The position numbers were made by a program, and so were the translations under genes. The notes beneath the pieces are model-generated. The model did no database searches. It saw only the letters and a program-made list of their open reading frames with translations, and was not told the DNA's origin. This document shows positions 1 to 64,000 of a stretch of DNA of 64,000 nucleotides, piece after piece; position 1 is the first letter of the stretch, and every line of letters starts with the position of its first letter. Source of the DNA: Lysobacter terrestris (GTDB lineage Bacteria; Pseudomonadota; Gammaproteobacteria; Xanthomonadales; Xanthomonadaceae); contig NZ_CP060820.1 of NCBI RefSeq assembly GCF_014489475.1, positions 2,124,001 through 2,188,000 of the forward strand, read 5' to 3'.

Positions 1-132
1 AGCCATCTCGGCAACCTGCTCGGCATCGCTTCGTTCATGGCCTACGGCCTGTTGTGCACGGCGGTGGGTTACTTCGCGCCCGCGCCGCCGCGCACGGCAT
101 CGACCGACCATCCGGTGGAGGAAGCCGCATGA
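1..132 (+). CDS. C-terminal end of a DUF2339-type membrane protein (partial)
   Basis: Only the last 43 codons are in the window, read in frame from base 1 to the TGA at 130-132. The visible tail has one hydrophobic stretch (GIASFMAYGLLCTAVGYF) followed by a proline-rich segment with APAPP and an acidic end. DUF2339 proteins are large polytopic membrane proteins that often end this way and commonly sit directly before a DUF3999 gene, which is what follows. The stop overlaps the next start (ATGA at 129-132), so the two are translationally coupled. The family call is inferred from the tail and the neighbour, not from a full domain. Confidence 0.6.
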   Translation, partial: SHLGNLLGIASFMAYGLLCTAVGYFAPAPPRTASTDHPVEEAA

Positions 133-1559
133 GTGCTCGCATCAACACCTGCATGGCGCCCGTTGTGTGCCTGGCGCTGCTGCTGCCGCTGGCGGCGTTC
201 GCGGCACCGCGCGAGGACTACGCGCAGCAGTGGCCGCTGACCCTGGGGCGCGACGATGCCGGCGCCTACCGGGTGACGCTGGACGAAAGCGTCTATCGGC
301 AATTGCGCGATCCGGCGGCCAAGGATGCCGTGGTGATCAATCGCGACGGCGTCGCGGTGCCCACCGATGTGTTCGCGCCGGAAGCGCCGCTGGCGCAACC
401 TGCGCGGCGCGTGGCCCTGCCGTGGTTCGCGTTGCCTTCGACGCAACCCGGTGCCACGGCGCAGGGTTGGGAGTTGGTCAGCCAGGCCGATGCCGACGGC
501 CGCCTGCGCCGGGTCGAAGTGCGCACCCGCGATGCCGCGGCCGTGCTGCCGCGCAATGCGCTGCTGGTGGATGTCAGCCGCGTGCACGAGGCGATCTCCG
601 CGCTCGAACTGCAATGGCAGCCGCTGGAGTCGCTGGACCTGGGCTACCGCGTCGAAGCCAGCGACGATCTCGAGCACTGGCAGGTGCTGGCCACGCGCGG
701 ACGCATGGTCGATCTCACCCGCGAGGGGCGGCGCCTGCTGCATCGGCGCATCGAGTTGTACGGCTTGCTGCCGCAGTACCAGCAGGCCCGCTACCTGCGC
801 CTGACGCCCGATCGCGCCGAACAGATGGTCACCATCACCGGCGTCGCCGCGGAACTCGCTGCGGCGCGCGCGCCGGCGGTGCCCAAGTGGATCGAATTGA
901 CGGGGCCGGCGGGCAACGCGAAGGGCGCCGCGGCGGTGTTCGAGTTCGACAGCGCGGGACGCTTCCCGGTGCAGCAGGTCGACGTGGCGTTGCCGGGCAA
1001 CAGCGCGGTCGAATGGACGCTGGAAAGCCGCGATCGCGACGATGCGGATTGGCGCTACCGCGCGGGGCCGTGGGTGGCGTTCCAGGTCGGGCCGGGCAAC
1101 GCGGGAACGCGCTCGCCGCCACGCGAGCTCACAACGCTCACGCGTGATCGCTACTGGCGCCTGCGCGCGAACACGCCGGTGACCGACGCGCCCGTGCTGC
1201 GCCTGGGCTATCGCCCGGAAGTGGCGGTGTTCCTCGCACAGGGCGTCGCGCCGTACGCGCTGGCCGCCGGCAGCACGCGCGCGCGCCGCGGCGACTCGCC
1301 GCTGCCGCAACTGGTGGCGGAAATGCGCCGTCAGCGCGGCGCGGACTGGCAGCCGGCACCGGCCTACCTCGGCACGCCGCAGGCCCTCGCCGGCGAAGGC
1401 GCGCTGGCCGAGGTCCGCGACTGGAAGTCGTGGCTGCTGTGGGCGGTGCTCGGCCTGGGCGCGCTGGTGGTGGCGGGCTTCGCGCTGGCGTTGTTGCGCA
1501 GCCAGGGGTCGCGCAAGGAACCGGAGGCAGCGCAGGAAGGCGGCACGCCCGGGGAGTGA
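129..1559 (+). CDS. DUF3999 family membrane-anchored protein
   Basis: 476 residues. The start ATG overlaps the stop of the upstream gene; an earlier in-frame start lies inside that gene and is less likely. An N-terminal signal peptide (hydrophobic core CLALLLPLAAFA) is followed by a long extracytoplasmic region, and a single C-terminal transmembrane helix lies near residues 443-463 (LLWAVLGLGALVVAGFALAL) with a short charged tail. This layout and the coupling to a DUF2339-like gene match the DUF3999 family. No biochemical function is established for the family; a role in the cell envelope is inferred from topology only. Confidence 0.8.
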   Translation: MSARINTCMAPVVCLALLLPLAAFAAPREDYAQQWPLTLGRDDAGAYRVTLDESVYRQLRDPAAKDAVVINRDGVAVPTDVFAPEAPLAQPARRVALPWFALPSTQPGATAQGWELVSQADADGRLRRVEVRTRDAAAVLPRNALLVDVSRVHEAISALELQWQPLESLDLGYRVEASDDLEHWQVLATRGRMVDLTREGRRLLHRRIELYGLLPQYQQARYLRLTPDRAEQMVTITGVAAELAAARAPAVPKWIELTGPAGNAKGAAAVFEFDSAGRFPVQQVDVALPGNSAVEWTLESRDRDDADWRYRAGPWVAFQVGPGNAGTRSPPRELTTLTRDRYWRLRANTPVTDAPVLRLGYRPEVAVFLAQGVAPYALAAGSTRARRGDSPLPQLVAEMRRQRGADWQPAPAYLGTPQALAGEGALAEVRDWKSWLLWAVLGLGALVVAGFALALLRSQGSRKEPEAAQEGGTPGE

Positions 1560-1759
1560 GGCCAGGGCGTGGGGTGATTCGGGGGCTTTGCGAAAACTAG
1601 CCCGGTTGTTTGCCGATAGCCGCCGCAGGCGCGGCATCGCCGGGGTTCGCGGTTCCCTCGGGCCGGCGCAGCATCGACGGCGAGGGCGCCCGTGGGTTCC
1701 CGCGGCCGGCGGGGCGGGCGACAATATGCGCCCTTTTTTGCTGCTGCTTCGGGAATCCC

Positions 1760-2932
1760 ATGTCCATCGTCCGCATGACCGACCTCGACCTCACCGGCAA
1801 GCGCGTGCTGATCCGCCAGGATCTCAACGTGCCGGTCGCTGGCGGCAAGGTCACCTCCGACCAGCGCCTCACCGCGTCGATTCCCACGCTGAAGCTCGCG
1901 CTGGAAAAGGGCGCGGCGGTGATGGTGATGTCGCACCTGGGCCGGCCGAAGGAAGGCGTGTGGACGCAGGAGGATTCGCTGGCGCCGGTCGCCGCGCGCC
2001 TGGGCGAGCTGCTCGGTCGCGACGTGCCGCTGGTGAAGGACTGGGTCGACGGCGTCGACGTCGCGCCCGGCCAGCTGGTGCTGCTTGAGAACTGCCGCAT
2101 GAACGTCGGCGAAGGCAAGGACAGCGAAGACCTGTCGAAGCAGTACGCCGCGCTGTGCGATGTATTCGTGATGGACGCCTTCGGCACCGCGCACCGCGCG
2201 CAGGCCTCGACCCACGGCGTGATCAAGTTCGCCAAGCAGGCCGCCGGCGGTCCGCTGCTGATGGCCGAACTCGACGCGCTGGCCAAGGCGCTCGACAACC
2301 CGGCGCGCCCGTTGCTCGCGATCGTGGCCGGCTCCAAGGTCTCGACCAAGCTCGAGCTGCTGTCCTCGCTGGTCGGCAAGGTCGACCAGCTCATCGTCGG
2401 CGGCGGCATCGCCAATACCTTCATCGCCGCGATGGGTTACGGCGTCGGCAAGTCGCTGGTCGAGATGGACCTGCTCGGCACCGCCAAGCAGATCATGGCC
2501 GACGCCAAGGCGCGCGGCGCCGACATCCCGATCCCGAGCGACGTGGTGGTCGCGCCGGCGTTCGCCGCGGACGCCCCGGCGACGGTCAAGGCGGTCGACG
2601 CGGTCGGCGCCGACGACATGATCCTCGACATCGGCCCGCAGACCGCCGCGCGCTACGCCGAACTGATCAAGGCCGCCGGCACCGTGGTGTGGAACGGCCC
2701 GGTCGGCGTGTTCGAATTCGACGCCTTCGGCAAGGGCACCGAGACCCTGGCGCGCGCGATCGCAGCGTCGAAGGCGTTCTCGATCGCCGGCGGTGGCGAC
2801 ACCCTGGCCGCGGTCGACAAGTACGGCATCGAGCAGGACGTGTCATACATCTCCACCGGCGGCGGCGCGTTCCTCGAATTCCTCGAAGGCAAGGAGCTGC
2901 CGGCCGTGGCGGCGCTCAAGTCGCGCAACTGA
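1760..2932 (+). CDS. pgk: phosphoglycerate kinase
   Basis: 390 residues, the normal bacterial length. It interconverts 1,3-bisphosphoglycerate plus ADP with 3-phosphoglycerate plus ATP in glycolysis. The N-terminal substrate signature RQDLNVP is at residues 19-25, the HLGRP motif follows near residue 60, and the C-terminal nucleotide-binding GGGDTLAAV segment is present. The ATG at 1760 was chosen because the family signature begins about 18 residues later; an in-frame extension to 1610 has no homology-like content. ATG at 1775 is a possible alternative. A -10-like GACAAT lies near 1719. It starts a plus-strand run of glycolytic genes. Confidence 0.97.
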
Positions 2933-2943
2933 GCACGAAGCGC

Positions 2944-3582
2944 ATGGCCACGTTGTTCTTCGACATGGACGGCACGCTGATCAATTCCGAGGTTGGCATC
3001 ACCCGCTGCGTGGCGCATGCGCTCACGCAGATGGGCCTGGAGGTGCCGCCGGACGCCGAACTGCGGCACTGGATCGGCCCGTCGCTGCGGACCAGCTTCG
3101 CGCCGTTGCTGCGCGACGACGCGAAGGTGGAGCAGGCGGTCGCGCATTACCGCGACCGTTTCGAGGCACAGGGCTGGGCCGAGCACGAGGTCTATGACGG
3201 CATCGCCGACACGATCGAAGCGCTGCATGCCGCCGGCCATCGCCTCGCGGTGGTGACGGCGAAGAACGAACCGCATGCGCGCAAGATCGCCGCGCACCTG
3301 CCGTTCGGGCACCGCTTCGTCGACATCGTCGGCGCGACCGTCGACGGCAGCCGCAGCCACAAGCCGGAACTGATCGCCGAAGCGCTGCAGCGGCTGGAGG
3401 TGGCGCCGGCCGAATGCTGGATGATCGGCGATCGCCGCATGGACATCGAAGGCGCGCTCCACCACGGCATGCGCCATGTCGGCGTGCTGTGGGGCTTCGG
3501 CGACGAGGCCGAACTGCGCCGCGCGGGGGCGCGCACCCTTGCGGCGCGGCCGACGGAATTGCCGGCGTTGCTGGCGGCCTGA
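2944..3582 (+). CDS. HAD-superfamily phosphatase (Gph / 5'-nucleotidase-like)
   Basis: 212 residues, 11 bases after pgk and probably co-transcribed. HAD motif I is at the N terminus (FFDMDGTLINS, nucleophile D7 and acid D9), motif II is VVTAKN, the motif III lysine is in SHKPE, and motif IV is the acidic MIGDRRMDIEGA. The helical cap between motifs I and II makes it subfamily IA, similar to phosphoglycolate phosphatases and related 5'-nucleotidases. The physiological substrate cannot be read from sequence. Its place between pgk and pyruvate kinase may suggest phosphometabolite repair, which is inference. Confidence 0.85.
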   Translation: MATLFFDMDGTLINSEVGITRCVAHALTQMGLEVPPDAELRHWIGPSLRTSFAPLLRDDAKVEQAVAHYRDRFEAQGWAEHEVYDGIADTIEALHAAGHRLAVVTAKNEPHARKIAAHLPFGHRFVDIVGATVDGSRSHKPELIAEALQRLEVAPAECWMIGDRRMDIEGALHHGMRHVGVLWGFGDEAELRRAGARTLAARPTELPALLAA

Positions 3583-3733
3583 GCGAAGCCCCGGCGCGGT
3601 TTGCGCGTCGGATTCGCCCATGACCAACGCCCCGCGGCATACGCGGCCGTGCTGAGTTCGTTTTCAATACCGGTGTCCGACGGGTGCAACTTCGGCTGTG
3701 CTAGGTTGCGGTGATTCCCGGAAACCGACCCGC

Positions 3734-5200
3734 ATGGCCGCCAATCTCCGCCGCACCAAGATCCTCGCCACCCTCGGCCCGGCCACCGACCCGCCGGGCG
3801 TGCTCGACGCGCTCCTCACCGCCGGCGTCGACGTGGTCCGCCTCAATTTCTCGCACGGCGATCCGTCCGGCCAGGTCGCGCGCGCGAACGCCGTGCGCGA
3901 AGCCGCGCGGCGCGTGGGTCGCGAAGTCGGCATCCTGGTCGACCTGCCCGGCCCCAAGATCCGCATCGAACGCTTCGCCGAAGGCCGCGTGCAGCTGAAG
4001 GCGGGCGAGCGCTTCGACCTCGTCGCCAGCACCAGCGCACCGGCCGGCACCGTGCACGAAGTCGGCGTCAGCTACCTCGGCCTGCCCGGCGACGTGGTGC
4101 CCGGCGATGTGCTGCTGCTCGACGACGGCATGATGCAGTTGCGGGTGGAGCGCGTGGAGGGCGAGCGCATCGTCAACACCGTGCTCAACGACGGCGCGCT
4201 GTCGGATCGCAAGGGCCTCAACAAGCAGGGCGGTGGCCTGTCGCTGGGCGCGCTGACCGACAAGGACCGCGAGCTGATCAAGGTCGCCGCGGAGCTCGGC
4301 GCGGATTTCATCGCCGTGTCGTTCTGCCGCAATGCCGAGGACATGGAAGAAGCGCGCCGCATCGCCCGCGCTGCCGGTAGCGATGCCGCGCTGGTGTCGA
4401 AGATCGAGCGCGCCGAGGCGATCGAGAACCTGCGCGAGATCGTCATGGCCAGCGACGTGGTGATGGTCGCGCGCGGCGACCTGGGCGTGGAGATCGGCGA
4501 TGCCGAGCTGCCCGGCCTGCAGAAGAAGATCATCCGCGAATCGCTGGAAGGCGGGCGCGTGGTGATCACCGCGACGCAGATGCTGCAGTCGATGGTCGAC
4601 AGTCCGATCCCGACGCGCGCCGAAGTGCTCGACGTCGCCAACGCGGTCATCGACGGCACCGACGCGGTGATGCTGTCGCAGGAGTCGGCGGCGGGCAAAT
4701 ACCCGGTGCGCGCGGTGGAAGCGATGGCGCGCATCTGCCTCGGTGCCGAACGCCAGTTCGACCACGACACCGACTTCGAGAAGGCGCCGCGCAACCTCGA
4801 GCGCGCCGACCAGGCCATCGCGATGGCGGCGATGTTCCTCACCGAGCACATCGGCGTCGGCGCGATCATCGCGATGACCGAATCGGGTGGTACCGCGCGC
4901 TTCCTCTCGCGCTTCCGCTCGCACGCGCCGATCTACGCGTTCTCGCGCCACGGCGGCGCGCGCCGGCGCATGGCGCTGATGCGCGACGTGTACCCGATCG
5001 ACTTCGACAGCCGCGGCATGGCATCGCGTGACGCCGCGCGGGCCGCCGTGCGCCACCTGTTCGACGCCGGGCAGCTGGTCGCGGACGAGCGCGTGATCTT
5101 CACCAGCGGCGACACCATGGAGCAGCACGGCGCGACCAATACGCTGCGCCTGCTGCAGGTGGGCGAGGGCGGCAAGGCCGAGGGGCTGGGCGAGCTCTAA
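3734..5200 (+). CDS. pyk: pyruvate kinase
   Basis: 488 residues. It converts phosphoenolpyruvate plus ADP to pyruvate plus ATP. The N-terminal barrel opens with RRTKILATLGPATD; the active-site region SKIERAEAIENL is followed by the metal-binding VMVARGDLGVEI and the signature TATQMLQSM. The C-terminal domain carries MTESGGTARFLS. The ATG at 3734 was preferred over an in-frame one 12 codons upstream because the family starts at this point. The 150 bases before it separate it from the HAD gene, so it may have its own promoter. Confidence 0.96.
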   Translation: MAANLRRTKILATLGPATDPPGVLDALLTAGVDVVRLNFSHGDPSGQVARANAVREAARRVGREVGILVDLPGPKIRIERFAEGRVQLKAGERFDLVASTSAPAGTVHEVGVSYLGLPGDVVPGDVLLLDDGMMQLRVERVEGERIVNTVLNDGALSDRKGLNKQGGGLSLGALTDKDRELIKVAAELGADFIAVSFCRNAEDMEEARRIARAAGSDAALVSKIERAEAIENLREIVMASDVVMVARGDLGVEIGDAELPGLQKKIIRESLEGGRVVITATQMLQSMVDSPIPTRAEVLDVANAVIDGTDAVMLSQESAAGKYPVRAVEAMARICLGAERQFDHDTDFEKAPRNLERADQAIAMAAMFLTEHIGVGAIIAMTESGGTARFLSRFRSHAPIYAFSRHGGARRRMALMRDVYPIDFDSRGMASRDAARAAVRHLFDAGQLVADERVIFTSGDTMEQHGATNTLRLLQVGEGGKAEGLGEL

Positions 5201-5219
5201 TCGATAGGAGTGAATGCGC

Positions 5220-5756
5220 ATGCATGGATACATTGCTGGCCTGGTCCTGTCGGCGGCGGCTGCCACGGTCGCGGCCGCCGAAGCGGTCCCCGCGCGCGTC
5301 GATGCCGCCGCGCTCGGCGGCTACTGGATCGCGGCGCAGCCATTGCAGCCCGCGTTGCCCCCACAGGCCGCGATGAACGAGCTTGAAGGCTGTTATGTCG
5401 CCGAGTTCGATATCGACCCTTCCGGCCGCGCCCGCGATGCGCGCATCGCGTACTCGCAGGCGAAGGTCAGGCGGACGTCATGGTTCGGCATGCGGCCGCG
5501 CGACGTGGCCCGGTCGAAGAACGAAACGCTCAAGGCGCAGGAACGGGCGATCCTCGACGCGGTGCGGGCCATCACCTACGCGCCCGCGACCGGCAACGCG
5601 GGACGCATTCCCGTGCGCACCCGCACGGTGCCGATCGTCGTTTCCATGCTCTCGTTGGCCGATCCGGGGAACGCCGAAGCCGTGCTGAAGGCCAAGGCCG
5701 CGCACGAAGCCCGGCGCGAGGCGTTGTTCGACATCTGCCTGGTCCAGTCCAAGTAG
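5220..5756 (+). CDS. periplasmic TonB-C-like hypothetical protein
   Basis: About 178 residues. AGGAG at 5206-5210 is 9 bases before the ATG at 5220 but only 3 before an in-frame ATG at 5214, so 5220 is preferred. An N-terminal signal peptide ends around VAAAEA. A segment near the middle (GCYVAEFDIDPSGRARDAR) resembles the C-terminal domain of TonB-family proteins, where a 'v.f.id..Grv.d' pattern is typical, but there is no transmembrane anchor plus Pro-rich spacer as in true TonB. Function unknown. It lies between pyruvate kinase and aldolase, 19 bases after the former, and is probably in the same transcript. Confidence 0.6.
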   Translation: MHGYIAGLVLSAAAATVAAAEAVPARVDAAALGGYWIAAQPLQPALPPQAAMNELEGCYVAEFDIDPSGRARDARIAYSQAKVRRTSWFGMRPRDVARSKNETLKAQERAILDAVRAITYAPATGNAGRIPVRTRTVPIVVSMLSLADPGNAEAVLKAKAAHEARREALFDICLVQSK

Positions 5757-5876
5757 GAAAAACCGCAAGCCGGCTCATGATCCACGGGCCCAGGTCCTGC
5801 CGCGGGATCGCGGCCAGGGGCCCGCAAGTCCTTGATTTTGCGCCGGGACCCCGGCGCCGCGGCAATCTCCAGCCGC

Positions 5877-5882
5877 TATAAT
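5877..5882 (+). promoter_or_regulatory. -10 element of the aldolase promoter
   Basis: A perfect TATAAT sits 32 bases upstream of the aldolase ATG. No good -35 hexamer is seen at 16-18 bases; TTGATT at 5832 is too far. The call rests on the consensus -10 alone in very GC-rich surroundings. Confidence 0.5.
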
Positions 5883-5914
5883 GCGCGGCTTCCCACCCGC
5901 ACCGCAGGACTCCC

Positions 5915-6925
5915 ATGAGCATCGAACAGCTCGCCGAAATCGCCCAGGCCATGGTCGCCCCGGGCAAGGGCATCATCGCGATCGACGAATCCACCGCTAC
6001 CTGCGCCAAGCGCTTCGCCGGCGTGGGCATCGAGAACACCGAAGAGAACCGTCGTCGCTACCGCGAGCTGCTGCTCACCACGCCGAACCTGAGCGACTAC
6101 ATCTCCGGCGCGATCCTGTTCGACGAAACCATCCGTCAGTCCACCAGCGACGGCGTGCCGTTCGCCAAGTACATGATGGACAACGGCATGATCCCGGGCA
6201 TCAAGGTCGACAAGGGCACCCACAACCTCGCCGGCTGCCCCGGTGAAGTGGTGACCGAAGGCCTCGACGGCCTGCGCGATCGCTTGGCCGAGTACTACAA
6301 GCTCGGCGCCCGCTTCGCCAAGTGGCGCGCGGTCATCAACATCGGCGACGACATCCCGTCGGGCACCTGCATCGAAGCCAACGCCCACGCGCTGGCGCGC
6401 TACGCCGCGCTGTGCCAGGAGCAGGGCCTGGTGCCGATGGTCGAGCCGGAAATCATCATGGACGGCTCGCACGACATCGACGAATGCTTCCAGGTCACCG
6501 AAGTGATGCTGCGTTCGCTGTTCGCTTCGCTGGTCGAGCACAACGTCGTGCTGGAAGGCTGCATCCTCAAGGCCTCGATGGTCGTGCCGGGCACCACCAG
6601 CGGCGAGCAGGTTTCGGTCGAGGAAGTCGCCGCCGCCACCCTGCAGTGCCTGAAGTCGACCGTGCCGGCGATCCTGCCGGGCATCGTGTTCCTGTCGGGC
6701 GGCCAGAGCGACGAGGCCGCCACCGCGCACCTCGACGCGATGAACCGCATGGGCCCGAACCCGTGGCCGCTGTCGTTCTCCTACGGCCGCGCCATGCAGG
6801 CCGCCGCGCTGAAGCTGTGGTCGCAGGACCTGGTCGGCAACTTCGCCGCCGCGCAGAAGACCGTGTATGCCCGCGCCAAGGACAACGGCCTGGCCGCGCT
6901 GGGCCAGTGGCAGAAGGCCGCGTAG
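5915..6925 (+). CDS. class I fructose-bisphosphate aldolase
   Basis: 336 residues. It cleaves fructose-1,6-bisphosphate into dihydroxyacetone phosphate and glyceraldehyde-3-phosphate through a Schiff base. The sequence is of the metazoan/plant type: GKGIIAIDEST at the N terminus, the FAKWRAV segment with a conserved lysine, and the Schiff-base lysine K219 in LEGCILKASMV. Many bacteria use the unrelated zinc-dependent class II enzyme, so this is the metal-independent form; whether a class II gene exists elsewhere cannot be seen. A TATAAT box upstream and a strong terminator downstream suggest it can be transcribed alone. Confidence 0.95.
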   Translation: MSIEQLAEIAQAMVAPGKGIIAIDESTATCAKRFAGVGIENTEENRRRYRELLLTTPNLSDYISGAILFDETIRQSTSDGVPFAKYMMDNGMIPGIKVDKGTHNLAGCPGEVVTEGLDGLRDRLAEYYKLGARFAKWRAVINIGDDIPSGTCIEANAHALARYAALCQEQGLVPMVEPEIIMDGSHDIDECFQVTEVMLRSLFASLVEHNVVLEGCILKASMVVPGTTSGEQVSVEEVAAATLQCLKSTVPAILPGIVFLSGGQSDEAATAHLDAMNRMGPNPWPLSFSYGRAMQAAALKLWSQDLVGNFAAAQKTVYARAKDNGLAALGQWQKAA

Positions 6926-6945
6926 GCGTCCTGCTTCATCGCGCG

Positions 6946-6975
6946 AAAACGCCGGCCTCGTGCCGGCGTTTTTGT
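6946..6975 (+). terminator. terminator between aldolase and macrodomain genes
   Basis: A stem AACGCCGGC / GCCGGCGTT around a five-base loop is followed by TTTTTG. The A-rich left flank means it can also work for the convergent gene on the other strand. Confidence 0.85.
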
Positions 6976-7028
6976 TTGTCCGCGACGTTGGTTCGCGACG
7001 GGTTGTCCGCGACAGCTTGAAGCGGCAT

Positions 7029-7556
7029 TCACGGTTGCCGCGCCAGGGCGTCGCGGTAGAGCGCCTGCATCCGTGCATCGAAGCCGCACAGCAGCACGCG
7101 TGCGGGCCGGGGTTGTTGCCGCAGCCAGTCGCTGGCCGCAGCGACGGCGACCCGCGCCGCCTGTTCCAGCGGATAGCCGAACACCCCGCAGCTGATCGCC
7201 GGGAAGGCGATGGAGTCGAGGCCGTGCGCCGCCGCGAGCTGCAGGCAGGCGCGATAGCAGCTGGCCAGCAGCGCCGCCTCGCCGGCGTTGCCGCCGTGCC
7301 AGACCGGCCCGACGGTGTGGATCACGTGCCGCGCCGGCAGCGCGTGCCCGCCGGTGATGCGCGCCTCGCCGGTTGGGCAGCGCACGTGGGGGCGCACGAA
7401 GGGAATGCGCCGGCAGTCCGCGTCCAGGCCGGGCCCGGCGGCGCGATGAATGGCGCCGTCGACGCCGCCGCCGCCGGCCAGGGCCTCGTTGGCGGCGTTG
7501 ACGATGGCGTCCACGGCCAGACGGGTAATGTCGCCCTGGATGACTTCAACCGGCAT
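7029..7556 (-). CDS. macrodomain protein (O-acetyl-ADP-ribose deacetylase-like)
   Basis: 175 residues from the ATG at 7556; a further in-frame start at 7613 has no ribosome site and adds non-family residues. The protein begins with the macrodomain core ([21 protein letters not shown]), has the glycine-rich [17 protein letters not shown]-ribose loop, and the later phosphate loop [10 protein letters not shown]. This is the YmdB/MacroD-type pattern: hydrolysis of O-acetyl-ADP-ribose or removal of ADP-ribose from proteins. It is a single gene facing the aldolase. No ADP-ribosyltransferase or toxin-antitoxin partner is nearby, so a housekeeping role is more likely than a defence role. Confidence 0.88.
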
Positions 7557-7643
7557 GGCAGCGGCGGGCTCCGGGACGATGTTGCCGATTTTGCCGCATC
7601 GGGGCGCAACCATTGGCCCATACGTGGGGTCGCCCCCCGCCCG

Positions 7644-7649
7644 TAGAAT
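7644..7649 (+). promoter_or_regulatory. -10-like element for the RND efflux genes
   Basis: TAGAAT lies 31 bases before the RND adaptor ATG in the gap between divergent genes. No clear -35 hexamer is visible. Confidence 0.35.
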
Positions 7650-7679
7650 CGGGCCCTTCTTTGTGTTCCCCGAGTCCCC

Positions 7680-8819
7680 ATGCCTGTTTCCCTGCCTTCA
7701 CGCCCGCATCGCGTCCTGCTCGCGCTCGGCCTCGCGAGCCTGCTCGCCGCTTGCGGCAAGGGTGACGCCGAGGGTGGGAAGGGCGGCAAGGGCGGTCAGC
7801 CGCCGGCGACGGTCAGCACCCTGCAGGTGCAGCCGGTGCGCTGGAGCGACGAACTGAAGGCGCTGGGCACCGCCAACGCGCGCGAATCGGTGACCATCAC
7901 CGCCAGCGTGAGCCAGACCATCGCCAGCGTCGAATTCGACAGCGGCGACTACGTGAAGCAGGGCCAGCCGCTGGTCACGCTGGTGCAGGGCCAGCAGACC
8001 GCCAATGTCGCCCAGGCGCAGGCGCAGCTGCGCAACGCCGAGCAACTGTACGAACGCAGCCGCAAGCTCGCCGACCAGCAGCTGATCGCGCGCGCCGACC
8101 TCGACACGCAGCGCTCTGCGCTCGAAGCCGCGCGTGCGCAGGTGGCGACGCAGCGCGCCACCGTGGCCGATCGCGTGATCCGCGCGCCGTTCGCGGGGGT
8201 GCTCGGCCTGCGCCTGGTCAGCGCCGGTTCGCTGGTCACGCCCGGCACGCCGATCACCACGCTCGACGACGTCTCGACGATCAAGCTCGACTTCACCTTC
8301 CCGGAAGCGGCGTTGTCGCAGCTGGCGCTCGGCCAGCGCGTCAACGCGCGCAGTGAGGCCTGGCCGGGCGAAACTTTCGTCGGCACCGTGGCTTCGATCG
8401 ATTCGCGCGTGGATCCGGTTTCGCGCGCCGTCACTGTTCGCGCGGAAATTCCCAACGCCGACGGCCGCCTACGCCCGGGCATGCTGCTCGACGTCGGCGT
8501 CGAGCGCGCCGCGCGCAACACCCTCGCGATCCCCGAACTCGCGTTGCAGCAGAACGGCACGGTGTCCAGCGTGTACCGCGTGGAAGCGGGCGACCAGGTC
8601 AAGGAAGTGCCGGTGAAGATCGGTTCGCGCCGCTTCGGCGAGGTCGAGATCGTGTCCGGGCTGAAGGCCGGCGACCGCATCGTCGTCGAGGGCACGGTCA
8701 AGCTGCGCGATGGCGCGAAGATCAAGGACGTCGGCGCGAACGCCGCTACGGGCGAGGCCCCGGATGCGGCACCGCAGGGTGCAGGCGCGGAAGGCACGCG
8801 GCCCGCCAAGGGGGGCTGA
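7680..8819 (+). CDS. RND efflux periplasmic adaptor lipoprotein
   Basis: 379 residues. It bridges the inner-membrane RND pump to an outer-membrane channel. A lipoprotein signal ends in the lipobox LLAAC with the modified Cys at residue 25. The biotinyl-lipoyl-like half ([15 protein letters not shown]), an alpha-helical hairpin ([21 protein letters not shown]) and the second lipoyl half ([13 protein letters not shown]) are followed by a beta barrel and membrane-proximal domain. The adjacent pump gene is 4 bases downstream. No regulator or outer-membrane factor gene is in the cluster, so the pair must share a TolC-like channel encoded elsewhere. Confidence 0.93.
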
Positions 8820-8822
8820 GCC

Positions 8823-11800
8823 ATGCTGCTGTCCGACATCTCCATCAAGCGCCCCGTCTTCGCGACGGTGATGTCGCTGATCCTGATCGTGCTCGGCGTG
8901 GTGTCCTTCACCCGCCTGCCGCTGCGCGAGCTGCCCGACGTCGATCCGCCGGTGGTGTCGGTCAACACCAGCTACACCGGTGCGTCGGCGGCGGTGGTGG
9001 AAAACCGCATCACCCAGGTGCTGGAAGACGCGATCAGCGGCATCGAAGGCGTCGACCTGATCACCGCGACCAGCCGCAACGGTCGCTCCGACATCAACAT
9101 CGAGTTCACCCTGACCCGCGACATCGAAGGCGCCGCCAACGACGTGCGCGATGCGATCAGCCGCGTCAGCAACCGCCTGCCCGAGGACGTCGACCCGCCG
9201 CAGGTCGCCAAGCAGGACAGCGACTCCTCGCCGATCATGTTCCTTAACCTCAGCGATCCCACGCTGACCGCGCAGCAGCTCACCGATTATGCCGACCGCA
9301 ACCTCGCCGACCAGTTCTCGTCGATCGACGGCGTGTCCTCGGTGTTCATCGGCGGCGGCCAGCGCTACGCGATGCGCGTGTGGCTGGACGCGAAGGCGCT
9401 GAGCGCGCGCGGCCTCACCCCCGACGACATCGGTACCGCGCTGCGTCGCGAGAACATCGAACTGCCCGGCGGCAGCATCGAATCGCAGACCCGCGAATTC
9501 GCCCTGCGCGTGATGCGCGGCTACCAGACCGCCGAGAGTTTCGCCGGCCTGGTGGTGGGCAAGGGCAGCGACGGCCACGTCATCACCCTGGGCGAGGTGG
9601 CGAAGGTCGAACTGGCCACCGAAGAACGCCGCGCCTACTACCACGGCAATGGCGTGCCGCAGATCGGCCTGGGCATCGTCGCGACGTCCACCGCCAACTC
9701 GCTGGAAGTGGCGCAGAAGACCCGCGCGCTGGTGGCGCAGGTGTCGAAGAGCCTGCCCAAGGGCATGGAGATGACCGTGGCCTTCGATTCCACGGTGTTC
9801 ACCGAGGCCGCGGTCGACGAGGTCTACACCACGCTGGCCGAGGCAATCGCGCTGGTGCTGCTGGTGGTGTTCGTGTTCCTGGGCAGCGTGCGCGCCGCGC
9901 TCATCCCCGCGGTGACGGTGCCGGTGTGCATCACCGCCGCGTTCATGGCGCTGTACGCCTGCGGCTTCTCGATCAACCAGCTCACCCTGCTGTCGCTGGT
10001 GCTGTCGATCGGCCTGGTGGTCGACGACGCGATCGTCGTGCTCGAGAACTGCCAGCGCCGCACCGACCTGGGCGAGCCGCCGCTGCTGGCGGCGATGCGC
10101 GGCACGCGCCAGGTGGCGTTCGCGGTGATCGCCACCACCATCGTGCTGATCGCGGTGTTCCTGCCGATCGCGTTCATGGAAGGCAACACCGGCCGCCTGT
10201 TCCGCGAACTGGCGGTGGCGGTGGCCGGCGCGGTGGCGATTTCCGGCTTCGTCGCGCTGACGCTGACGCCGATGATGTGTTCGCTGCTGCTGCGGCCGCA
10301 TACGCACAAGGGTGGATTCAACAACTGGGTGAACGAGCGCCTCGACACGCTGACGCGCTGGTACCGCGGCCTGGTGCAGAAGGTGGTCGGGCGCGGCTGG
10401 CTGCTGGCCGCGGCGATGGTCGCCACGTTCGTGCTCAGCGGCGTGCTGTTCAAGCTGGTGCCGTCGGAACTGGCGCCGGCCGAGGACCGCGGCGACTTCA
10501 ACGTTTCGATCACCGGCCCGGAAGGCGCGGGCTACGACTACATGGTCGGGCAGATGGCCGAGATCGAGAAACGCCTGCTCACCTACACCGGCGACGACAA
10601 GCCGCTGGCGCGCGTGATCACCCGCGTGCCGGGCGGCTTCGGCGGCCAGAACAGCGCGTTCAACAGCGCCCGCGCCACGGTGTTCCTGAAGCCGTGGGAC
10701 GAGCGCGAGGTCACCACGCAGGAGGTGATGGACGACGTGCGCAAGTCGCTGTCCGACCTGCCGGGCGTGCGCATCACCGCGGAAGTCCGCCAGGGCCTGG
10801 TGCGCGGCTTCGGCCGGCCGGTGCAGTTCGTGCTGCGCGGACCGACCTACGAGACGATCGCGCAGTGGCGCAACCGCATGCTGCTGCGGATGGAAGAGAA
10901 CCCGCGCCTGCTCAACGTCGATTCCGACTACAAGGAAACGCTGCCGCAGATCCGCGTCGAGATCGACAAGGCGCGCGCGGCCGACCTCGGCGTGCCGGTG
11001 CAGGCGATCGGCAACGCGCTGCAGACCATGCTCGGCTCGCTGCGCGCCGGCACCTACGAGAAGGATGGCGAGGAGTACTACGTCATCATGCAGGCGCCGC
11101 TGGAGAACCGCCGCAGCCTGACCGACATCACCGGCCTGTACGTGCGTTCGACCACCACCGGCAAGCTGGTGCCGCTGTCGAATCTGGTGAAGCTGACCGA
11201 GAACGCCGAAGCCGGCACGCTCAGCCGCTTCAATCGCATGCGTGCGATCACGTTGAGTGCGGGCCTTGCGCCCGGCTACACCGTCGGCGAGGCGCTGGAA
11301 TACCTGCGCGGCATCGCCGCCGAGGAACTGCCGCCGGAAGCGCAGGTCGACTACCGTGGCGAGTCGCGTGAGTTCATGAAGTCGAGCGGCGCGATCTTCT
11401 TCACCTTCGGCATGGCGCTGCTGGTGGTGTTCCTGGTGCTGGCGGCGCAGTTCGAGAGCTTCCTGCACCCGCTGGTGATCATGCTGACGGTGCCGCTGGC
11501 GATGCTCGGCGCGCTGCTCGGGCTGACCATCTGGGGCGTCAGCCTCAACCTCTACAGCCAGATCGGCATCGTCATGCTGGTCGGCCTGGCGGCGAAGAAC
11601 GGCATCCTGATCGTCGAGTTCGCCAACCAGCTGCGCGACGAAGGCCGCTCGGTGCTCGAAGCGATCATCGAAGCGGCGACGGTGCGCCTGCGCCCGATCC
11701 TGATGACCTCGGTGGCGATGATCTGCGGCGCGGTGCCGCTGATGCTGTCCACCGGTGCCGGCGCCGCCAGCCGCGCCAGCATCGGCGTGGTGATCGTGTT

Positions 11801-11948
11801 CGGCGTGGCGTTCTCGACGCTGCTGTCGCTGTTCGTGGTGCCGGCGTTCTACGCCCTGCTCGCGCCGTACACGAAGTCGCCGGATGCGGTCGCGCACGAG
11901 CTGGAGAAGCTGGAAGCGAGCACGCCGCCGGTCGTCGGACACTCGTAA
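8823..11948 (+). CDS. RND multidrug efflux transporter permease (HAE1 family)
   Basis: 1041 residues, typical of AcrB/MexB-type pumps. Proton-driven export of hydrophobic compounds from the inner leaflet and periplasm is the family role. The N-terminal helix (ISIKRPVFATVMSLILIVLGV), the paired aspartates of helix 4 (LVVDDAIVVLEN), and two repeats of 'large periplasmic loop plus six helices' are present. The second half has the MLVGLAAKNGILIVEF helix. It is co-transcribed with the adaptor. Substrates cannot be inferred; sequence features are closer to the drug-export branch than to metal-export CusA types because the methionine relay is absent. Confidence 0.94.
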   Translation: MLLSDISIKRPVFATVMSLILIVLGVVSFTRLPLRELPDVDPPVVSVNTSYTGASAAVVENRITQVLEDAISGIEGVDLITATSRNGRSDINIEFTLTRDIEGAANDVRDAISRVSNRLPEDVDPPQVAKQDSDSSPIMFLNLSDPTLTAQQLTDYADRNLADQFSSIDGVSSVFIGGGQRYAMRVWLDAKALSARGLTPDDIGTALRRENIELPGGSIESQTREFALRVMRGYQTAESFAGLVVGKGSDGHVITLGEVAKVELATEERRAYYHGNGVPQIGLGIVATSTANSLEVAQKTRALVAQVSKSLPKGMEMTVAFDSTVFTEAAVDEVYTTLAEAIALVLLVVFVFLGSVRAALIPAVTVPVCITAAFMALYACGFSINQLTLLSLVLSIGLVVDDAIVVLENCQRRTDLGEPPLLAAMRGTRQVAFAVIATTIVLIAVFLPIAFMEGNTGRLFRELAVAVAGAVAISGFVALTLTPMMCSLLLRPHTHKGGFNNWVNERLDTLTRWYRGLVQKVVGRGWLLAAAMVATFVLSGVLFKLVPSELAPAEDRGDFNVSITGPEGAGYDYMVGQMAEIEKRLLTYTGDDKPLARVITRVPGGFGGQNSAFNSARATVFLKPWDEREVTTQEVMDDVRKSLSDLPGVRITAEVRQGLVRGFGRPVQFVLRGPTYETIAQWRNRMLLRMEENPRLLNVDSDYKETLPQIRVEIDKARAADLGVPVQAIGNALQTMLGSLRAGTYEKDGEEYYVIMQAPLENRRSLTDITGLYVRSTTTGKLVPLSNLVKLTENAEAGTLSRFNRMRAITLSAGLAPGYTVGEALEYLRGIAAEELPPEAQVDYRGESREFMKSSGAIFFTFGMALLVVFLVLAAQFESFLHPLVIMLTVPLAMLGALLGLTIWGVSLNLYSQIGIVMLVGLAAKNGILIVEFANQLRDEGRSVLEAIIEAATVRLRPILMTSVAMICGAVPLMLSTGAGAASRASIGVVIVFGVAFSTLLSLFVVPAFYALLAPYTKSPDAVAHELEKLEASTPPVVGHS

Positions 11949-12016
11949 GCCGTGGTTGGAGCGGCGCGGCGCAGCCATGGCGCCGCCCCTCCGCGTCGAA
12001 GCGGTAAGCTGCACGC

Positions 12017-12967
12017 ATGTCCGATCAACGCCCCCGCCCGCCGCGTCGCCCGCCTGGCGCCGGCCCCTGGAAATCCGCGCCGTCGTCGCCGTCCTCCCCG
12101 CCGCGCGAGCGCACGCCGCGTCCGCACGACGCGCCGCGCGCTGCCCATCACCACGCGCCACGCGCGCCTGCGCACGATCACGACGATCCGTGGCAGGACG
12201 ACGCTGGCGAGCACGCGATGCACCCCTCGCGCGCGCGCCGCGATCTCGAGCTGCGCCTGTATGGCCTCAATGCCATCCACGCCGTGTTCGCGCGCCGGCC
12301 GCAGGCGATCCGCAAGCTGTACCTGATCGAGTCGCGCATTCCCGCGCTGCAGCCGCTGCTGAAGTGGTGCGTCGCCCACCGCGTGGGTTACCGCGTGGTG
12401 GAAGAGGGCGACCTCGATCGCCTCGCCGCCAGCACGCACCACGAAGGCGTGGTCGCCGACGTGCTGCGCGAAGAGCCGCAATCGTTGTCGACCTGGCTGC
12501 GCGACCTCGGCGCCGGCCCGCAATGCGCGCTGTGGCTCGACGGCGTCGGCAACCCGCACAATTTCGGCGCGATCCTGCGCTCGGCGGCGCACTTCGGCGT
12601 CAGCGCGATCCTGCTGCCCAAGCATTCGCCGCTCGCGCTCTCCGGCGCCGCCGCGCGCGTGGCCGAAGGCGGCGCCGAAGCGGTACCGATGGTGCGCCTG
12701 GGCCGCCAGGACAATTCGCTGGCGCAGTTGCGCAGCGCCGGTTTCGCGCTGGCGGCGACCGTGGTCAAGGGCGGCAGTGACGTGTTCGAGGCGACGTTGC
12801 CGCAGCGGCTGGTGTTCGTGATGGGCAGCGAAGGCGAGGGCATGGACCGCGAACTGGCGGCCGCCTGCGACACGCGGGTGTCGATCCCGGGCAGCGGCGC
12901 GGTGGAAAGCCTCAACGTGGCCGCGGCCACGGCGGTGTTGCTGGCGGCCTGGCGCGCGCGGTTGTAA
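12017..12967 (+). CDS. TrmH/SpoU-family RNA 2'-O-methyltransferase (YfiF-like)
   Basis: 316 residues. The first 75 are a low-complexity Pro/Arg/His-rich extension, followed by a SpoU substrate-binding domain (LYGLNAIHAVFARRP) and the trefoil-knot SPOUT domain. The three SPOUT motifs are visible: NPHNFGAILRSAAHFG, VFVMGSEGEGMD and IPGSGAVESLNVAAATAV. RlmB-like enzymes methylate 23S rRNA G2251, but the N-terminal extension is as in YfiF, whose substrate is not firmly known. It follows the RND pump by 68 bases and ends at a shared terminator. Confidence 0.88.
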   Translation: MSDQRPRPPRRPPGAGPWKSAPSSPSSPPRERTPRPHDAPRAAHHHAPRAPAHDHDDPWQDDAGEHAMHPSRARRDLELRLYGLNAIHAVFARRPQAIRKLYLIESRIPALQPLLKWCVAHRVGYRVVEEGDLDRLAASTHHEGVVADVLREEPQSLSTWLRDLGAGPQCALWLDGVGNPHNFGAILRSAAHFGVSAILLPKHSPLALSGAAARVAEGGAEAVPMVRLGRQDNSLAQLRSAGFALAATVVKGGSDVFEATLPQRLVFVMGSEGEGMDRELAAACDTRVSIPGSGAVESLNVAAATAVLLAAWRARL

Positions 12968-12998
12968 CGCGCAACCCGACGATCCGACCCAGCCTACG

Positions 12999-13025
12999 AA
13001 AAAGCCCGGGATTCCCGGGCTTTTT
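12999..13025 (+). terminator. bidirectional terminator
   Basis: A perfect stem AAAAAGCCCGGG / CCCGGGCTTTTT around a three-base loop stands between convergent genes (RNA methyltransferase and M28 peptidase). It has an A-tract on the left and a T-tract on the right, so it serves both strands. Confidence 0.93.
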
Positions 13026-13046
13026 CGCGTCGCTGCACGTGCATTC

Positions 13047-14489
13047 CTATTCCGACGGCGGCGAAACCGGCTTCGCTTCGCTGCCGAAGTCGCCGTCCGC
13101 GCTCGCCGCGAGGTAGGCGAACACCGCGTATGCGGCGACGTTCTGCGCCAGCGCCTTGGGCTCGATCTTGTCGAGGGTGTCGTCCGGCGTGTGGTGGTAG
13201 TCGAAGTAGTCGCTGCCGTCCTGGCGCAGCGTCGCCCAGGCCATGCCCTGCGCGGCGAACGGGCTGATGTCCGGACCGGGGCCGCCTTCGGTCGGCGTGT
13301 GCGCGATGCCCAGCGGGGCGAGTGCTTCGGCGATCTGCGTCACCGCGCCCTGCGCGTAGTCCGGCGCGCCGCTGCGGAAGGCGTAGATGCGGCCGGCGCC
13401 GAAGTCGCTTTCCGCGGCGAGCTGGTGCTTGCGGATGGCGCCGAGGTGCTTCGCCGCGTATGCCTTGCCGCCGTAGAGGCCCTGTTCCTCGTTGGCGAAG
13501 GCGACCACGCGGATGGTGCGCGCCGGGCGCTGCTTCATCTGGCCGATCAGCGCGCCGGCAGCCATCGTCAGGCCCACGCCCGCGCCGTCGTCGATGGCGC
13601 CGGTGCCCGGATCCCACGAATCCAGGTGGCCGCCGATCAGCACGACCTCGTCGGCCTTGCCGCCCTTGCGTGCGCCGGTGATTTCGCCGACGACGTTGTG
13701 CGAGAGCGCCTCGCCGTTCCAGCCGCAGTCGAGCTCCACGCGCACGCGCACGGGGCCGCGTGCCACCAGCCGCGCGAGCTGGTCGGCATCGGGCAGCGAC
13801 AGCGCGGCCGACGGCACCGGGGTCAGGCCTTCGTCGAAGCGGGTGATGCCGGTGTGCGGGTTGCGGTGCGAATCGGTGCCGGCCGAACGCATCAGGAACG
13901 CCGCCGCGCCGGCGCGGATCGCCGCGGACGGTCCGCGGCTGCGCACGCGGCTGCCCATGCCGTATCCCGCACCGTCGCGGGCGCGCGCCATGGTGTGGTC
14001 GACGAAGGCGATCTTGCCGGCCAGCGAGCCGGCCGGCGCCGCTTCCAGCGATGCGAGGTCGGCGAAACGCACGACTTCGGCCTCGACCGTGCCACCCGGG
14101 CTGCCGCCCAGGGCGAGGATCGACAGCCGCTGCGCGTGCGCGCCGAGCACGGCGGCGTGCTCGCTGCGGCGTTCCCACTTCGGGAAGCGCACCTCTTCCA
14201 GCCACACCTTGTCGTAACCCAGTTCCTTGAACTTGGCCTGCGCCCACTGCACCGCGCGCGCATCGGCTTCGCTGCCGGCGAGGCGCGCGCCTACCTCGGT
14301 GGTCAGCGATTCGGTGATCTCGTAGCCGAGGTTGCTGGCCAGCGCCTGTTCGCGCAGCTGCGAGGCCCGGGTCATCGCCGCGTCCGGAATGGTGGTGGGG
14401 CGTTGCACGGCCTGTAGCGGCGCGGCGAGAGCATGCAGGGGTAAAGCTAGAACCAGGGAAGTGGCAAGAACCCACGGCACAACGCGCAT
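13047..14489 (-). CDS. secreted M28-family zinc aminopeptidase
   Basis: 480 residues. AGGAG five bases before the ATG at 14489 fixes the start. A signal peptide (WVLATSLVLALPLHALA) sends it to the periplasm or outside. A PA-like insert lies in the first half and the di-zinc M28 catalytic domain in the second: GGHLDSWDPGTGAIDDGAG (His, catalytic Asp and bridging Asp), NEEQGLYGGK (catalytic and ligand Glu) and YHHTPDDT (final His ligand). M28 exopeptidases remove N-terminal residues from peptides. It is transcribed alone, convergent with the methyltransferase gene. Confidence 0.93.
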   Translation of the reverse strand: MRVVPWVLATSLVLALPLHALAAPLQAVQRPTTIPDAAMTRASQLREQALASNLGYEITESLTTEVGARLAGSEADARAVQWAQAKFKELGYDKVWLEEVRFPKWERRSEHAAVLGAHAQRLSILALGGSPGGTVEAEVVRFADLASLEAAPAGSLAGKIAFVDHTMARARDGAGYGMGSRVRSRGPSAAIRAGAAAFLMRSAGTDSHRNPHTGITRFDEGLTPVPSAALSLPDADQLARLVARGPVRVRVELDCGWNGEALSHNVVGEITGARKGGKADEVVLIGGHLDSWDPGTGAIDDGAGVGLTMAAGALIGQMKQRPARTIRVVAFANEEQGLYGGKAYAAKHLGAIRKHQLAAESDFGAGRIYAFRSGAPDYAQGAVTQIAEALAPLGIAHTPTEGGPGPDISPFAAQGMAWATLRQDGSDYFDYHHTPDDTLDKIEPKALAQNVAAYAVFAYLAASADGDFGSEAKPVSPPSE

Positions 14490-14520
14490 CACGGCTCCTT
14501 TGGCGAACTTTGTTGGCAAG

Positions 14521-14558
14521 AAAAAACGCGAAGGCCGCGAGCTTAACCGCCCGCGGCC
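14521..14558 (-). terminator. probable terminator after mscL
   Basis: On the minus strand a 7-bp stem (GGCCGCG / CGCGGCC, 14533-14558) is followed, after six bases, by a run of six T. It sits between mscL and the M28 gene. The gap between stem and T-run makes it weaker than the other terminators. Confidence 0.45.
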
Positions 14559-14645
14559 CTGTTCCGTTGTGCGCCACGCCATGGCAGGCGTGAAAGTTTT
14601 TGGCGGCAGCCGCGAATGTCGCTCGTGGCCGCCGCCGTGCCGCCG

Positions 14646-15050
14646 TCAGCGCTTGAGCGAATCGCGGATCTCGCGCAGCAGCAGCACTTCCTCGGCCGGC
14701 GCCGCCGGCGCGGCCTCGGCCGGCTTGCGCATGCGGTTGACGGCCTTGACCACGATGAAGATGGCGAACGCGATGATCACGAACTGGACGATGGCATTCA
14801 CGAATTCGCCCAGACCGAGCGCGACCGCCGGGATTTCCTTGCCGGCCGCGTCCACGGTGGCTTCCTTCAGCGTGACCGCCCACTTGGAGAAGTCGACGCC
14901 ACCGATCAGCAGGCCGATGGGCGGCATGATGATCTTGTCGACGAACGCGGTGACGATCTTGCCGAACGCCGCGCCGATGACCACGCCGACGGCGAGGTCG
15001 AGTACGTTGCCGCGCGAGACGAATTCCTTGAACTCCGCAATCATGCCCAT
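14646..15050 (-). CDS. mscL: large-conductance mechanosensitive channel MscL
   Basis: 134 residues, the usual length. Homopentameric inner-membrane channel that opens under membrane tension and releases solutes in hypo-osmotic shock. The N-terminal amphipathic segment [20 protein letters not shown] and the pore helix [18 protein letters not shown] are characteristic, followed by the periplasmic loop, a second helix ([19 protein letters not shown]) and the C-terminal bundle ([11 protein letters not shown]). ATG at 15050 has a GAGAA ribosome site. Downstream of the FAH-family gene on the same strand. Confidence 0.97.
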
Positions 15051-15088
15051 CTGTGTTCTCCCGGTTGGACGGTGGGTGGCGTGGCCGA

Positions 15089-15838
15089 CTATACCGAAGC
15101 GATGGCAGGCAGGATGCGGCCGTGCAGCACCAGCGCCATGCGCCCGTCGCCCGCATCCAGTCGTGCCTCGACGCTGTCGCCTGGCAGCAGCGGACCCACG
15201 CCCGCAGGCGTGCCCATGAAGATCAGGTCGCCGGCGCGCAGCGCGTACAGCTTCGACAGCGCGTGGATGATGTCGGCGACGTTCCAGATCAGGTCGGACA
15301 GCGCGCCGTGCTGGCGCACCTCGCCGTTGACGCGCAGCGTGAGCGCATGCGCGTCGAGCGCGCCGAGTTCCGCCGCGGGCACGATCGCGCCGATCGGCGC
15401 GGCGTGCTCGAACGACTTGCCGGTATCCCACGGCAGGCTCTTCGCCTTCGCCGCGGCCTGCAGGTCGCGGCGGGTGAGGTCGAGCCCGACCGCGTAGCCG
15501 TACACGAGCGACATGGCGTCGGCGGTCGCGATGCCGCCGGCCGGCGCACCGCGGCCGAGCGCGACCACGAGTTCGACTTCGTGGTGCAGCTCGCGCGTGC
15601 CGGGCGGATAGACCACCGCGCCGTCGGTGACGATGGCGTCGGCGGGCTTGAGGAAGAAGGTGGGATTGCCGCGTTCGGCCGCGGAAGCGGGGGCGGCTGC
15701 ACCCATCTCACGCGCGTGCTCGGCGAAGTTGCGACCGACGCAGTAGATGCGATGGACGGGAAACTGGCTGTCGGGCGGGAGGCCGGTGCCCTGCACCGGC
15801 ACGCGCGGTTGCGGCGCGGCGACGACGACGTCGGGCAT
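15089..15838 (-). CDS. fumarylacetoacetate hydrolase (FAH) family protein
   Basis: 249 residues. The FAH fold is recognised by [13 protein letters not shown], the metal-binding [11 protein letters not shown], the [14 protein letters not shown] segment, [11 protein letters not shown] and [15 protein letters not shown]. Members hydrolyse C-C bonds in acylpyruvates or isomerise/hydrate related keto acids with Mg2+; several are fumarylpyruvate or acylpyruvate hydrolases or oxaloacetate decarboxylases. Substrate not assignable. Its start lies 3 bases from the stop of the small membrane gene upstream, so the two are in one transcript. Confidence 0.88.
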
Positions 15839-15841
15839 GCG

Positions 15842-16141
15842 TCAGCGCGGCAGCGAGACGGGATCGACCACGCGGAATTCGCCGTCGAGCACGCGCGCGT
15901 CACGCGCGCCGCGCTCGTTGAGAGCCGGCTTGCCGCGCTGCTTCCACAGCTTGAACAGCAGGCCGGCGCCGATCATCGCGGCACCGACGAACACGCCGAA
16001 CATCACCAGCACCGCCAGCAGCGCCAGCCCGACCAGGCCGAGGACCACGCGCAGCACGCGATGGCGCGGCTTGCGCGGTGCCGAGAACGCGGTGCGCATG
16101 CGCGCATTGAACTGGTCGAAGCGGAAGGCGTGGGCAAACAT
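15842..16141 (-). CDS. small single-pass or hairpin membrane protein, unknown
   Basis: 99 residues. A basic N-terminal cytoplasmic part (SAPRKPRHRVLR) precedes one long hydrophobic stretch, residues 32-65 (VVLGLVGLALLAVLVMFGVF and onward to GLLFKLW), long enough for a hairpin. A 30-residue soluble tail ends at VVDPVSLPR. I do not recognise a family. It is first in an operon with the FAH-family gene and divergent from the Rieske gene. Confidence 0.6.
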   Translation of the reverse strand: MFAHAFRFDQFNARMRTAFSAPRKPRHRVLRVVLGLVGLALLAVLVMFGVFVGAAMIGAGLLFKLWKQRGKPALNERGARDARVLDGEFRVVDPVSLPR

Positions 16142-16246
16142 GCGTGGACTGACCCCTGTGGTGACACAATCCGGTCACGGGACCGGGGCCGCAGTATCGA
16201 CGGCCGCCCCGGACAGAGTGTGAGAACTGCGTTAAACATTGAGACC

Positions 16247-16597
16247 GTGGACACAAACCAGCCCTCTGCGCGCACCGCCCTGGTCGCCTTCGACGCCATC
16301 GTCGACGGCGGTTTTGCCGAATCCGAGGCGGTCGTCGATGGCGATGCCGAATCGCTGATCCTGTACCGGCAGGGCGATGCCGTGCGCGCGTGGATGAACA
16401 TCTGCCCGCACGCCGGGCGCCGGCTCGACTGGGCGCCGGGACAATTCCTGAAGAGCAAGGATGGCCTGCTGGTGTGCGCGGCGCACGGCGCCAGCTTCGA
16501 GCTCGCGCACGGCGAATGCGTGGCCGGGCCGTGCCGCGGCGAAGCCCTGCGTGCGGTGGTCGTCGAAGTGCGCGACGGCAAGGTGTGGCTGGCGTAA
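16247..16597 (+). CDS. Rieske [2Fe-2S] ferredoxin-like protein
   Basis: 116 residues from a GTG at 16247, the best in-frame start because the reading frame upstream runs into the divergent gene. The cluster ligands are complete: C-P-H and, 16 residues on, C-A-A-H, as in Rieske-type ferredoxins. No transmembrane helix or oxygenase catalytic domain is attached, so it is a soluble electron carrier or assimilatory-type small Rieske protein. A GC-rich inverted repeat without a T-run follows the stop (about 16596-16623). No partner oxidoreductase is adjacent. Confidence 0.85.
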   Translation: MDTNQPSARTALVAFDAIVDGGFAESEAVVDGDAESLILYRQGDAVRAWMNICPHAGRRLDWAPGQFLKSKDGLLVCAAHGASFELAHGECVAGPCRGEALRAVVVEVRDGKVWLA

Positions 16598-16621
16598 GCG
16601 CGCGCGGACGCGCGGCGCGCT

Positions 16622-18469
16622 TCAGCGGATGACCAGCTGCACCATCGCCACGCTCACCGCGATGTAGACCAGCGACAGCGGTCCGCCGATGCGCCACATT
16701 TCCTTGCCGGTGTAGCCGGCCGGGCCGACGATCATCGAGACCACCGGGTTCGACGCGGTCATGAAGTTGTTGGACGCCGACAGCGCGACGATCAGCGCGA
16801 ACGCGGTCGGATTGCCTTCCGCGGCGAGCGCGAGGTTGATCGCCAGCGGCACCATCACGATGGTGGCGCCGACATGGCTGATCACCAGCGAGAACGCGGT
16901 GGTCAGGATGCCCACCAGCAGCTCCAGCACCCACACCGGCGTGCCGCGCGGCAGCTGTTCCAGTGAATGCCCGGCCACCCACGCCGCCGCGCCGCTGGAA
17001 TCCATCGCCCAGCCGAGCGGGATCAGGCACGCCATCAGGAACACGGTGCGCCAGTTGATCGCGGAATAGGCCTCGTCGATGTGCAGCACGCCGGCGATCA
17101 GCATGCCGGCCACGCCGGTCATCAGCGCGATCGACACCGGCAAGCGCGAGGACAACGCCAGCAGCATCGACACCGCGAAGATGGCGAGCGCGATCTTCAG
17201 CTTGTGCGGCCGCTGCTCGCCCTTCGGGTAATCGGTGACGACGACGAGGTCCTTGCTCTGCGCGGCTTCGGCCAGGTCGGTCCAGATGCTGTGCAGCACC
17301 AGCATGTCGCCGCTGCGCAGGCTCACGCTGCGCAGGTCCTCGCGCAGCACCTGCTTGTCGCGGTTGACCGCCAGCAGGCTCAGTCCGAGGTTCTTGCGCA
17401 GGCCCAGGTCGCCGGCCTTCATGCCCAGGAAGCGCGAGGTGGGCGGGATGACCGCCTCGGAGATGCCGGCGCGACTGGGGTTGAACAGGTCGGCGAAGTT
17501 GCGCAGGCGCGAACTCAGGCGCAGGAAGTTGTTCTGGGCGAAATCGGCGACCGCCTGCCTGTCGCCCATGGCACCGAGCACGCTGCCCACCCAGATGCGC
17601 GCTTCGGCAGGCGGCGCCAGCCGCGATTCGTCGCCGGTCTTGAGCGCGAGCAACAGCGGTGCGCCGCGCAGGGCTTCGGCTTCCCCGACCGACATGCCCA
17701 CCAGCGGGCTGTCGGCGCCCACCGTGAGTTCGTAGACCTCGCCTTCGATGCCATAGGTCTTGGCGAAGTAGCTCTGCGTGCGGGCGGGCGTTGCGCCGCC
17801 GCCGGTGTCTTCCTTGCCGCGCAGGCGCTTGTCGCCGAACCAGTGGAAGTAGCCGAGCGAGGTGGCGAGCAGCGCCAGGCCGATCGGCAGCGGCGCGAAC
17901 ATCTTCAGTGGTTCGATCGTCGCCGCGCCCGAGGGCAGGTTGGCGTTGGCCGCGACCAGCAGGTCGTTGAGCAGCATCAGCGGCGAGTTGCCGACCATGG
18001 TCAGCGCGCCGCCCATCACGATCGCGGCCGCGATCGGCAGCAGCAGGCGCGGCAGCGACAGGCCCGTGCGCGAGGACAGGCGCGAGGCGACGGGCATGTA
18101 CAGCGCCATCACCGACGGGTTCTGCATGAAGGACGAATTCAGGCCCGCGATCGCGGTGGTGAACAGCAGCAGGCGCTGCTCGATGCCGTTCGAGCGTCGC
18201 AGCAGCCAGCCGGCGAGGCGGTTGAGCGCGCCGGTGCGGTCGAGCCCGGCGCCGAGGATCATCGTCGCGATGATGCTGATGACGGCGTTACCGGAGAAGC
18301 CGTTGAACAGCAGCTCCGGTTCGACCAGCCCCGACAGGCCCAGCAGCACCAGCACGACCAGCGCGACGACGTCGGCGCGGATGCGCTCGAACAGGAACAT
18401 CACCATCGTGAAGCCCACCAGCCCGAGGACGAGCTTCATGTCGGTGGTGAGCGGGAGGGCGGTGTCCAT
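16622..18469 (-). CDS. SLC13-type permease with two RCK-C (TrkA-C) domains
   Basis: 615 residues. N-terminal and C-terminal sets of transmembrane helices flank a cytoplasmic region of roughly residues 215-395 holding two TrkA-C-like regulatory domains (GADSPLVGMSVGEAEALRGA and, later, PTSRFLGMKAGDLGLRKN). The SNSxxT-like transporter signatures appear as VGNSPLMLLND and SASNNFMTASNP. This is the YfbS-like branch of the divalent anion:Na+ symporter family, for which substrates such as sulfate, phosphate or dicarboxylates are proposed; none can be assigned here. It is downstream of trmB on the same strand. Confidence 0.88.
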   Translation of the reverse strand: MDTALPLTTDMKLVLGLVGFTMVMFLFERIRADVVALVVLVLLGLSGLVEPELLFNGFSGNAVISIIATMILGAGLDRTGALNRLAGWLLRRSNGIEQRLLLFTTAIAGLNSSFMQNPSVMALYMPVASRLSSRTGLSLPRLLLPIAAAIVMGGALTMVGNSPLMLLNDLLVAANANLPSGAATIEPLKMFAPLPIGLALLATSLGYFHWFGDKRLRGKEDTGGGATPARTQSYFAKTYGIEGEVYELTVGADSPLVGMSVGEAEALRGAPLLLALKTGDESRLAPPAEARIWVGSVLGAMGDRQAVADFAQNNFLRLSSRLRNFADLFNPSRAGISEAVIPPTSRFLGMKAGDLGLRKNLGLSLLAVNRDKQVLREDLRSVSLRSGDMLVLHSIWTDLAEAAQSKDLVVVTDYPKGEQRPHKLKIALAIFAVSMLLALSSRLPVSIALMTGVAGMLIAGVLHIDEAYSAINWRTVFLMACLIPLGWAMDSSGAAAWVAGHSLEQLPRGTPVWVLELLVGILTTAFSLVISHVGATIVMVPLAINLALAAEGNPTAFALIVALSASNNFMTASNPVVSMIVGPAGYTGKEMWRIGGPLSLVYIAVSVAMVQLVIR

Positions 18470-18489
18470 GCCGGGCGGTCAGCGCATCA

Positions 18490-19215
18490 TCAGTTCTTGT
18501 CGTAGAGAAGATCCCAGACGCCATGGCCGAGCTTCTGGCCGCGGGTCTCGAAATGCGTTTGCGGGCGCCATTCCGGGCGCGGCACCGTCCCGCGCTCCCC
18601 GGCGCGATTGACGATGCCCGGTGTTGCATCGAGCACATCCCACATCTGCTCGGCATAGTCGTGCCAATCGGTGGCGAGGTGCAAGCGACCGCCATGGGCG
18701 AGCTTGGCCACGATCAGGCGCGCGAACTCCGGTTGCACGAGGCGGCGCTTGTTGTGGCGCTTCTTGTGCCAGGGGTCGGGGAAGTAGATGCGGACCTCGT
18801 CCAGCGAGCCGTCGGCGATCTCGTTGCTCAGCACTTCCACCGCGTCGTGGTGGTACAGGCGCACGTGGTCGCTGCCGTCCTGCGCCAGCGCGTTGAGCAG
18901 GCGGCCGACGCCGGGGGCGTGCACCTCGATGCCTATGTAGTTGCGCGACGGGTCCTGCTGGGCGGCGAAGCGCAGCGCCTCGCCATTGCCGAAGCCGATC
19001 TCGACCACGCGCTTCGCGCTGCGGCCGAACGCGGCGTCGAAGTCGCGCGCTTGCCCGGCGTAGTCGAGGCCGAAGCGCGGCCACAGTTCGTCGAACGCGC
19101 GCTGCTGCGCCGGCGTGAACCGGCCCTGGCGCAACACGAAGCTGCGGACCTTGCGAACGCCTTCTTCGACGGTGAAGGGCTTGGGCGGGGTCTTCTTTTG
19201 CTCCTGATCGGCCAT
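18490..19215 (-). CDS. trmB: tRNA (guanine-N7)-methyltransferase
   Basis: 241 residues. It methylates G46 in the tRNA variable loop using S-adenosylmethionine. The SAM site [12 protein letters not shown], the acidic [14 protein letters not shown], the [14 protein letters not shown] motif diagnostic of the family, and the C-terminal [10 protein letters not shown] are all present. Its ATG overlaps the thiG stop by one base (TGATG at 19217-19213), so the two are translationally coupled, an order common in Xanthomonadaceae. Confidence 0.97.
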
Positions 19216-20021
19216 CAGGCGATCAGCCCATCCACCGGCGACGAGGCGCTGGCGTAACGCTTGCGCGGAATCCGTCCGGCCTTGAACGCGGCGCGGCCGG
19301 CTTCCACGGCCAGCTTCATCGCATGCGCCATCAGCACCGGATCCTTCGCGCCGGCGATGGCGGTGTTCATCAGCACGCCGTCGCACCCCAGTTCCATCGC
19401 GATCGCGGCATCCGAGGCGGTGCCGACGCCGGCATCGACGATGATCGGCACCTTCGCGTTCTCGATGATCTCGATCAGGTTGTAGCGGTTCTGCACGCCC
19501 AGGCCGGAACCGATCGGCGCAGCCAGCGGCATCACCGCGACGCAGCCGATCTCCTCCAGGCGCTTGCACAGGATCGGATCGTCGCTGGTGTAGACCATCA
19601 CGTCGAAGCCGTCCTTCACCAGGATTTCCGCCGCGGCCAGCGTCTGCACCACGTCGGGGTAGAGGGTCTTCTGGTCGCCGAGTACCTCGAGCTTGACCAG
19701 GTTGTGGCCGTCGAGCAGTTCGCGGGCGAGCCGGCAGGTACGCACCGCATCGTCGGCGGTGTAGCAGCCGGCGGTGTTGGGTAGGATCGTGTATTGCTGC
19801 GGCGGCAGCACGTCGAGCAGGTTGGGTTCGCCCGGGTTCTGGCCGATGTTGCTGCGGCGGATCGCCACGGTGACGATCTGCGCGCCGGCGGCATCGGTGG
19901 CGCGGCGGGTTTCGTCGAGATCCTTGAACTTGCCGGTGCCGGTGAGCAGACGGGACGAATAGGCCTTGCCGGCGATGACCAACGGGTCTGCGGGCGGCAT
20001 GAAGAGTGCGGGGAGCGTCAT
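19215..20021 (-). CDS. thiG: thiazole synthase ThiG
   Basis: 268 residues. It builds the thiazole phosphate moiety of thiamine from deoxyxylulose-5-phosphate, a glycine-derived imine and ThiS thiocarboxylate. The catalytic lysine is in [40 protein letters not shown] and [12 protein letters not shown] are family blocks. Its partner thiS lies 342 bases upstream on the same strand; that unusually wide gap contains a riboswitch on the other strand. No TPP riboswitch was found in front of thiG. Confidence 0.97.
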
Positions 20022-20223
20022 CCGCGGATTTTAGCAGCGGCGTCGTGGGCCCCGCTGCGTCGATCGCGGGCCGCTGGAAATAACCGTCCATCGCCCGGGC
20101 GCGCGGACATGGCCGCCCCGGGCGTGCGCCTGCGTTGGGATGAATCGGCAGGAAGCGTTACAGCCCGGACCCGGAACGTTCCCCTGCGTTCCCCCGGCAC
20201 GACTCTCTTGCTACGCGCGGTTT

Positions 20224-20333
20224 ACACCGTGCGGTACGCCAATGGCACACCCGGTGCGAGCCGGGGCCGCAAAGCCACGGATCCCGGACGACTCCCTCCG
20301 TCCGGGATGGCCGGGCTTCCTTACCGCCGGTGT
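20224..20333 (+). ncRNA. cyclic di-GMP-I (GEMM) riboswitch
   Basis: Read on the plus strand. P1 is closed by ACACCGTGCGGTA (20224-20236) and TACCGCCGGTGT (20322-20333), which pair almost completely. Inside, the sequence GGCACACC leads into a hairpin CCCGGT / GCCGGG with a GCGA tetraloop of the GNRA type, then the GEMM hallmark CCGCAAAGCC, then a second long hairpin (ATCCCGGACG / CGTCCGGGAT) and the 3' signature GATGGCCGGGCTTCC. This is the layout of class I c-di-GMP aptamers, including the tetraloop and receptor arms. The next plus-strand gene is the GDSL autotransporter at 20733, so the transcript would first cross thiS in antisense. No expression platform was identified with certainty. Confidence 0.83.
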
Positions 20334-20363
20334 CTACCGCGCGTCACCTGAGCCGTTGCGGTG

Positions 20364-20564
20364 TCAGCCACCGCCCAGGGCGTGCACGATCTCGATCCGG
20401 TCGCCTTCGCCGAGCCTGTGCTCGCCATGCCGGCTGCGCGGCACGATCTCGCCGTTGATCTCGACCGCGACCCGGCGTTCGCCCAGGCCCTCGGCCTGCA
20501 GCAGTTCCAGCACGGTCAGCGGGGTGGCGAGCGCACGCGGCTCGCCGTTCAGAACGATTTCCAT
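20364..20564 (-). CDS. thiS: sulfur carrier protein ThiS
   Basis: 66 residues. Small ubiquitin-like carrier whose C-terminal glycine is thiocarboxylated and gives sulfur to ThiG. It starts MEIVLNGEP, has the TVLELLQAEGL and VAVEINGEIVPRS segments, and ends in HALGGG, the needed Gly-Gly tail. The ATG at 20564 matches the family start; an extension to 20636 does not. It is the first gene of thiS-thiG-trmB and is overlain by any transcript from the c-di-GMP riboswitch on the opposite strand. Confidence 0.94.
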   Translation of the reverse strand: MEIVLNGEPRALATPLTVLELLQAEGLGERRVAVEINGEIVPRSRHGEHRLGEGDRIEIVHALGGG

Positions 20565-20732
20565 GCCGCCATTGTCGTCTCCCGCCGCGATCGCGGCCAG
20601 CGGCCATGCCGCGCCGCGGCTTGTGCGCCGCGTCACGGCATGCTTCGATGCGTCGCCATGCGGCCGCGTACGTCAAGCCGCGTGCAAACCAATCCAGACC
20701 AATAAGAAATTCGGACTCATTTAGGGAGAGAG

Positions 20733-22562
20733 ATGATGAAGAAGCCTGCCCGCCGCCTGCTTGCCGCCGCCCTGGCGCTGGCTACGGCGCCCGCTTTTGC
20801 CGGTCCGTTCACGCAGACCGTGTTTTTCGGCGACAGCCTCACCGACTCCGGTTTCTACCGGCCGTTCCTGGTGCAGAACGCCGGTCCCAGCGCCGCCACC
20901 GTGGGCCGCTTCACCACCAATCCGGGCCTGGTCTGGGCGGAATACCTCGCCAACTACTACGGCACCAACGCCGCACCGGCATGGGGCCTGACCAATACCG
21001 GCATCGTGGCCGATACCGGCAGCAACTACGCCGCGGGTGGCGCGACGGTCAAGCCGGGTCCCGGCTTCCCGCCGTCGGTGCCGACGCAGTTCGCGCCCTC
21101 GCTGGGCACGCAGGTGACCGCGTATCTCGCCCGCAACGGCGGCAGGGCCGACCCGAACGCGCTCTACACGGTGTGGGGCGGCGCGAACGACCTGTTCTTC
21201 GCGCTCAATGGCGCGATCACCACCCAGCAGTTCCTTGGCTCCGCGCAGACCCAGGTCGGCCTGGTCAACACGCTGACCGTGGCGGGCGCGCGCTACATCC
21301 TGGTGCCGACCATGCCGGACGTCGGCCTGACCCCGTTCGGCCTGTCGCAGGGTGCGGCCGGTTCGGCGGGCATCACCGCGCTGGTCAACGGCTACAACCA
21401 GACCCTGTTCGGTGGGCTCGCGCAGCAGAACCTGCGCGTGATCCCGCTCGACACCTTCCACCTGCTGCGCGAAATCAGCGCCGCTCCGGCGACCTATGGC
21501 TTCAACAGCGCCACGATTCCGGCCTGCGCCGGCACCTCGCTGACCTGCGTGAGCGTGGGCAGCGGTCGTGCCTTCGCCGACGGTGTGCACCCGAGCAGCG
21601 AAGCGCACGCGATCCTCGCCCAGTACGCGGTCTCGGTACTCGAGGCGCCAGGCCAGGTCGCGCTGCTGCCGAACTCCGCCTCCATGGTCGGCCGTTCGCG
21701 CGCCGAACGCGTCGCCGCCCACGCCAGCGCGCCGCAGGCCGATGGCATGAAGTGGTGGAGCGACGTGCGTGGCGACTTCCAGCGTTACGGCGACGGCGAT
21801 GTCTACGACGGCGCCGGTCCCACGCTGACGTTCGGCGTGGACTGGAACAGCGGCAACTTCGTCTACGGCGCGTTCGCCGGCTACGGCCGCCAGGGCATGG
21901 ATTTCGGCCAGCGCAAGGGCAGCTTCGACCAGACCGACCTCACCCTCGGCGGTTTCGCCGGCTGGTACGGCGAGGGCGGCGGCTGGGTCAATGCGCAGCT
22001 GAGCTGGAGCCAGGTCGACTTCGACGTCGACCGCGAAGTGGTCCTCGGTCCGGCGGTGCGCAAGCACAGCGGTTCGGCCGACGGCGAGAACCTGACCGGT
22101 GGCGTGAGCGCCGGCTGGGAGTTCGGTGAAGGCGCGCTGCGCCATGGTCCGGTGCTGAGCGTGCTTGCGCAGCGCATCGACGTCGACGGCTACGCCGAAG
22201 ACGGCGCGGATCTCTCCACCGCGCTGGCCTATCCCGACCAGAGCTTCGATTCGCTGATCGGCAGCGTGGGCTGGCAGGCGAGCTACGTCATCAACGACCA
22301 CCTCCAGCCGTACGCGCGCCTGACCGCCGACCGCGAGTTCGAGGATGCGCCGGAAGAAGCGTTCGCACAGCTGCAGTCGATGCCGGGCACCGCGCCGTAC
22401 GCGGTGCCGGGCGTGCAGTTCGACCAGGACTACAGCACGCTGACCTTCGGAGCGCGCACCAAGCTGTTCGGGCTCGACGCCAACATCGGCACCAGCGTCA
22501 CCGCCGGGCAGAAGGGCGCCAACCACGCGACGCTGTTCGCAACCATCGGTTCGAACTTCTGA
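20733..22562 (+). CDS. GDSL autotransporter esterase (EstA-like)
   Basis: 609 residues. AGGGAGAG lies 4 bases before this ATG and 7 before a second ATG at 20736, so either may be used. A signal peptide (LLAAALALATAPAFA) leads to a GDSL lipase/esterase passenger: block I FFGDSLTDSG with nucleophile S35, block III GGANDL, and block V DGVHPSS with the catalytic Asp and His. From about residue 345 to the end is an autotransporter beta-barrel with alternating strands and a terminal aromatic (ATIGSNF). The protein should display an esterase on the cell surface. It is the first plus-strand gene after the c-di-GMP riboswitch, about 400 bases away, and ends at a strong terminator. Confidence 0.93.
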   Translation: MMKKPARRLLAAALALATAPAFAGPFTQTVFFGDSLTDSGFYRPFLVQNAGPSAATVGRFTTNPGLVWAEYLANYYGTNAAPAWGLTNTGIVADTGSNYAAGGATVKPGPGFPPSVPTQFAPSLGTQVTAYLARNGGRADPNALYTVWGGANDLFFALNGAITTQQFLGSAQTQVGLVNTLTVAGARYILVPTMPDVGLTPFGLSQGAAGSAGITALVNGYNQTLFGGLAQQNLRVIPLDTFHLLREISAAPATYGFNSATIPACAGTSLTCVSVGSGRAFADGVHPSSEAHAILAQYAVSVLEAPGQVALLPNSASMVGRSRAERVAAHASAPQADGMKWWSDVRGDFQRYGDGDVYDGAGPTLTFGVDWNSGNFVYGAFAGYGRQGMDFGQRKGSFDQTDLTLGGFAGWYGEGGGWVNAQLSWSQVDFDVDREVVLGPAVRKHSGSADGENLTGGVSAGWEFGEGALRHGPVLSVLAQRIDVDGYAEDGADLSTALAYPDQSFDSLIGSVGWQASYVINDHLQPYARLTADREFEDAPEEAFAQLQSMPGTAPYAVPGVQFDQDYSTLTFGARTKLFGLDANIGTSVTAGQKGANHATLFATIGSNF

Positions 22563-22583
22563 CGATAGCGGTACGCGCGACAT

Positions 22584-22615
22584 GCGAAGGGCCCCGCGGG
22601 GCCCTTCGCTTTTTG
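22584..22615 (+). terminator. terminator of the autotransporter gene
   Basis: A 12-bp perfect stem GCGAAGGGCCCC / GGGGCCCTTCGC closed by a two-base centre is followed by TTTTTG, 21 bases after the stop. Confidence 0.93.
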
Positions 22616-22666
22616 CGGCGTCCGCGTTGCCAAGCCGGCGAGGCGGGGCATAGACTCTGCCGCCAG

Positions 22667-22740
22667 GCGGGTGTAGTTCAATGGTAGAACTTCGGCTTCC
22701 CAAGCCGATAGCGTGGGTTCGATTCCCATCACCCGCTCCA
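22667..22740 (+). tRNA. tRNA-Gly (CCC)
   Basis: 74 bases including an encoded CCA end. Acceptor stem GCGGGTG / CACCCGC, D arm GTTCAATGGTAGAAC, anticodon stem TCGGC / GCCGA with loop TTCCCAA giving anticodon CCC (reads GGG), and T arm GTGGGTTCGATTCCCAT. T is the discriminator base. A terminator follows at 22796. Confidence 0.97.
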
Positions 22741-22795
22741 ACTTCAATGCTTCCGGAACGGCGATTCGCCAGCGGTCCGCAAGCAACAAAACCGT

Positions 22796-22829
22796 AACGG
22801 CAGTCGCGTCAGAGTGACTGCCGTTTTTT
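22796..22829 (+). terminator. terminator downstream of tRNA-Gly
   Basis: AACGGCAGTC (22796-22805) pairs perfectly with GACTGCCGTT (22816-22825), followed by TTTTC. It separates the tRNA from rimB, whose GTG start is 19 bases on. Confidence 0.9.
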
Positions 22830-22847
22830 CTTTTCCGGGATCTCGTC

Positions 22848-23396
22848 GTGGCGCATCAGGTTGCCCAAGGAAACGACGGTCGCATCGCGTTGGGTTGGCG
22901 CGAATGGGCCAGCCTGCCGCGGCTCGGCCTGCCTGCGGTGCGTTGCAAGATCGACAGCGGCGCACGCAGTTCGGCGCTGCATGTCGATCGCTGCTGGCGC
23001 TTCATCGAGCGCGGCGTGCCGTGGGTCGGGTTCCAGCTCAGCAACGACGGCCATGGCGAGGCGCTGGTGCAGGCGGTCGCGCCGGTGTTCGATGAACGCG
23101 ACGTCATCGATTCCGGCGGCCACCGCACCCGGCGCATCTTCCTGCGCACGACGCTGCAGCTGGCTGGCGTGGAGCGCGAGATCGAAATAAACCTGACAGA
23201 TCGGCAGCGCATGCTGTTCCCGATGCTGCTGGGCCGCACCGCGATGGCGGACCTGTTCACCGTCGATCCGGCGCGCTCCTACCTGCACGGGCGCCGCAAG
23301 CTGGCGCACCACGGCGCCCCGGTTGCCCGGGCCAGCGATGTCGCGGCGATTCCCCTGTTCAACCGGCTTCCGGCCAGCGATTCCAGGCCCCTATGA
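22848..23396 (+). CDS. rimB: RimB-type retropepsin-like protease (ATP-dependent zinc protease family)
   Basis: 182 residues from a GTG start. The family core opens with [10 protein letters not shown], and the aspartic protease signature [12 protein letters not shown] is present, followed by ERDVIDSGG and the conserved block [17 protein letters not shown]. In pseudomonads RimB trims poly-glutamate tails that RimK adds to ribosomal protein S6. The stop overlaps the rimK start by 4 bases (ATGA at 23393-23396), supporting the pairing. Confidence 0.88.
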
Positions 23397-24337
23397 AACT
23401 CGCGATCCTGTCGCGCAACAGCAAGCTGTATTCCACCCGGCGCCTGGTCGAGGCCGCCCGTGAGCGCGGCCACAGCGTGCGCGTGCTCGATCCGCTGCGC
23501 TGCTACATGCGCATCGCCAGCGACGGCTTCGCCATGCATTACAAGGGCCGTGCCCTCGCCGATTACGACGCGGTCGTGCCGCGCATCGGCGCGTCGGTCA
23601 CCCGTTACGGCACCGCGGTGCTGCGCCAGTTCGAACTGATGGGCACCTACACGCCCAATCCCTCCGACGCGATCCTCAAGGCGCGCGACAAGCTGCGTTG
23701 CCACCAGCTGCTCGCGGCGCAGGGCATCGGCCTGCCGGCGACGGTGTTCGGCGACAACCCCGACGACACCCACGACCTGCTGGCGATGCTCGGGCCGCCG
23801 CCGCACGTCATCAAGTTGAACGAAGGCACCCAGGGCGCGGGCGTGATGCTGACCGAGAAGCCGTCCGCCTCGCGCAGCGTCATCGAGGCCTTGCGCGGTC
23901 TCTACGCCAACTTCCTGGTGCAGGAGTTCGTCGCCGAGGCCAAGGGCGCGGACCTGCGCTGCTTCGTGGTCGGCGACGCGGTGGTGGCGGCAATGAAGCG
24001 GCAGGCGCCGAAGGGCGACTTCCGTTCCAACCTGCACCGGGGCGGCACCGCCAAGGGCGTGCGCGCGAGCGCGGTCGAGCAGGAGGTGGCGATACGTGCC
24101 GCGCGTGCGCTCGGTCTCGGCGTCGCCGGTGTCGACCTGATCCGCTCCAAGCGCGGACCGCTGGTGCTCGAAGTGAATGCGTCGCCGGGCCTGGAGGGCA
24201 TCGAGGAGGCCAGCGGGGTGGACGTGGCCGGGGCGGTGATCGAGTTCGTGGGCGGCCGCTCGCGGCGCCCCCGGACCCGCCCGACCGGGGCAGGGCGGTC
24301 CCTCGCTGAAAAAATGGCCGTCGGAAATTACTTTTAG
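23393..24337 (+). CDS. rimK: RimK, ribosomal protein S6 glutamate ligase
   Basis: 314 residues. ATP-grasp ligase that adds glutamates to the C terminus of ribosomal protein S6. The N-terminal domain starts [17 protein letters not shown]; the ATP-grasp core has [32 protein letters not shown], the NLHRGG loop and the metal-binding [12 protein letters not shown]. The tail after residue 290 is basic and short. RimK in Pseudomonas is reported to respond to c-di-GMP, which is of interest because a c-di-GMP riboswitch lies 3 kb upstream; a link is inference. Confidence 0.94.
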
Positions 24338-24384
24338 CAATCAATCGCTTAATTGTTAAATGCTGGCGCGGCGCGAATGCCGGC

Positions 24385-24568
24385 CGGGTCAAATAACGAA
24401 ATTTTACATGCCCCTTTTAACGGACTTTTAGTTCCGGCAGGCGTAGCCTGAGCACACCGGAATCCCGCTGCTTCCTCGTCAACAGTCGGTCGCAGGATGA
24501 CGGTAATCGGGGCAACACCCTTTTTGACCCGGATGCGGCGGCCCCGCATCCGGGTTTTCTTTTTTTCG
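24385..24568 (+). ncRNA. candidate small RNA or long leader ending in a terminator
   Basis: Between rimK and the response regulator there are 412 bases without a gene. The first 100 are AT-rich for this genome. A compact fold follows at 24432-24462: outer TTCCGG / CCGGAA enclosing a hairpin CAGGC-GTA-GCCTG. The segment ends in a strong terminator at 24527. This is what an independent small RNA would look like, but it could also be a long 3' tail of rimK. No known RNA family was recognised. Confidence 0.35.
24527..24568 (+). terminator. terminator in the rimK / response-regulator gap
   Basis: ACCCGGATGCGG pairs with CCGCATCCGGGT around a short loop and is followed by TTTC and then a run of seven T. 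It lies 190 bases after the rimK stop and 183 before the response-regulator ATG. Confidence 0.88.
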
Positions 24569-24750
24569 TGATCGCGATGGGCGCATCGCCGCCCGCGAGC
24601 GCGCAAAACCGGCAGTCGGGGATCGTTTCACCCAGATTTGTTAAACGGGATTTGTTAATTTCACGCCAGACGCTCCGGTCGCATCGCGATCGCTACCGGA
24701 ACCCGGCGACGACTGCACGGTCGAAGCCCTACCTGTATACGGACCGACAC

Positions 24751-25431
24751 ATGCGCATCCTCGTCATCGAAGACAATCAGGACATCGCAGCCAACCTCGG
24801 CGACTTCCTCGAGGACCGCGGCCACACCGTGGACTTCGCCGCCGACGGCATCACCGGCCTGCATCTGGCGGTCGTGCACGAATTCGATGCGATCGTGCTG
24901 GATCTCAACCTGCCGGGCCTCGACGGCCTAGAGGTCTGTCGCAAGCTGCGCAACGAGGCGCGCAAACAGACCCCGGTGCTGGTGCTGACCGCGCGCGATT
25001 CGCTGGACAACAAGCTCGCCGGTTTCGATTCCGGCGCCGACGACTACCTGATCAAGCCGTTCGCGCTGCAGGAAGTCGAGGTGCGCCTGAATGCGCTGGC
25101 GCGGCGCGGCCGCGGCGTGCAGACGCGCGTGCTCAACACCGCCGACCTCGAATACAACCTCGATACGCTGGAAGTGCGCCGCCAGGGCAAGCTGCTGCAG
25201 CTCAATCCCACCGCGCTGAAGATCCTGCAGGCGCTGATGGAGGCCTCGCCGGCGGTGGTGACGCGCCAGGAACTGGAAACGCGCGTCTGGGGCGAGGAGC
25301 TGCCGGATTCGGATTCGCTGCGCGTGCACATCCACGGCCTGCGCGCGGTGGTGGACAAGCCGTTCGACACGCCGCTGATCCAGACCCGCCACGGCATCGG
25401 CTATCGCATCGCCGCGCCCGAGAACGGCTGA
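24751..25431 (+). CDS. OmpR/PhoB-family response regulator
   Basis: 226 residues. Receiver domain: acidic pair ED near residues 7-8, phospho-acceptor Asp in AIVLDLNLPG, switch Thr in LVLTARD and Lys in YLIKPF. The C-terminal winged helix (LNPTALKILQALMEA, VTRQELETRVWGE, VHIHGLRAVVDKPF, TRHGIGYRI) binds DNA. The ATG at 24751 directly begins the receiver fold. A sensor kinase follows 100 bases later. Xanthomonads have closely related regulators of envelope stress and virulence, but I cannot say which one this is. Confidence 0.93.
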   Translation: MRILVIEDNQDIAANLGDFLEDRGHTVDFAADGITGLHLAVVHEFDAIVLDLNLPGLDGLEVCRKLRNEARKQTPVLVLTARDSLDNKLAGFDSGADDYLIKPFALQEVEVRLNALARRGRGVQTRVLNTADLEYNLDTLEVRRQGKLLQLNPTALKILQALMEASPAVVTRQELETRVWGEELPDSDSLRVHIHGLRAVVDKPFDTPLIQTRHGIGYRIAAPENG

Positions 25432-25531
25432 CGCGGGCTCGCGAGGAGCGCAGGGGACGTGATCGCGGAATCCGTGGCCGGGGCATCGCCGGCAAGCCGC
25501 GCGCGGTGCGCGCGGGCGGGCCTTGCCTGAC

Positions 25532-26875
25532 ATGGGCAACGAGTCCGCTCCCGTCGCCGCGCGCAAGCCGAAGCCGCGTTATCGGCGGCAGCTGCGCAGC
25601 CGCATCATCCTCGCGTTCGTACTGCTGGGGTTTGGCCTGACGGCGTTGTTCGCGTACGCGACCAACTGGACGCGCTCCCGCGTGGAGAACGCGCTGGTCG
25701 AGGACGTGATGAACCGCAACATCAGCGCGTACGCCGAGCAGTTCGCGCGCGACCCGGAAAACCCGCAGTTCGCGGTCGACCAGATCCGAGCCTTCGTCTA
25801 TACGCCGGACAAGTTCGACTCGGTGCGCCTCAACCGGCCCGAGTGGTATGGCTTGCCCGACGGCATCCACGGCATCGTCGGCACCGACGAGCAGGGCCAC
25901 CCGCTCAGCTACAAGCTCGCCGTGCGCAAGACGCCGCAGGCCTGGTTCTTCCTCGCCTACGACATGACCCAGACCATGCGCGGCGAGGAGCGCTTCAACC
26001 GCGCGATCTACCTTTCCGTGGTCGTCTTCACCCTGCTCTCGCTGGTGGTGGGCCTGTGGGCCGCGTCGCGCGTGATGAGCCCGGTGGTCGAACTGGCCAA
26101 CCGGCTGCAGCAGTCGGGCAGCAGCTCCGAGCCCGAGGCGCTCGCCGCGCACTTCCCCGACGACGAAGTGGGGCAGCTCGCCGAAGCGCTCGACGACTAC
26201 GCCGACCGACTGACCCACGTCGTCCAGCGCGACCGCGAATTCAACGCCGACGTGAGCCACGAGCTGCGCACGCCGCTGGCGGTGATCCGGGGCGCGGTGG
26301 AGTTGCTGCTGTCGCGCCCGGAGATGGACGAGAAGACCCGCGCGCGCCTGCAGCGCATCCAGCGCGCCGAACAGCAGTGCACCGACCTGATCAGCGCGCT
26401 GCTGCTGCTCTCGCGCAACGAGCGCGGCCACGGCGCGACCGATGTCGGCAAGGTCGTCGAGCAGCTGCTCGACATCCACCGCGCGCAGCTGGGCGGCAAG
26501 CCGTTGGCGCTGATGCTGGAAGGCCAGCGCGGGCTGGTGGTCGATGCGCCCGAGGCCGCGGTCTCGGTGGCCCTGGGCAATCTCATCGGCAATGCGGTGA
26601 AGTACACGACGCAGGGCGAGGTGGTGGTGCGCATGCATCCCAAGGCGGTGGAGGTGATCGACTCCGGCCCGGGGCTGAGTGCGGAAGACGCGGCCAAGCT
26701 GTTCGAGCGCGGTTACCGCGGCACGCACGCGGGCCACTCGCAGGGCGGGGGCATCGGCCTGTCGATCGTGCGCCGGCTGTGCGACCTCTACGGCTGGGAC
26801 GTGCGCGTGCTGCCCGGCGGCACCCGCGGCGTGGTCGCGATCCTCACCTTCGGCCGCGACGCCAGCCTGGCCTAG
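25532..26875 (+). CDS. sensor histidine kinase
   Basis: 447 residues from ATG at 25532 (a TTG three codons earlier is possible; neither has a clear ribosome site). A basic N terminus, first membrane helix (IILAFVLLGFGLTALFAYAT), a periplasmic sensor domain of roughly 110 residues, a second helix (YLSVVVFTLLSLVVGLWAA) and a HAMP-like linker precede the kinase core. H box: DVSHELRTPLAVIRG; N box: LGNLIGNAVKYT; G boxes: DSGPGLS and GGGIGLSIVRRL. It pairs with the upstream OmpR-type regulator. The signal is unknown. Confidence 0.93.
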   Translation: MGNESAPVAARKPKPRYRRQLRSRIILAFVLLGFGLTALFAYATNWTRSRVENALVEDVMNRNISAYAEQFARDPENPQFAVDQIRAFVYTPDKFDSVRLNRPEWYGLPDGIHGIVGTDEQGHPLSYKLAVRKTPQAWFFLAYDMTQTMRGEERFNRAIYLSVVVFTLLSLVVGLWAASRVMSPVVELANRLQQSGSSSEPEALAAHFPDDEVGQLAEALDDYADRLTHVVQRDREFNADVSHELRTPLAVIRGAVELLLSRPEMDEKTRARLQRIQRAEQQCTDLISALLLLSRNERGHGATDVGKVVEQLLDIHRAQLGGKPLALMLEGQRGLVVDAPEAAVSVALGNLIGNAVKYTTQGEVVVRMHPKAVEVIDSGPGLSAEDAAKLFERGYRGTHAGHSQGGGIGLSIVRRLCDLYGWDVRVLPGGTRGVVAILTFGRDASLA

Positions 26876-27117
26876 GGGCATTCGCGCAACCGCGCCCGGC
26901 GGTCGGACAGGACGGTCCCGCGGCGTTTAGCCGGCGCTGGTGTCCACCGCCGCGACCGCGTCGAGCCGACCCCGCGTCGCGGCTTTGCCGGATCGGGCCA
27001 CCCCGTGCGCGGAAATCGTTTGCAGGGCCGTGGATGGCACGCAGCGGTGCATTGGGCCGGTTGGCGGCGCTTGTTGCATTGCACAATATGGAGTCATCCC
27101 CCCGCACCGGACCCCTC

Positions 27118-28353
27118 ATGGCGGATTCCCTCGCCCCGGCCGCACCGGCCACCGTCGCGCGCACGCCCGCTCCGGACGCGGTGCGGGCGATCCTGTTCGC
27201 CCTGGCCCTGGGCGGCTTCGCCATCGGCACCAGCGAGTTCGCCGCGATGGGGCTGATGCCGGACATGGCGCGCGACCTGGCGGTGAACGAACCCCAGGTC
27301 GGCCACGCGATCAGCGCCTATGCGCTGGGGGTGGTGGTCGGCGCGCCGCTGCTCGCGCTGCTCGGCGCGCGCCTGCGCCGGCGGCCGCTGCTGCTGGCGC
27401 TGATGGCGTTCTACGCGCTCGGCAACCTGGCCAGCGCGTTGGCGCCCGGCTACGCCTCGCTGCTGCTGTTCCGCTTCATTGCCGGGCTGCCGCACGGCGC
27501 GTACTTCGGCGTGGCGGCGCTGGTGGCCGCGTCGGTGAGCCCGCCGGAGCAGCGCGGCGTCGCCGTGAGCCGGCCGCTGCTGGGCCTGGCGATCGCGCTG
27601 CTGGTCGGCAATCCGCTGGTGACCTGGCTCGGCCAGTCGCTGTCGTGGCGTTACGCGTTCGGCGTGGTCGCGGCGCTGGCGCTGCTCACCGTGGCGATGG
27701 TGGCGCGCACGCTGCCTGTCGATCCCGCCGAGCCGCGCGCGGATCCGCTGCGCGAGCTGCGCGACTTCAACACCGCGCCGGTGTGGCTGACCCTGGGCAT
27801 CGGCGCAATTGGTTTTGCCGGCATGTTCTGCGTCTTCAGCTACCTCGCGCCGACGATGATCCACGTCACCGGCACGCCCGAGGCGTGGACGCCGTTCGCG
27901 CTGGCCGCGTTCGGCGTCGGCGGGCTGCTCGGCAACCTGCTCGGCGGCAAGGTGTTCGACCGCTTCGGTTTCCGCGGCGCCGCGCTGTTGCTGGTGTGGT
28001 CGACGCTGGTGCTGCTGGCGTTCCCGCTGGCGGCGCGCTCGATCTACAGCCTGATCCCGGCGGTGATCGCGGTCGGCACGATGGGCGCGCTCGCGTCCGT
28101 CTTGCAGGCGCACCTGATCGACGTGGCGGGCAGCGCGCAGACCCTCGCCGCCGCTTCCAACCATTCCGCGTTCAACGCGGCCAACGCGCTGGGGCCGTGG
28201 CTCGGTGGCATGGCGATCACCGCGGGCTGGGGCTGGACTGCGACGGGTTACGTCGGCGCGGCGACGGCGGTCGGCGGGCTGCTGGTGTACGCGCTGGCGC
28301 GTCGGGTCGAAGGGCGGCGCGAGCGCCTGCAGGCGGCGTTCGATTGCGCCTGA
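27118..28353 (+). CDS. MFS transporter (DHA1, AraJ/Cml-like)
   Basis: 411 residues, about 12 transmembrane helices. The first helix ends in FAIGTSEFAAMGLMPDMA, the pattern typical of the AraJ/YdhP drug- or sugar-efflux branch of the major facilitator superfamily. The loop LGARLRRRPLLL is a form of motif A. An in-frame ATG at 27088 next to CACAATATG is an alternative start, but those bases look more like a promoter -10. Substrate unknown. The 241 bases before it hold no other gene. Confidence 0.87.
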   Translation: MADSLAPAAPATVARTPAPDAVRAILFALALGGFAIGTSEFAAMGLMPDMARDLAVNEPQVGHAISAYALGVVVGAPLLALLGARLRRRPLLLALMAFYALGNLASALAPGYASLLLFRFIAGLPHGAYFGVAALVAASVSPPEQRGVAVSRPLLGLAIALLVGNPLVTWLGQSLSWRYAFGVVAALALLTVAMVARTLPVDPAEPRADPLRELRDFNTAPVWLTLGIGAIGFAGMFCVFSYLAPTMIHVTGTPEAWTPFALAAFGVGGLLGNLLGGKVFDRFGFRGAALLLVWSTLVLLAFPLAARSIYSLIPAVIAVGTMGALASVLQAHLIDVAGSAQTLAAASNHSAFNAANALGPWLGGMAITAGWGWTATGYVGAATAVGGLLVYALARRVEGRRERLQAAFDCA

Positions 28354-28380
28354 TCGCGATGCGCACATATCGCTGAAATC

Positions 28381-28408
28381 AAAAAAGCCGGGGAATCCCC
28401 GGCTTTTT
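28381..28408 (+). terminator. bidirectional terminator
   Basis: AAAAAGCCGGGGA pairs with TCCCCGGCTTTTT, between the convergent MFS and ilvE genes; usable on both strands. Confidence 0.93.
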
Positions 28409-28432
28409 CCTGTGCCAGTGAAGCGCGGCTGC

Positions 28433-29350
28433 TTACAGCGGCTCGAGCCAGCCGTACTTGTCCGGGGTCTTGCCGTCGAACAGGCCGAAGAACAGCTCCT
28501 GGATGCGGCGCGTCACTGCACCCGGCTTGCCGGTGCCGACCTGGCGGCCGTCGACCGAGCGGATCGGGGTGATTTCCGCCGCGGTGCCGCACATGAACAG
28601 CTCGTCGCACAGGTACAGGTATTCGCGCGGCAGGTCGCGCTCGACGACTTCGATGCCGTTGTCGCGGGCGAGGGTGATGATGCTGTTGCGGGTCAGGCCA
28701 TTGAGCAGGGCCGCGCTCACCGGCGAGGTGTGCAGCGCGCCATCGAAGACGAGGAACAGGTTCTCGCCGGCGCCTTCGCTGAGCAGGCCGGTGGACGCCA
28801 GCGCGATGCCTTCGCCGAAGCCGAGGCGGCGCGCCTCGCGTGCGACCAGCTGGCCCGACAGGTAGTTGCCGCCGGCCTTGGCGCCCGCGGGCAGGGTGTT
28901 GGGGGCGAAGCGCTGCCAGCTCGACACGCAGGCGTCGATGCCCTGTTCGACCACGCTGGCGCCGAGGTACTGGCCCATCTTCCAGGTGGCGACGGCGACG
29001 TCGGTCGGCGTGTCGGCGGACAGGCCGAAACCGCCCAGGCCGCGGTAGGCGACCGGGCGCAGGTAGTCGGTGGTGTTGTCGTTGGCCTTGATCACTTCAC
29101 GGCAGGCGGCGTTGATCTCGTCCAGCGAATACGGGATCGCCATGTCGTAGATCTTGGCCGACGCGTACAGGCGCTTGTTGTGGTCGGTGAGGCGGAAGAT
29201 CACCGGGCCGTTCGGCGTCTGGTAGCTGCGGATGCCCTCGAAGACGGACGAGCCGTAGTGCACGACGTGCGCCATCACGTGCGTGGTCGCCTCGGCCCAG
29301 CGCTTGATCTCGCCGTTGTGCCAGATCCATTCGGGGTATTGCGTGGCCAT
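28433..29350 (-). CDS. ilvE: branched-chain amino acid aminotransferase
   Basis: 305 residues. PLP enzyme for the last step of Leu, Ile and Val synthesis and the first step of their breakdown. Fold type IV features are the HYGSSVFEGIR segment, RLTDHNKRLY, the PLP lysine K158 in AGAKAGGNYLSGQ, EGAGENLF and CGTAAEITPI. The gene stands alone on the minus strand with a terminator at each end. No leader peptide or riboswitch was seen in front of it. Confidence 0.96.
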   Translation of the reverse strand: MATQYPEWIWHNGEIKRWAEATTHVMAHVVHYGSSVFEGIRSYQTPNGPVIFRLTDHNKRLYASAKIYDMAIPYSLDEINAACREVIKANDNTTDYLRPVAYRGLGGFGLSADTPTDVAVATWKMGQYLGASVVEQGIDACVSSWQRFAPNTLPAGAKAGGNYLSGQLVAREARRLGFGEGIALASTGLLSEGAGENLFLVFDGALHTSPVSAALLNGLTRNSIITLARDNGIEVVERDLPREYLYLCDELFMCGTAAEITPIRSVDGRQVGTGKPGAVTRRIQELFFGLFDGKTPDKYGWLEPL

Positions 29351-29411
29351 GCCGGTTCTCGCGGGGGAAAGACCGCTAGTTTAGCGCCCGGGGCTGCCGC
29401 ACACGAACGGA

Positions 29412-29444
29412 AAAGGCCGCGCGGTTGCCCGCGCGGCCTTCCTT
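29412..29444 (-). terminator. terminator of the metzincin protease gene
   Basis: On the minus strand AAGGCCGCGCGG pairs with CCGCGCGGCCTT and is followed by TTTCC, 35 bases after the protease stop and before the ilvE start region. Confidence 0.85.
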
Positions 29445-29478
29445 GTCCCGACTGGGAGTGCTGTTCAAAAGCCGCTGC

Positions 29479-30756
29479 TCAGCGGTAGCCGGCGACGGTC
29501 GCCTTGGTCTCCACCAGCACGCGCTGGTTGTGGCTCTTGTCGTAGCTGCCCATCGGTACGCCACCGTAGGTGACCGACGGGTTGGACCAGTAGTTCAGGC
29601 GCGGGCAGCCGGCGCCGGCGCAGTTGTAGGCCATGATCGTGCGCCAGGCGCTGCCCGGGGCCTGGTAGCCGTGGCCGTAGGCGTAGGGCGTGTTGGTGGG
29701 ATCGTTGGTGGGGTCGTGGCGCGCGGACTGCAGGTGGCCGATCTCGTGGGCGAAGCTGTAGTAGCCGGTGATGCAGTCCCAGTACGCCGTGGCGAACGCG
29801 GTCGCGGCGGTGGAGCCGATGCCCGACGCCAGGCCGCAGGCCGAGGCGTCGTTCCCCACCAGCACCATCACGTCGGCGGCGTTGGCGTCGCGCACGGCGT
29901 GCACGTTGTCCATGTAGCCGTCGCTGGTGCCGCGGAAGCGCGACAGGTCGGTGCTCATGCCGACGGTGCCGTAGGTCGTGGTCGAGTAGTTGGCCAGCAC
30001 CATGTTGATGCCGATGTTGGAGTTGACGTAGCCCTGGTTGGACTCGGCGACGGCCAGTTCGGTCAGTGCCTGCATGTCGCCGCCGTAAGCCGCGATCGCA
30101 TCGTTGGTGGCGACGACCATCACGCGGATGGTCTGGGTCGGGCCCGGTTCCACCGGCGTGCCGCCGCCACCGCAGTTGGTGCGACAGGGCTTGCCCTTGG
30201 CGGTCACGTTGGTCCTGTCGCGCACGGCCTGCTCGAAGATGGCGCGGTAGGCGTCTTCGGGGTGGTCGGCGGGCATGCGGCTTTCGTCGACTTCGACGAC
30301 CGCGGTCGCGCCGCTCGGCAGCGGACGGATGCGATACAGCTGGCCATCCACGCGGACGTTGCCAGTGATCTGGTTGCCGCGACGGACCAGCACGATATCG
30401 TTGAGCGGATCGGCGCCGGTTTCGCGCGGCGCATAACCGGTGCTGCGCGCGTGCTGCACGTGGCCGTACCACACGTCGCTGCCGCTGCCCGTGCGTTCGC
30501 TGCGGGAGCGGTTGGCGGTGATCGCGCGGCCGCCGACGGTCAGTTCGATCTGTGCGCCATCGCTGGCGCCGGCATCGACGTTGACCAGCTTGATGTCGCG
30601 CGTGCTGGGATTGGCGAGCAGCTGCTCGAGGGCGCGAGTGTTGCGCGCATCGGCCTGGCCATTGCCGGCCACGAACAGCGGCTTGCCGGCAGCACCGGCG
30701 ACGCCGGCAATGAGCAGGCTGGCAGCGCCGGCCACGAGGGGAAGCGATCGGTTCAT
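29479..30756 (-). CDS. secreted reprolysin-like zinc metalloprotease (metzincin)
   Basis: 425 residues; AGGAG five bases before the ATG at 30756 fixes the start. A signal peptide (LVAGAASLLIAGVAGA) and an N-terminal propeptide-like region precede the catalytic domain (from about residue 208). The zinc motif is HEIGHLQSARHD (H337, E338, H341, H347, D348), and a Met-turn candidate follows in WRTIMAYN. The canonical metzincin pattern has Gly at the third position after the second His; here it is Ser344. Several paired cysteines suggest disulfides. Lysobacter and relatives secrete many such proteases. It follows two DUF4124-like genes on the same strand, 203 bases away. Confidence 0.88.
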   Translation of the reverse strand: MNRSLPLVAGAASLLIAGVAGAAGKPLFVAGNGQADARNTRALEQLLANPSTRDIKLVNVDAGASDGAQIELTVGGRAITANRSRSERTGSGSDVWYGHVQHARSTGYAPRETGADPLNDIVLVRRGNQITGNVRVDGQLYRIRPLPSGATAVVEVDESRMPADHPEDAYRAIFEQAVRDRTNVTAKGKPCRTNCGGGGTPVEPGPTQTIRVMVVATNDAIAAYGGDMQALTELAVAESNQGYVNSNIGINMVLANYSTTTYGTVGMSTDLSRFRGTSDGYMDNVHAVRDANAADVMVLVGNDASACGLASGIGSTAATAFATAYWDCITGYYSFAHEIGHLQSARHDPTNDPTNTPYAYGHGYQAPGSAWRTIMAYNCAGAGCPRLNYWSNPSVTYGGVPMGSYDKSHNQRVLVETKATVAGYR

Positions 30757-30959
30757 TGCAGCTCCTGTTGTGTGGCTGCGATGGCCCGGTCGCAGGAACG
30801 TGGATCGTTCGCGGCGAGTCTGGCAAAGGAAGCGAAGGGGTCGCACGCCGCGATGCAGCAGCGTTGGAGCGTACTGCGGGGTATGTTGCGCGGGCACGCC
30901 GCACGGTGGCGCCGAGGCGCGGGATCACGCCGCGACGTGTGCGACGAAACCTTCGACGC

Positions 30960-31577
30960 TCAGAAGCGCAGCCACCAGCAGCCGAAGTAGTGCGTCAGGC
31001 CGAACACCGTGCGCGAAGGCGTGGCGCTGTTGCCGACGGTCTGCTCGACGCGCAGCGCAACCGGATTGCGCCGCACCGTGGTCTGCGGATACAGGTCGCC
31101 GTCGGCCTGCGCGGGCGGCGCGGACGTGGCGACGCCATCCGCATCGTCGCTGTCGGCGGTTGTAGTTTCCGGTGCCGGATTGCTGGCCGGCATCACCGGG
31201 ACGATGTCGACCAGCGGCCGGCTCGCGATCGCATCCAGGCGCATCCAGATCCGGTACCCCGCGTCGGCCGACGTGCCGGGCCAGTGGTACACGCCGGCCA
31301 GGCGGTTGGCATCGCGCGCGTCGATGGCGCTGGTCATCTCGAAGACGAGGTCCTGCAGCGTGCGCGCGCAGCCGCCGGCGCGCCGCACCCGCGCGGCAGC
31401 GGGCGCGTCGTCGCGCGGCAGGCGCTCGACGGCATCGACTTCGGTGCACTTGCGGTCGGTGAAGATGGTCTGCCCGCTCGCGGTCACGCAGCGCCGCACG
31501 TCCGCCTGCGCAGGCCGCGGCCACAGCGACAGCAGTGCGCAGAACAGCAGCAGGGGAAGGAGGGGACGGAGCGGCAT
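30960..31577 (-). CDS. periplasmic DUF4124-like protein (paralogue 1)
   Basis: 205 residues. A signal peptide (LLPLLLFCALLSLWPRPAQA) is followed by DVRRCVTASGQTIFTDRKC, a DUF4124-like start, then a helical domain with CARTLQDLVFEM and YHWPGTSADAGYRIW, and a C-terminal YFGCWWLRF. The order of features matches the gene immediately upstream, so the two are tandem paralogues: CARSPDQL, YHWAGM and YAGCYF stand in the same places there. Four cysteines are shared. Function unknown. Confidence 0.75.
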   Translation of the reverse strand: MPLRPLLPLLLFCALLSLWPRPAQADVRRCVTASGQTIFTDRKCTEVDAVERLPRDDAPAAARVRRAGGCARTLQDLVFEMTSAIDARDANRLAGVYHWPGTSADAGYRIWMRLDAIASRPLVDIVPVMPASNPAPETTTADSDDADGVATSAPPAQADGDLYPQTTVRRNPVALRVEQTVGNSATPSRTVFGLTHYFGCWWLRF

Positions 31578-31641
31578 GGCGGCAGCCTAGCGCCGCCGAT
31601 CCGGTGCGGATAGTGCGGTGCCGCCCAGAACCGCACGCCGG

Positions 31642-32316
31642 TCAAGCCGCGATGAAGTAGCAGCCGGCGTAGCGACGCACGTTGAAGTCGACGATGCGCC
31701 CGCTGTGGTCGGCGAACACCAGTTGCATCAGGCCCGCGTCGCGCGGCATCGCATGCGCCGCGTCTTCGCCGGAGCCGATCCAGGCGGCGAGGAAGCGCGC
31801 GTCGCTCAGCGGTTGCGTCGACAACCGCTCGAGTTGCTTCATCACCGGCAGAGCCTGGCGCTGGTTCATGCCGGCCCAGTGGTAGCTCTCGGCAACGCGA
31901 TTGACGTCGTGCAGCGCGAAGGCGCCGACCAGGTCGCGCGAAAGCTGGTCGGGAGAGCGCGCGCAACCGGCTGCTGCCGAACGGCGGCCGGGCACGACAA
32001 CCTGCAAGGACGCGCCGGCATCCGCGTAGGCGCCCATTGCGGTGGCATCGGAGCGGCTTTCTGCCGCCGCCAGGGCCAGGCGAATGGCGAGGTCATCGGA
32101 AAGACGCGTCGGTTGCGCCTGGAACAACGCACAGGGCTTGTCGGTGTAGACGGCGTTGCCGTCGGTCGTTTCGCAGCGCTGGATGATCGAATCAGCGGGC
32201 GCGCCCACATCGCGCGAATGCGCCACGCCGAAGGCGGACAGGGCGAGAACCGGCAGCAAGGCAAGGGCAAGTGTTTTCACGACACGCGGCGTCTGGGGCA
32301 CGCCGCGATCTTCCAT
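31642..32316 (-). CDS. periplasmic DUF4124-like protein (paralogue 2)
   Basis: 224 residues from ATG at 32316; a GTG at 32280 would give a cleaner signal peptide (KTLALALLPVLALSAFGVA), and neither start has a good ribosome site. After the signal, IIQRCETTDGNAVYTDKPC matches the DUF4124-like opening of the neighbouring gene, then comes CARSPDQLSRDLVG, YHWAGMNQRQ and the C-terminal RRYAGCYFIAA. It lies 64 bases upstream of its paralogue and is probably co-transcribed. Function unknown. Confidence 0.72.
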   Translation of the reverse strand: MEDRGVPQTPRVVKTLALALLPVLALSAFGVAHSRDVGAPADSIIQRCETTDGNAVYTDKPCALFQAQPTRLSDDLAIRLALAAAESRSDATAMGAYADAGASLQVVVPGRRSAAAGCARSPDQLSRDLVGAFALHDVNRVAESYHWAGMNQRQALPVMKQLERLSTQPLSDARFLAAWIGSGEDAAHAMPRDAGLMQLVFADHSGRIVDFNVRRYAGCYFIAA

Positions 32317-32426
32317 GGCGCCGGGTCAACGACGCGTATGAAGCCGCCGATTCAGCCTGAACCTGTGCTGTTCGACGACGGAGGTTCAGCGACGTGCAAA
32401 TGCAGTGATCGTCGCCGCGCGCAACC

Positions 32427-33257
32427 TCACTCCAGCCGCGCGAGCACGCCGAGCGTCGGCTTGGACAGATTGAGCGTGTAGAAGTGCAGGCCGGGGGCAC
32501 CGCCGTCGATCAGCCGCTGGCACAGGCTGGCGACGAAATCCGAGGCGAATTCGCGCACGCTGTCGACGTCGTCGCCGAAGGCCTGCATGCGCTTGCCGAT
32601 CCAGCGCGGGATCTCCGCGCCGCAGGCTTCGGAGAAACGGCGCAGCTGGGTGAAATTGGAGATCGGCATGATGCCCGGGACGATCGGCACGTCGATGCCG
32701 AGCCGGCGCGCATCGTCGACGAAGCGGAAATACGCGTCGGCGTTGTAGAAGTACTGGGTGATCGCGCCGTTCGCGCCGGCTTCCACCTTGCGCTTGAAGT
32801 TGCGCAGGTCGGCAAGCGCATCGTCGGCCTGCGGATGGCACTCCGGATACGCCGCGACTTCGATGTGGAAGAAGCCGTTGTATTCGGTGCGGATGAATTC
32901 GACCAGGTCGGAGGCGTAGCGGAAATCGCCGGCGCGGCCCATGCCCGACGGCAGGTCGCCGCGCAGGGCGACGATGCGCCGGCAGCCCATGGCCTTGTAG
33001 CGCAACAGCAGCTCGCCCAGTTCGGCGCGTGTGCCGCCGACGCAGGACAGGTGCGGCGCGGCGTCGAGGCCGTGGTGCGCGTGCAGGCGCTCGATCGTTT
33101 CCGGGGTGTACGACAGGGTCGAGCCGCCCGCGCCGAAGGTGCACGAGACGTAGTCCGGCTTGAGCGACTTGAGCCGCGCGGCGGTCTTGTCCAGCTGCGC
33201 GCGCTGTTCGTCGGTCTTGGGCGGATAGAACTCGAAGCTGAGGGCGGGGAGGGGCAT
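32427..33257 (-). CDS. metF: methylenetetrahydrofolate reductase
   Basis: 276 residues. FAD enzyme reducing 5,10-methylene-THF to 5-methyl-THF, the methyl donor for methionine synthesis. SFEFYPPKTDEQ at the N terminus contains the catalytic Glu; CTFGAGGSTL, ALRGDLPSG, AAYPECHP and VPGIMPISNF follow. The ATG at 33257 matches the family start; an upstream extension is unlike the family. It is the third gene of a minus-strand methyl-cycle group with metK and ahcY, but is separated from ahcY by a terminator. Confidence 0.96.
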   Translation of the reverse strand: MPLPALSFEFYPPKTDEQRAQLDKTAARLKSLKPDYVSCTFGAGGSTLSYTPETIERLHAHHGLDAAPHLSCVGGTRAELGELLLRYKAMGCRRIVALRGDLPSGMGRAGDFRYASDLVEFIRTEYNGFFHIEVAAYPECHPQADDALADLRNFKRKVEAGANGAITQYFYNADAYFRFVDDARRLGIDVPIVPGIMPISNFTQLRRFSEACGAEIPRWIGKRMQAFGDDVDSVREFASDFVASLCQRLIDGGAPGLHFYTLNLSKPTLGVLARLE

Positions 33258-33414
33258 GCGGCGGGCCGTGGATCGGGTTTTCCGGAAGTCTATCGCTTCA
33301 TCGCGATGATAGGAAATAACGATCCGATAGGTAGCGCGACCGGCCGTTCGCCCGGCGTCCAATCAGGTGAGGGATGACGTCGGAGGTGGGCTGGCAGGCG
33401 CCGTCGTGCACAAA

Positions 33415-33445
33415 GAAAAACGGGCGCCGAAGCGCCCGTTTTCCG
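33415..33445 (-). terminator. terminator of ahcY
   Basis: On the minus strand AAAACGGGCGC pairs with GCGCCCGTTTT and is followed by TTTC, 25 bases after the ahcY stop. Confidence 0.9.
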
Positions 33446-33468
33446 TACGGCCTGCCGCGTGATGGCGA

Positions 33469-34899
33469 TCAGTAGCGGTAGTGATCCGGCTTGTACGGGC
33501 CTTCCACGGCCACGCCGAGGTAATCGGCCTGGTCCTGGGTCAGCGTGGTCAGCTTCACGCCGATCTTCTCCAGGTGCAGGCGCGCGACTTCCTCGTCCAG
33601 CTTCTTCGGCAGGATGTAGACGCCGACTTCGTAGTTGTCCTTGTTCGCCCACAGGTCCAGCTGCGCAAGCGTCTGGTTGGAGAACGAGTTGGACATCACG
33701 AAGCTCGGGTGGCCGGTGGCGCAGCCCAGGTTCACCAGGCGGCCTTCGGCCAGCAGGAAGATGCTGTTGCCGTTGGCGAAGGTGTACTTGTCGACCTGCG
33801 GCTTGATGTTGAGCTTCTTCGCGCCCGAGGCGTTCAGCGCATCGACCTGGATCTCGTTGTCGAAGTGGCCGATGTTGCAGACGATCGCCTGGTCCTTCAT
33901 CTGCGACATGTGCGACAGCGTCAGCACGTCCTTGTTGCCGGTGGTGGTGACGTAGATGTCGCCACGGCCCAGCGTCGACTCGACCGTGTTGACCTCGAAG
34001 CCTTCCATCGCGGCCTGCAGGGCGTTGATCGGGTCGATCTCGGTGACCACCACGCGCGCGCCGTAGGCACGCAGCGAGTGCGCCGAACCCTTGCCGACGT
34101 CGCCATAGCCGCACACGACGGCGACCTTGCCGGCGAGCATCACGTCCATCGCGCGCTTGAGGCCGTCGGCCAGCGATTCGCGGCAGCCGTACAGGTTGTC
34201 GAACTTCGACTTGGTGACCGAGTCGTTGACGTTGATCGCCGGCACCAGCAGCTTGCCCTGTTCGGCGAGCTGGTACAGGCGGTGCACGCCGGTGGTGGTC
34301 TCTTCCGACACGCCCTTCCAGTCCTTGACCACGCCGGCGAAGAAGCCCGGACGCTCGGCATGGACGCGCTTGAGCAGGTTCTTGATCACCTGCTCCTCGT
34401 GGTTCGACGACGGGGTGTTGACCCAGTCGGAACCGTTCTCGAGCTCGAAGCCCTTGTGGATCAGCAGGGTGACGTCGCCGCCGTCGTCGACGACGAGTTC
34501 CGGACCCTTGTTGCCCGGGAAGGTCAGCGCGTCGAGCGTGCAGTCCCAGTATTCCTCCAGCGATTCGCCCTTCCACGCGAACACCGGCGTGCCCGACTTG
34601 GCGATCGCGGCGGCGGCGTGGTCCTGGGTCGAGAAGATGTTGCACGAGGCCCAGCGCACGTCGGCGCCGAGATCGCGCAGCGTCTCGATCAGCACCGCGG
34701 TCTGGATGGTCATGTGCAGCGAGCCGGTGACGCGCACGCCCTTGAGCGGCTTGCCAGCGGCGTACTTGCGGCGGATCGACATCAGGCCCGGCATTTCCTG
34801 CTCGGCGATGTCGATTTCCTTGCGGCCCCAATCGGCCAGCGATATGTCGGCAACCTTGTAGTCGCCTTCGGTGGAGAAGGTCTTCGGTACGGCGTTCAT
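33469..34899 (-). CDS. ahcY: adenosylhomocysteinase (SAH hydrolase)
   Basis: 476 residues. It hydrolyses S-adenosylhomocysteine to homocysteine and adenosine with bound NAD, relieving product inhibition of methyltransferases. Recognised by [15 protein letters not shown], the substrate-site SSNHEEQ and [16 protein letters not shown], the NAD loop [13 protein letters not shown], and the C-terminal DQADYLGV and KPDHYRY. GGAG six bases before the ATG. An SAH riboswitch precedes it. Confidence 0.97.
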
Positions 34900-34943
34900 G
34901 TGCAGCTCCGTTGTTTGGAAGTCCGTTTGGCTGGACTTGCATT

Positions 34944-35026
34944 AACGGGCGCCGTTGTTGCGTTTGGAACCTCGCCGAGCCTGGCCGCGGGTGATTCACC
35001 GCAGTCGCAGCGCCCCTCGGCGGGGC
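34944..35026 (-). ncRNA. SAH riboswitch upstream of ahcY
   Basis: On the minus strand, in the ahcY leader, the sequence runs CCGAGGGGCGCTGCGAC, a variable hairpin (TGCGGTGAATCACCCGCG), GGCCAGGCTCGGCGAGG, a linker, then AACAACGGCGCCCG. These are the conserved blocks of the SAH riboswitch: GAGGNGCGCUGC near the 5' end, CCAGGCUCGG closing P1, and the 3' AACGGCGC pairing back to GCGCUG as a pseudoknot. The class is known to switch ahcY on when SAH builds up. It ends about 45 bases before the ahcY ATG. Confidence 0.92.
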
Positions 35027-35118
35027 AGGGTGGAATTCTACCGCGTCGCGCCCCGCGATGGCCGCGGGCGCGGGCCCGAAAAGGGCCATTCAGCGTAGGA
35101 AACCGGTTCGGGAGCGGC

Positions 35119-35146
35119 AACGAAAACGGGCCGCTACGCGGCCCGC
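35119..35146 (-). terminator. terminator of metK
   Basis: On the minus strand CGGGCCGC pairs with GCGGCCCG around a short loop and is followed by TTTTCG, 32 bases after the metK stop and ahead of the ahcY leader. Confidence 0.85.
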
Positions 35147-35177
35147 TTCGTACTCCTTTTCGATTGCGAAGCCGGGC

Positions 35178-36395
35178 TTACTTCTTCAGCCCGGCATCCT
35201 TGCGCAACGCGTCGGCGCGATCCGTCTTCTCCCACGAGAAGGCCGTCGCCTTGTGCTTCTTGCCGGCACCGTCGGTGTAGCTGATTTCCTTCGGCTTGCG
35301 GCCGAAGTGGCCGTAGCTGGCGGTCGGCTGGTAGATCGGGTGCTCCAGGTCGAGCATCTTGGTGATGCCGTACGGGCGCAGGTCGAAGTGCTTGCGGATC
35401 AGCTTCTCGATCTTGTCGTCGCTGATCTTGCCGGTGCCGAAGGTGGTGACCGAGATCGAGGTCGGCTCGGCGACGCCGATCGCGTACGAGACCTGCACTT
35501 CGCACTTGTCGGCCAGGCCGGCAGCGACGATGTTCTTGGCGACGTAGCGCGCCGCGTAGGCCGCGGAACGGTCGACCTTCGACGGATCCTTGCCCGAGAA
35601 CGCGCCGCCACCGTGACGGGCCATGCCGCCGTAGCTGTCGACGATGATCTTGCGGCCGGTCAGGCCGCAGTCGCCCACCGGACCACCGATCACGAACTTG
35701 CCGGTCGGGTTGATGTGCACCTTGTTCTTCGGCAGCGCGTCGAGCCACTTCTTCGGCAGCACCGGCACGAGGATTTCCGAACGCACGGCTTCGATCAGGT
35801 CCTTCTGCTTGATGTCCGGATCGTGCTGCGTCGACAGCACGACGGCGTCGAGGCCGAGGATGCTGTTGCCGTCGTAGCGCAGGGTGACCTGCGACTTCGC
35901 GTCCGGACGCAGCCACTTGAGCTTGCCGTTCTTGCGCACCTTGGCCTGCTGTTCGACCAGGCGGTGGCTGTAGTACAGCGGCGCCGGCATGAATTCCGGG
36001 GCTTCCACGCAGGCGTAGCCGAACATCAGGCCCTGGTCGCCCGCGCCCTGTTCTTCCGGCTTCTTGCGGTCGACGCCCTGGTTGATGTCGGGCGACTGCT
36101 TGCCGAGCATGTTGATGATCGCGCAGGTGTGGCCGTCGAAGCCGACGTCGGAGTTGTCGTAGCCGATGTCGTTGATGACCTTGCGTGCCAGCGCTTCGAT
36201 GTCGACCCACGCCGAGGTGGTGACTTCGCCGGCGACGATCGCGGCGCCGGTCTTCACCATCGTTTCGCAGGCCACGCGCGCGCGCTTGTCCTGCGCGAGG
36301 ATCGCGTCGAGGACGGCGTCGGAGATCTGGTCGGCGATCTTGTCCGGATGGCCTTCGGAGACGGATTCGGAGGTGAAGAGGTAGCTGGTGGACAT
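35178..36395 (-). CDS. metK: S-adenosylmethionine synthetase
   Basis: 405 residues. It makes SAM from methionine and ATP. Signatures: [32 protein letters not shown] and [17 protein letters not shown] lies five bases before the ATG at 36395. A TATCAT -10-like box on the minus strand (36452-36447) would give a short leader of about 45 bases; no SAM riboswitch fold was recognised in it. metK, ahcY and metF lie in order on the minus strand, covering three steps of the activated methyl cycle, each separated by its own terminator or leader. Confidence 0.97.
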
Positions 36396-36692
36396 CGAGG
36401 CTTCCTTTAGGAATATCCCTTCATGGGGATGAAAAGATGGCCGCGCATGATACAGGCTGAAGCTGGCCAGTGCATGAAGGGGCATTGTGCGCCCGCCCGC
36501 GGCGGGCTCAAAGCGCCGCACCGCCACTGCCGCGCGCGTGGCCGCGGCCGCGCAAGTCCTGGCGTGGCCCGCTCGAAGAACGGCTGAGGCGCCAGAAACA
36601 GTACGTTCCGTTGCTGTCACATCCCTGTCGCCGTCCCGCAGCCTGCCTGTCGCATCGCGCCCCCAGGCTGCCGGCCGAAAGGGGGCACGGCG

Positions 36693-38417
36693 ATGCAGAA
36701 GTTCGAGCAGCAGCTTCAACAGCGATTCCCGCACTGGTTCCGCGGCCGCCGCGCCAGGCTGGCGCAGCCGCTGCTGCGGGCGATCGGGCGCTGGTCGAGG
36801 TTCGACGCCATCGCCGGCTTCCTCGCCCGCAGCGGCCACCTGCGCGACTTCGAGTTCGTGCGCGGCGCGCTGGATTTCCTGCAGGCCCGCTATGTCGCCG
36901 ACGCCGCCGAGCTGCGCCGCATTCCGGCCAGCGGCCGCCTGCTGATCGTCGCCAACCATCCTTCCGGCGCGCTGGACGCGCTGGCCCTGCTCGACGCGGT
37001 GGGCCAGGTGCGCCGCGACGTGAGGATCATCGCCAACGACCTGCTCTCGGCGCTGGAGCCGCTCTCGGGGTTGCTGCTGCCGATCCGCATCGTCGGCGGC
37101 CGGCCCGGCGCCGAGAGCCTGCACGCCGTCGAGCAGGCGCTGCGCGACGAAGTCTGCGTGATCGTGTTCCCGGCCGGCGAGGTCGCGCGGCTGGGCCTGC
37201 GCGGCGTCACCGACGGGCGCTGGCGCCGCGGCTTCCTGCGTTTCGCCCGCGCCACGGCCACGCCGGTGTTGCCGGTGCGCGTGGAAACGCGCAATTCGGC
37301 GCTGTTCTACGGCGCGTCCGCCCTGTTCAAGCCGGCCGGCACCGCGCTGCTGGCGCGCGAGATGTTCGCGCGCGGCGCGCGCCGCATCGCCCTGCGCATC
37401 GGCCACCCGCTGCGGTTGCCGGCCGACGGCAAGCCGACCAACCTGTTGCGCCAGGTCCGCCGCGAACTGCATGCCATCGGTACCCCGCGCGAACGCGTCG
37501 CACCGATCGGGCCGGAGGCGTTGGTCGACGCGGTCGATCCGGCGCAGGTGCGCGCCGGCGTGGAGGCGATGGAGCTGCTCGGCCAGACCTTCGACGGCAA
37601 GCAGATCCGCGTCGGCCGCCTCGCCGCCGGCGCGCCGCTGTTGCGCGAGATCGGCCGCCTGCGCGAACTGACCTTCCGCGCGGTGGGCGAGGGGACCGGC
37701 CTGCGCCTCGACGTCGACCTGTACGACAGCTGGTACGAACACATCGTGCTATGGGACGCGGCGGCGGGAAGGATCGCCGGCGCCTATCGCCTCGCGCGCG
37801 GCGCCGCGGTGCTGCCCGAGCGCGGCCTGGCCGGCTTCTACACCGCGTCCCTGTTCGACTACGCCGACGACGCGTTGCCGCGCATGCGCGAAGGCATGGA
37901 GCTGGGCCGCAGCTTCGTCGCGCCCGAGTACTGGGGCAGCCGCAGCATCGACTACCTGTGGCAGGGCATCGGCGCGTACCTGCTGCGGCATCCGGACGTG
38001 CGTTATCTGTTCGGCCCGGTCTCGATCAGCGCGGCATTGCCGATCGAGGCGCGCGAGCAGATCGTCGCCTATTACGCGCGTTATTACGGCAGCTGCGAGC
38101 GCTGCGCGGCCTCGAAGCAGCCGTTCGCCTATCGCGCCGCGCCGCCGCGTTTCGGCGATGACCTCGATGCGGCAATGGCGTTCCGCGTGCTGCGCAACAA
38201 CCTCGACGCGCTCGGCGCCACCCTGCCGATGCTGTACAAGCAGTACACCGACCTGTGCGAACCCGGCGGCGCGCGCTTCCTTGCGTTCGGCGTGGATCCC
38301 GCCTTCAGCGACTCGGTCGACGGGTTGATCGAAGTCGACCTTCAGCGCCTGCGCGCGAAGAAGCGCGAGCGCTACCTCGTCGCGGCAGAGACGCGCGCTG
38401 TCGAGGTGACGGAATGA
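36693..38417 (+). CDS. two-domain acyltransferase, OlsF-like ornithine lipid synthase
   Basis: 574 residues. The N-terminal half (about 70-265) is a PlsC/lysophospholipid acyltransferase-type domain with the motif NHPSGALD (H89, D95) and the later FPAGEVAR. The C-terminal half (about 300-560) is a GNAT-like N-acyltransferase related to OlsB ([55 protein letters not shown]). The same fusion defines OlsF, which makes phosphorus-free ornithine lipids from ornithine and acyl donors in two steps. ATG at 36693 has AGGGGG upstream. The downstream LpxH-like gene overlaps by 4 bases. Homology is by pattern; the head-group amino acid is unproven. Confidence 0.78.
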
Positions 38418-39241
38418 ACGCGCCGATCGCGACGCTGGCCCCGCGCCGGCGCGCGGTCTTCGTGTCCGACGTGCACCTGGGCTCCAAGCACTGCCATGCC
38501 GCGGAGCTGGCCGACTTCCTGGCGACGCTGCGCTGCGACCGGCTCTACCTGGTCGGCGACATCGTCGACCTGTGGTGGCTGGCGTCGCGGCGGGCGACGT
38601 GGAAGGACGCGCACAACCGCGTGCTCGAGGCGCTGCATGTGCTGCGCCGCGCCGGCACCGAAATCGTCTACGTGCCCGGCAATCACGACCGTCCGGTGCG
38701 CCGCTTCTGCGGACTGGCGCTGCCGCGCATGACGATCCGCCGCCGCACCATCCACGTCACTGCCGACGGCCGCCGCCTGCTGGTGGTGCACGGCGACGAC
38801 TACGACGCGGTGACGCACTTCGGCAGCCTGCAGGAGAAGTTCGGCGACTGGCTGTACTACCGCATCCTCACCGGCAACCGCGTGGTGAATGCGGTGCGCC
38901 AGCGCCTGGGCCTGCGTTACTGGTCGCTGGCCGAGTTCCTCAAGCGCCAGAGCGGCGCTGCCGAACGCTACATCGCCCGCTTCGTGCAGGCGGGGCTCGA
39001 TGATGCGCAGCGGCGCGGCGTCGACGGCATCGTCTGCGGGCACATCCACCGCGCGGCGTTGTTCGAGCGCGACGGCTGCGTCTACGCCAACGACGGCGAC
39101 TGGGTCGAGAGCCTGACCGCGCTCGCCGAGGATCCCGACGGCACCCTGCGCCTGCTGACGCACGCGGGCGAGACGCTGGCACAGCTGCCGCCGCGGCCGC
39201 GCGCGGCCCTGGCGGCGGCAGACTTGCCACGGGTTGCGTAA
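38414..39241 (+). CDS. LpxH-like UDP-2,3-diacylglucosamine diphosphatase family protein
   Basis: 275 residues. Calcineurin-like metallophosphatase with FVSDVHLGS, VGDIVDLWW, VPGNHD, VVHGDDYD and VCGHIHRA giving the di-metal site. The D-x-H-L and GDIVDLW arrangement resembles LpxH and LpxH2-type proteins, but the protein is longer than E. coli LpxH (about 240), and another lpxH may exist elsewhere. Its ATG overlaps the stop of the acyltransferase gene (ATGA at 38414-38417), which suggests a coupled role in membrane lipid metabolism. The substrate is inferred only from the family. Confidence 0.8.
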   Translation: MNAPIATLAPRRRAVFVSDVHLGSKHCHAAELADFLATLRCDRLYLVGDIVDLWWLASRRATWKDAHNRVLEALHVLRRAGTEIVYVPGNHDRPVRRFCGLALPRMTIRRRTIHVTADGRRLLVVHGDDYDAVTHFGSLQEKFGDWLYYRILTGNRVVNAVRQRLGLRYWSLAEFLKRQSGAAERYIARFVQAGLDDAQRRGVDGIVCGHIHRAALFERDGCVYANDGDWVESLTALAEDPDGTLRLLTHAGETLAQLPPRPRAALAAADLPRVA

Positions 39242-39356
39242 GCGTCGCAGCCGCAGCATGCAATGACGTGCTGTTCCGGAAGGCGATGTGGATCATCCCG
39301 ACGGCTCGCTTGACTGCGCGTCATCCCGATCGGACTGCGCACGTGAGCGGATGCAA

Positions 39357-41888
39357 TCACCGCGTCATGCCCGGGTGTTTGCCCCTTGCCGCTCGATCGT
39401 CGTCCGGTCGCGCATCGGCCACGCGTTTCGCGCCGTCGCCGCGATCGTGCGCGGGCAGTTTCGCCATGCGCGCGCGGACGTCGCGCACCCACGGGTGCCG
39501 CGGCCCCCAGCCTTCGTCGAAGATGCGTTCGGCCACCGCGTAGTGCGCGCGGGCTTCGGCGTAACGGCCCTGCTGCGCGCGCAGCTGGCCCATGCTGCGT
39601 TCGATGATGCCGCGGCGGACGTTGTTGCCGGGCAGGGTGCTGCGGGCGAGTTCCAGGCCTTCGCGAAGATACGGCTCGGCCTGCGCGGGCTCCTGCTTGC
39701 GCAGGTAGGCGCGGCCCATCGTGTCGAGCAGCAGGATGACGTAGGCCTGGCGGCGACGGCCGGTGCGATCGACCGACTCCAGCGCCTGCCGCAGCAGCGG
39801 GATCGCCGCATCGGGGCGGTCCAGCTCGACGTAGGCCTCGGCGACGCGGTTCATCGAGTAGTGCGTCCACTTGTGGTCGGCGCCCTGCACGCGGATGCGC
39901 TCGCGCAGGGCCTGCTGCAGCAGCGGCAGCGCCTTCGCCGGCTCGCCGCGCTCCAGCCGCACCAGCCCCAGGTAGTGCACCGCCGTCAGCGTGCGCGGGT
40001 GGCTGTCGCCGATGGTTTCGACCAGGCCTTCGTGGACGTGGGCGAACAGCGCGTCGGCTTCTTCCCAGTCGCCGCGCATCATCAGCATGTCGCCCAGCGA
40101 CACCAGCCGCCACAGGTATTCGGGGTGGTTCGCGCCCAGTTGCTGGCGCGAGCGCAGCAGCGCGTTCTCCAGCGCGGCCATGGCCTCGTCCCAGCGGTTG
40201 GTTTCGGTGTACAGCTCCGCCAGCGTGGTATCGATCTCGGCGAGCGCTTCCGGCGCCTGCATCGAGTCGTTGCGCACCGCCTGCAGTTCGCGCAGGGCGG
40301 GTTCGAACTGGTCGGTTTCGTACAGCATCATCGCGTGCGCGCGGCGCACCCGCAGCGTGCGCGCGCTGGTGCGGCCCGCCTGCTGTTCCAGGGTCGGCAG
40401 CAGGGTGCGGTACACCTCTTCCGCGCGCTGGTACTGCGCATCGGAGGTCAGCGCCAGGGCGAGGTACTCGGCGGCTTCCAGGGTTTGCGGATGGGTCGGC
40501 CCGAGCGCGTTGCGCGCGTCCAGGTACGTGCGTTCCAACCGCGTCCGCGCCGCCTGCCAGTGGCCCTGGCCGAGCCAGGCGCGACCGATCGACAGGCCGA
40601 TCTGCGCGCGCGCCGCGGGCTGGTCGGCGAAGCTTGCGTCGAGGCGCGCCTCGGCGCGCGTAAGCAGACCGGCCATGTCGCGGTCGACGCGATACGGGTC
40701 GGCGATCGCCAGCAGGTCGTCGTTGATGAAGCGGTTGACCTCGCGCGCGGCGGTGGCGTTGCGCTCGGCGCGGCGCCACTGCAACGACGTGGCGGCGATG
40801 CCGGCGACCAGGGCGACGCCCGCGCCGGCCACCGCGAAGGCGAGCGCGGGATCGCGTCGCATCCAGTGGCCGAAGCGCTGCCACACGTTGAGCGGGCGCG
40901 CGCGCACCGGGCGTCCTTCGAGGTAGCGGCCGAGGTCGTCGGCGAGCGCGCGCGCGGTGACGTAGCGCTGCTGCGGCGACCGTGCCAGGCATTTCGCGCA
41001 GATCGCTTCCAGGTCGCGGTGCACGTCGGCGCTGCGGCTGAGCTTGCGCACGCGGCCCTCGCGCACCAGTCGCAGCGTCTCGGCCGCGGTCGGCGCCAGG
41101 AACGGCGGCGAGCCGGCCACGCATTCGTACAGGATCGTGCCCAGCCCCCACACGTCGGTGGCGGGAGTGAGCACGCCGTGCTGCGCGTCGGTCTGCTCCG
41201 GCGCCATGTAGCTGGGCGTGCCGAGCACGTGCTGGTTCTCCACGCTCAGGCCGCGGCCGAGCCGGCGGGCGAGGCCGAAGTCGGCGATCTTCGGCGTGCC
41301 GGCGCGGTCGAGCAGGATGTTCGACGGCTTCAGGTCGAGGTGCAGCACGCCCAGGCGGTGCGCGTAATCCACCGCTTCGGCGATGGTGCGGGTCAGCACC
41401 GCGGCGTCCTTCGGCGACAACGCGTGCTCGCGATCGAGGCAGCGGTCCAGGGTTTCGCCGCGCACCAGTTCCATCGCGTAGTAGATCAGCCCTTCCTGCT
41501 CGCCGATCGCGTACACGCCGACGATGTTGGGGTGGTGCAGGCGCGCCGCGCTCTGCGCCTCGTACTTGAACATCGCGATGAAGTCGTCCGACGCCCACGG
41601 GCCGGCCGACAACAACTTCAGCGCGACATCGCGATCGAGCGAGGCCTGGCGGGCGTGATAGACCGAGCCCATGCCACCCTCGCCGATGCGTTCGATCAGC
41701 TCGAAGTCGCCGAAGCTGCGCTGCTCGGGATCGTCGAGGTCGAGGACCGGCGCGTCGTCGTCGTGGCGCCCCGTGGCGGCGGCTCGCTTGATTCTGCCGT
41801 CGGTGCGCAGCGTCGACAGGTTGAAGGCCACGCGGGCGACGCCGTGCATCGACGGCGGCGCGCGCCGGCCCGGATCCTGCGGCTTCAC
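39357..41888 (-). CDS. Ser/Thr protein kinase with C-terminal TPR-like domain
   Basis: 843 residues from a GTG at 41888 with GGAG eight bases before it. The kinase domain spans about 60-330: glycine loop IGEGGMGSVY, ATP lysine in DVALKLL, catalytic loop HLDLKPSN (HLD in place of HRD), DFGLA, and APEQ. One membrane helix follows (LAFAVAGAGVALVAGIAAT), then a long stretch of helical repeats (LSIGRAWLGQGHW, LALALTSDAQYQRAEEVYRTLLP) of TPR type. It starts 15 bases after the ECF sigma gene. Kinase/TPR proteins next to ECF factors are known; phosphorylation of the sigma factor is the usual model, here inferred. Confidence 0.9.
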   Translation of the reverse strand: MKPQDPGRRAPPSMHGVARVAFNLSTLRTDGRIKRAAATGRHDDDAPVLDLDDPEQRSFGDFELIERIGEGGMGSVYHARQASLDRDVALKLLSAGPWASDDFIAMFKYEAQSAARLHHPNIVGVYAIGEQEGLIYYAMELVRGETLDRCLDREHALSPKDAAVLTRTIAEAVDYAHRLGVLHLDLKPSNILLDRAGTPKIADFGLARRLGRGLSVENQHVLGTPSYMAPEQTDAQHGVLTPATDVWGLGTILYECVAGSPPFLAPTAAETLRLVREGRVRKLSRSADVHRDLEAICAKCLARSPQQRYVTARALADDLGRYLEGRPVRARPLNVWQRFGHWMRRDPALAFAVAGAGVALVAGIAATSLQWRRAERNATAAREVNRFINDDLLAIADPYRVDRDMAGLLTRAEARLDASFADQPAARAQIGLSIGRAWLGQGHWQAARTRLERTYLDARNALGPTHPQTLEAAEYLALALTSDAQYQRAEEVYRTLLPTLEQQAGRTSARTLRVRRAHAMMLYETDQFEPALRELQAVRNDSMQAPEALAEIDTTLAELYTETNRWDEAMAALENALLRSRQQLGANHPEYLWRLVSLGDMLMMRGDWEEADALFAHVHEGLVETIGDSHPRTLTAVHYLGLVRLERGEPAKALPLLQQALRERIRVQGADHKWTHYSMNRVAEAYVELDRPDAAIPLLRQALESVDRTGRRRQAYVILLLDTMGRAYLRKQEPAQAEPYLREGLELARSTLPGNNVRRGIIERSMGQLRAQQGRYAEARAHYAVAERIFDEGWGPRHPWVRDVRARMAKLPAHDRGDGAKRVADARPDDDRAARGKHPGMTR

Positions 41889-41903
41889 GGCCGCGGCTCC
41901 GCC

Positions 41904-42605
41904 TCAGTCGTCGATGTGCTTGAGCGTGTCGCGCAGGTCATGCAGTTCCGCCTCCACTTCCTCAGGGCTGCTGCACGTGTCGGCCACTTCCTCGCGCACC
42001 AGTTCGCGCAGGCGCGCGCGCAGGCGATGCACGGCGACCGCGATGGTGTTGGCGCGCATTCCGAGCGCGTTGCTCATGCGCTGGTAGTCGTCGACCGCTG
42101 GCCGCTCGGCGAGGTAGGGACTGAGCTGCTCGAACAGCTGCTGCCGGCCGGCGCGGTGGGCCTCGTCGCGCAGGCGCGCGTAGCTTCGATCGAGCACGGT
42201 CATCGCCCAGGTGCGCTGAAACACGCGCTCGGGGCTCTCGCCATGGGGCGCTTCCAGCCGTTCCAGTTCGTCGTCGCCGGCAATCCGGCGCACGCCGCCG
42301 CCACGCTTGAGGGTGTTGGCGGCCTCGTCCGCGCTGATCAGGAAGCGGCGGATCGCCACCAGCAGGTAGGCGCGGAAATGCCCGCGCGCGGGATCGGCGA
42401 CGGCATCCCAGCGCCCTTCCAGGAAGCGGGTGAAGAACTCCTGGGTGAGGTCCTCCGCATCGGTGCGCGAATAGCCGTGGCGGCATACGTAGGCGAGCAC
42501 CGGGGTGCGGTAGGTGCGGCAGATTTCTTCCAGCGCGCGGCGCGACGACCGCGGTTCGCGGGCGTCGAGGATCAGGCTCCAGCGGGTCGTTGCGAATCGT
42601 GCCAT
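41904..42605 (-). CDS. ECF-type RNA polymerase sigma factor (kinase-linked)
   Basis: 233 residues from ATG at 42605, with GGGAG five bases upstream; an extension to 42680 lacks support. Region 2 includes DAEDLTQEFFTRFLEG and FRAYLLVAIRRFLISADEA; region 4 has YQRMSNALGMRANTIAVAVHRLRARLRELVREEVADT. A C-terminal acidic tail follows. The pair with a downstream Ser/Thr kinase fits ECF groups that lack a classical anti-sigma factor. The target promoters are unknown. The 180 bases upstream, shared with the divergent YdjM-like gene, hold its promoter. Confidence 0.88.
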   Translation of the reverse strand: MARFATTRWSLILDAREPRSSRRALEEICRTYRTPVLAYVCRHGYSRTDAEDLTQEFFTRFLEGRWDAVADPARGHFRAYLLVAIRRFLISADEAANTLKRGGGVRRIAGDDELERLEAPHGESPERVFQRTWAMTVLDRSYARLRDEAHRAGRQQLFEQLSPYLAERPAVDDYQRMSNALGMRANTIAVAVHRLRARLRELVREEVADTCSSPEEVEAELHDLRDTLKHIDD

Positions 42606-42786
42606 TGCCGCTCCCAGTGCAGTGACCTGCGCCGTCCTGGCAATGCGTCCAGCAGATGCCGCGCGGGCGCGCGATGCCATTACCGGATCGGGTGAGGCGA
42701 CTCACGCATTACTAACGTCGGTTCGCGCGCGAAATTACGCCGGCCGGCGGCTCGTCTTGCCGGTCGCCCCTCGGTAGCATCGCGGC

Positions 42787-43845
42787 ATGGATTCGATCAC
42801 CCATCTGTTCGTCGGCGGTGCGATTGCCGCCGCACTCGCGCCTGCCTCGCAGCGGCGCGCCGCACTGCTGGCCGGCGCCGCGCTCAACAGCCTGCCCGAC
42901 CTCGACGTGCTGCCGCTGCTGCTCAGCGACGACCCGGTCATCCGCATGGTCTGGCATCGCGGCGCCACGCATTCGCTGTTCCTGCTGCCGTTGGTCGGCT
43001 GGGCCCTGTGGGCCTGGTTCCGCCGGCGCGGCGGCCGCGTGGCGCAGGCGCCGACGCGCTGGTTCTGGATCTTCCAGTGCGCGCTGCTGTCGCATCCGCT
43101 GCTGGACGCGTTCACCGTCTACGGCACGCAGCTGCTGTGGCCGCTGCCGCTGCCGCCGATGATGTGGTCCAGCCTCTTCATCATCGACCCACTGTTCAGC
43201 CTGTGCCTCGCGGTTCCGTGCGTGGTCGCCTGGATCGCGCGCGAACGCCTGCTGGCGCAGCGCGCGCTGATCGCGGGACTGGCGTTGGCGCTGGCGTACC
43301 TGGGCCTGTCGCAGCTGGCCAAGCACCGGGTCGAACGCGAGGCCGGGCGCGCGCTGGCGCAACGCGGGCTGCAGGACGCGCCGCGGTTCTCGGTGCCGAT
43401 GCCGTTCAACATCCTGCTGTGGCGCGTGGTCGCCATGACCCCGGATGGATTCGTCGAGGGCGAGCGTTCGCTGGTGGCGGACCACGGGCCGATGCGGTTC
43501 GTCGCGTATCACAGCGATGCCGCGGCGCTGGCGGCCGTGCGCAGGTACGCGGCCGTGGGCCGGCTGCTGTGGTTCAACCACGGCTTCGTCAAGGCGCAGC
43601 GCAGCGGCGCCGTGCTGGTGCTGTCCGACCTGCGGATGGGGGCGGAACCGGACTATTCGTTCCGCTTTGCGGTGGCCGCGCGCGAAGGCGGGAGCTGGAA
43701 GGAGATTCCACCGCAGCAGTTGCGCTGGCCATGGGAGGCGCGGCGCCGGCTCGATGCGATGTGGCGGCGCATCTGGAAGGCGCCGCCCACATCGCAGTCA
43801 CGTCCGGCAGCTCGCGTGGAGGCTGGCCGGGCTGTCGAGCCGTGA
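42787..43845 (+). CDS. YdjM/DUF457-like membrane-bound metal-dependent hydrolase
   Basis: 352 residues. The N-terminal half has several membrane helices with the conserved His and Asp residues of the family: MDSITHLFVGG, NSLPDLDVLP, WHRGATHSLF and SHPLLDAFTVYGTQ. Family members are thought to be membrane hydrolases, and some act on phospholipids, but most are unproven. The C-terminal half (from about 195) is soluble and ends in a basic Pro-rich tail. Divergent from the ECF sigma gene. Confidence 0.82.
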   Translation: MDSITHLFVGGAIAAALAPASQRRAALLAGAALNSLPDLDVLPLLLSDDPVIRMVWHRGATHSLFLLPLVGWALWAWFRRRGGRVAQAPTRWFWIFQCALLSHPLLDAFTVYGTQLLWPLPLPPMMWSSLFIIDPLFSLCLAVPCVVAWIARERLLAQRALIAGLALALAYLGLSQLAKHRVEREAGRALAQRGLQDAPRFSVPMPFNILLWRVVAMTPDGFVEGERSLVADHGPMRFVAYHSDAAALAAVRRYAAVGRLLWFNHGFVKAQRSGAVLVLSDLRMGAEPDYSFRFAVAAREGGSWKEIPPQQLRWPWEARRRLDAMWRRIWKAPPTSQSRPAARVEAGRAVEP

Positions 43846-43880
43846 GTCCTGGAGGTGATGCTCCTGGTTACGGAGTGTCG

Positions 43881-44207
43881 TTACGGGGTGTTCCTGTTAC
43901 TGCGGTTTTCCTCGAGGGCCGCAAGCAGTGCGCGGGCCTTGGTGTCGGGGGATGCCGCGATCAGCTCGCCGTGGGTCATGAGCTGGTCGTAACGGCCTTC
44001 GCCGATCGCCCGACGCAGCTTGTCGACGCTGCGCTGGTAGGTGTAGGTGTACTCGGCGAACGAGGTGCGGGTGCCGAGGATCATGTTGACCTTGCGTTCG
44101 CTGAGCCCGGTCTCCTGGGCCAGCTGCTTGCAGGGATCGTCACCGGCCAGTGCCGGGGCGGAAACGGCCATCAAGGCGGCCGTGAGTAGTGCGAGCCGGA
44201 TGTTCAT
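43881..44207 (-). CDS. small periplasmic protein, unknown
   Basis: 108 residues. GGAGG six bases before the ATG. A signal peptide (LALLTAALMAVSAPALA) leads to GDDPCKQLAQETGLSERKVNMILG and a mature part that looks helical, with a YTYTYQRSVDKLRRAIGEG segment. One Cys in the mature protein. No family recognised. The upstream 489 bases, where its promoter should be, contain the tandem repeats described separately. Confidence 0.7.
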   Translation of the reverse strand: MNIRLALLTAALMAVSAPALAGDDPCKQLAQETGLSERKVNMILGTRTSFAEYTYTYQRSVDKLRRAIGEGRYDQLMTHGELIAASPDTKARALLAALEENRSNRNTP

Positions 44208-44416
44208 GGGTAGCCTCCAGTTGAGTGCAACGTCGATGTGCAGCCTCGACGTGGAACGCCCGGGACCGATGCGGCGGAATGTCGCAAGGGGGACAGTCCC
44301 GTACTGCGTAATTCACCAATTGCGCGATGCGATTACATCGCCCATTCGACGTTATTACTTCTGGCCCCGGGAACAAGGCTCATGGTCGTCACGACAATGC
44401 GCGCACATCGATGCGG

Positions 44417-44696
44417 CAAGAACGATCAATGCAGCGGCATGTTTCCGCGCGGAATGCGCAGTTCGTTTCAGTTGCTACTTTTTTGAGGCATGACCATGGT
44501 CATGCCTGGCGCGAAAATGGCAGGAAGGAGGGTGTGCGCGACGCGGCTGGCGCGCATCAACGCGACAAGAACGATCAATGCCGGCGCCGCGTTTTCGCGG
44601 GAAGCAGAAATTCGTTTCAGTTGCGACTTTCCCGGTACATGACCATGGTCATGTGCCTCGCCACATGGCACGAAAAATGTCGCGGTCGATGCGGCG
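44417..44696. repeat. two-copy tandem intergenic repeat with palindromes, period 149 bp
   Basis: Copy 1 begins at 44417 and copy 2 at 44566, both with CAAGAACGATCAATGC. Further identical blocks keep the same spacing without insertions or deletions: TTCGTTTCAGTTGC at 44462 and 44611, and CATGACCATGGTCATG centred at 44496/44497 and 44645/44646. The latter is the core of a 22-bp perfect palindrome in copy 1 (44486-44507) and an 18-bp one in copy 2 (44637-44654). The outer arm bases differ between copies yet stay paired (GGC/GCC against AC/GT). A second dyad, TTCCGCGCGGAA in copy 1, is kept in copy 2 with G-U type changes. No protein reading frame is conserved between copies. Confidence 0.85.
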
Positions 44697-45710
44697 TCAG
44701 GCCGCGGCCGGAAGCGCCGGCGCCACGCCCGCCACCAGGGCATCGAAGTAGTCGCGGGTCAGTCGCAGTTGCGCCTCGGCGCTTTCCGCGCGGTTGACGA
44801 CGGCGCGGAAAGCCGCCCGCTGTTCATCGGAGTGTTCGGGACGGTCCTTCGCGTACCAACCCAGGTGCTTGCGCGCGATGCGCACGCCGGCCTGTTCGCC
44901 GTAGAACGCGTGCAGGTGTTCGAGGTGCGCGAGCAGGATGTCGCGCACTTCGGCCAACGCCGGTTCCGGCAGCAGTTCGCCGGTCGCGAGGTGGTGCGCG
45001 ATCTCGCGGAAGATCCACGGCCGGCCCTGCGCCGCGCGCCCGACCATGACCGCGTCGACGCCGGTCGCCGCGAGCACCGCCGCGGCCTTCTGCGGCGAGT
45101 CGATGTCGCCGTTGGCCATCACCGGGATGGACAGGTGCGACTTGATCTCGGCGATGGTGTCGTACTCGGCGACGCCGGTGTATTGCTGGTCGCGGGTGCG
45201 GCCGTGGATGGCGAGCGCGGCGATGCCCGCGGTTTCGGCGATGCGCGCGATGGCGAGGGCATTGCGCTGGTCGGCGGCCCAGCCGGTGCGGATCTTCAGC
45301 GTCACCGGCACATTCGCCGCGGCGACCACCGCGTCGAGGATGCGCGCGACCAGCGCTTCGTCGCGCATCAGCGCGGAGCCGGCCCAGGCGTTGCAGACCT
45401 TCTTCGCCGGGCAGCCCATGTTGATGTCGATGATCTGCGCGCCGTGGTCGACGTTGTAGCGCGCGGCGTCGGCCATCACCTCGGGCACGGTGCCGGCGAT
45501 CTGCACGCTGATCGGCGCGGGCTCGCCGTCGTGGTCCATGCGGTGGCGCGACTTCGCGGTGTTCCAGAAGCGCGGATCCGACGTGGTCATCTCCGACACG
45601 CACAGGCCCGCGCCCAGGCGCTTGCACAGCACCCGGAAGGGCTTGTCGGTCACCCCCGCCATGGGGGCGAGGATGACGCGCGGGCTGATGTCGTGGGGGC
45701 CGATCCGCAT
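44697..45710 (-). CDS. dusB: tRNA-dihydrouridine synthase DusB
   Basis: 337 residues. FMN enzyme reducing specific uridines in tRNA. VILAPMAGVTDKPFR, DINMGCPAKKV, the catalytic Cys in VCNAWAGSALM, IHGRTRDQQYTG, VMANGDIDSP and the FMN phosphate site VMVGRAAQGRPW are present, in the DusB pattern. ATG at 45710 begins the family N terminus (MRIGPHDI). It is 52 bases downstream of the three-enzyme gene on the same strand. The common dusB-fis arrangement is not seen. Confidence 0.95.
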   Translation of the reverse strand: MRIGPHDISPRVILAPMAGVTDKPFRVLCKRLGAGLCVSEMTTSDPRFWNTAKSRHRMDHDGEPAPISVQIAGTVPEVMADAARYNVDHGAQIIDINMGCPAKKVCNAWAGSALMRDEALVARILDAVVAAANVPVTLKIRTGWAADQRNALAIARIAETAGIAALAIHGRTRDQQYTGVAEYDTIAEIKSHLSIPVMANGDIDSPQKAAAVLAATGVDAVMVGRAAQGRPWIFREIAHHLATGELLPEPALAEVRDILLAHLEHLHAFYGEQAGVRIARKHLGWYAKDRPEHSDEQRAAFRAVVNRAESAEAQLRLTRDYFDALVAGVAPALPAAA

Positions 45711-45762
45711 GCGGCCATTGTACGGGCGGCGCCCCGACGCACTGCCGGCGCGGCGGCGTGCC

Positions 45763-48360
45763 CTACGCGTCGTGGATGAACGCGGCCACCGCCGCGCGCA
45801 CGGCGGTGTCGTTGTCCAGGCCGCCGTGGGTGGTGGCGCGCGTGGCCGCATCGCCGGGCCGCCAGCTGGCACCGGGGCAGCGCAGCTGCTGCACCTGCCC
45901 GCCCCAGGCATGCGTGGGCAGGGCGGGCACCAGGTGCTTTTCCATGCCCAGGATCGGCGTTTCCTTGTGGCCCTCGAACGAGCGCGAGACCAGGTACAGC
46001 AGCGAGTGCCCGTACGGCTTGCAGGTGTCGTCGGCGCGTTCGGCGGCGTCGGTGAGGTTGGCCAGCAGCACGGGAATCCTGCGGCCGGCGATCGCGGCGC
46101 CGAGGTGACGGTCGAATTCGTCCAGCCGCACCGCCGCAGCCAGCAGGCTGAGCGAGGACACGGTGAAGCCCTGCTTCAGCGCGGCCGCGCCCAGGTGCGC
46201 CTGCACGATGGAACCGGCCGAGTGGCCGATCAGGTGCAGGCGCAGCGGCGGCAGCGTGCCCTGCGTCGATGCCTTGCGCAGCAGTGCCAGCAGTTGCACC
46301 ACGCCGGCCTCGCGCGCCTGCGAGATGTCGCGCGCGTTGTCCTTCATCTCGTTCCACAGCAGTCGGCCGGGCAGGCGCGCGAGGCCCTCCAGGCGTTCGT
46401 TCCACCACTCTCGCAGTTCGTCCTTGAAGCGGTTCCAGCGCTCGCCGCCGGTCTTCTCCGCCTCGCCGCGCACTGCGTCCTCGAAGATGTTGCCGAGCGT
46501 CTGGAAGGCGCCGGTTTCCCACATCAGGAAGATCGGGAAGATGCGGTTCGAATACAGGTACGGGATCCACGCGCGCGCGGTTTCCGCCGCGGCGTCCTCG
46601 CTGGTCAGGCCGCCGTGCGCGTACAGCGCGATGTCGAGGTGGCCCGTGCCGCCGGCGCCCCACAGCGCGGCGGCGTGCGGCAGGTGGTGTTCGATCAGCA
46701 GGCGCAGGTCGTCGGGCGAGGTGCGGAAGCGGCCGCGTTCGCTGAGCCGGCCTTCGTTCTCCATGTCGATCACGAACGGCGAGATCTCGTGGTAGGCGAG
46801 GGTGGCATCGCGCGAGACCACCACCGTGCCGGCGGGATCGGTGCGCAACGACGGCGCGCGCGCCACGCGTTCGTGGTCGGTGGTGACCGCGCCCAGCTGC
46901 ACCACCCAGCAGTCCATCGCATTCGCCAGCCAGTCGCCGTAGGGCAGCACCGCGAAGCCGCCGCGGCCCCACGCCGGTCCCCACGAGTTCTGCACGATGA
47001 AGCCGTCGCAGGTGTAGCCGACGATGGCGAAGGCGTGGCCCTGGTCGCGCGCGCCGGTGCCGGCCTGCAGCAGCGGCACTTCGGCGATGGACGCCGGTGC
47101 CGGTGAGCGCTGGTCCTGCAGCAGCGCATCCCAGCCGGTGTGGGTGTAGGCGCTGGCGTAGACCGCGCCGACTTCGGCCAGGGCGACGTGCATGTCGCGG
47201 ATGTTCTTCGGGTCGATGCGGTAGTACGCACCCAGCGGCCGCTTCACCGCATCCAGCCACCAGTCGGATTCGTCGTTGGTCGCGCGCGGCATCGACAGGC
47301 CGCGCCACAGGCGTTCGGCGCTCGCGCCGTGGTGCGCCCAGCCTTTGAGCGCGCCGCGCAGCGACGAGCCGCTGTCGGTCTCGTCGCCTTCCTCGGCCCA
47401 TTCGTCGTAGCGCCGGGCCATGCTGTAGAGCATGAAGCCGGACATCAGCTCGACCGGCCGCTGCGCGCGATCGAGCAGGTACTCGATCACCGTCGCCAGG
47501 GCGAAGCCGGTGCAGGCGTTGGTCTGGCCCTGTTGCTTCACTGGCTTGGGATCGTGCGGCATCAGCGCGTCGCGTGGCGCGATGGCGATGCTGGGGCGGT
47601 ATTCCCAGTCGCGCAGGTCGACCGCGTCGGGGCGGACGTTGCGGCGGCGTGGATTCTCGCGGCGGATCTCGACGATGCGCGTGAAGCCGTCGCGGCCCGG
47701 CGGCAACGCCGATGCCTTGCCCGCGGCCGCCTTGCGTGGTGCCGCTGCGGACAGCGTCGCCGCCCAGCGCGCCTGCGCCGCGGCCAGACGCGTGTCGTAA
47801 CCGTGCGTGGCGAACCCCGGGCCGTTGTAGGCGCGCGCGAAGGCCTTCCAGTTGTGGCTGCGCAGCGCCGGCAGGAACGGCGGGCGCGACACGAACTTCA
47901 CCATCAGCGCCAGTTGCCGGGTGGCGCCCTCGTACTGCTGCGCCACGAACGCCTCGACATCGGCGCAGCCGCAGTAGGGGTAGTTGAAGCCCATGATCTG
48001 GAACAACCCCCAGCTCGCCGACTGCAGCGCGGCGATGCGGTCGAGCCGGCAGGCGGCGTCCAGGCGCCGCCATTCGCCGGCCAGGGTGCCGGCGTACTTG
48101 CGCCGGTTCCACTTCGGATAACTCAGGTCGGGATGCTCGCGGTCGTAGCGCCCGCCGGTGAGGCGGTGGAAGGCGTGGCCTTCGAACAGCACCTTCGGCC
48201 TGTCGGAGGGGGCGGGCAGGAAGCCGTCGCCGTTGGATTCCACCTCCGCCACCGCACGCAGGGTGGCTTCGTCGATCTCCAGTGCGCGTGCGAATTCGCT
48301 CCAGGCGGCGTCGGCGACTAGGCGCCTGTCGGCCGCGGTCCTGCGGGGTGCGGTGCCCAT
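45763..48360 (-). CDS. three-enzyme protein: N-acetylmuramidase, papain-like protease, alpha/beta hydrolase
   Basis: 865 residues, GGGAG seven bases before the ATG. Residues about 25-205 match the DUF3380 N-acetylmuramidase fold: LRAVAEVESNGDGF with candidate catalytic E41, VLFEGHAFHRL and ASWGLFQIMGFNY. Residues about 255-485 are a C1 papain-type protease: KQQGQTNACTGFA (oxyanion Q277, nucleophile C283), GHAFAIVGY (H442) and QNSWGPAWG (N458). Residues about 560-865 form an alpha/beta hydrolase: HLIGHSAGS (S714) and a late ATTHGG (H845). No signal peptide, membrane helix or XVIPCD-type tail is visible. Attack on peptidoglycan, protein and ester lipids in one chain suggests an antibacterial effector or lysis protein, which is inference. 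No immunity gene was recognised. Confidence 0.82.
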   Translation of the reverse strand: MGTAPRRTAADRRLVADAAWSEFARALEIDEATLRAVAEVESNGDGFLPAPSDRPKVLFEGHAFHRLTGGRYDREHPDLSYPKWNRRKYAGTLAGEWRRLDAACRLDRIAALQSASWGLFQIMGFNYPYCGCADVEAFVAQQYEGATRQLALMVKFVSRPPFLPALRSHNWKAFARAYNGPGFATHGYDTRLAAAQARWAATLSAAAPRKAAAGKASALPPGRDGFTRIVEIRRENPRRRNVRPDAVDLRDWEYRPSIAIAPRDALMPHDPKPVKQQGQTNACTGFALATVIEYLLDRAQRPVELMSGFMLYSMARRYDEWAEEGDETDSGSSLRGALKGWAHHGASAERLWRGLSMPRATNDESDWWLDAVKRPLGAYYRIDPKNIRDMHVALAEVGAVYASAYTHTGWDALLQDQRSPAPASIAEVPLLQAGTGARDQGHAFAIVGYTCDGFIVQNSWGPAWGRGGFAVLPYGDWLANAMDCWVVQLGAVTTDHERVARAPSLRTDPAGTVVVSRDATLAYHEISPFVIDMENEGRLSERGRFRTSPDDLRLLIEHHLPHAAALWGAGGTGHLDIALYAHGGLTSEDAAAETARAWIPYLYSNRIFPIFLMWETGAFQTLGNIFEDAVRGEAEKTGGERWNRFKDELREWWNERLEGLARLPGRLLWNEMKDNARDISQAREAGVVQLLALLRKASTQGTLPPLRLHLIGHSAGSIVQAHLGAAALKQGFTVSSLSLLAAAVRLDEFDRHLGAAIAGRRIPVLLANLTDAAERADDTCKPYGHSLLYLVSRSFEGHKETPILGMEKHLVPALPTHAWGGQVQQLRCPGASWRPGDAATRATTHGGLDNDTAVRAAVAAFIHDA

Positions 48361-48520
48361 GTGCGTCTCCCTGCGTCGATCCGTCGAGATCCTTCACCAG
48401 CGACGCCGGGATAGCAGGCGTCCACTTCCTGCAACGTGAAGAACGCCACCGCAACGGACACGTTGTCGGCGGCGATGGCCAGCATGCCTGCACGCGGTCG
48501 CCGGGATTGAGACGCGGGCA

Positions 48521-48551
48521 AAGAAAAACGGGCCGCAGTGCGGCCCGTTCC
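48521..48551 (-). terminator. terminator of the nucleoside transporter gene
   Basis: On the minus strand AACGGGCCGCA pairs with TGCGGCCCGTT and is followed by TTTCTTTG, 22 bases after the stop. Confidence 0.9.
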
Positions 48552-48572
48552 CGGTGATCCGGTACTGCGCGA

Positions 48573-49871
48573 TCAGCCGCCGAAGCTGGTCAGCACGCCG
48601 GCGATGGTGGCGGTCATGAACGTGGCGATCGAGCCGCCGAGCACGGCCTTCAGGCCGAGGCGGGCGAGGTCGTGGCGGCGTTCCGGGGCGAGGCCGCCGA
48701 TACCGCCGATCTGGATCGCGATCGAGCTGAAGTTGGCGAAGCCGCACAGTGCGTAGGTCGCGATCAGCTTGCCCTGCTCGGTCAGCACGACGCCCGGGGT
48801 CTTGCCGTTGATGATGTCCGATAGCTGCAGGTAGGCGATGAATTCGTTGAGCACGATCTTCTGCCCGATCAGCCCGCCCACGGTGGTCGCGTCCTGCCAC
48901 GGCACGCCGATCACCCAGGCGATCGGGGCGAGGACGTAGCCCAGCAGCGTGCCGAGGTCGGTCGGCTTGCCGAGCGCGGCGGCGATGCCGGTGGCTTCGC
49001 CCAGTTCGCGCAGCGGCCAGTTGATCAGCGCGATCAGCGCGGTGAAGGCGAGCAGCATCGCGCCGACGTTCAGCGCCAGGCGCAGGCCGTCGCTCGCGCC
49101 CGCGGCCGCCGCATCGATGACGTTGGCCGTGGTCTTCTCCACTTCCATCTTCACCTTGCCGCGGGTCAGCGGTTCGCCGATTTCCGGCATCAGGATCTTG
49201 GAGATGACCAGCGTCGCCGGCGCGGCCATGATCGACGCGGTCAGCAGGTGCTTGGCGTAGTAGGCGCCCTGCACCGGATCGCCGCCGCTGAGCATCCCGA
49301 CATAGGCGGCGAGCACGCCGCCGGCGATGTGGGCCATGCCGCCGACCATGATCGTCAGCAGTTCCGACTGGGTCATGCGGCTCAGGTAGGGGCGGATCGT
49401 CAGCGGCGCCTCGGTCTGGCCGATGAACACGCTGGCGCAGACGCTGGTGGTTTCCGCGCCCGACACGCGCATCACCTTGGTGATCGCCCAGGCCATGCCG
49501 CGCACGATCCACTGCATCACGCCCAGGTGGTAGAGCATGCCCATCAGCGCGGCGAAGAAGATGATGGTCGGCAACACCTGGAAGGCGAAGATGAAGCCGA
49601 ACTTCGCCGGTTGCGACAGGTCGCCGAAGATCAGCTGCGTGCCGACGCCGGTGAATTCGAGCAGCTTGACGAAGCCGCGGCCGAGCGCGTCGAACACGTC
49701 CTTGCCGCCGGGCACCAGCAGCACCAGGGCGGCGAAGGCGATCTGCAGGGTCACGCCGGTGCCGACCAGTTTCCAGTCGACCGATTTCTTGTTGTTGGAG
49801 AACAGCCAGGCCAGCCCGATCAGGACGGCCAGGCCGAACAGGCCGAAGGCGACGCGCGCAAGTGCTTCCAC
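48573..49871 (-). CDS. NupC/CNT-family nucleoside transporter
   Basis: 432 residues from a GTG at 49871. Concentrative nucleoside symporter of the inner membrane. Family blocks are QVLPTIIFFAALMGMLYHLG, the SVFIGQTEAPLTIRPYL nucleoside-site helix, MTQSELLTIMVGGMAHIAGGV, NEFIAYLQL and CGFANFSSIAIQIGGIGGLAPERR. Ion coupling (Na+ or H+) cannot be read off. It stands alone with a terminator after it. Confidence 0.93.
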   Translation of the reverse strand: MEALARVAFGLFGLAVLIGLAWLFSNNKKSVDWKLVGTGVTLQIAFAALVLLVPGGKDVFDALGRGFVKLLEFTGVGTQLIFGDLSQPAKFGFIFAFQVLPTIIFFAALMGMLYHLGVMQWIVRGMAWAITKVMRVSGAETTSVCASVFIGQTEAPLTIRPYLSRMTQSELLTIMVGGMAHIAGGVLAAYVGMLSGGDPVQGAYYAKHLLTASIMAAPATLVISKILMPEIGEPLTRGKVKMEVEKTTANVIDAAAAGASDGLRLALNVGAMLLAFTALIALINWPLRELGEATGIAAALGKPTDLGTLLGYVLAPIAWVIGVPWQDATTVGGLIGQKIVLNEFIAYLQLSDIINGKTPGVVLTEQGKLIATYALCGFANFSSIAIQIGGIGGLAPERRHDLARLGLKAVLGGSIATFMTATIAGVLTSFGG

Positions 49872-50006
49872 TGAATTCCCCTGGTGCCGGTGTGATGGCG
49901 TGAAGTCGCCGCAGGGTAGCGGTGGCGGTTGGTGCGGGCAACCGACCGGCGTCGCGGCTCCGGGCGGGCGGCCGAAAGCGCGTCCCGGCTCGTGGGCGGG
50001 CGTCGT

Positions 50007-51188
50007 TCAGCCGTCGCGCGCGACGACCCGGTTGCGGCCTTCGCGCTTGGCTTCCTGCAGGCGCTGGTCCGCGCGGCGCAGCAGGCGCGAGAGGTCGGCG
50101 CCTTCCTGCGGGTAGGTGGCGATGCCGGCGCTGAGGCTGAGACGGAAGGGCTCGCCGCCGCGCTCGGGTTCGAACGGCCGCTGCAGCAGCTGCCGGCGCA
50201 GGTGCTCGACGCGCTCCCAAGCGCTGCCGATCGGCTTGCGCATCAGCAGGACGAATTCCTGGCCGCCGATGCGCACCAGGTTCTCGCCCGGTTCGGCGCC
50301 CTCGCGCAGGATCGACACCACATGCTTGAGCGCGCGGTCGCCGGCGCGGTGGCCGGCCTCGTCGTTCACGCGCTTGAAGTGGTCGAGGTCGATCAGCGCG
50401 AGCGAAAGGCTGCTGCCGTCGCGCTGCACCGTGTCCATCACGCGCGGCACGCGATGCAGCAGCCACACGCGGTTGGGCAGGCCGGTGAGGCCGTCGGTGC
50501 CGGACATCTCGACCACGCGCTGCATGCGGAAGGTCACCATCACCGTGATCAGGGTGGTGATCGCCAGCAGCACCACGCGCTGCGCCTGGGTGCCGATCGT
50601 GACCGCGCCGTAGTCGGCGGAGATCAGCTGTTCCGGCGAGGTGGCCGAGGCGATCGCGACGAAGGCCAGCGCCGAGTATTCGAACAGGGCCAGGCCCCCC
50701 GCGAACAACGTGACCCGGGCATCGCCGCGCAGCGCGGTGAGCACCAGCGCGAGCAGGTAGCCACACCACACGACCATGCTGTTGAGCCCGGACGGCAGGT
50801 GGTTCATGGCGAGCATGGCCAACACCAGCGTCGCGGCAGTGACGTCGAAGGCGGAGCTGGCGAACGGCAACCAGCGGTGCTGCCGGTGCCGGCGAGCCAG
50901 CGCGAGCCAGACCTGGGCGAAGACGTTGACGAACACCGCGCCGCCCAGGCCGATCATGGTCTCGCGGATGCTGCCGCCGCTGGCCGCGTTGATCAGCGGC
51001 AGCACCAGCAGCAGCAGGGCGATGACCGCGCGCACGCGCGCGGCGATGAGTTCGCCGCCGGAACCGACTTCCCGCATCACCTCGTCGGGTTGGGCGAACA
51101 GCAGGCGCAGCGTGTCGCGGATCTGGCGGACCAAGGCCTGCACTGGTGTCTCCGGGGGCGGGACGGGCGGCGGTAGCATGCACGCCAT
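50007..51188 (-). CDS. membrane GGDEF-domain protein with a GGQEF signature
   Basis: 393 residues from ATG at 51188 (ATG at 51179 possible). The N-terminal half has about six membrane helices (VIALLLLVLPLINAAS, LALFEYSALAFVAIAS, VVLLAITTLITVMVTF). The C-terminal GGDEF domain has TDGLTGLPNRVWLL, ALIDLDHFKRVNDEAGHRAGD, the signature RIGGQEFVLL, and SLSAGIATYPQEG. The signature position that is Asp or Glu in active enzymes is Gln. That residue takes part in metal-dependent catalysis, so cyclase activity may be lost or reduced. An RxxD inhibitory site is not evident. Its upstream region is the three-way-junction inverted repeat. Confidence 0.88.
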   Translation of the reverse strand: MACMLPPPVPPPETPVQALVRQIRDTLRLLFAQPDEVMREVGSGGELIAARVRAVIALLLLVLPLINAASGGSIRETMIGLGGAVFVNVFAQVWLALARRHRQHRWLPFASSAFDVTAATLVLAMLAMNHLPSGLNSMVVWCGYLLALVLTALRGDARVTLFAGGLALFEYSALAFVAIASATSPEQLISADYGAVTIGTQAQRVVLLAITTLITVMVTFRMQRVVEMSGTDGLTGLPNRVWLLHRVPRVMDTVQRDGSSLSLALIDLDHFKRVNDEAGHRAGDRALKHVVSILREGAEPGENLVRIGGQEFVLLMRKPIGSAWERVEHLRRQLLQRPFEPERGGEPFRLSLSAGIATYPQEGADLSRLLRRADQRLQEAKREGRNRVVARDG

Positions 51189-51210
51189 CGCGATCGATTT
51201 CACGGAGTGG

Positions 51211-51475
51211 GGGCCTGCCAATGCGTGGGAAGCAGGTCGCGTTGCACCTCAGGGCCCGTCAGGTGGTGCTGCGTGCCGCAGCGCCTTGCTGACTGCAAGG
51301 TCAAGGTACGCGGCGCCGCATGGCGGGCCCTGAGGTGCAACCCGAAGGGCCGGGGCTGAGGCTGCGCCGGCCAGCGTCATCACTCGGGCGTGTATCGACA
51401 TACACTTCCTCGCTCTTCCTTGCCCGGCGCAGCCTCAGCCCCGGCGCGACCTACTTCCCACGCATTGGCAGGCCC
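51211..51475. repeat. 265-bp nested inverted repeat forming a three-way junction
   Basis: Outer arms 51211-51241 and 51445-51475 are 31 nt each and complementary at 30 positions (key part CCAATGCGTGGGAAG / CTTCCCACGCATTGG). Directly inside, arm A pairs 51242-51258 perfectly with 51324-51340 (17 bp, extendable to 20 with a wobble). After CCCGAAGGG-like linker bases, arm B pairs 51350-51370 perfectly with 51424-51444 (21 bp). Arm A encloses further hairpins GCTGCG-TGC-CGCAGC and CCTTGC-TGACT-GCAAGG; arm B encloses GTGTAT-CGAC-ATACAC. The order is outer, A, A', B, B', outer', so it is not a simple inverted duplication. It fills the gap between two divergent genes, ending 4 bases before the aldo/keto reductase ATG. 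Confidence 0.93.
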
Positions 51476-51479
51476 TCAC

Positions 51480-52451
51480 ATGCAATATCGCCGCCTCGGC
51501 TCTTCCGGCCTGCAGCTCTCGGCCCTGTCCTTCGGTGCCTGGCTTACCTTCGGCGCGCAGGTCGGACGCGGCGTTTCGCGCGACCTGGTGGCCGCGGCGT
51601 GGGACCACGGCATCAACTTCTTCGACAACGCCGAGGGCTACGCCAACGGCATGGCGGAGACCGTGATGGGCGACGTCATCGCCGACCTGCGCTTGCCGCG
51701 CGACGGCTACTGCGTGTCGAGCAAGGTGCTGTTCGGCTCGGCGGCGGATCCGCGGCCCACGCAGAAGGGCCTGTCGCGCAAGCACGTCACCGATGCCTGC
51801 CATGCCGCGCTCAAGCGCCTGCGCGTGGATTACCTCGACCTGTACTACTGCCACCGGCCCGATCCGGACACGCCGGTCGAAGAGACGGTGTGGGCGATGG
51901 ATGCGCTGATCCGGCAGGGCAAGGTGCTGTACTGGGGCACGTCGGAATGGCCGGCGGCGCTGATCCGCGAGGCACATCGGGTCGCGCGCGCGGCTGGCCT
52001 GCACGCGCCGACGATGGAGCAGCCGCAGTACAACCTGCTCAACCGCGAGCGCGTCGAACTGGAATACGCACCGCTGTATGCCGAACTCGGCCTGGGCACG
52101 ACCACCTTCTCGCCGCTCGCTTCGGGCCTGCTCACCGGCAAGTACGCGGAAGCCGGCGCCGGCGAGGCGCGGCTCGATCGCGAAGGCATGGGCTGGCTCA
52201 AGCGCATCGTCGTCGGCGACGGCGAGGCGCACCGCATGGAACGCGCGGCGCGCTTCGCGGCGGCGGCCCGGGAGCTCGGCCACGCGCCGGCGACGCTGGC
52301 GATCGCGTGGTGCCTGCGCAACCCGCATGTCTCCAGCGTGATCCTCGGTGCCAGCCGGGTGGAGCAGCTGCTGCAGAACCTCGCGGCGCTGGAGCTGTAC
52401 CAAGCGCTCGGCGAAGACGCATGGGCGCGGGTGGAGGCGGCCGCGGCCTAG
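51480..52451 (+). CDS. aldo/keto reductase (Kv-beta/YghZ-like)
   Basis: 323 residues. NADPH-dependent reductase of the potassium-channel beta-subunit-like branch. The start MQYRRLGSSGLQLSAL is typical, which supports ATG at 51480 over an upstream in-frame one lying within the inverted repeat. Catalytic tetrad: Asp and Tyr in FFDNAEGYANG, Lys in VSSKV, His in YYCHRPD. NADP contacts are in FSPLASGLLTGKY and VILGASRVEQL. The 3' arm of the large inverted repeat ends 4 bases before the start codon, and the only purine-rich candidate ribosome site, GGCAGG, lies inside that arm. Confidence 0.93.
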   Translation: MQYRRLGSSGLQLSALSFGAWLTFGAQVGRGVSRDLVAAAWDHGINFFDNAEGYANGMAETVMGDVIADLRLPRDGYCVSSKVLFGSAADPRPTQKGLSRKHVTDACHAALKRLRVDYLDLYYCHRPDPDTPVEETVWAMDALIRQGKVLYWGTSEWPAALIREAHRVARAAGLHAPTMEQPQYNLLNRERVELEYAPLYAELGLGTTTFSPLASGLLTGKYAEAGAGEARLDREGMGWLKRIVVGDGEAHRMERAARFAAAARELGHAPATLAIAWCLRNPHVSSVILGASRVEQLLQNLAALELYQALGEDAWARVEAAAA

Positions 52452-52497
52452 GGGCTTGAGCCCGGGGCACGGTCCTGCCCTGGGGGGTTGCAACTCA

Positions 52498-52516
52498 AAT
52501 GAGAATTATTATCATT
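52498..52516 (+). promoter_or_regulatory. Fur box upstream of hemP
   Basis: AATGAGAATTATTATCATT matches the 19-bp Fur consensus closely and stands out as an AT-rich island in GC-rich DNA, 28 bases before the hemP ATG. It predicts iron-repressed expression. Confidence 0.9.
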
Positions 52517-52544
52517 TGATCGCCAGCCCGAACGAGACCCGCCC

Positions 52545-52742
52545 ATGCCCTTGCGTCCCGTCCTGCACCTTGTCGCCCGTCCCCAGCGCACCGATCCCGT
52601 ACCGGCGCCGGGGCTGCATCCCAATCCGTCGATCGAAAGCAACGCGTTGTTGCGCGGCACACGCGAGGTGCTGATCCGCCACGGCGGTGAAACCTACCGG
52701 CTGCGGCACACCCGCAACGACAAGTTGATCCTTACCAAGTAA
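52545..52742 (+). CDS. hemP: hemin uptake protein HemP
   Basis: 65 residues. The conserved C-terminal half reads SNALLRGTREVLIRHGGETY then RLRHTRNDKLILTK, as in HemP/HmuP proteins, small iron-responsive factors needed for haemin receptor expression or uptake. The N-terminal 25 residues are variable. A Fur box precedes it and a terminator follows, so it is a single-gene unit. The usual TonB-dependent haem receptor and ABC transporter genes are not next to it. Confidence 0.9.
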   Translation: MPLRPVLHLVARPQRTDPVPAPGLHPNPSIESNALLRGTREVLIRHGGETYRLRHTRNDKLILTK

Positions 52743-52800
52743 CGCGTGATCCGCACGGTTGCTTCACCGCTGTCCGCAACACTCTCTCCGGAAAAGTTGA

Positions 52801-52837
52801 ACCCCGCGCCGGCAACGGCACGGGGCTCTTTTTTCGC
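52801..52837 (+). terminator. terminator of hemP
   Basis: CCCCGCGCCG pairs with CGGCACGGGG around GCAA with one mismatch and is followed by CTCTTTTTT. Confidence 0.85.
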
Positions 52838-52848
52838 CGGGTGTTTCC

Positions 52849-54003
52849 TCACAGCAACGTGAGCGGCGCCGGCGGCGGTGGCGGCAGCGGCGCTTCCGGG
52901 GGCGCGGGCGGTGCCGGAGGCGGAAGCATCGGCGCCGCCGGAGCTGGCGGTGCGGGCGGCACCGCGGCGCGAGGCGACGACGGCGGTGCGGGCGGCGCCG
53001 GAGGGGCCGGCGGAACCGGCAGGCGCAGCATCGCGCGTTCGGGCATCGTCAGCGTGGTGTTGAGCAGCTTGCGATCGCGCAGGTATTCCACCGGCACCGC
53101 CTTGCCCGGCGCGTGCGCGTGCGCCGCCGCCATGGCTTCGCGCGGTGTGTTCACGACCTTGCCGTCGACCTTCTTCACCACGTCGCCCGGACGCAGTCCG
53201 CCCATGCCTTCCGGGATGCTGAGCACCAGCACGCCGTTGTCGGTGCCGAAGTAGCGGCCAAGGTCCTTGTCGACCGACGCCAGGTTGAGGCCGTTCCAGC
53301 GGAAGGCCTCCGCCAGCGCCGGCAGGCGGCAATCGCCGTCCTCGCACAGCTGCTCGCGGATGATCTCGCGCCGGATCTGCGGCGCCACACCGGCCGGGGC
53401 GATGCGGATCGTGCGCGCCTCGGCGTGGGCGCGGGCTTGTGGATCGACATGGATCAGCGGTCCACCGCTGAATTCGAACGCGCCCTCGCCGCCGTGCAGC
53501 ATCAGCACCTGGTCGCCGGCGCTGGGCGTGACCTTCACGCTGGCGCTGCGTCCTTCGCGCAGGTAGCCCAGCGCGACCGGGGTCTTGTCGTCCAGCGTGC
53601 GCAGGCGTGCGCGCGCATCGGCCAGGCGCGCGTCGCCGTCGGTACCGGCGAGCGCCTTGCCCTCGATCGCGGTGATGCGATCGCCCGCGCGCAACCCGGC
53701 CTTGGCCGCGCCGCTTTCCGGCGTGACCGCCGCGATGCGCACGCCCGCGTTGTCGTCGCCTTCGAGGATCACGCCGAGCACGGGCCGCCGCATCAGCCGG
53801 CGTTCGATGACCATGTCCGGGGTGCCGCCCAGGTCGCGCGACAGTTCGGCCACGCGCTTCGCTGCGCGCTGCAGTTCCTCGCGGGCATCGGCGAGTTCTT
53901 TCTGCTTGGCGGCGTCGGGCGCCGCCTGCGCGAGTGCGCCGAAGGCGAGCGCCAGTGCAACCGCGGAGGCCATGACGGCCAGGATGGGCGTGGGACGTTT
54001 CAT
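52849..54003 (-). CDS. periplasmic protein with two PDZ domains and a Pro-rich tail
   Basis: 384 residues. A signal peptide (LAVMASAVALALAFGALAQA) is followed by a short coiled coil (KELADAREELQRAAKRVAEL). PDZ 1 contains RRPVLGVILEGDDNAGVRIAAV and AGLRAGDRITAIEGK; PDZ 2 contains GVLVLSIPEGMGGLRPGDVV. No trypsin-like protease domain is attached. The last 60 residues are almost only Pro and Ala. It is the third gene of a minus-strand operon after an ECF sigma factor and its probable anti-sigma, 47 bases downstream. A sensing or scaffold role in envelope stress is inferred. Confidence 0.82.
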   Translation of the reverse strand: MKRPTPILAVMASAVALALAFGALAQAAPDAAKQKELADAREELQRAAKRVAELSRDLGGTPDMVIERRLMRRPVLGVILEGDDNAGVRIAAVTPESGAAKAGLRAGDRITAIEGKALAGTDGDARLADARARLRTLDDKTPVALGYLREGRSASVKVTPSAGDQVLMLHGGEGAFEFSGGPLIHVDPQARAHAEARTIRIAPAGVAPQIRREIIREQLCEDGDCRLPALAEAFRWNGLNLASVDKDLGRYFGTDNGVLVLSIPEGMGGLRPGDVVKKVDGKVVNTPREAMAAAHAHAPGKAVPVEYLRDRKLLNTTLTMPERAMLRLPVPPAPPAPPAPPSSPRAAVPPAPPAPAAPMLPPPAPPAPPEAPLPPPPPAPLTLL

Positions 54004-54050
54004 CGGGATCTCCGCATGGATTCGGTTCGGTGAACGGGTGTCGGCTGGCG

Positions 54051-54918
54051 TCAGTCGACGCTGACCAGCAGGGTTTCGTTGGACATGCCTTGCGCGGCCA
54101 ACCAGCGCGAGGTGGCTTCGACGCCGGCAAGCTGCTGCAGCAGGTCGACACGCTGTTGCCAGAGCTCCTGCTGGCGCGGCGCGGTCACGTCGGCCTGGGA
54201 CAGCGCGGCATCGACGACGGCGATGCCCGCATCGAGCTCGCTGCTGAGCAGCTGGTTGCTGGCGTTGCCAACGCGGTCGTCGCGGGCCATGGCGACCAGC
54301 GCTTCAAGCTGCGCGGACTGCGTCTTGAGCTGAGGCAGGGGGTCGGCTGTCGCCGCGGTGGTCGCCGCTGCGATCGAAGCGGCGACATCGGGTTGCGCCG
54401 GAGACGGCGACGCCCGCGTTTCCGTTGCCTGCGCGTCCGGCATCGCCCGCTCCCGGGCGCCCTGTGAACGCCTTGCGGCGACGTGCGGGCTGCGTTCGTT
54501 TCGTGGCTGGACCAGTTCGACCGCTGCGATCGCGTCTGGTGCCGTCTGCCTGGTTGCGGCCGCGCGTTCGGTGCGCGCATTCGTGTCCGTACGCGCGTCG
54601 ACCTGCACCGGCGCGGCCGGTCCGCGCGATCCTGGCGTCGCCGTGGCAGTGATGGTGGCCGTTGCCGCGCTGCCATCGTTCTGCAGCCAACGCGATAGCG
54701 GCGACCAGGCCGCGAGCACCAGGACGGCGGCACTGGCCATGCCGACCAGCCAGTTGGTGCGGCGCTCGCGACGCGCGGCGACGCGGCGCGATGCGTGGGC
54801 ATCGAGCTTGGCGGCGATGCGCGACCAGCCATCGCCGGGTGGTGTTTCCTGCGGCAGTGCCGCGAAGGCTTCGTCCCAGCCGCACGGCGCGCCGTCGCTC
54901 GCTGGGGAAGGAATGAAG

Positions 54919-54926
<8 letters not shown>
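54051..54926 (-). CDS. probable anti-sigma factor / single-pass membrane protein
   Basis: 291 residues from ATG at 54926, which overlaps the sigma gene's end by 8 bases. The N-terminal cytoplasmic part (PCGWDEAFAALPQETPPGDGW, IAAKLDAHASRR) is followed by one membrane helix (WLVGMASAAVLVLAAWSPL), a low-complexity Ala/Thr-rich periplasmic linker of about 120 residues and a helical end (SELDAGIAVVDAALSQADV, LWQQRVDLLQQLAGVEATS). The position after the sigma gene and the topology suggest a membrane anti-sigma factor. No zinc-binding HxxxCxxC motif is present, so it is not a ZAS type. Confidence 0.7.
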
Positions 54927-55584
<658 letters not shown>

Positions 55585-55708
55585 CCGAATGACAAGGATG
55601 CGCCCGGAGCCCAAACCGTCGCACGTGCTGTTCGCAGGGGCGGGCGGCGCGCCGGCGGCGTCGGGAAGCCCGCCCTATACTGGCCGCACATTCAGGGAGG
55701 GGACGCAG

Positions 55709-56665
55709 ATGACGTTGGGTTCGCTATTGGCCGCCGTGTTGCTGTTCGCCGGCGTGATCGTGCTGTTCAAGGCCGTCCGCATGGTGCCGCAGGGTTACGA
55801 ATGGACGGTGGAGGCCTTCGGCAAGTACACGCACACGCTGACGCCGGGCCTGCATTTCCTGGTGCCGATCTACCAGGGCGTCGGCCGCAAGATCAACATG
55901 ATGGAGCAGGTGCTGGAGGTCCCCAGCCAGGACGTCATCACCAAGGACAACGCCGTGGTGAAGGTCGACGGCATCGTGTTCTTCCAGGTGCTCGACGCGG
56001 CCAAGGCGGCGTACGAAGTGGCGCAACTGGAAGTCGCCATCCTCAACCTGGTGATGACCAACATCCGTACCGCGATCGGCTCGATGGACCTGGACGAGTC
56101 GCTGTCCAAGCGCGACGAGATCAACACCAAGGTGCTGCTGGCGGTGGACGCGGCAACCCACCCGTGGGGGCTGAAGGTCAACCGCATCGAACTCAAGGAC
56201 ATCCAGCCGCCGCGCGACCTGGTCGATTCGATGGCGCGGCAGATGAAGGCCGAGCGCGAGAAGCGCGCCAACATCCTCGAGGCCGAGGGCTTCCGGCAGG
56301 CGGCGATCCTGAAGGCGGAAGGCGAGAAGCAGTCGGTGATCCTGGAAGCCGAGGGCAGCAAGGAGGCCGCGTTCCGCGCGGCCGAGGCGCGCGAGCGCCT
56401 GGCGCAGGCCGAAGCCAAGGCCACCGAACTGGTGTCGACCGCGATCGCGCAGGGCAATGTCCAGGCGATCAATTACTTCGTCGCGCAGAAGTACATCGAG
56501 GCGTTCAAGGCGCTGGCCGAGGCGCCGAACCAGAAGTTCGTGATGATGCCGATGGAGTCCGCCGGCGTGATCGGCTCGCTGGCCGGCATCGCCGAACTGG
56601 CGAAGGAATCGATGGCCGGCCAGGCCGCGAAGAATCCGCCGCCGCTCCCCGGCCGGGGAGCCTGA
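55709..56665 (+). CDS. SPFH/Band 7 protein (QmcA/stomatin-like)
   Basis: 318 residues. AGGGAGGGG precedes the ATG. One N-terminal membrane helix (LLAAVLLFAGVIVLFKAV) is followed by the SPFH domain (VPQGYEWTVEAFGKYTHTL, DVITKDNAVVKVDGIVFFQV, RDEINTKVLLAVD) and a long coiled coil (EREKRANILEAEGFRQAAIL). A Pro-rich end follows. Such proteins assemble in membrane microdomains and often pair with NfeD. The NfeD-like gene is 3 bases downstream. Confidence 0.93.
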   Translation: MTLGSLLAAVLLFAGVIVLFKAVRMVPQGYEWTVEAFGKYTHTLTPGLHFLVPIYQGVGRKINMMEQVLEVPSQDVITKDNAVVKVDGIVFFQVLDAAKAAYEVAQLEVAILNLVMTNIRTAIGSMDLDESLSKRDEINTKVLLAVDAATHPWGLKVNRIELKDIQPPRDLVDSMARQMKAEREKRANILEAEGFRQAAILKAEGEKQSVILEAEGSKEAAFRAAEARERLAQAEAKATELVSTAIAQGNVQAINYFVAQKYIEAFKALAEAPNQKFVMMPMESAGVIGSLAGIAELAKESMAGQAAKNPPPLPGRGA

Positions 56666-56668
56666 GCC

Positions 56669-57106
56669 ATGCGCTGGGACTGGCAGGTAGTCGGGTGGGC
56701 TGCGCTCGCGCTCGTGCTGATCGCCGCCGAAACATTGGCGCCGGGCGCGTTCCTGTTGTGGCTGGGGTTGGCCGCGGCGGCGGTGTTCGTGGTGGTGCTG
56801 CTGTTCGACGTGCCGCTGCTGGCGCAGGTCGCGCTGTTCGTCGTGCTCAGCTTCATCTCGATCCAGGTGTACCGGCGCTGGTTCCGTGACCGGGCGCGCG
56901 CGAGTGACAAGCCGACGCTCAACCGCCGCGCCGATGCGCTGGTGGGTCAGGTCGTGCCGCTGGAACGCGCCATCGTGCAGGGCCGCGGGCGCGTGCAGAT
57001 CGCCGATGCGTACTGGGACGTGGCCGGGCCGGACCTGGCGGCCGGGACGCCGGTGCGCGTGGTGGCGACCGATGGCATGACGCTCACGGTGGAAGCCGTC
57101 GGCTGA
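56669..57106 (+). CDS. NfeD-like membrane protein
   Basis: 145 residues of the short NfeD class (no serine protease domain). Two or three membrane helices (WAALALVLIAAETLAPGAF, AAAAVFVVVLLFDVPLLAQV) precede a C-terminal OB-fold domain (LVGQVVPLERAIVQGRGRV, DAYWDVAGPDLAAGTPVRVV). It pairs with the SPFH protein upstream, spaced by 3 bases, the standard partnership for membrane microdomain quality control. Confidence 0.92.
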   Translation: MRWDWQVVGWAALALVLIAAETLAPGAFLLWLGLAAAAVFVVVLLFDVPLLAQVALFVVLSFISIQVYRRWFRDRARASDKPTLNRRADALVGQVVPLERAIVQGRGRVQIADAYWDVAGPDLAAGTPVRVVATDGMTLTVEAVG

Positions 57107-57199
57107 GCGCCGACGATGCGGTGGCGTAGGTTCTGCCGCGGCAAGCCGCCAGGCCGTTCATGCCAGAAGCGGTCATGACGAAGCGGAGCGGGCATCTGG

Positions 57200-57205
57200 G
57201 ATAAT
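57200..57205 (+). promoter_or_regulatory. -10-like element for gcvT
   Basis: GATAAT lies 30 bases before the gcvT ATG in the 128-base gap after nfeD. No clear -35 is seen, and no glycine riboswitch fold is present in this gap. Confidence 0.4.
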
Positions 57206-57234
57206 CGCGGTTTCCCCACGATGCCTCTCCGCCC

Positions 57235-58350
57235 ATGACCCAGAAGACCATCCTCAACGACACCCATCGCGCCCTCGGCGCCAAGATGGTCGACTTCGGC
57301 GGCTGGGACATGCCGATCCACTACGGCTCGCAGATCGACGAGCACCACCTGGTGCGCCAGGACGCGGGCATGTTCGACGTGTCGCACATGACCGTGGTCG
57401 ACCTGCGCGGCGCCAGGGTGCGCGACTTCCTGCGCCGCCTGGTCGCCAATTCCGTCGACAAGCTCAAGGTCCCCGGCAAGGCGCTGTACACCTGCATGCT
57501 CAACGAGCAGGGTGGGGTGATCGACGACCTGATCGTCTACTTCCGCGATGAGCAGTTCTTCCGCCTGGTGGTGAACGCCGCGACCCGCGACAAGGACCTG
57601 GCGTGGATCACCAAGCAGGCGCAGGCCTTCGACGTCAGCGTCGCCGAGCGCCCCGAGTTCGGCATGATCGCCGTGCAGGGCCCGACCGCGCGCGAGAAGG
57701 TACTGGGCCTGCTGCGCGAGGAAGACCGCGCCGCCATCGCCAAGCTAGGCAAGTTCGCCGCGGGCGAGGCTAAGACCACCGAGGGTGTCGATGTGTTCGT
57801 CGCCCGCACCGGCTACACCGGTGAGGACGGTTTCGAGATCGTCGTGCCCGAAGCGCAGGCCGTCGCCTTCTGGAACGCCCTGCTCGCCGCCGGCGTGAAG
57901 CCGGCCGGCCTGGGTGCGCGCGACACCCTGCGCCTGGAAGCCGGCATGAACCTCTACGGCCAGGACATGGACGAGACCGTGTCGCCGTACGAGGCCGCAC
58001 TGGCCTGGACCGTCGCGCTCGACGACCAGGCCGATGGACAGCCGCGCGACTTCACCGGCCGCGCCGCGCTCGAGGCGCAGAAAGCAAACGGCGTGCCGAC
58101 GCAGATGATCGGCCTGGTGATGGACGAGAAGGGCGTGCTGCGCCACGGCCAGAAGGTGCTCACCGCCAACGGCGACGGTGAGATCCTCTCGGGTACGTTC
58201 TCGCCGACGCTGGGCAAGGCGATCGCGTTCGCGCGCGTGCCGGCCGGCGCGCCGGGCAACGTCCGCGTCGACATCCGCGGCAAGGAAGTGCCGGTGCGCG
58301 TCGTGAAGTTTCCGTTCGTGCGCGAAGGCAAGGTGCAGGAAGGCATCTGA
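57235..58350 (+). CDS. gcvT: aminomethyltransferase, glycine cleavage T protein
   Basis: 371 residues. It releases ammonia from the aminomethyl-lipoyl H protein and forms 5,10-methylene-THF. Folate-site features: [64 protein letters not shown] and DFTGRAAL. The gcvH gene follows 119 bases later with its own putative promoter. gcvP is not in the window; it may lie elsewhere. Confidence 0.97.
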
Positions 58351-58365
58351 CGGACCGGGCGCGCC

Positions 58366-58396
58366 TTGATCCGGCGCGCCCACGCTTAGTTACACT
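58366..58396 (+). promoter_or_regulatory. possible promoter of gcvH
   Basis: TTGATC (58366-58371) and TACACT (58391-58396) are separated by 19 bases, 74 bases before the gcvH ATG. The -35 lies within a GC-rich inverted repeat GGGCGCGCC / GGCGCGCCC. Confidence 0.4.
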
Positions 58397-58469
58397 ACGT
58401 TCCCACGCGCCGGCACCGGCGCACCCCAACCCCCACACACGTTCGACGCACAGCAACGGAGCACCCCAC

Positions 58470-58865
58470 ATGAGCGAGATCCCCGGCGACCTCAAGTTCC
58501 TCAAGTCCCACGAATGGGCGCGCGTCGAAGGCGACGGCAAGGTGACCGTCGGCATCTCCGATCACGCACAGGGCCTGCTCGGCGACCTGGTCTACGTCGA
58601 ACTGCCGAACGTGGGCGACCGCGTCGAAGCCGGCAATGCCTGCGCCGTGGTCGAGTCGGTGAAGGCGGCGTCCGATGTGTACGCGCCGGTCAGCGGCACG
58701 GTGACCGCGGTCAACAGCGCGCTCGCCGACAAGCCGGAGACCATCAACGAGGACGCCTACGGCGAAGGCTGGCTGTTCACGCTGCAGATCGAGGAGCCCG
58801 ACCAGCTCAACGAACTGCTGGCTCCGGACGACTACGCCGAACTGCTGGAAGACGAAGACCACTGA
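58470..58865 (+). CDS. gcvH: glycine cleavage system H protein
   Basis: 131 residues. Lipoyl carrier of the glycine cleavage system. The lipoylated lysine is in [17 protein letters not shown]. Start [15 protein letters not shown] and end [18 protein letters not shown] are typical. It is the last gene before a 1.07-kb stretch without protein-coding genes. Confidence 0.97.
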
Positions 58866-59471
58866 GGTCGCGCCGTCCCGCCGCGCCACGCGGCGAGCAT
58901 GGAAACCACGATGCCGGCCGGGCAACCGCGCCGGCATCGTCGTTTCTGCGCGGCGCGCATCCGCGGCGACGCGTGCACGCGGAGTCGCGTGCCGGTGCGG
59001 GTGGCATGCGCCGGGTGCGCCTTCGCGGCATCCGCATCCAGGGCGGCGGTGATGCGCGCGAGCTCCATTCGCCACCCGCCGGCAGCACCGCAAGCACGCG
59101 CGAGTTCCTTCCATCGGGCGTCATCGCCTGCACTGCGCACCCCTGCGTCGGCGGAAAAAGTTTGCGCAGTTTTCGCGCAAACGGACTTGTGCGACGCCAA
59201 ATCGACCTGCCGGTCGTCGGCGCGTTGCGAGCGCGGGAACGGTCGTTGCCCATCGGCCGGCGGCATCCGCGAACGCGGCGCCGCATTACGCGTGCGCGCC
59301 GCAAGCGCTGTTTCCCATTTCGCGAAATGCCTTTTTTTATGTGCTTTGTCGAAACGTTGCGCGCAGCGACGACGCGCGTGATGCGCAATGGCCGCGGCGC
59401 GCGAACGCCGCCGACTGCCATCGGCGACGGACAGGCCGGAACCGCGCCTGAAAAAAAATTGCGTCAGCTTG
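58866..59471. other. long non-coding stretch after gcvH
   Basis: About 600 bases with no convincing gene on either strand; open frames here are Arg-rich and lack ribosome sites. Two hairpins stand out. GTTTGCGC / GCGCAAAC (59160-59182) has a run of five A on its left, so on the minus strand it looks like a terminator. CATTTCGCGAAATG (59316-59329) is followed by a run of seven T on the plus strand. Neither has an obvious gene to terminate. Confidence 0.5.
59155..59183 (-). terminator. orphan terminator-like hairpin, minus strand
   Basis: GTTTGCGC and GCGCAAAC form an 8-bp perfect stem with a seven-base loop, followed on the minus strand by TTTTT. No minus-strand gene ends here. Confidence 0.45.
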
Positions 59472-59500
59472 TTGACATGGCAAAAAACCGTGATTAGGTT
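59472..59500 (+). promoter_or_regulatory. strong sigma-70-type promoter
   Basis: Consensus -35 TTGACA (59472-59477) and -10 TAGGTT (59495-59500) are 17 bases apart in an AT-rich patch. Transcription would start near 59507 toward the histone-like gene. Confidence 0.75.
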
Positions 59501-59506
59501 TCGCCC

Positions 59507-59693
59507 AGCAGATGATTCCTGCGGAATAAAGTGAGTAGAGCGATCGCGACAACGCACGGTAAGAAACGGACCTCCGCCCGCAACAATAAAACGGTGGACG
59601 TTGGCGTCCTGTCCTTTGCGAAAACGCAGCTCACCTACACGCAAACGAGTGACCGCATCCAACCCGGTTCGCCCAAAGCGGATCGGGTTTTTG
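59507..59693 (+). ncRNA. candidate small RNA or attenuated leader of the histone-like gene
   Basis: Bounded by the TTGACA/TAGGTT promoter and a terminator at 59662-59693, giving a transcript of about 185 bases. It could be a stand-alone small RNA or a leader whose terminator limits transcription into the H1-like gene 247 bases further on. A GTG-started open frame at 59531 reads into a basic peptide but has no ribosome site and runs through the terminator. No RNA family recognised; the length is like 6S RNA, but its large central bubble was not found. Confidence 0.45.
59662..59693 (+). terminator. terminator within the histone-like gene leader
   Basis: ACCCGGTTCGC pairs along its full 11 bases (with two G-U pairs) with GCGGATCGGGT, followed by TTTTG. 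Confidence 0.8.
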
Positions 59694-59939
59694 TTTGCGG
59701 CACGGTTGGGGAATCGTCTGGAATCGGCCTGGTTCGCGCCTTCGGGGGCGGTGCCGGGCCAACCCATCGGGCACGGGCGAGCCGGCCTGTGCTGATGGGA
59801 AAGGGATTCGCTTTGGTGCGCCTGGCGCACCGGCGTTTGGTCGCGGGTTCGCCCGCGGCAGGTTTTGAACTGGGCTGTTGTTGACCCGAAAGACCGACGC
59901 CCTCACGGGCATGTTTCACAACTGACGAGGAGCCATACC

Positions 59940-60344
59940 ATGGCCATGAAGAAAGCTGCTAAGAAGAAGCCCGCCGCCAAGAAGGCTGCGAAGAAGGTCG
60001 CCAAGAAGGCTGGCGCCAAGAAGACCGTGAAGAAGGCCGCCAAGAAGGCGGTCAAGAAGGTCGCCAAGAAGGCCGCCAAGAAGACCGTGAAGAAGGCTGC
60101 CAAGAAGGTCGCCAAGCGTCCGGCGAAGAAGGCTGCCAAGAAGACCGTCAAGAAGGCCGCCAAGAAGACCGCCAAGAAGGCTGCCAAGAAGACCGTGAAG
60201 AAGGCCGCCAAGAAGGCTGCCAAGCGTCCGGCGAAGAAGGCTGCCAAGAAGGCTGCCAAGCGTCCGGCGAAGAAGGCTGCCAAGAAGCGCGCTTCGAAGA
60301 AGGCCGCTGCTGCCATGCCGGCAACCCCGGCGCCGATGATCTAA
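59940..60344 (+). CDS. histone H1-like Lys/Ala-rich DNA-binding protein
   Basis: 134 residues; GAGGAG precedes the ATG, and a second ATG lies two codons later. Almost the whole chain is repeats of the type KKAAKK and KKTVKKAAKK with three KRPAKKAAKK units, ending in AAAAMPATPAPMI. Composition and repeats match bacterial H1-like proteins (HctB-like, BpH1, AlgP C-terminal domain), which bind and compact DNA through lysines. The DNA itself is a near-tandem repeat (AAGAAGGCTGCCAAG units), so repeat number may vary between strains. It is convergent with a histone-deacetylase-family gene. Confidence 0.92.
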   Translation: MAMKKAAKKKPAAKKAAKKVAKKAGAKKTVKKAAKKAVKKVAKKAAKKTVKKAAKKVAKRPAKKAAKKTVKKAAKKTAKKAAKKTVKKAAKKAAKRPAKKAAKKAAKRPAKKAAKKRASKKAAAAMPATPAPMI

Positions 60345-60386
60345 GTCATCGCCTAGAACAGAAAGTCCCGATTACCGAAAGACCCG

Positions 60387-60425
60387 CTCTCTCCCCGCAG
60401 CCCAGGCGGGGGGAGAGTTTTTTTA
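60387..60425 (+). terminator. terminator of the histone-like gene
   Basis: CTCTCCCCGC pairs with GCGGGGGGAGAG and is followed by TTTTTTT, 43 bases after the stop. Confidence 0.93.
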
Positions 60426-60461
60426 TGTGGCGCCCGAAAAGCAGTCGCGCGGGTTGCCAAC

Positions 60462-61397
60462 TCAGCGCTCCATCAACGCCCGCACATGCGCCACGCTGCA
60501 CTCGCGCAGGGCGTCGAGGTCGTAGCCGCCCTCCAGCATCGATACCACCCGGCCGCGCGCGTGCTTGTCGGCCAGCGCCGCCAGCTGCGTGGTGAGCCAG
60601 GCGTAGTCGTCGGCCTCCAGCTGCAGCTGCGCCAGCGGGTCCAGGCGATGCGCGTCGAAGCCGGCCGAGACCAGCAGCAGCTGCGGACGGAATGCGTCGA
60701 TGACCGGCAGCAGGGTGTCGCTCCATGCCGCGCGGAAGGGGTCGCTACCCGAACCCGGGCGCAGTGGCGCGTTGACCACGTTGCCGACGCCGCGCTCGTT
60801 GGCGTAGCCGGTGTCCGGGTACAGCGGCATCTGGTGCGAGCTCAGGTACAGCACGCGCGGATCGCCGTCGAAGATCGCCTGGGTGCCGTTGCCGTGGTGC
60901 ACGTCGAAGTCGACCACGGCTACCCGCGACAGCCCGTGCGCGTCCAGGGCGTGCGCCGCGGCCACGGCGATGTTGTTGAACAGGCAGAAGCCCATCGCGA
61001 CCGAGGCGGTGGCGTGGTGGCCGGGTGGCCGCACCGCGCAGAAGGCGCGCGCGGGAAGGCGGTCGTGGTGCAGCGCGGCGGCCATCGCCGCATCCACCGC
61101 GGCGACACCGGCGCCGGCGGCGCGCAACGCGGCTTCCGCCGAACCCTTGGACAGGACGGTGTCGGGATCGAGGGGGATGGAAGTCGCACCGACCGGCGTG
61201 TCCAGCACCAGCCCCAGCAGGCCGTCGTCGTGGACGCGCAGCAGTTGCCCGCGCGTGGCGCGCGGCGCGTCGATCCATTCGACCTGCGGGAACGCCCCGC
61301 GCAGCGCGCCGGTCACGGCTTCCAGGCGCGCCGGACGTTCGGCATGGACCGCGCCGGTGTCGTGCAGGAGGCAGGCGGGGTGGGTGTAGAAGCGCAA
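60462..61397 (-). CDS. histone deacetylase family protein
   Basis: 311 residues; the conserved N terminus (FYTHPACLLHD, ERPARLEAV) points to a TTG start at 61397, as no ATG is in place. Zinc-dependent class II HDAC/acetylpolyamine amidohydrolase-like fold: RPPGHHATASVAMGFC (tandem His), DFDVHHGNGTQ (Asp and His zinc ligands), SAGFDAHRLDPL (Asp ligand) and LEGGYD. Substrates in bacteria can be acetyl-lysine, acetylpolyamines or other acyl amides. It faces the lysine-rich histone-like gene, which makes acetylated H1-like protein a conceivable target; this is inference. Confidence 0.92.
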   Translation of the reverse strand: MRFYTHPACLLHDTGAVHAERPARLEAVTGALRGAFPQVEWIDAPRATRGQLLRVHDDGLLGLVLDTPVGATSIPLDPDTVLSKGSAEAALRAAGAGVAAVDAAMAAALHHDRLPARAFCAVRPPGHHATASVAMGFCLFNNIAVAAAHALDAHGLSRVAVVDFDVHHGNGTQAIFDGDPRVLYLSSHQMPLYPDTGYANERGVGNVVNAPLRPGSGSDPFRAAWSDTLLPVIDAFRPQLLLVSAGFDAHRLDPLAQLQLEADDYAWLTTQLAALADKHARGRVVSMLEGGYDLDALRECSVAHVRALMER

Positions 61398-61487
61398 GCG
61401 CGTGGCCGATTGCGTGGTGGATCCGGCGAGCGTAACCGGGAAGCAAGGGCGTCGCGCGTGAAGCGTTACGCCGCGCGTCCATGGCGC

Positions 61488-62042
61488 TCAGGCCTTGCGG
61501 CGTTCGTGGTTCCAGAGCACTTCGCCGTGGCCGCTGGCGCGTGCCAGCACGCGGGCCAGCACGAACAGCAGGTCGGAGAGGCGGTTGAGGTAGCGCACGG
61601 CCTCCGGGCGCACCGCGTCGTGCCGCGCCAGGTTGACCGTTTCACGCTCGGCGCGGCGCACCACGGTGCGGGCGATGTGGCAGCGCGCCGCGGCTTCGCC
61701 GCCGCCGGGGAGGATGAAGTCCTTCAGCGGCGGCAGCGGTTCGTTGAAGGCGTCCAGCTGCGCTTCGAGGCGTTCGATGTCCGCCTCGAAGATCGCGGCG
61801 TGGCCGGGAATGCACAGCTCGCCGCCGAGGTCGAACAGCTGGTGCTGCACCGCGACCAGCAGCGCACGCACGTCGTCGGGCAGCTCGCTGGCGAGCACCA
61901 GGCCGATGCAGGAATTGGCTTCGTCGACCGTGCCGTAGGCGGATACGCGCGCCGAGTCCTTGCCGACGCGGCTGCCGTCACCGAGACCGGTGGTGCCGTC
62001 GTCGCCGGTCCGGGTGTAGATCTTGGAAAGACGGTTGCCCAC
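61488..62042 (-). CDS. PduO-type ATP:cob(I)alamin adenosyltransferase
   Basis: 184 residues from a GTG at 62042. It makes adenosylcobalamin from ATP and cob(I)alamin. The ATP site KIYTRTGDDGTTGLGDGSRV, then VSAYGTVDEANSCIG, PGGGEAAARCHIARTVVRRAER and LNRLSDLLFVLAR are the family hallmarks. It lies 19 bases downstream of the DUF6580 membrane protein gene and upstream of the HDAC gene on the same strand. No B12-dependent enzyme is nearby. Confidence 0.95.
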   Translation of the reverse strand: MGNRLSKIYTRTGDDGTTGLGDGSRVGKDSARVSAYGTVDEANSCIGLVLASELPDDVRALLVAVQHQLFDLGGELCIPGHAAIFEADIERLEAQLDAFNEPLPPLKDFILPGGGEAAARCHIARTVVRRAERETVNLARHDAVRPEAVRYLNRLSDLLFVLARVLARASGHGEVLWNHERRKA

Positions 62043-62061
62043 GGCGTTGTGGTCGTCGCGC

Positions 62062-62631
62062 TCAGACCGTCTGCGCGCGCAGCGCCGGCACGCGCTGGCG
62101 CAGCAGGCTGAAGCCGCCGAACAGCAGCGCCGAGAAGAACAGCGTGCCCAGCAGCGTGCCCTGGAAGAACGGGATGCCGGCGACGTACGCCGCCATCAGG
62201 CCGGCCACGTTCTGCGGGTACATCGACGAACCGATCCACGCAGCGAAGTTGGTGACCAGGAAGAACAGCACCGAGCCGGCCAGCGAGAAGCCGAGCACGC
62301 GCAGGCCGTTGACCTTGCCGCGCAGGCCGAAGCCGAGCACGCTCGACAGCGCGATGCAGGCATAGACCAGCCAGAAGCTGGTGCTGCCGAAATAGGTGGC
62401 ATAGGTGCCGCCGTGGATCTGCGACAGCGCCAGGTCGGAGACGAGCAGGCCGGCGAGCGGCACCAGCACGGCGAGCCAGCGCGAAGCGAAGTAGGCGCCG
62501 CCGAACAGGGCGATGGCTTCCACCGGCGAGAAGTTCCACGGGTGCGGCGCCACGCGGGTCAGGGCGGCGACGAGGATCATGGCGCCGAGCACGAGCGGGC
62601 CGGGCGCGAAGGAGGATGCGGGACGATTCAT
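62062..62631 (-). CDS. DUF6580-type multipass membrane protein
   Basis: 189 residues from ATG at 62631; an ATG at 62682 would leave only 6 bases to the divergent ubiH start. About five membrane helices. N-terminal RVAPHPWNFSPVEAIALFGG, then LVSDLALSQIHGG, SVLFFLVTNFAAWIGSSMYP and GTLLGTLFFSALLFGGFSLL match the DUF6580 family, which resembles small-molecule (possibly vitamin) uptake components of ECF-type or related transporters. The next gene on this strand is a cobalamin adenosyltransferase, so a cobalamin link is possible but unproven. Confidence 0.82.
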   Translation of the reverse strand: MNRPASSFAPGPLVLGAMILVAALTRVAPHPWNFSPVEAIALFGGAYFASRWLAVLVPLAGLLVSDLALSQIHGGTYATYFGSTSFWLVYACIALSSVLGFGLRGKVNGLRVLGFSLAGSVLFFLVTNFAAWIGSSMYPQNVAGLMAAYVAGIPFFQGTLLGTLFFSALLFGGFSLLRQRVPALRAQTV

Positions 62632-62688
62632 GGCGAGGGCCTGGTCTGTCTGGGCCGGTGCCGGCCGTGGGTCCGTTAGCATAACGCA

Positions 62689-64000
62689 ATGCCCCAGACC
62701 GACCCGCCCCCGGTGTCCGCCTCGCCCGCAGGCGAGGACACCCTGCACGACGTACTCATCATCGGCGGAGGGCTGGTCGGCGCCAGCCTGGCCATCGCCC
62801 TGGACCGCCTCGGCCTCGATGTCGGCCTGGTCGAAGCCGCCGCGCCCGGTGCGCTGCCCGCGGTGTTCGACGAGCGCAACCTGAGCTTCGCCGAGGCCAC
62901 CGTCAACGCGCTGACCGCGCTCGGGGTGATGCAGAAGCTGCGCGCGCCGACCGGCGCGATCCGGCGCATCCATGTCAGCCGCAATGGCGACTTCGGCCGC
63001 ACCGTGCTGGACGCGGCGACGTACGGACGCGACGAATTCGGCCGGGTGGTCATCGCGCGCGACTTCGGCGAAGCGCTGGAAGCGCGGTTGGCGGAATTGA
63101 TCCGCGTGCGCCGCTACCGCCCCGTGCGCTTCGTCGGCCTGGTCGATACCGGCGCGGATACGCGCGGCGTGCGCGTGGCGATGCGGCAGGGAGCGGAAGG
63201 CGCGGTCGAAGTCGAACGCGTGCTGCGCACCCGCCTGCTCGTCGCCGCCGACGGCACCCGCAGCGGCGTGCGCGCGGCGCTGGGCATCGATGCGGACGAA
63301 CACGACTACCAACAGACCCTGTTCGTGACGCGGCTGCGTTGCGAACGCGCGCCCGATGGCACGGCGTACGAACGCTTCGGCCGCGACGGGCCCACCGCGT
63401 TGTTGCCGCGCGGCGATCGCAGCTACGGCCTGGTGCACGGCGTTGCCAACGACGATGCGCAAGCCGTGGCCGCGCTGGACGACACCGGTTTCCTCGCCCG
63501 CGTGCAGCAGGCCTTCGGCTGGCGTGCCGGCCGCTTCCTCGGCTGCGGTCCGCGCAGCGCGTACCCGGTCACGCGCGTGCTGGCGCAGGCACTGACTGCA
63601 CCGCGCGCGGTGCTGGTGGGCAATGCCGCGCAGACCATCCATCCGGTCGGTGCGCAGGGCTTCAACCTGGGCCTGCGCGATGCGCTGACGCTGGCCGAAC
63701 TGATCGAAGCCGGATGCAGCCAGAACGGAAACGACCGCACCGGCTTCGATTGCGGCGTTCCCGCCTTGTTGGCGCACTACGCCGAACGCCGCCGCGAGGA
63801 TCGCGAACGCACCGTCGCCTTCTCCGATGGCCTGGCGCGCTTCACCGCCAACGAATCCTCGCTGCTGCGGCCGTTGCGCAGCCTCGGCCTGTTCGCGGCC
63901 GACCGCCTGCCTGCGGCGCAGGCCTTCCTGGTCGGCGCCGCGATGGGCTATCGCGGCGACGTGCCGGCGCTGTGCCGCGGTGACGCACCGGCGGAGGGCG
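62689..64000 (+). CDS. ubiH: UbiH-type FAD-dependent ubiquinone hydroxylase (partial)
   Basis: The first 437 codons are in the window; the frame is open at the right edge. FAD monooxygenase of ubiquinone synthesis (2-octaprenyl-6-methoxyphenol 4-hydroxylase step). FAD motif VLIIGGGLVGASLAIALDR, the DERNLSFAEATVNALTALG segment, the DG motif VAADGTRSGVRAALG and the second FAD motif VLVGNAAQTIHPVGAQGFNL (then GLRDA) follow the UbiH/UbiF/VisC family, with the GNAAQTIHP form as in UbiH. A 20-residue N-terminal extension precedes the Rossmann fold. Confidence 0.92.
   Translation, partial: MPQTDPPPVSASPAGEDTLHDVLIIGGGLVGASLAIALDRLGLDVGLVEAAAPGALPAVFDERNLSFAEATVNALTALGVMQKLRAPTGAIRRIHVSRNGDFGRTVLDAATYGRDEFGRVVIARDFGEALEARLAELIRVRRYRPVRFVGLVDTGADTRGVRVAMRQGAEGAVEVERVLRTRLLVAADGTRSGVRAALGIDADEHDYQQTLFVTRLRCERAPDGTAYERFGRDGPTALLPRGDRSYGLVHGVANDDAQAVAALDDTGFLARVQQAFGWRAGRFLGCGPRSAYPVTRVLAQALTAPRAVLVGNAAQTIHPVGAQGFNLGLRDALTLAELIEAGCSQNGNDRTGFDCGVPALLAHYAERRREDRERTVAFSDGLARFTANESSLLRPLRSLGLFAADRLPAAQAFLVGAAMGYRGDVPALCRGDAPAEG

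Follow-up and report, generated by a model that had tools for sequence, protein, structure and literature searches.

A nested inverted repeat between divergent genes of Lysobacter terrestris very probably belongs to a MITE family mobilised in trans by IS5-family transposases

The window, a stretch of 64,000 nucleotides of Lysobacter terrestris DNA, contains a nested inverted repeat lodged between two divergent genes, one for a diguanylate cyclase (GGDEF) and one for an aldo/keto-reductase-like protein (Table 1). The original prediction had described this structure at positions 51211-51475, and had placed its outer arms 4 bases from the ATG of the reductase gene (51480) and 22 bases from that of the GGDEF gene (51188, minus strand). 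Both descriptions proved accurate, as the outer and the two inner inverted repeats were recovered, together with a strong fold. The outer arms (51211-51241 and 51445-51475) are inverted copies of each other with 97% identity over 31 nt, extended by the repeat search to 35 nt at 94% (51207-51241 and 51445-51479); arm A is an inverted repeat of 41 nt with 83% identity (51237-51277 and 51305-51345), and arm B one of 25 nt with 96% identity (51349-51373 and 51421-51445). Within 51211-51475 the fold runs from the outer stem O through arm A, a mini hairpin and arm B to O'. Its minimum free energy as RNA is -219.9 kcal/mol (z -16.84), and its z as DNA is -14.78; in neither case was any of 200 shuffles equally good.

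The mini hairpin at the junction, written CCCGAAGGG, lies between arms A and B and reads CCGNAGG in 64 of 75 aligned copies and CCTNCGG in two. Its GNA loop on the plus strand is equivalent to a UNCG loop on the minus strand. Both GNA and UNCG loops are extra-stable mini loops, in DNA and RNA alike, so that the mini hairpin does not tell which of the nucleic acids folds. A search of window positions 50900-51800 against Rfam gave 14 matches up to E 1, all under their own gathering scores. Phage and plasmid collections held no match to the element, viral contigs gave 0 matches to the arm-B core pattern, and no description of this MITE family was found in the titles and abstracts listed by the literature searches.

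Table 1. Features of the element and of its two neighbours, in window coordinates
Feature	Positions	Strand	Basis
Whole element (probable MITE copy)	51211-51475	+	Fold, repeats, six further copies in the genome
Outer stem O, left side; outermost bases are the terminal inverted repeat	51211-51240	+	Fold, comparison with other copies
Outer stem O, right side; terminal inverted repeat	51446-51475	+	Fold, comparison with other copies
Arm A, long hairpin with several conserved G-U/G-T wobble pairs	51241-51341	+	Fold, pair counts
Junction mini hairpin CCGAAGG	51342-51348	+	Aligned copies
Arm B	51349-51445	+	Fold, pair counts
Arm-B conserved core, pattern CGTCATCRCTCN{22,32}CTCTTCCTTG	51375-51422	+	Pattern match G000:C1:2175375-2175422
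Neighbour gene, diguanylate cyclase (GGDEF), start at 51188	50010-51188	-	NCBIfam models
Neighbour gene, aldo/keto-reductase-like, start at 51480	51480-52451	+	Best NCBIfam models below cut-offs

Further copies in the same genome, for which a BLASTN search had been proposed, do exist: the L. terrestris genome (G000; 3,148,097 bases in one contig) holds six more, with E values from 1.5e-62 to 3.6e-14, two of which (L006 and L007) are shortened. With the window's own genome counted, the element is present in 13 of 60 genomes, and in 77 of 395 genomes of the family, where two hits per genome were scored and copy numbers are consequently lower bounds. The arm-B core pattern was detected in 48 of 397 genomes of the order, own genome included, two genomes having 20 and 35 hits, and the reversed-pattern control gave 0 among the matches listed.

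From 105 core hits, 13 were removed for an outer-arm score below 19, and the resulting set of 92 copies still contains L017 (probably a false hit) plus some copies sharing orthologous sites; 80 of the 92 are at least 240 bp long. The element adjoins many unrelated genes. According to a simple gene caller, 65 copies have co-directional genes on either side (transcribed with the plus strand of the element in 33 cases and against it in 32), 19 have divergent and six have convergent neighbours, and two were not placed. Many copies start within or at the upstream stop codon and end no more than about a dozen bases before the next start, and the first G of the element therefore often completes a TAG stop. 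One copy of the own genome (L002, G000:C1:1326363-1326582) seems to lie inside a coding gene, with an open frame spanning the joined flanks, and L036 and L132 look similar, the copy being seemingly within a gene. Two pairs of copies from different genera (L031 with L073, and L044 with L069) have opposite element orientations at matching flanks, due either to inversion via the outer arms or to independent insertions.

The copies fold alike though their stem sequences differ, and the stems covary. In an alignment of 45 non-redundant copies, from which 10 of the 55 selected had been excluded, the window's structure gives a standard pair in 95.1% of cells, compared with 74.8% with partners shuffled; two-sided pair changes occupy 917 cells, compared with 237 in the shuffled control and 105 to 153 when partners were slid by 1 to 3 columns. 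It should be noted that the reference structure is that of the window copy and favours itself on paired cells, the two-sided changes being the stronger measure, and that the pair counts are drawn from related sequences and are hence not independent. A separate alignment of 75 copies, which omitted L017, L082, L085, L119 and L120, has at least two Watson-Crick types at 81 of 109 pairs and at least three at 46, with each type in at least two copies. Conservation is higher in unpaired columns (mean entropy 0.54) than in paired ones (0.86).

Summed over all 109 pairs, G.T combinations outnumber A.C combinations (659 vs 215), favouring the plus strand. This excess of wobble pairs does not hold throughout the element: after the omission of 10 pairs that are mostly wobble or mostly non-Watson-Crick, the excess is limited to arm A (176 vs 29), is reversed in arm B (44 vs 104) and is absent in the outer stem (36 vs 42). 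Wobble pairs of arm A are retained among covarying neighbours.

Sites with and without the element were found in relatives. At a site in genus g7, the left flank of which was found in 20 of 20 genomes searched, a full copy is present in G314 and G008, a copy with an internal deletion in G083 and the outer stem only in G323, and at least 14 genomes have the site empty. The filled sequence, CTAGTC-TA-element-TA-GCGG, differs from the empty one, CTAGTC-TA-GCGG, by the element and one TA. In a second genus, the flank of another copy was found in 10 of 52 genomes, two of these 10 carrying the element. Short outer-stem remnants with TA flanks kept (L148, G181:C17:367632-367683, and L183 in G323) are probably internal-deletion products of the element.

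Among the 92 copies, TA flanks both sides in 33 and does not in 59; 79 have an A immediately before the element and 74 a T immediately after it. For 100 contig copies the flanks were sorted by end: the same TNA triplet stands on both sides of 15 of 43 GAG-ended and five of seven GAA-ended copies, and TA on both sides of 15 of 26 GGG-ended copies, the remaining 24 copies having other ends. Because the middle letters of the triplets are identical, the duplication at GAG and GAA ends is a real one of 3 bp. With GGG ends, the flanks would look the same after a 2-bp duplication as after the insertion of an element whose tips are A...T.

Relatives carry complete IS5-family insertion sequences whose ends are like those of the element. 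Two of these (L347 and L348) measure 805 bp, have perfect 16-bp ends GGGCCTGTTAACACTA and lie between CTA and TAG, and another (L344) has GGGCCTGTCATCAATTG at one end and a near-perfect partner at the other. In the genome of Fulvimonas sp. R45, an insertion sequence with DUF4096 (L317) has the ends GAGCCTGTTCAAAGTCTC, and several MITEs of the same assembly end with GAGCCTGTTCAAGATCTC or near it and are flanked by TCA/TCA or TGA/TGA. L317 (G436:C46) additionally shows extra tandem copies of its left and right end regions. Allowing matches at 14 or more of 16 bases, 20 of the 92 copies match the end of L347, six that of L344 and three that of L317, compared with 0 of 92 for five control IS5 ends; among 53 contig copies the corresponding numbers are 14, 0 and nine. 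Of 30 IS5 loci from the window's family that were scanned, only three had matching ends, some loci being cut by contig ends. The loci L347, L348, L344 and L317 contain no full arm-B core, and single half-motif matches occur only in L347 and L348.

L347 scores above the cut-off for the IS5 model NF033580 (NCBIfam) in two frames and also matches PF13340 and PF01609, thus combining IS5 transposase domains with a length of approximately 0.8 kb and two overlapping frames. The part of PMC3281130 drawn on here describes IS427-group elements of Paracoccus as 832-865 bp long, with mostly 2-bp duplications and in some cases two overlapping frames, and the part of PMC2516522 drawn on here gives a 3-bp insertion site as a feature of the IS1031 group. 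The flanks CTA and TAG of L347 and L348, together with the filled and empty site, fit TA; the GGG ends are ambiguous, and GAG-ended copies show 3 bp. By its size, its two reading frames and a putative 2-bp duplication, the partner insertion sequence would be IS427-like. PF13340 is present in 114 of 395 genomes of the family; a search for it found no hit in the window's genome or in G001, G010 and G181, and current mobility in these four genomes is accordingly not supported. Another IS5-type element (L321, in G314) has the end TGTATCGACATTCA, one base off the arm-B tip TGTATCGACATACA, which is found in many copies, the window's included, other tips being different; this likeness may be due to chance.

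The class of MITEs is characterised, in the part of PMC3733652 used here, by a length of 70-300 bp, no capacity for a transposase, terminal inverted repeats, gene-adjacent positions and strong secondary structure. At 265 bp the element lies within this range and is too short for a transposase, and its family has terminal inverted repeats and many dispersed copies. Target duplications and empty sites are found for the family, the window copy itself no longer having TA flanks, and an autonomous partner with the same ends is found in relatives, none being detected by PF13340 in the window's genome. Judged by its ends, copies, empty sites and duplications, the element is best placed among the MITEs of IS5-type insertion sequences. 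It shares terminal sequences with the partners L347, L348, L344 and L317, resembling the IS427 group of the IS5 family (an 805-bp partner with two frames and flanks that would fit a TA duplication); unlike IS5 insertion sequences themselves, it has no transposase in its 265 bp, and its interior is, as far as seen, unrelated to the IS interior.

The original prediction had held that many copies flanked by target duplications would mark the element as an ordinary MITE. Copies and duplications are largely as foreseen there; the branched, covarying interior is not ordinary. ERIC, Correia/NEMIS, RUP and Nezha are likewise short, non-coding and gene-adjacent, with terminal inverted repeats and strong secondary structure, but a four-part branched fold is absent from their descriptions in the source portions used, the comparison being one of descriptions only. 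Correia and RUP are tied to IS630 in the part of PMC2817692 consulted, whereas the partner here is of the IS5 type. IS630 as the engine, as for Correia or RUP, was rejected: the IS630 DDE domain (PF13358) was found in 0 of six genomes searched, and the ends belong to IS5 elements.

It is extremely unlikely that the element is a REP/BIME or TIRtron palindromic repeat moved by an IS200/IS605-type tyrosine transposase (RAYT or TIRYT), in spite of the self-complementary repeats tied to such transposases that are known, from the parts of PMC3733652 and PMC2817692 used, in Stenotrophomonas, a member of the same bacterial family. REPs are given as 20-40 bp long, and IS200/IS605 transposition as proceeding without terminal inverted repeats or larger target duplications, in the consulted part of PMC2817692. 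Here we find outer arms of approximately 30 bp, TA/TNA duplications and IS5 partners with the same ends, and neither the length nor the duplication is that of a REP. The likeness to REP/BIME and TIRtron repeats thus lies in self-complementarity within one bacterial family (PMC3733652, in the part used), and the differences in transposase class, length, ends and target duplication, as far as the published descriptions go.

The window copy is flanked by GG and TC, its TA flanks having gone, and 10 of its outermost 16 bases agree with the L347 end. At the orthologous place, G001 has the element with arm A reduced to a short hairpin, and G002, of the same genus, has no element. As the genome has no PF13340 hit, the TA flanks are lost and the element is absent in G002, the window copy is a resident relic and not a conserved regulator. 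A cis-regulatory RNA or cruciform serving the divergent promoter, and controlling the reductase and/or the GGDEF gene, would agree with the distances of 4 and 22 bases to the two start codons, with a fold very stable both as RNA and as DNA, and with the G001 copy at the orthologous place, in which the arm-B stem differs from that of the window by seven two-sided changes and one one-sided change (two and four, respectively, in the outer stem). We nevertheless regard such a role as very improbable, since G002 lacks the element, arm A is reduced in G001, the same element occurs beside many unrelated genes and there is no strand preference between co-directional genes (33 vs 32), the last of which tells against one RNA strand having a function for the host. 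Among the options offered by the original prediction, the non-autonomous mobile element is consequently upheld by the copies, the empty site and the IS ends, and the bidirectional cis-regulatory RNA is disfavoured by G002, by the cut arm A of G001 and by the even strand counts.

The strong covariation across the family, the better conservation of unpaired columns and the frequent location of copies between the stop and start codons of neighbours could also be accounted for by a structured RNA or DNA element that spread as a repeat and is held in place by host selection, for example as a processing site between genes. This is very unlikely in view of three orthologous pairs at fixed sites (L037/L117, L093/L112 and L115/L118), in which 29 stem pairs changed on one side (12 keeping a standard pair in both copies) and only five on both, all from Watson-Crick to Watson-Crick; moreover, sites are often empty in relatives and strand preference is again absent. 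Resident copies mostly decay, and the family-wide fold is therefore probably kept via mobility. The covariation across the family is more likely to have been kept in this way, or to have been made by palindrome correction, than to reflect a service to the host, and correction alone would not readily account for the wobble pairs that persist in arm A next to covarying pairs.

We therefore consider the element in the window to be, very probably, a MITE copy resident in this genome, whose family is mobilised in trans by IS5-family transposases. The transposase, acting in trans on MITE copies with an interior (arms A and B and the mini hairpin) that is too short for a transposase gene, would cut at the shared ends and insert the element at TA/TNA targets. 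These would often coincide with a stop codon in the short gap between closely spaced genes, and the first base of the element may then complete a TAG stop. Well-folded copies, or copies corrected during copying, would probably be the parents of new copies, by which the pairing would be maintained. The window copy would now be passive between its two divergent genes. A striking promoter structure is in this manner explained as a passenger, with its likely engine named; what deserves study is its unusual branched fold, which a large number of related copies have retained. With its partner enzymes, its occupied and vacant sites and its dozens of covarying folds, the family allows a test of whether the interior of a bacterial MITE matters for its movement.

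Beyond the order, exact hits of the core pattern were found, among the matches listed, in planctomycete MAGs (Fuerstiella, Planctomyces, Planctomycetaceae and Kuenenia) and in one Longimicrobiales and one Actinobacteria MAG. The phylum of the planctomycete copies rests on MAG labels and on many copies per assembly, and contigs may be misbinned; a Pfam search with seven ORFs from planctomycete and Longimicrobiales contigs found no phylum-specific domain. The complete planctomycete copies L197, L228, L238, L241 and L288 are predicted to fold into an outer stem with two arms; for the planctomycete copy L211 the energy model gives arm B a different shape. For the Actinobacteria-MAG copies L208 and L210 an outer stem with one arm was obtained, and the predicted minimum-energy fold of the Longimicrobiales copies L245 and L302 is not branched. 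Hits in a Hyphomonas MAG (L303) and a Saprospiraceae MAG (L307) were rejected as family members, as the fold is absent and they look like chance hits. The ends also vary by group, with GGG/GAG in Lysobacterales and GAACCCCTAACAAAACC in planctomycetes. Two assemblies contain the planctomycete ends GAACCCCTRACAAAACC 30 and 89 times and the reversed control 0 times, and the end positions listed for these two assemblies include no pair of ends at IS distance.

The order O-A-A'-B-B'-O' had been claimed to be impossible by one inverted duplication. This claim does not hold, because a hairpin duplicated together with its tail can give that order. In six planctomycete copies arm B is similar to arm A read as its reverse complement (z 2.8 to 6.7); the eight Lysobacterales copies tested show no such similarity (z -0.9 to 1.2). 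Arm A thus being an inverted relative of arm B in planctomycete copies, the sequences suggest that the element arose when a hairpin and its tail were duplicated in inverted orientation.

The branched, covarying interior, with its core kept under different ends, sets the family apart from the published MITE descriptions compared, within the portions of those sources that were used. Were the interior irrelevant to movement, it would be difficult to account for one interior core recurring under different ends in distant phyla. One tentative idea is that the branched interior is a module of its own and not filler, namely a folded strand (single-stranded DNA in transposition, or RNA) with a recognised arm-B core, selected for mobility and carried on differing IS5-type ends across phyla. 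We hold this to be rather unlikely at present, its probability being lowered by the Actinobacteria and Longimicrobiales copies without the full branched fold.

In two genomes of one genus, a copy (L112 in G243 and L093 in G299) splits one gene, which we take to be acetyltransferase-like, at the identical place. The two elements are 263 and 264 bp long, and the halves of the gene are consequently in different relative frames. Between the two genomes both halves remain under purifying selection (N half, pS 0.300 and pN 0.000; C half, pS 0.347 and pN 0.023). A still bolder extension of the module idea would be that RNA or protein processes bypass, excise or tolerate the copies that lie within genes.
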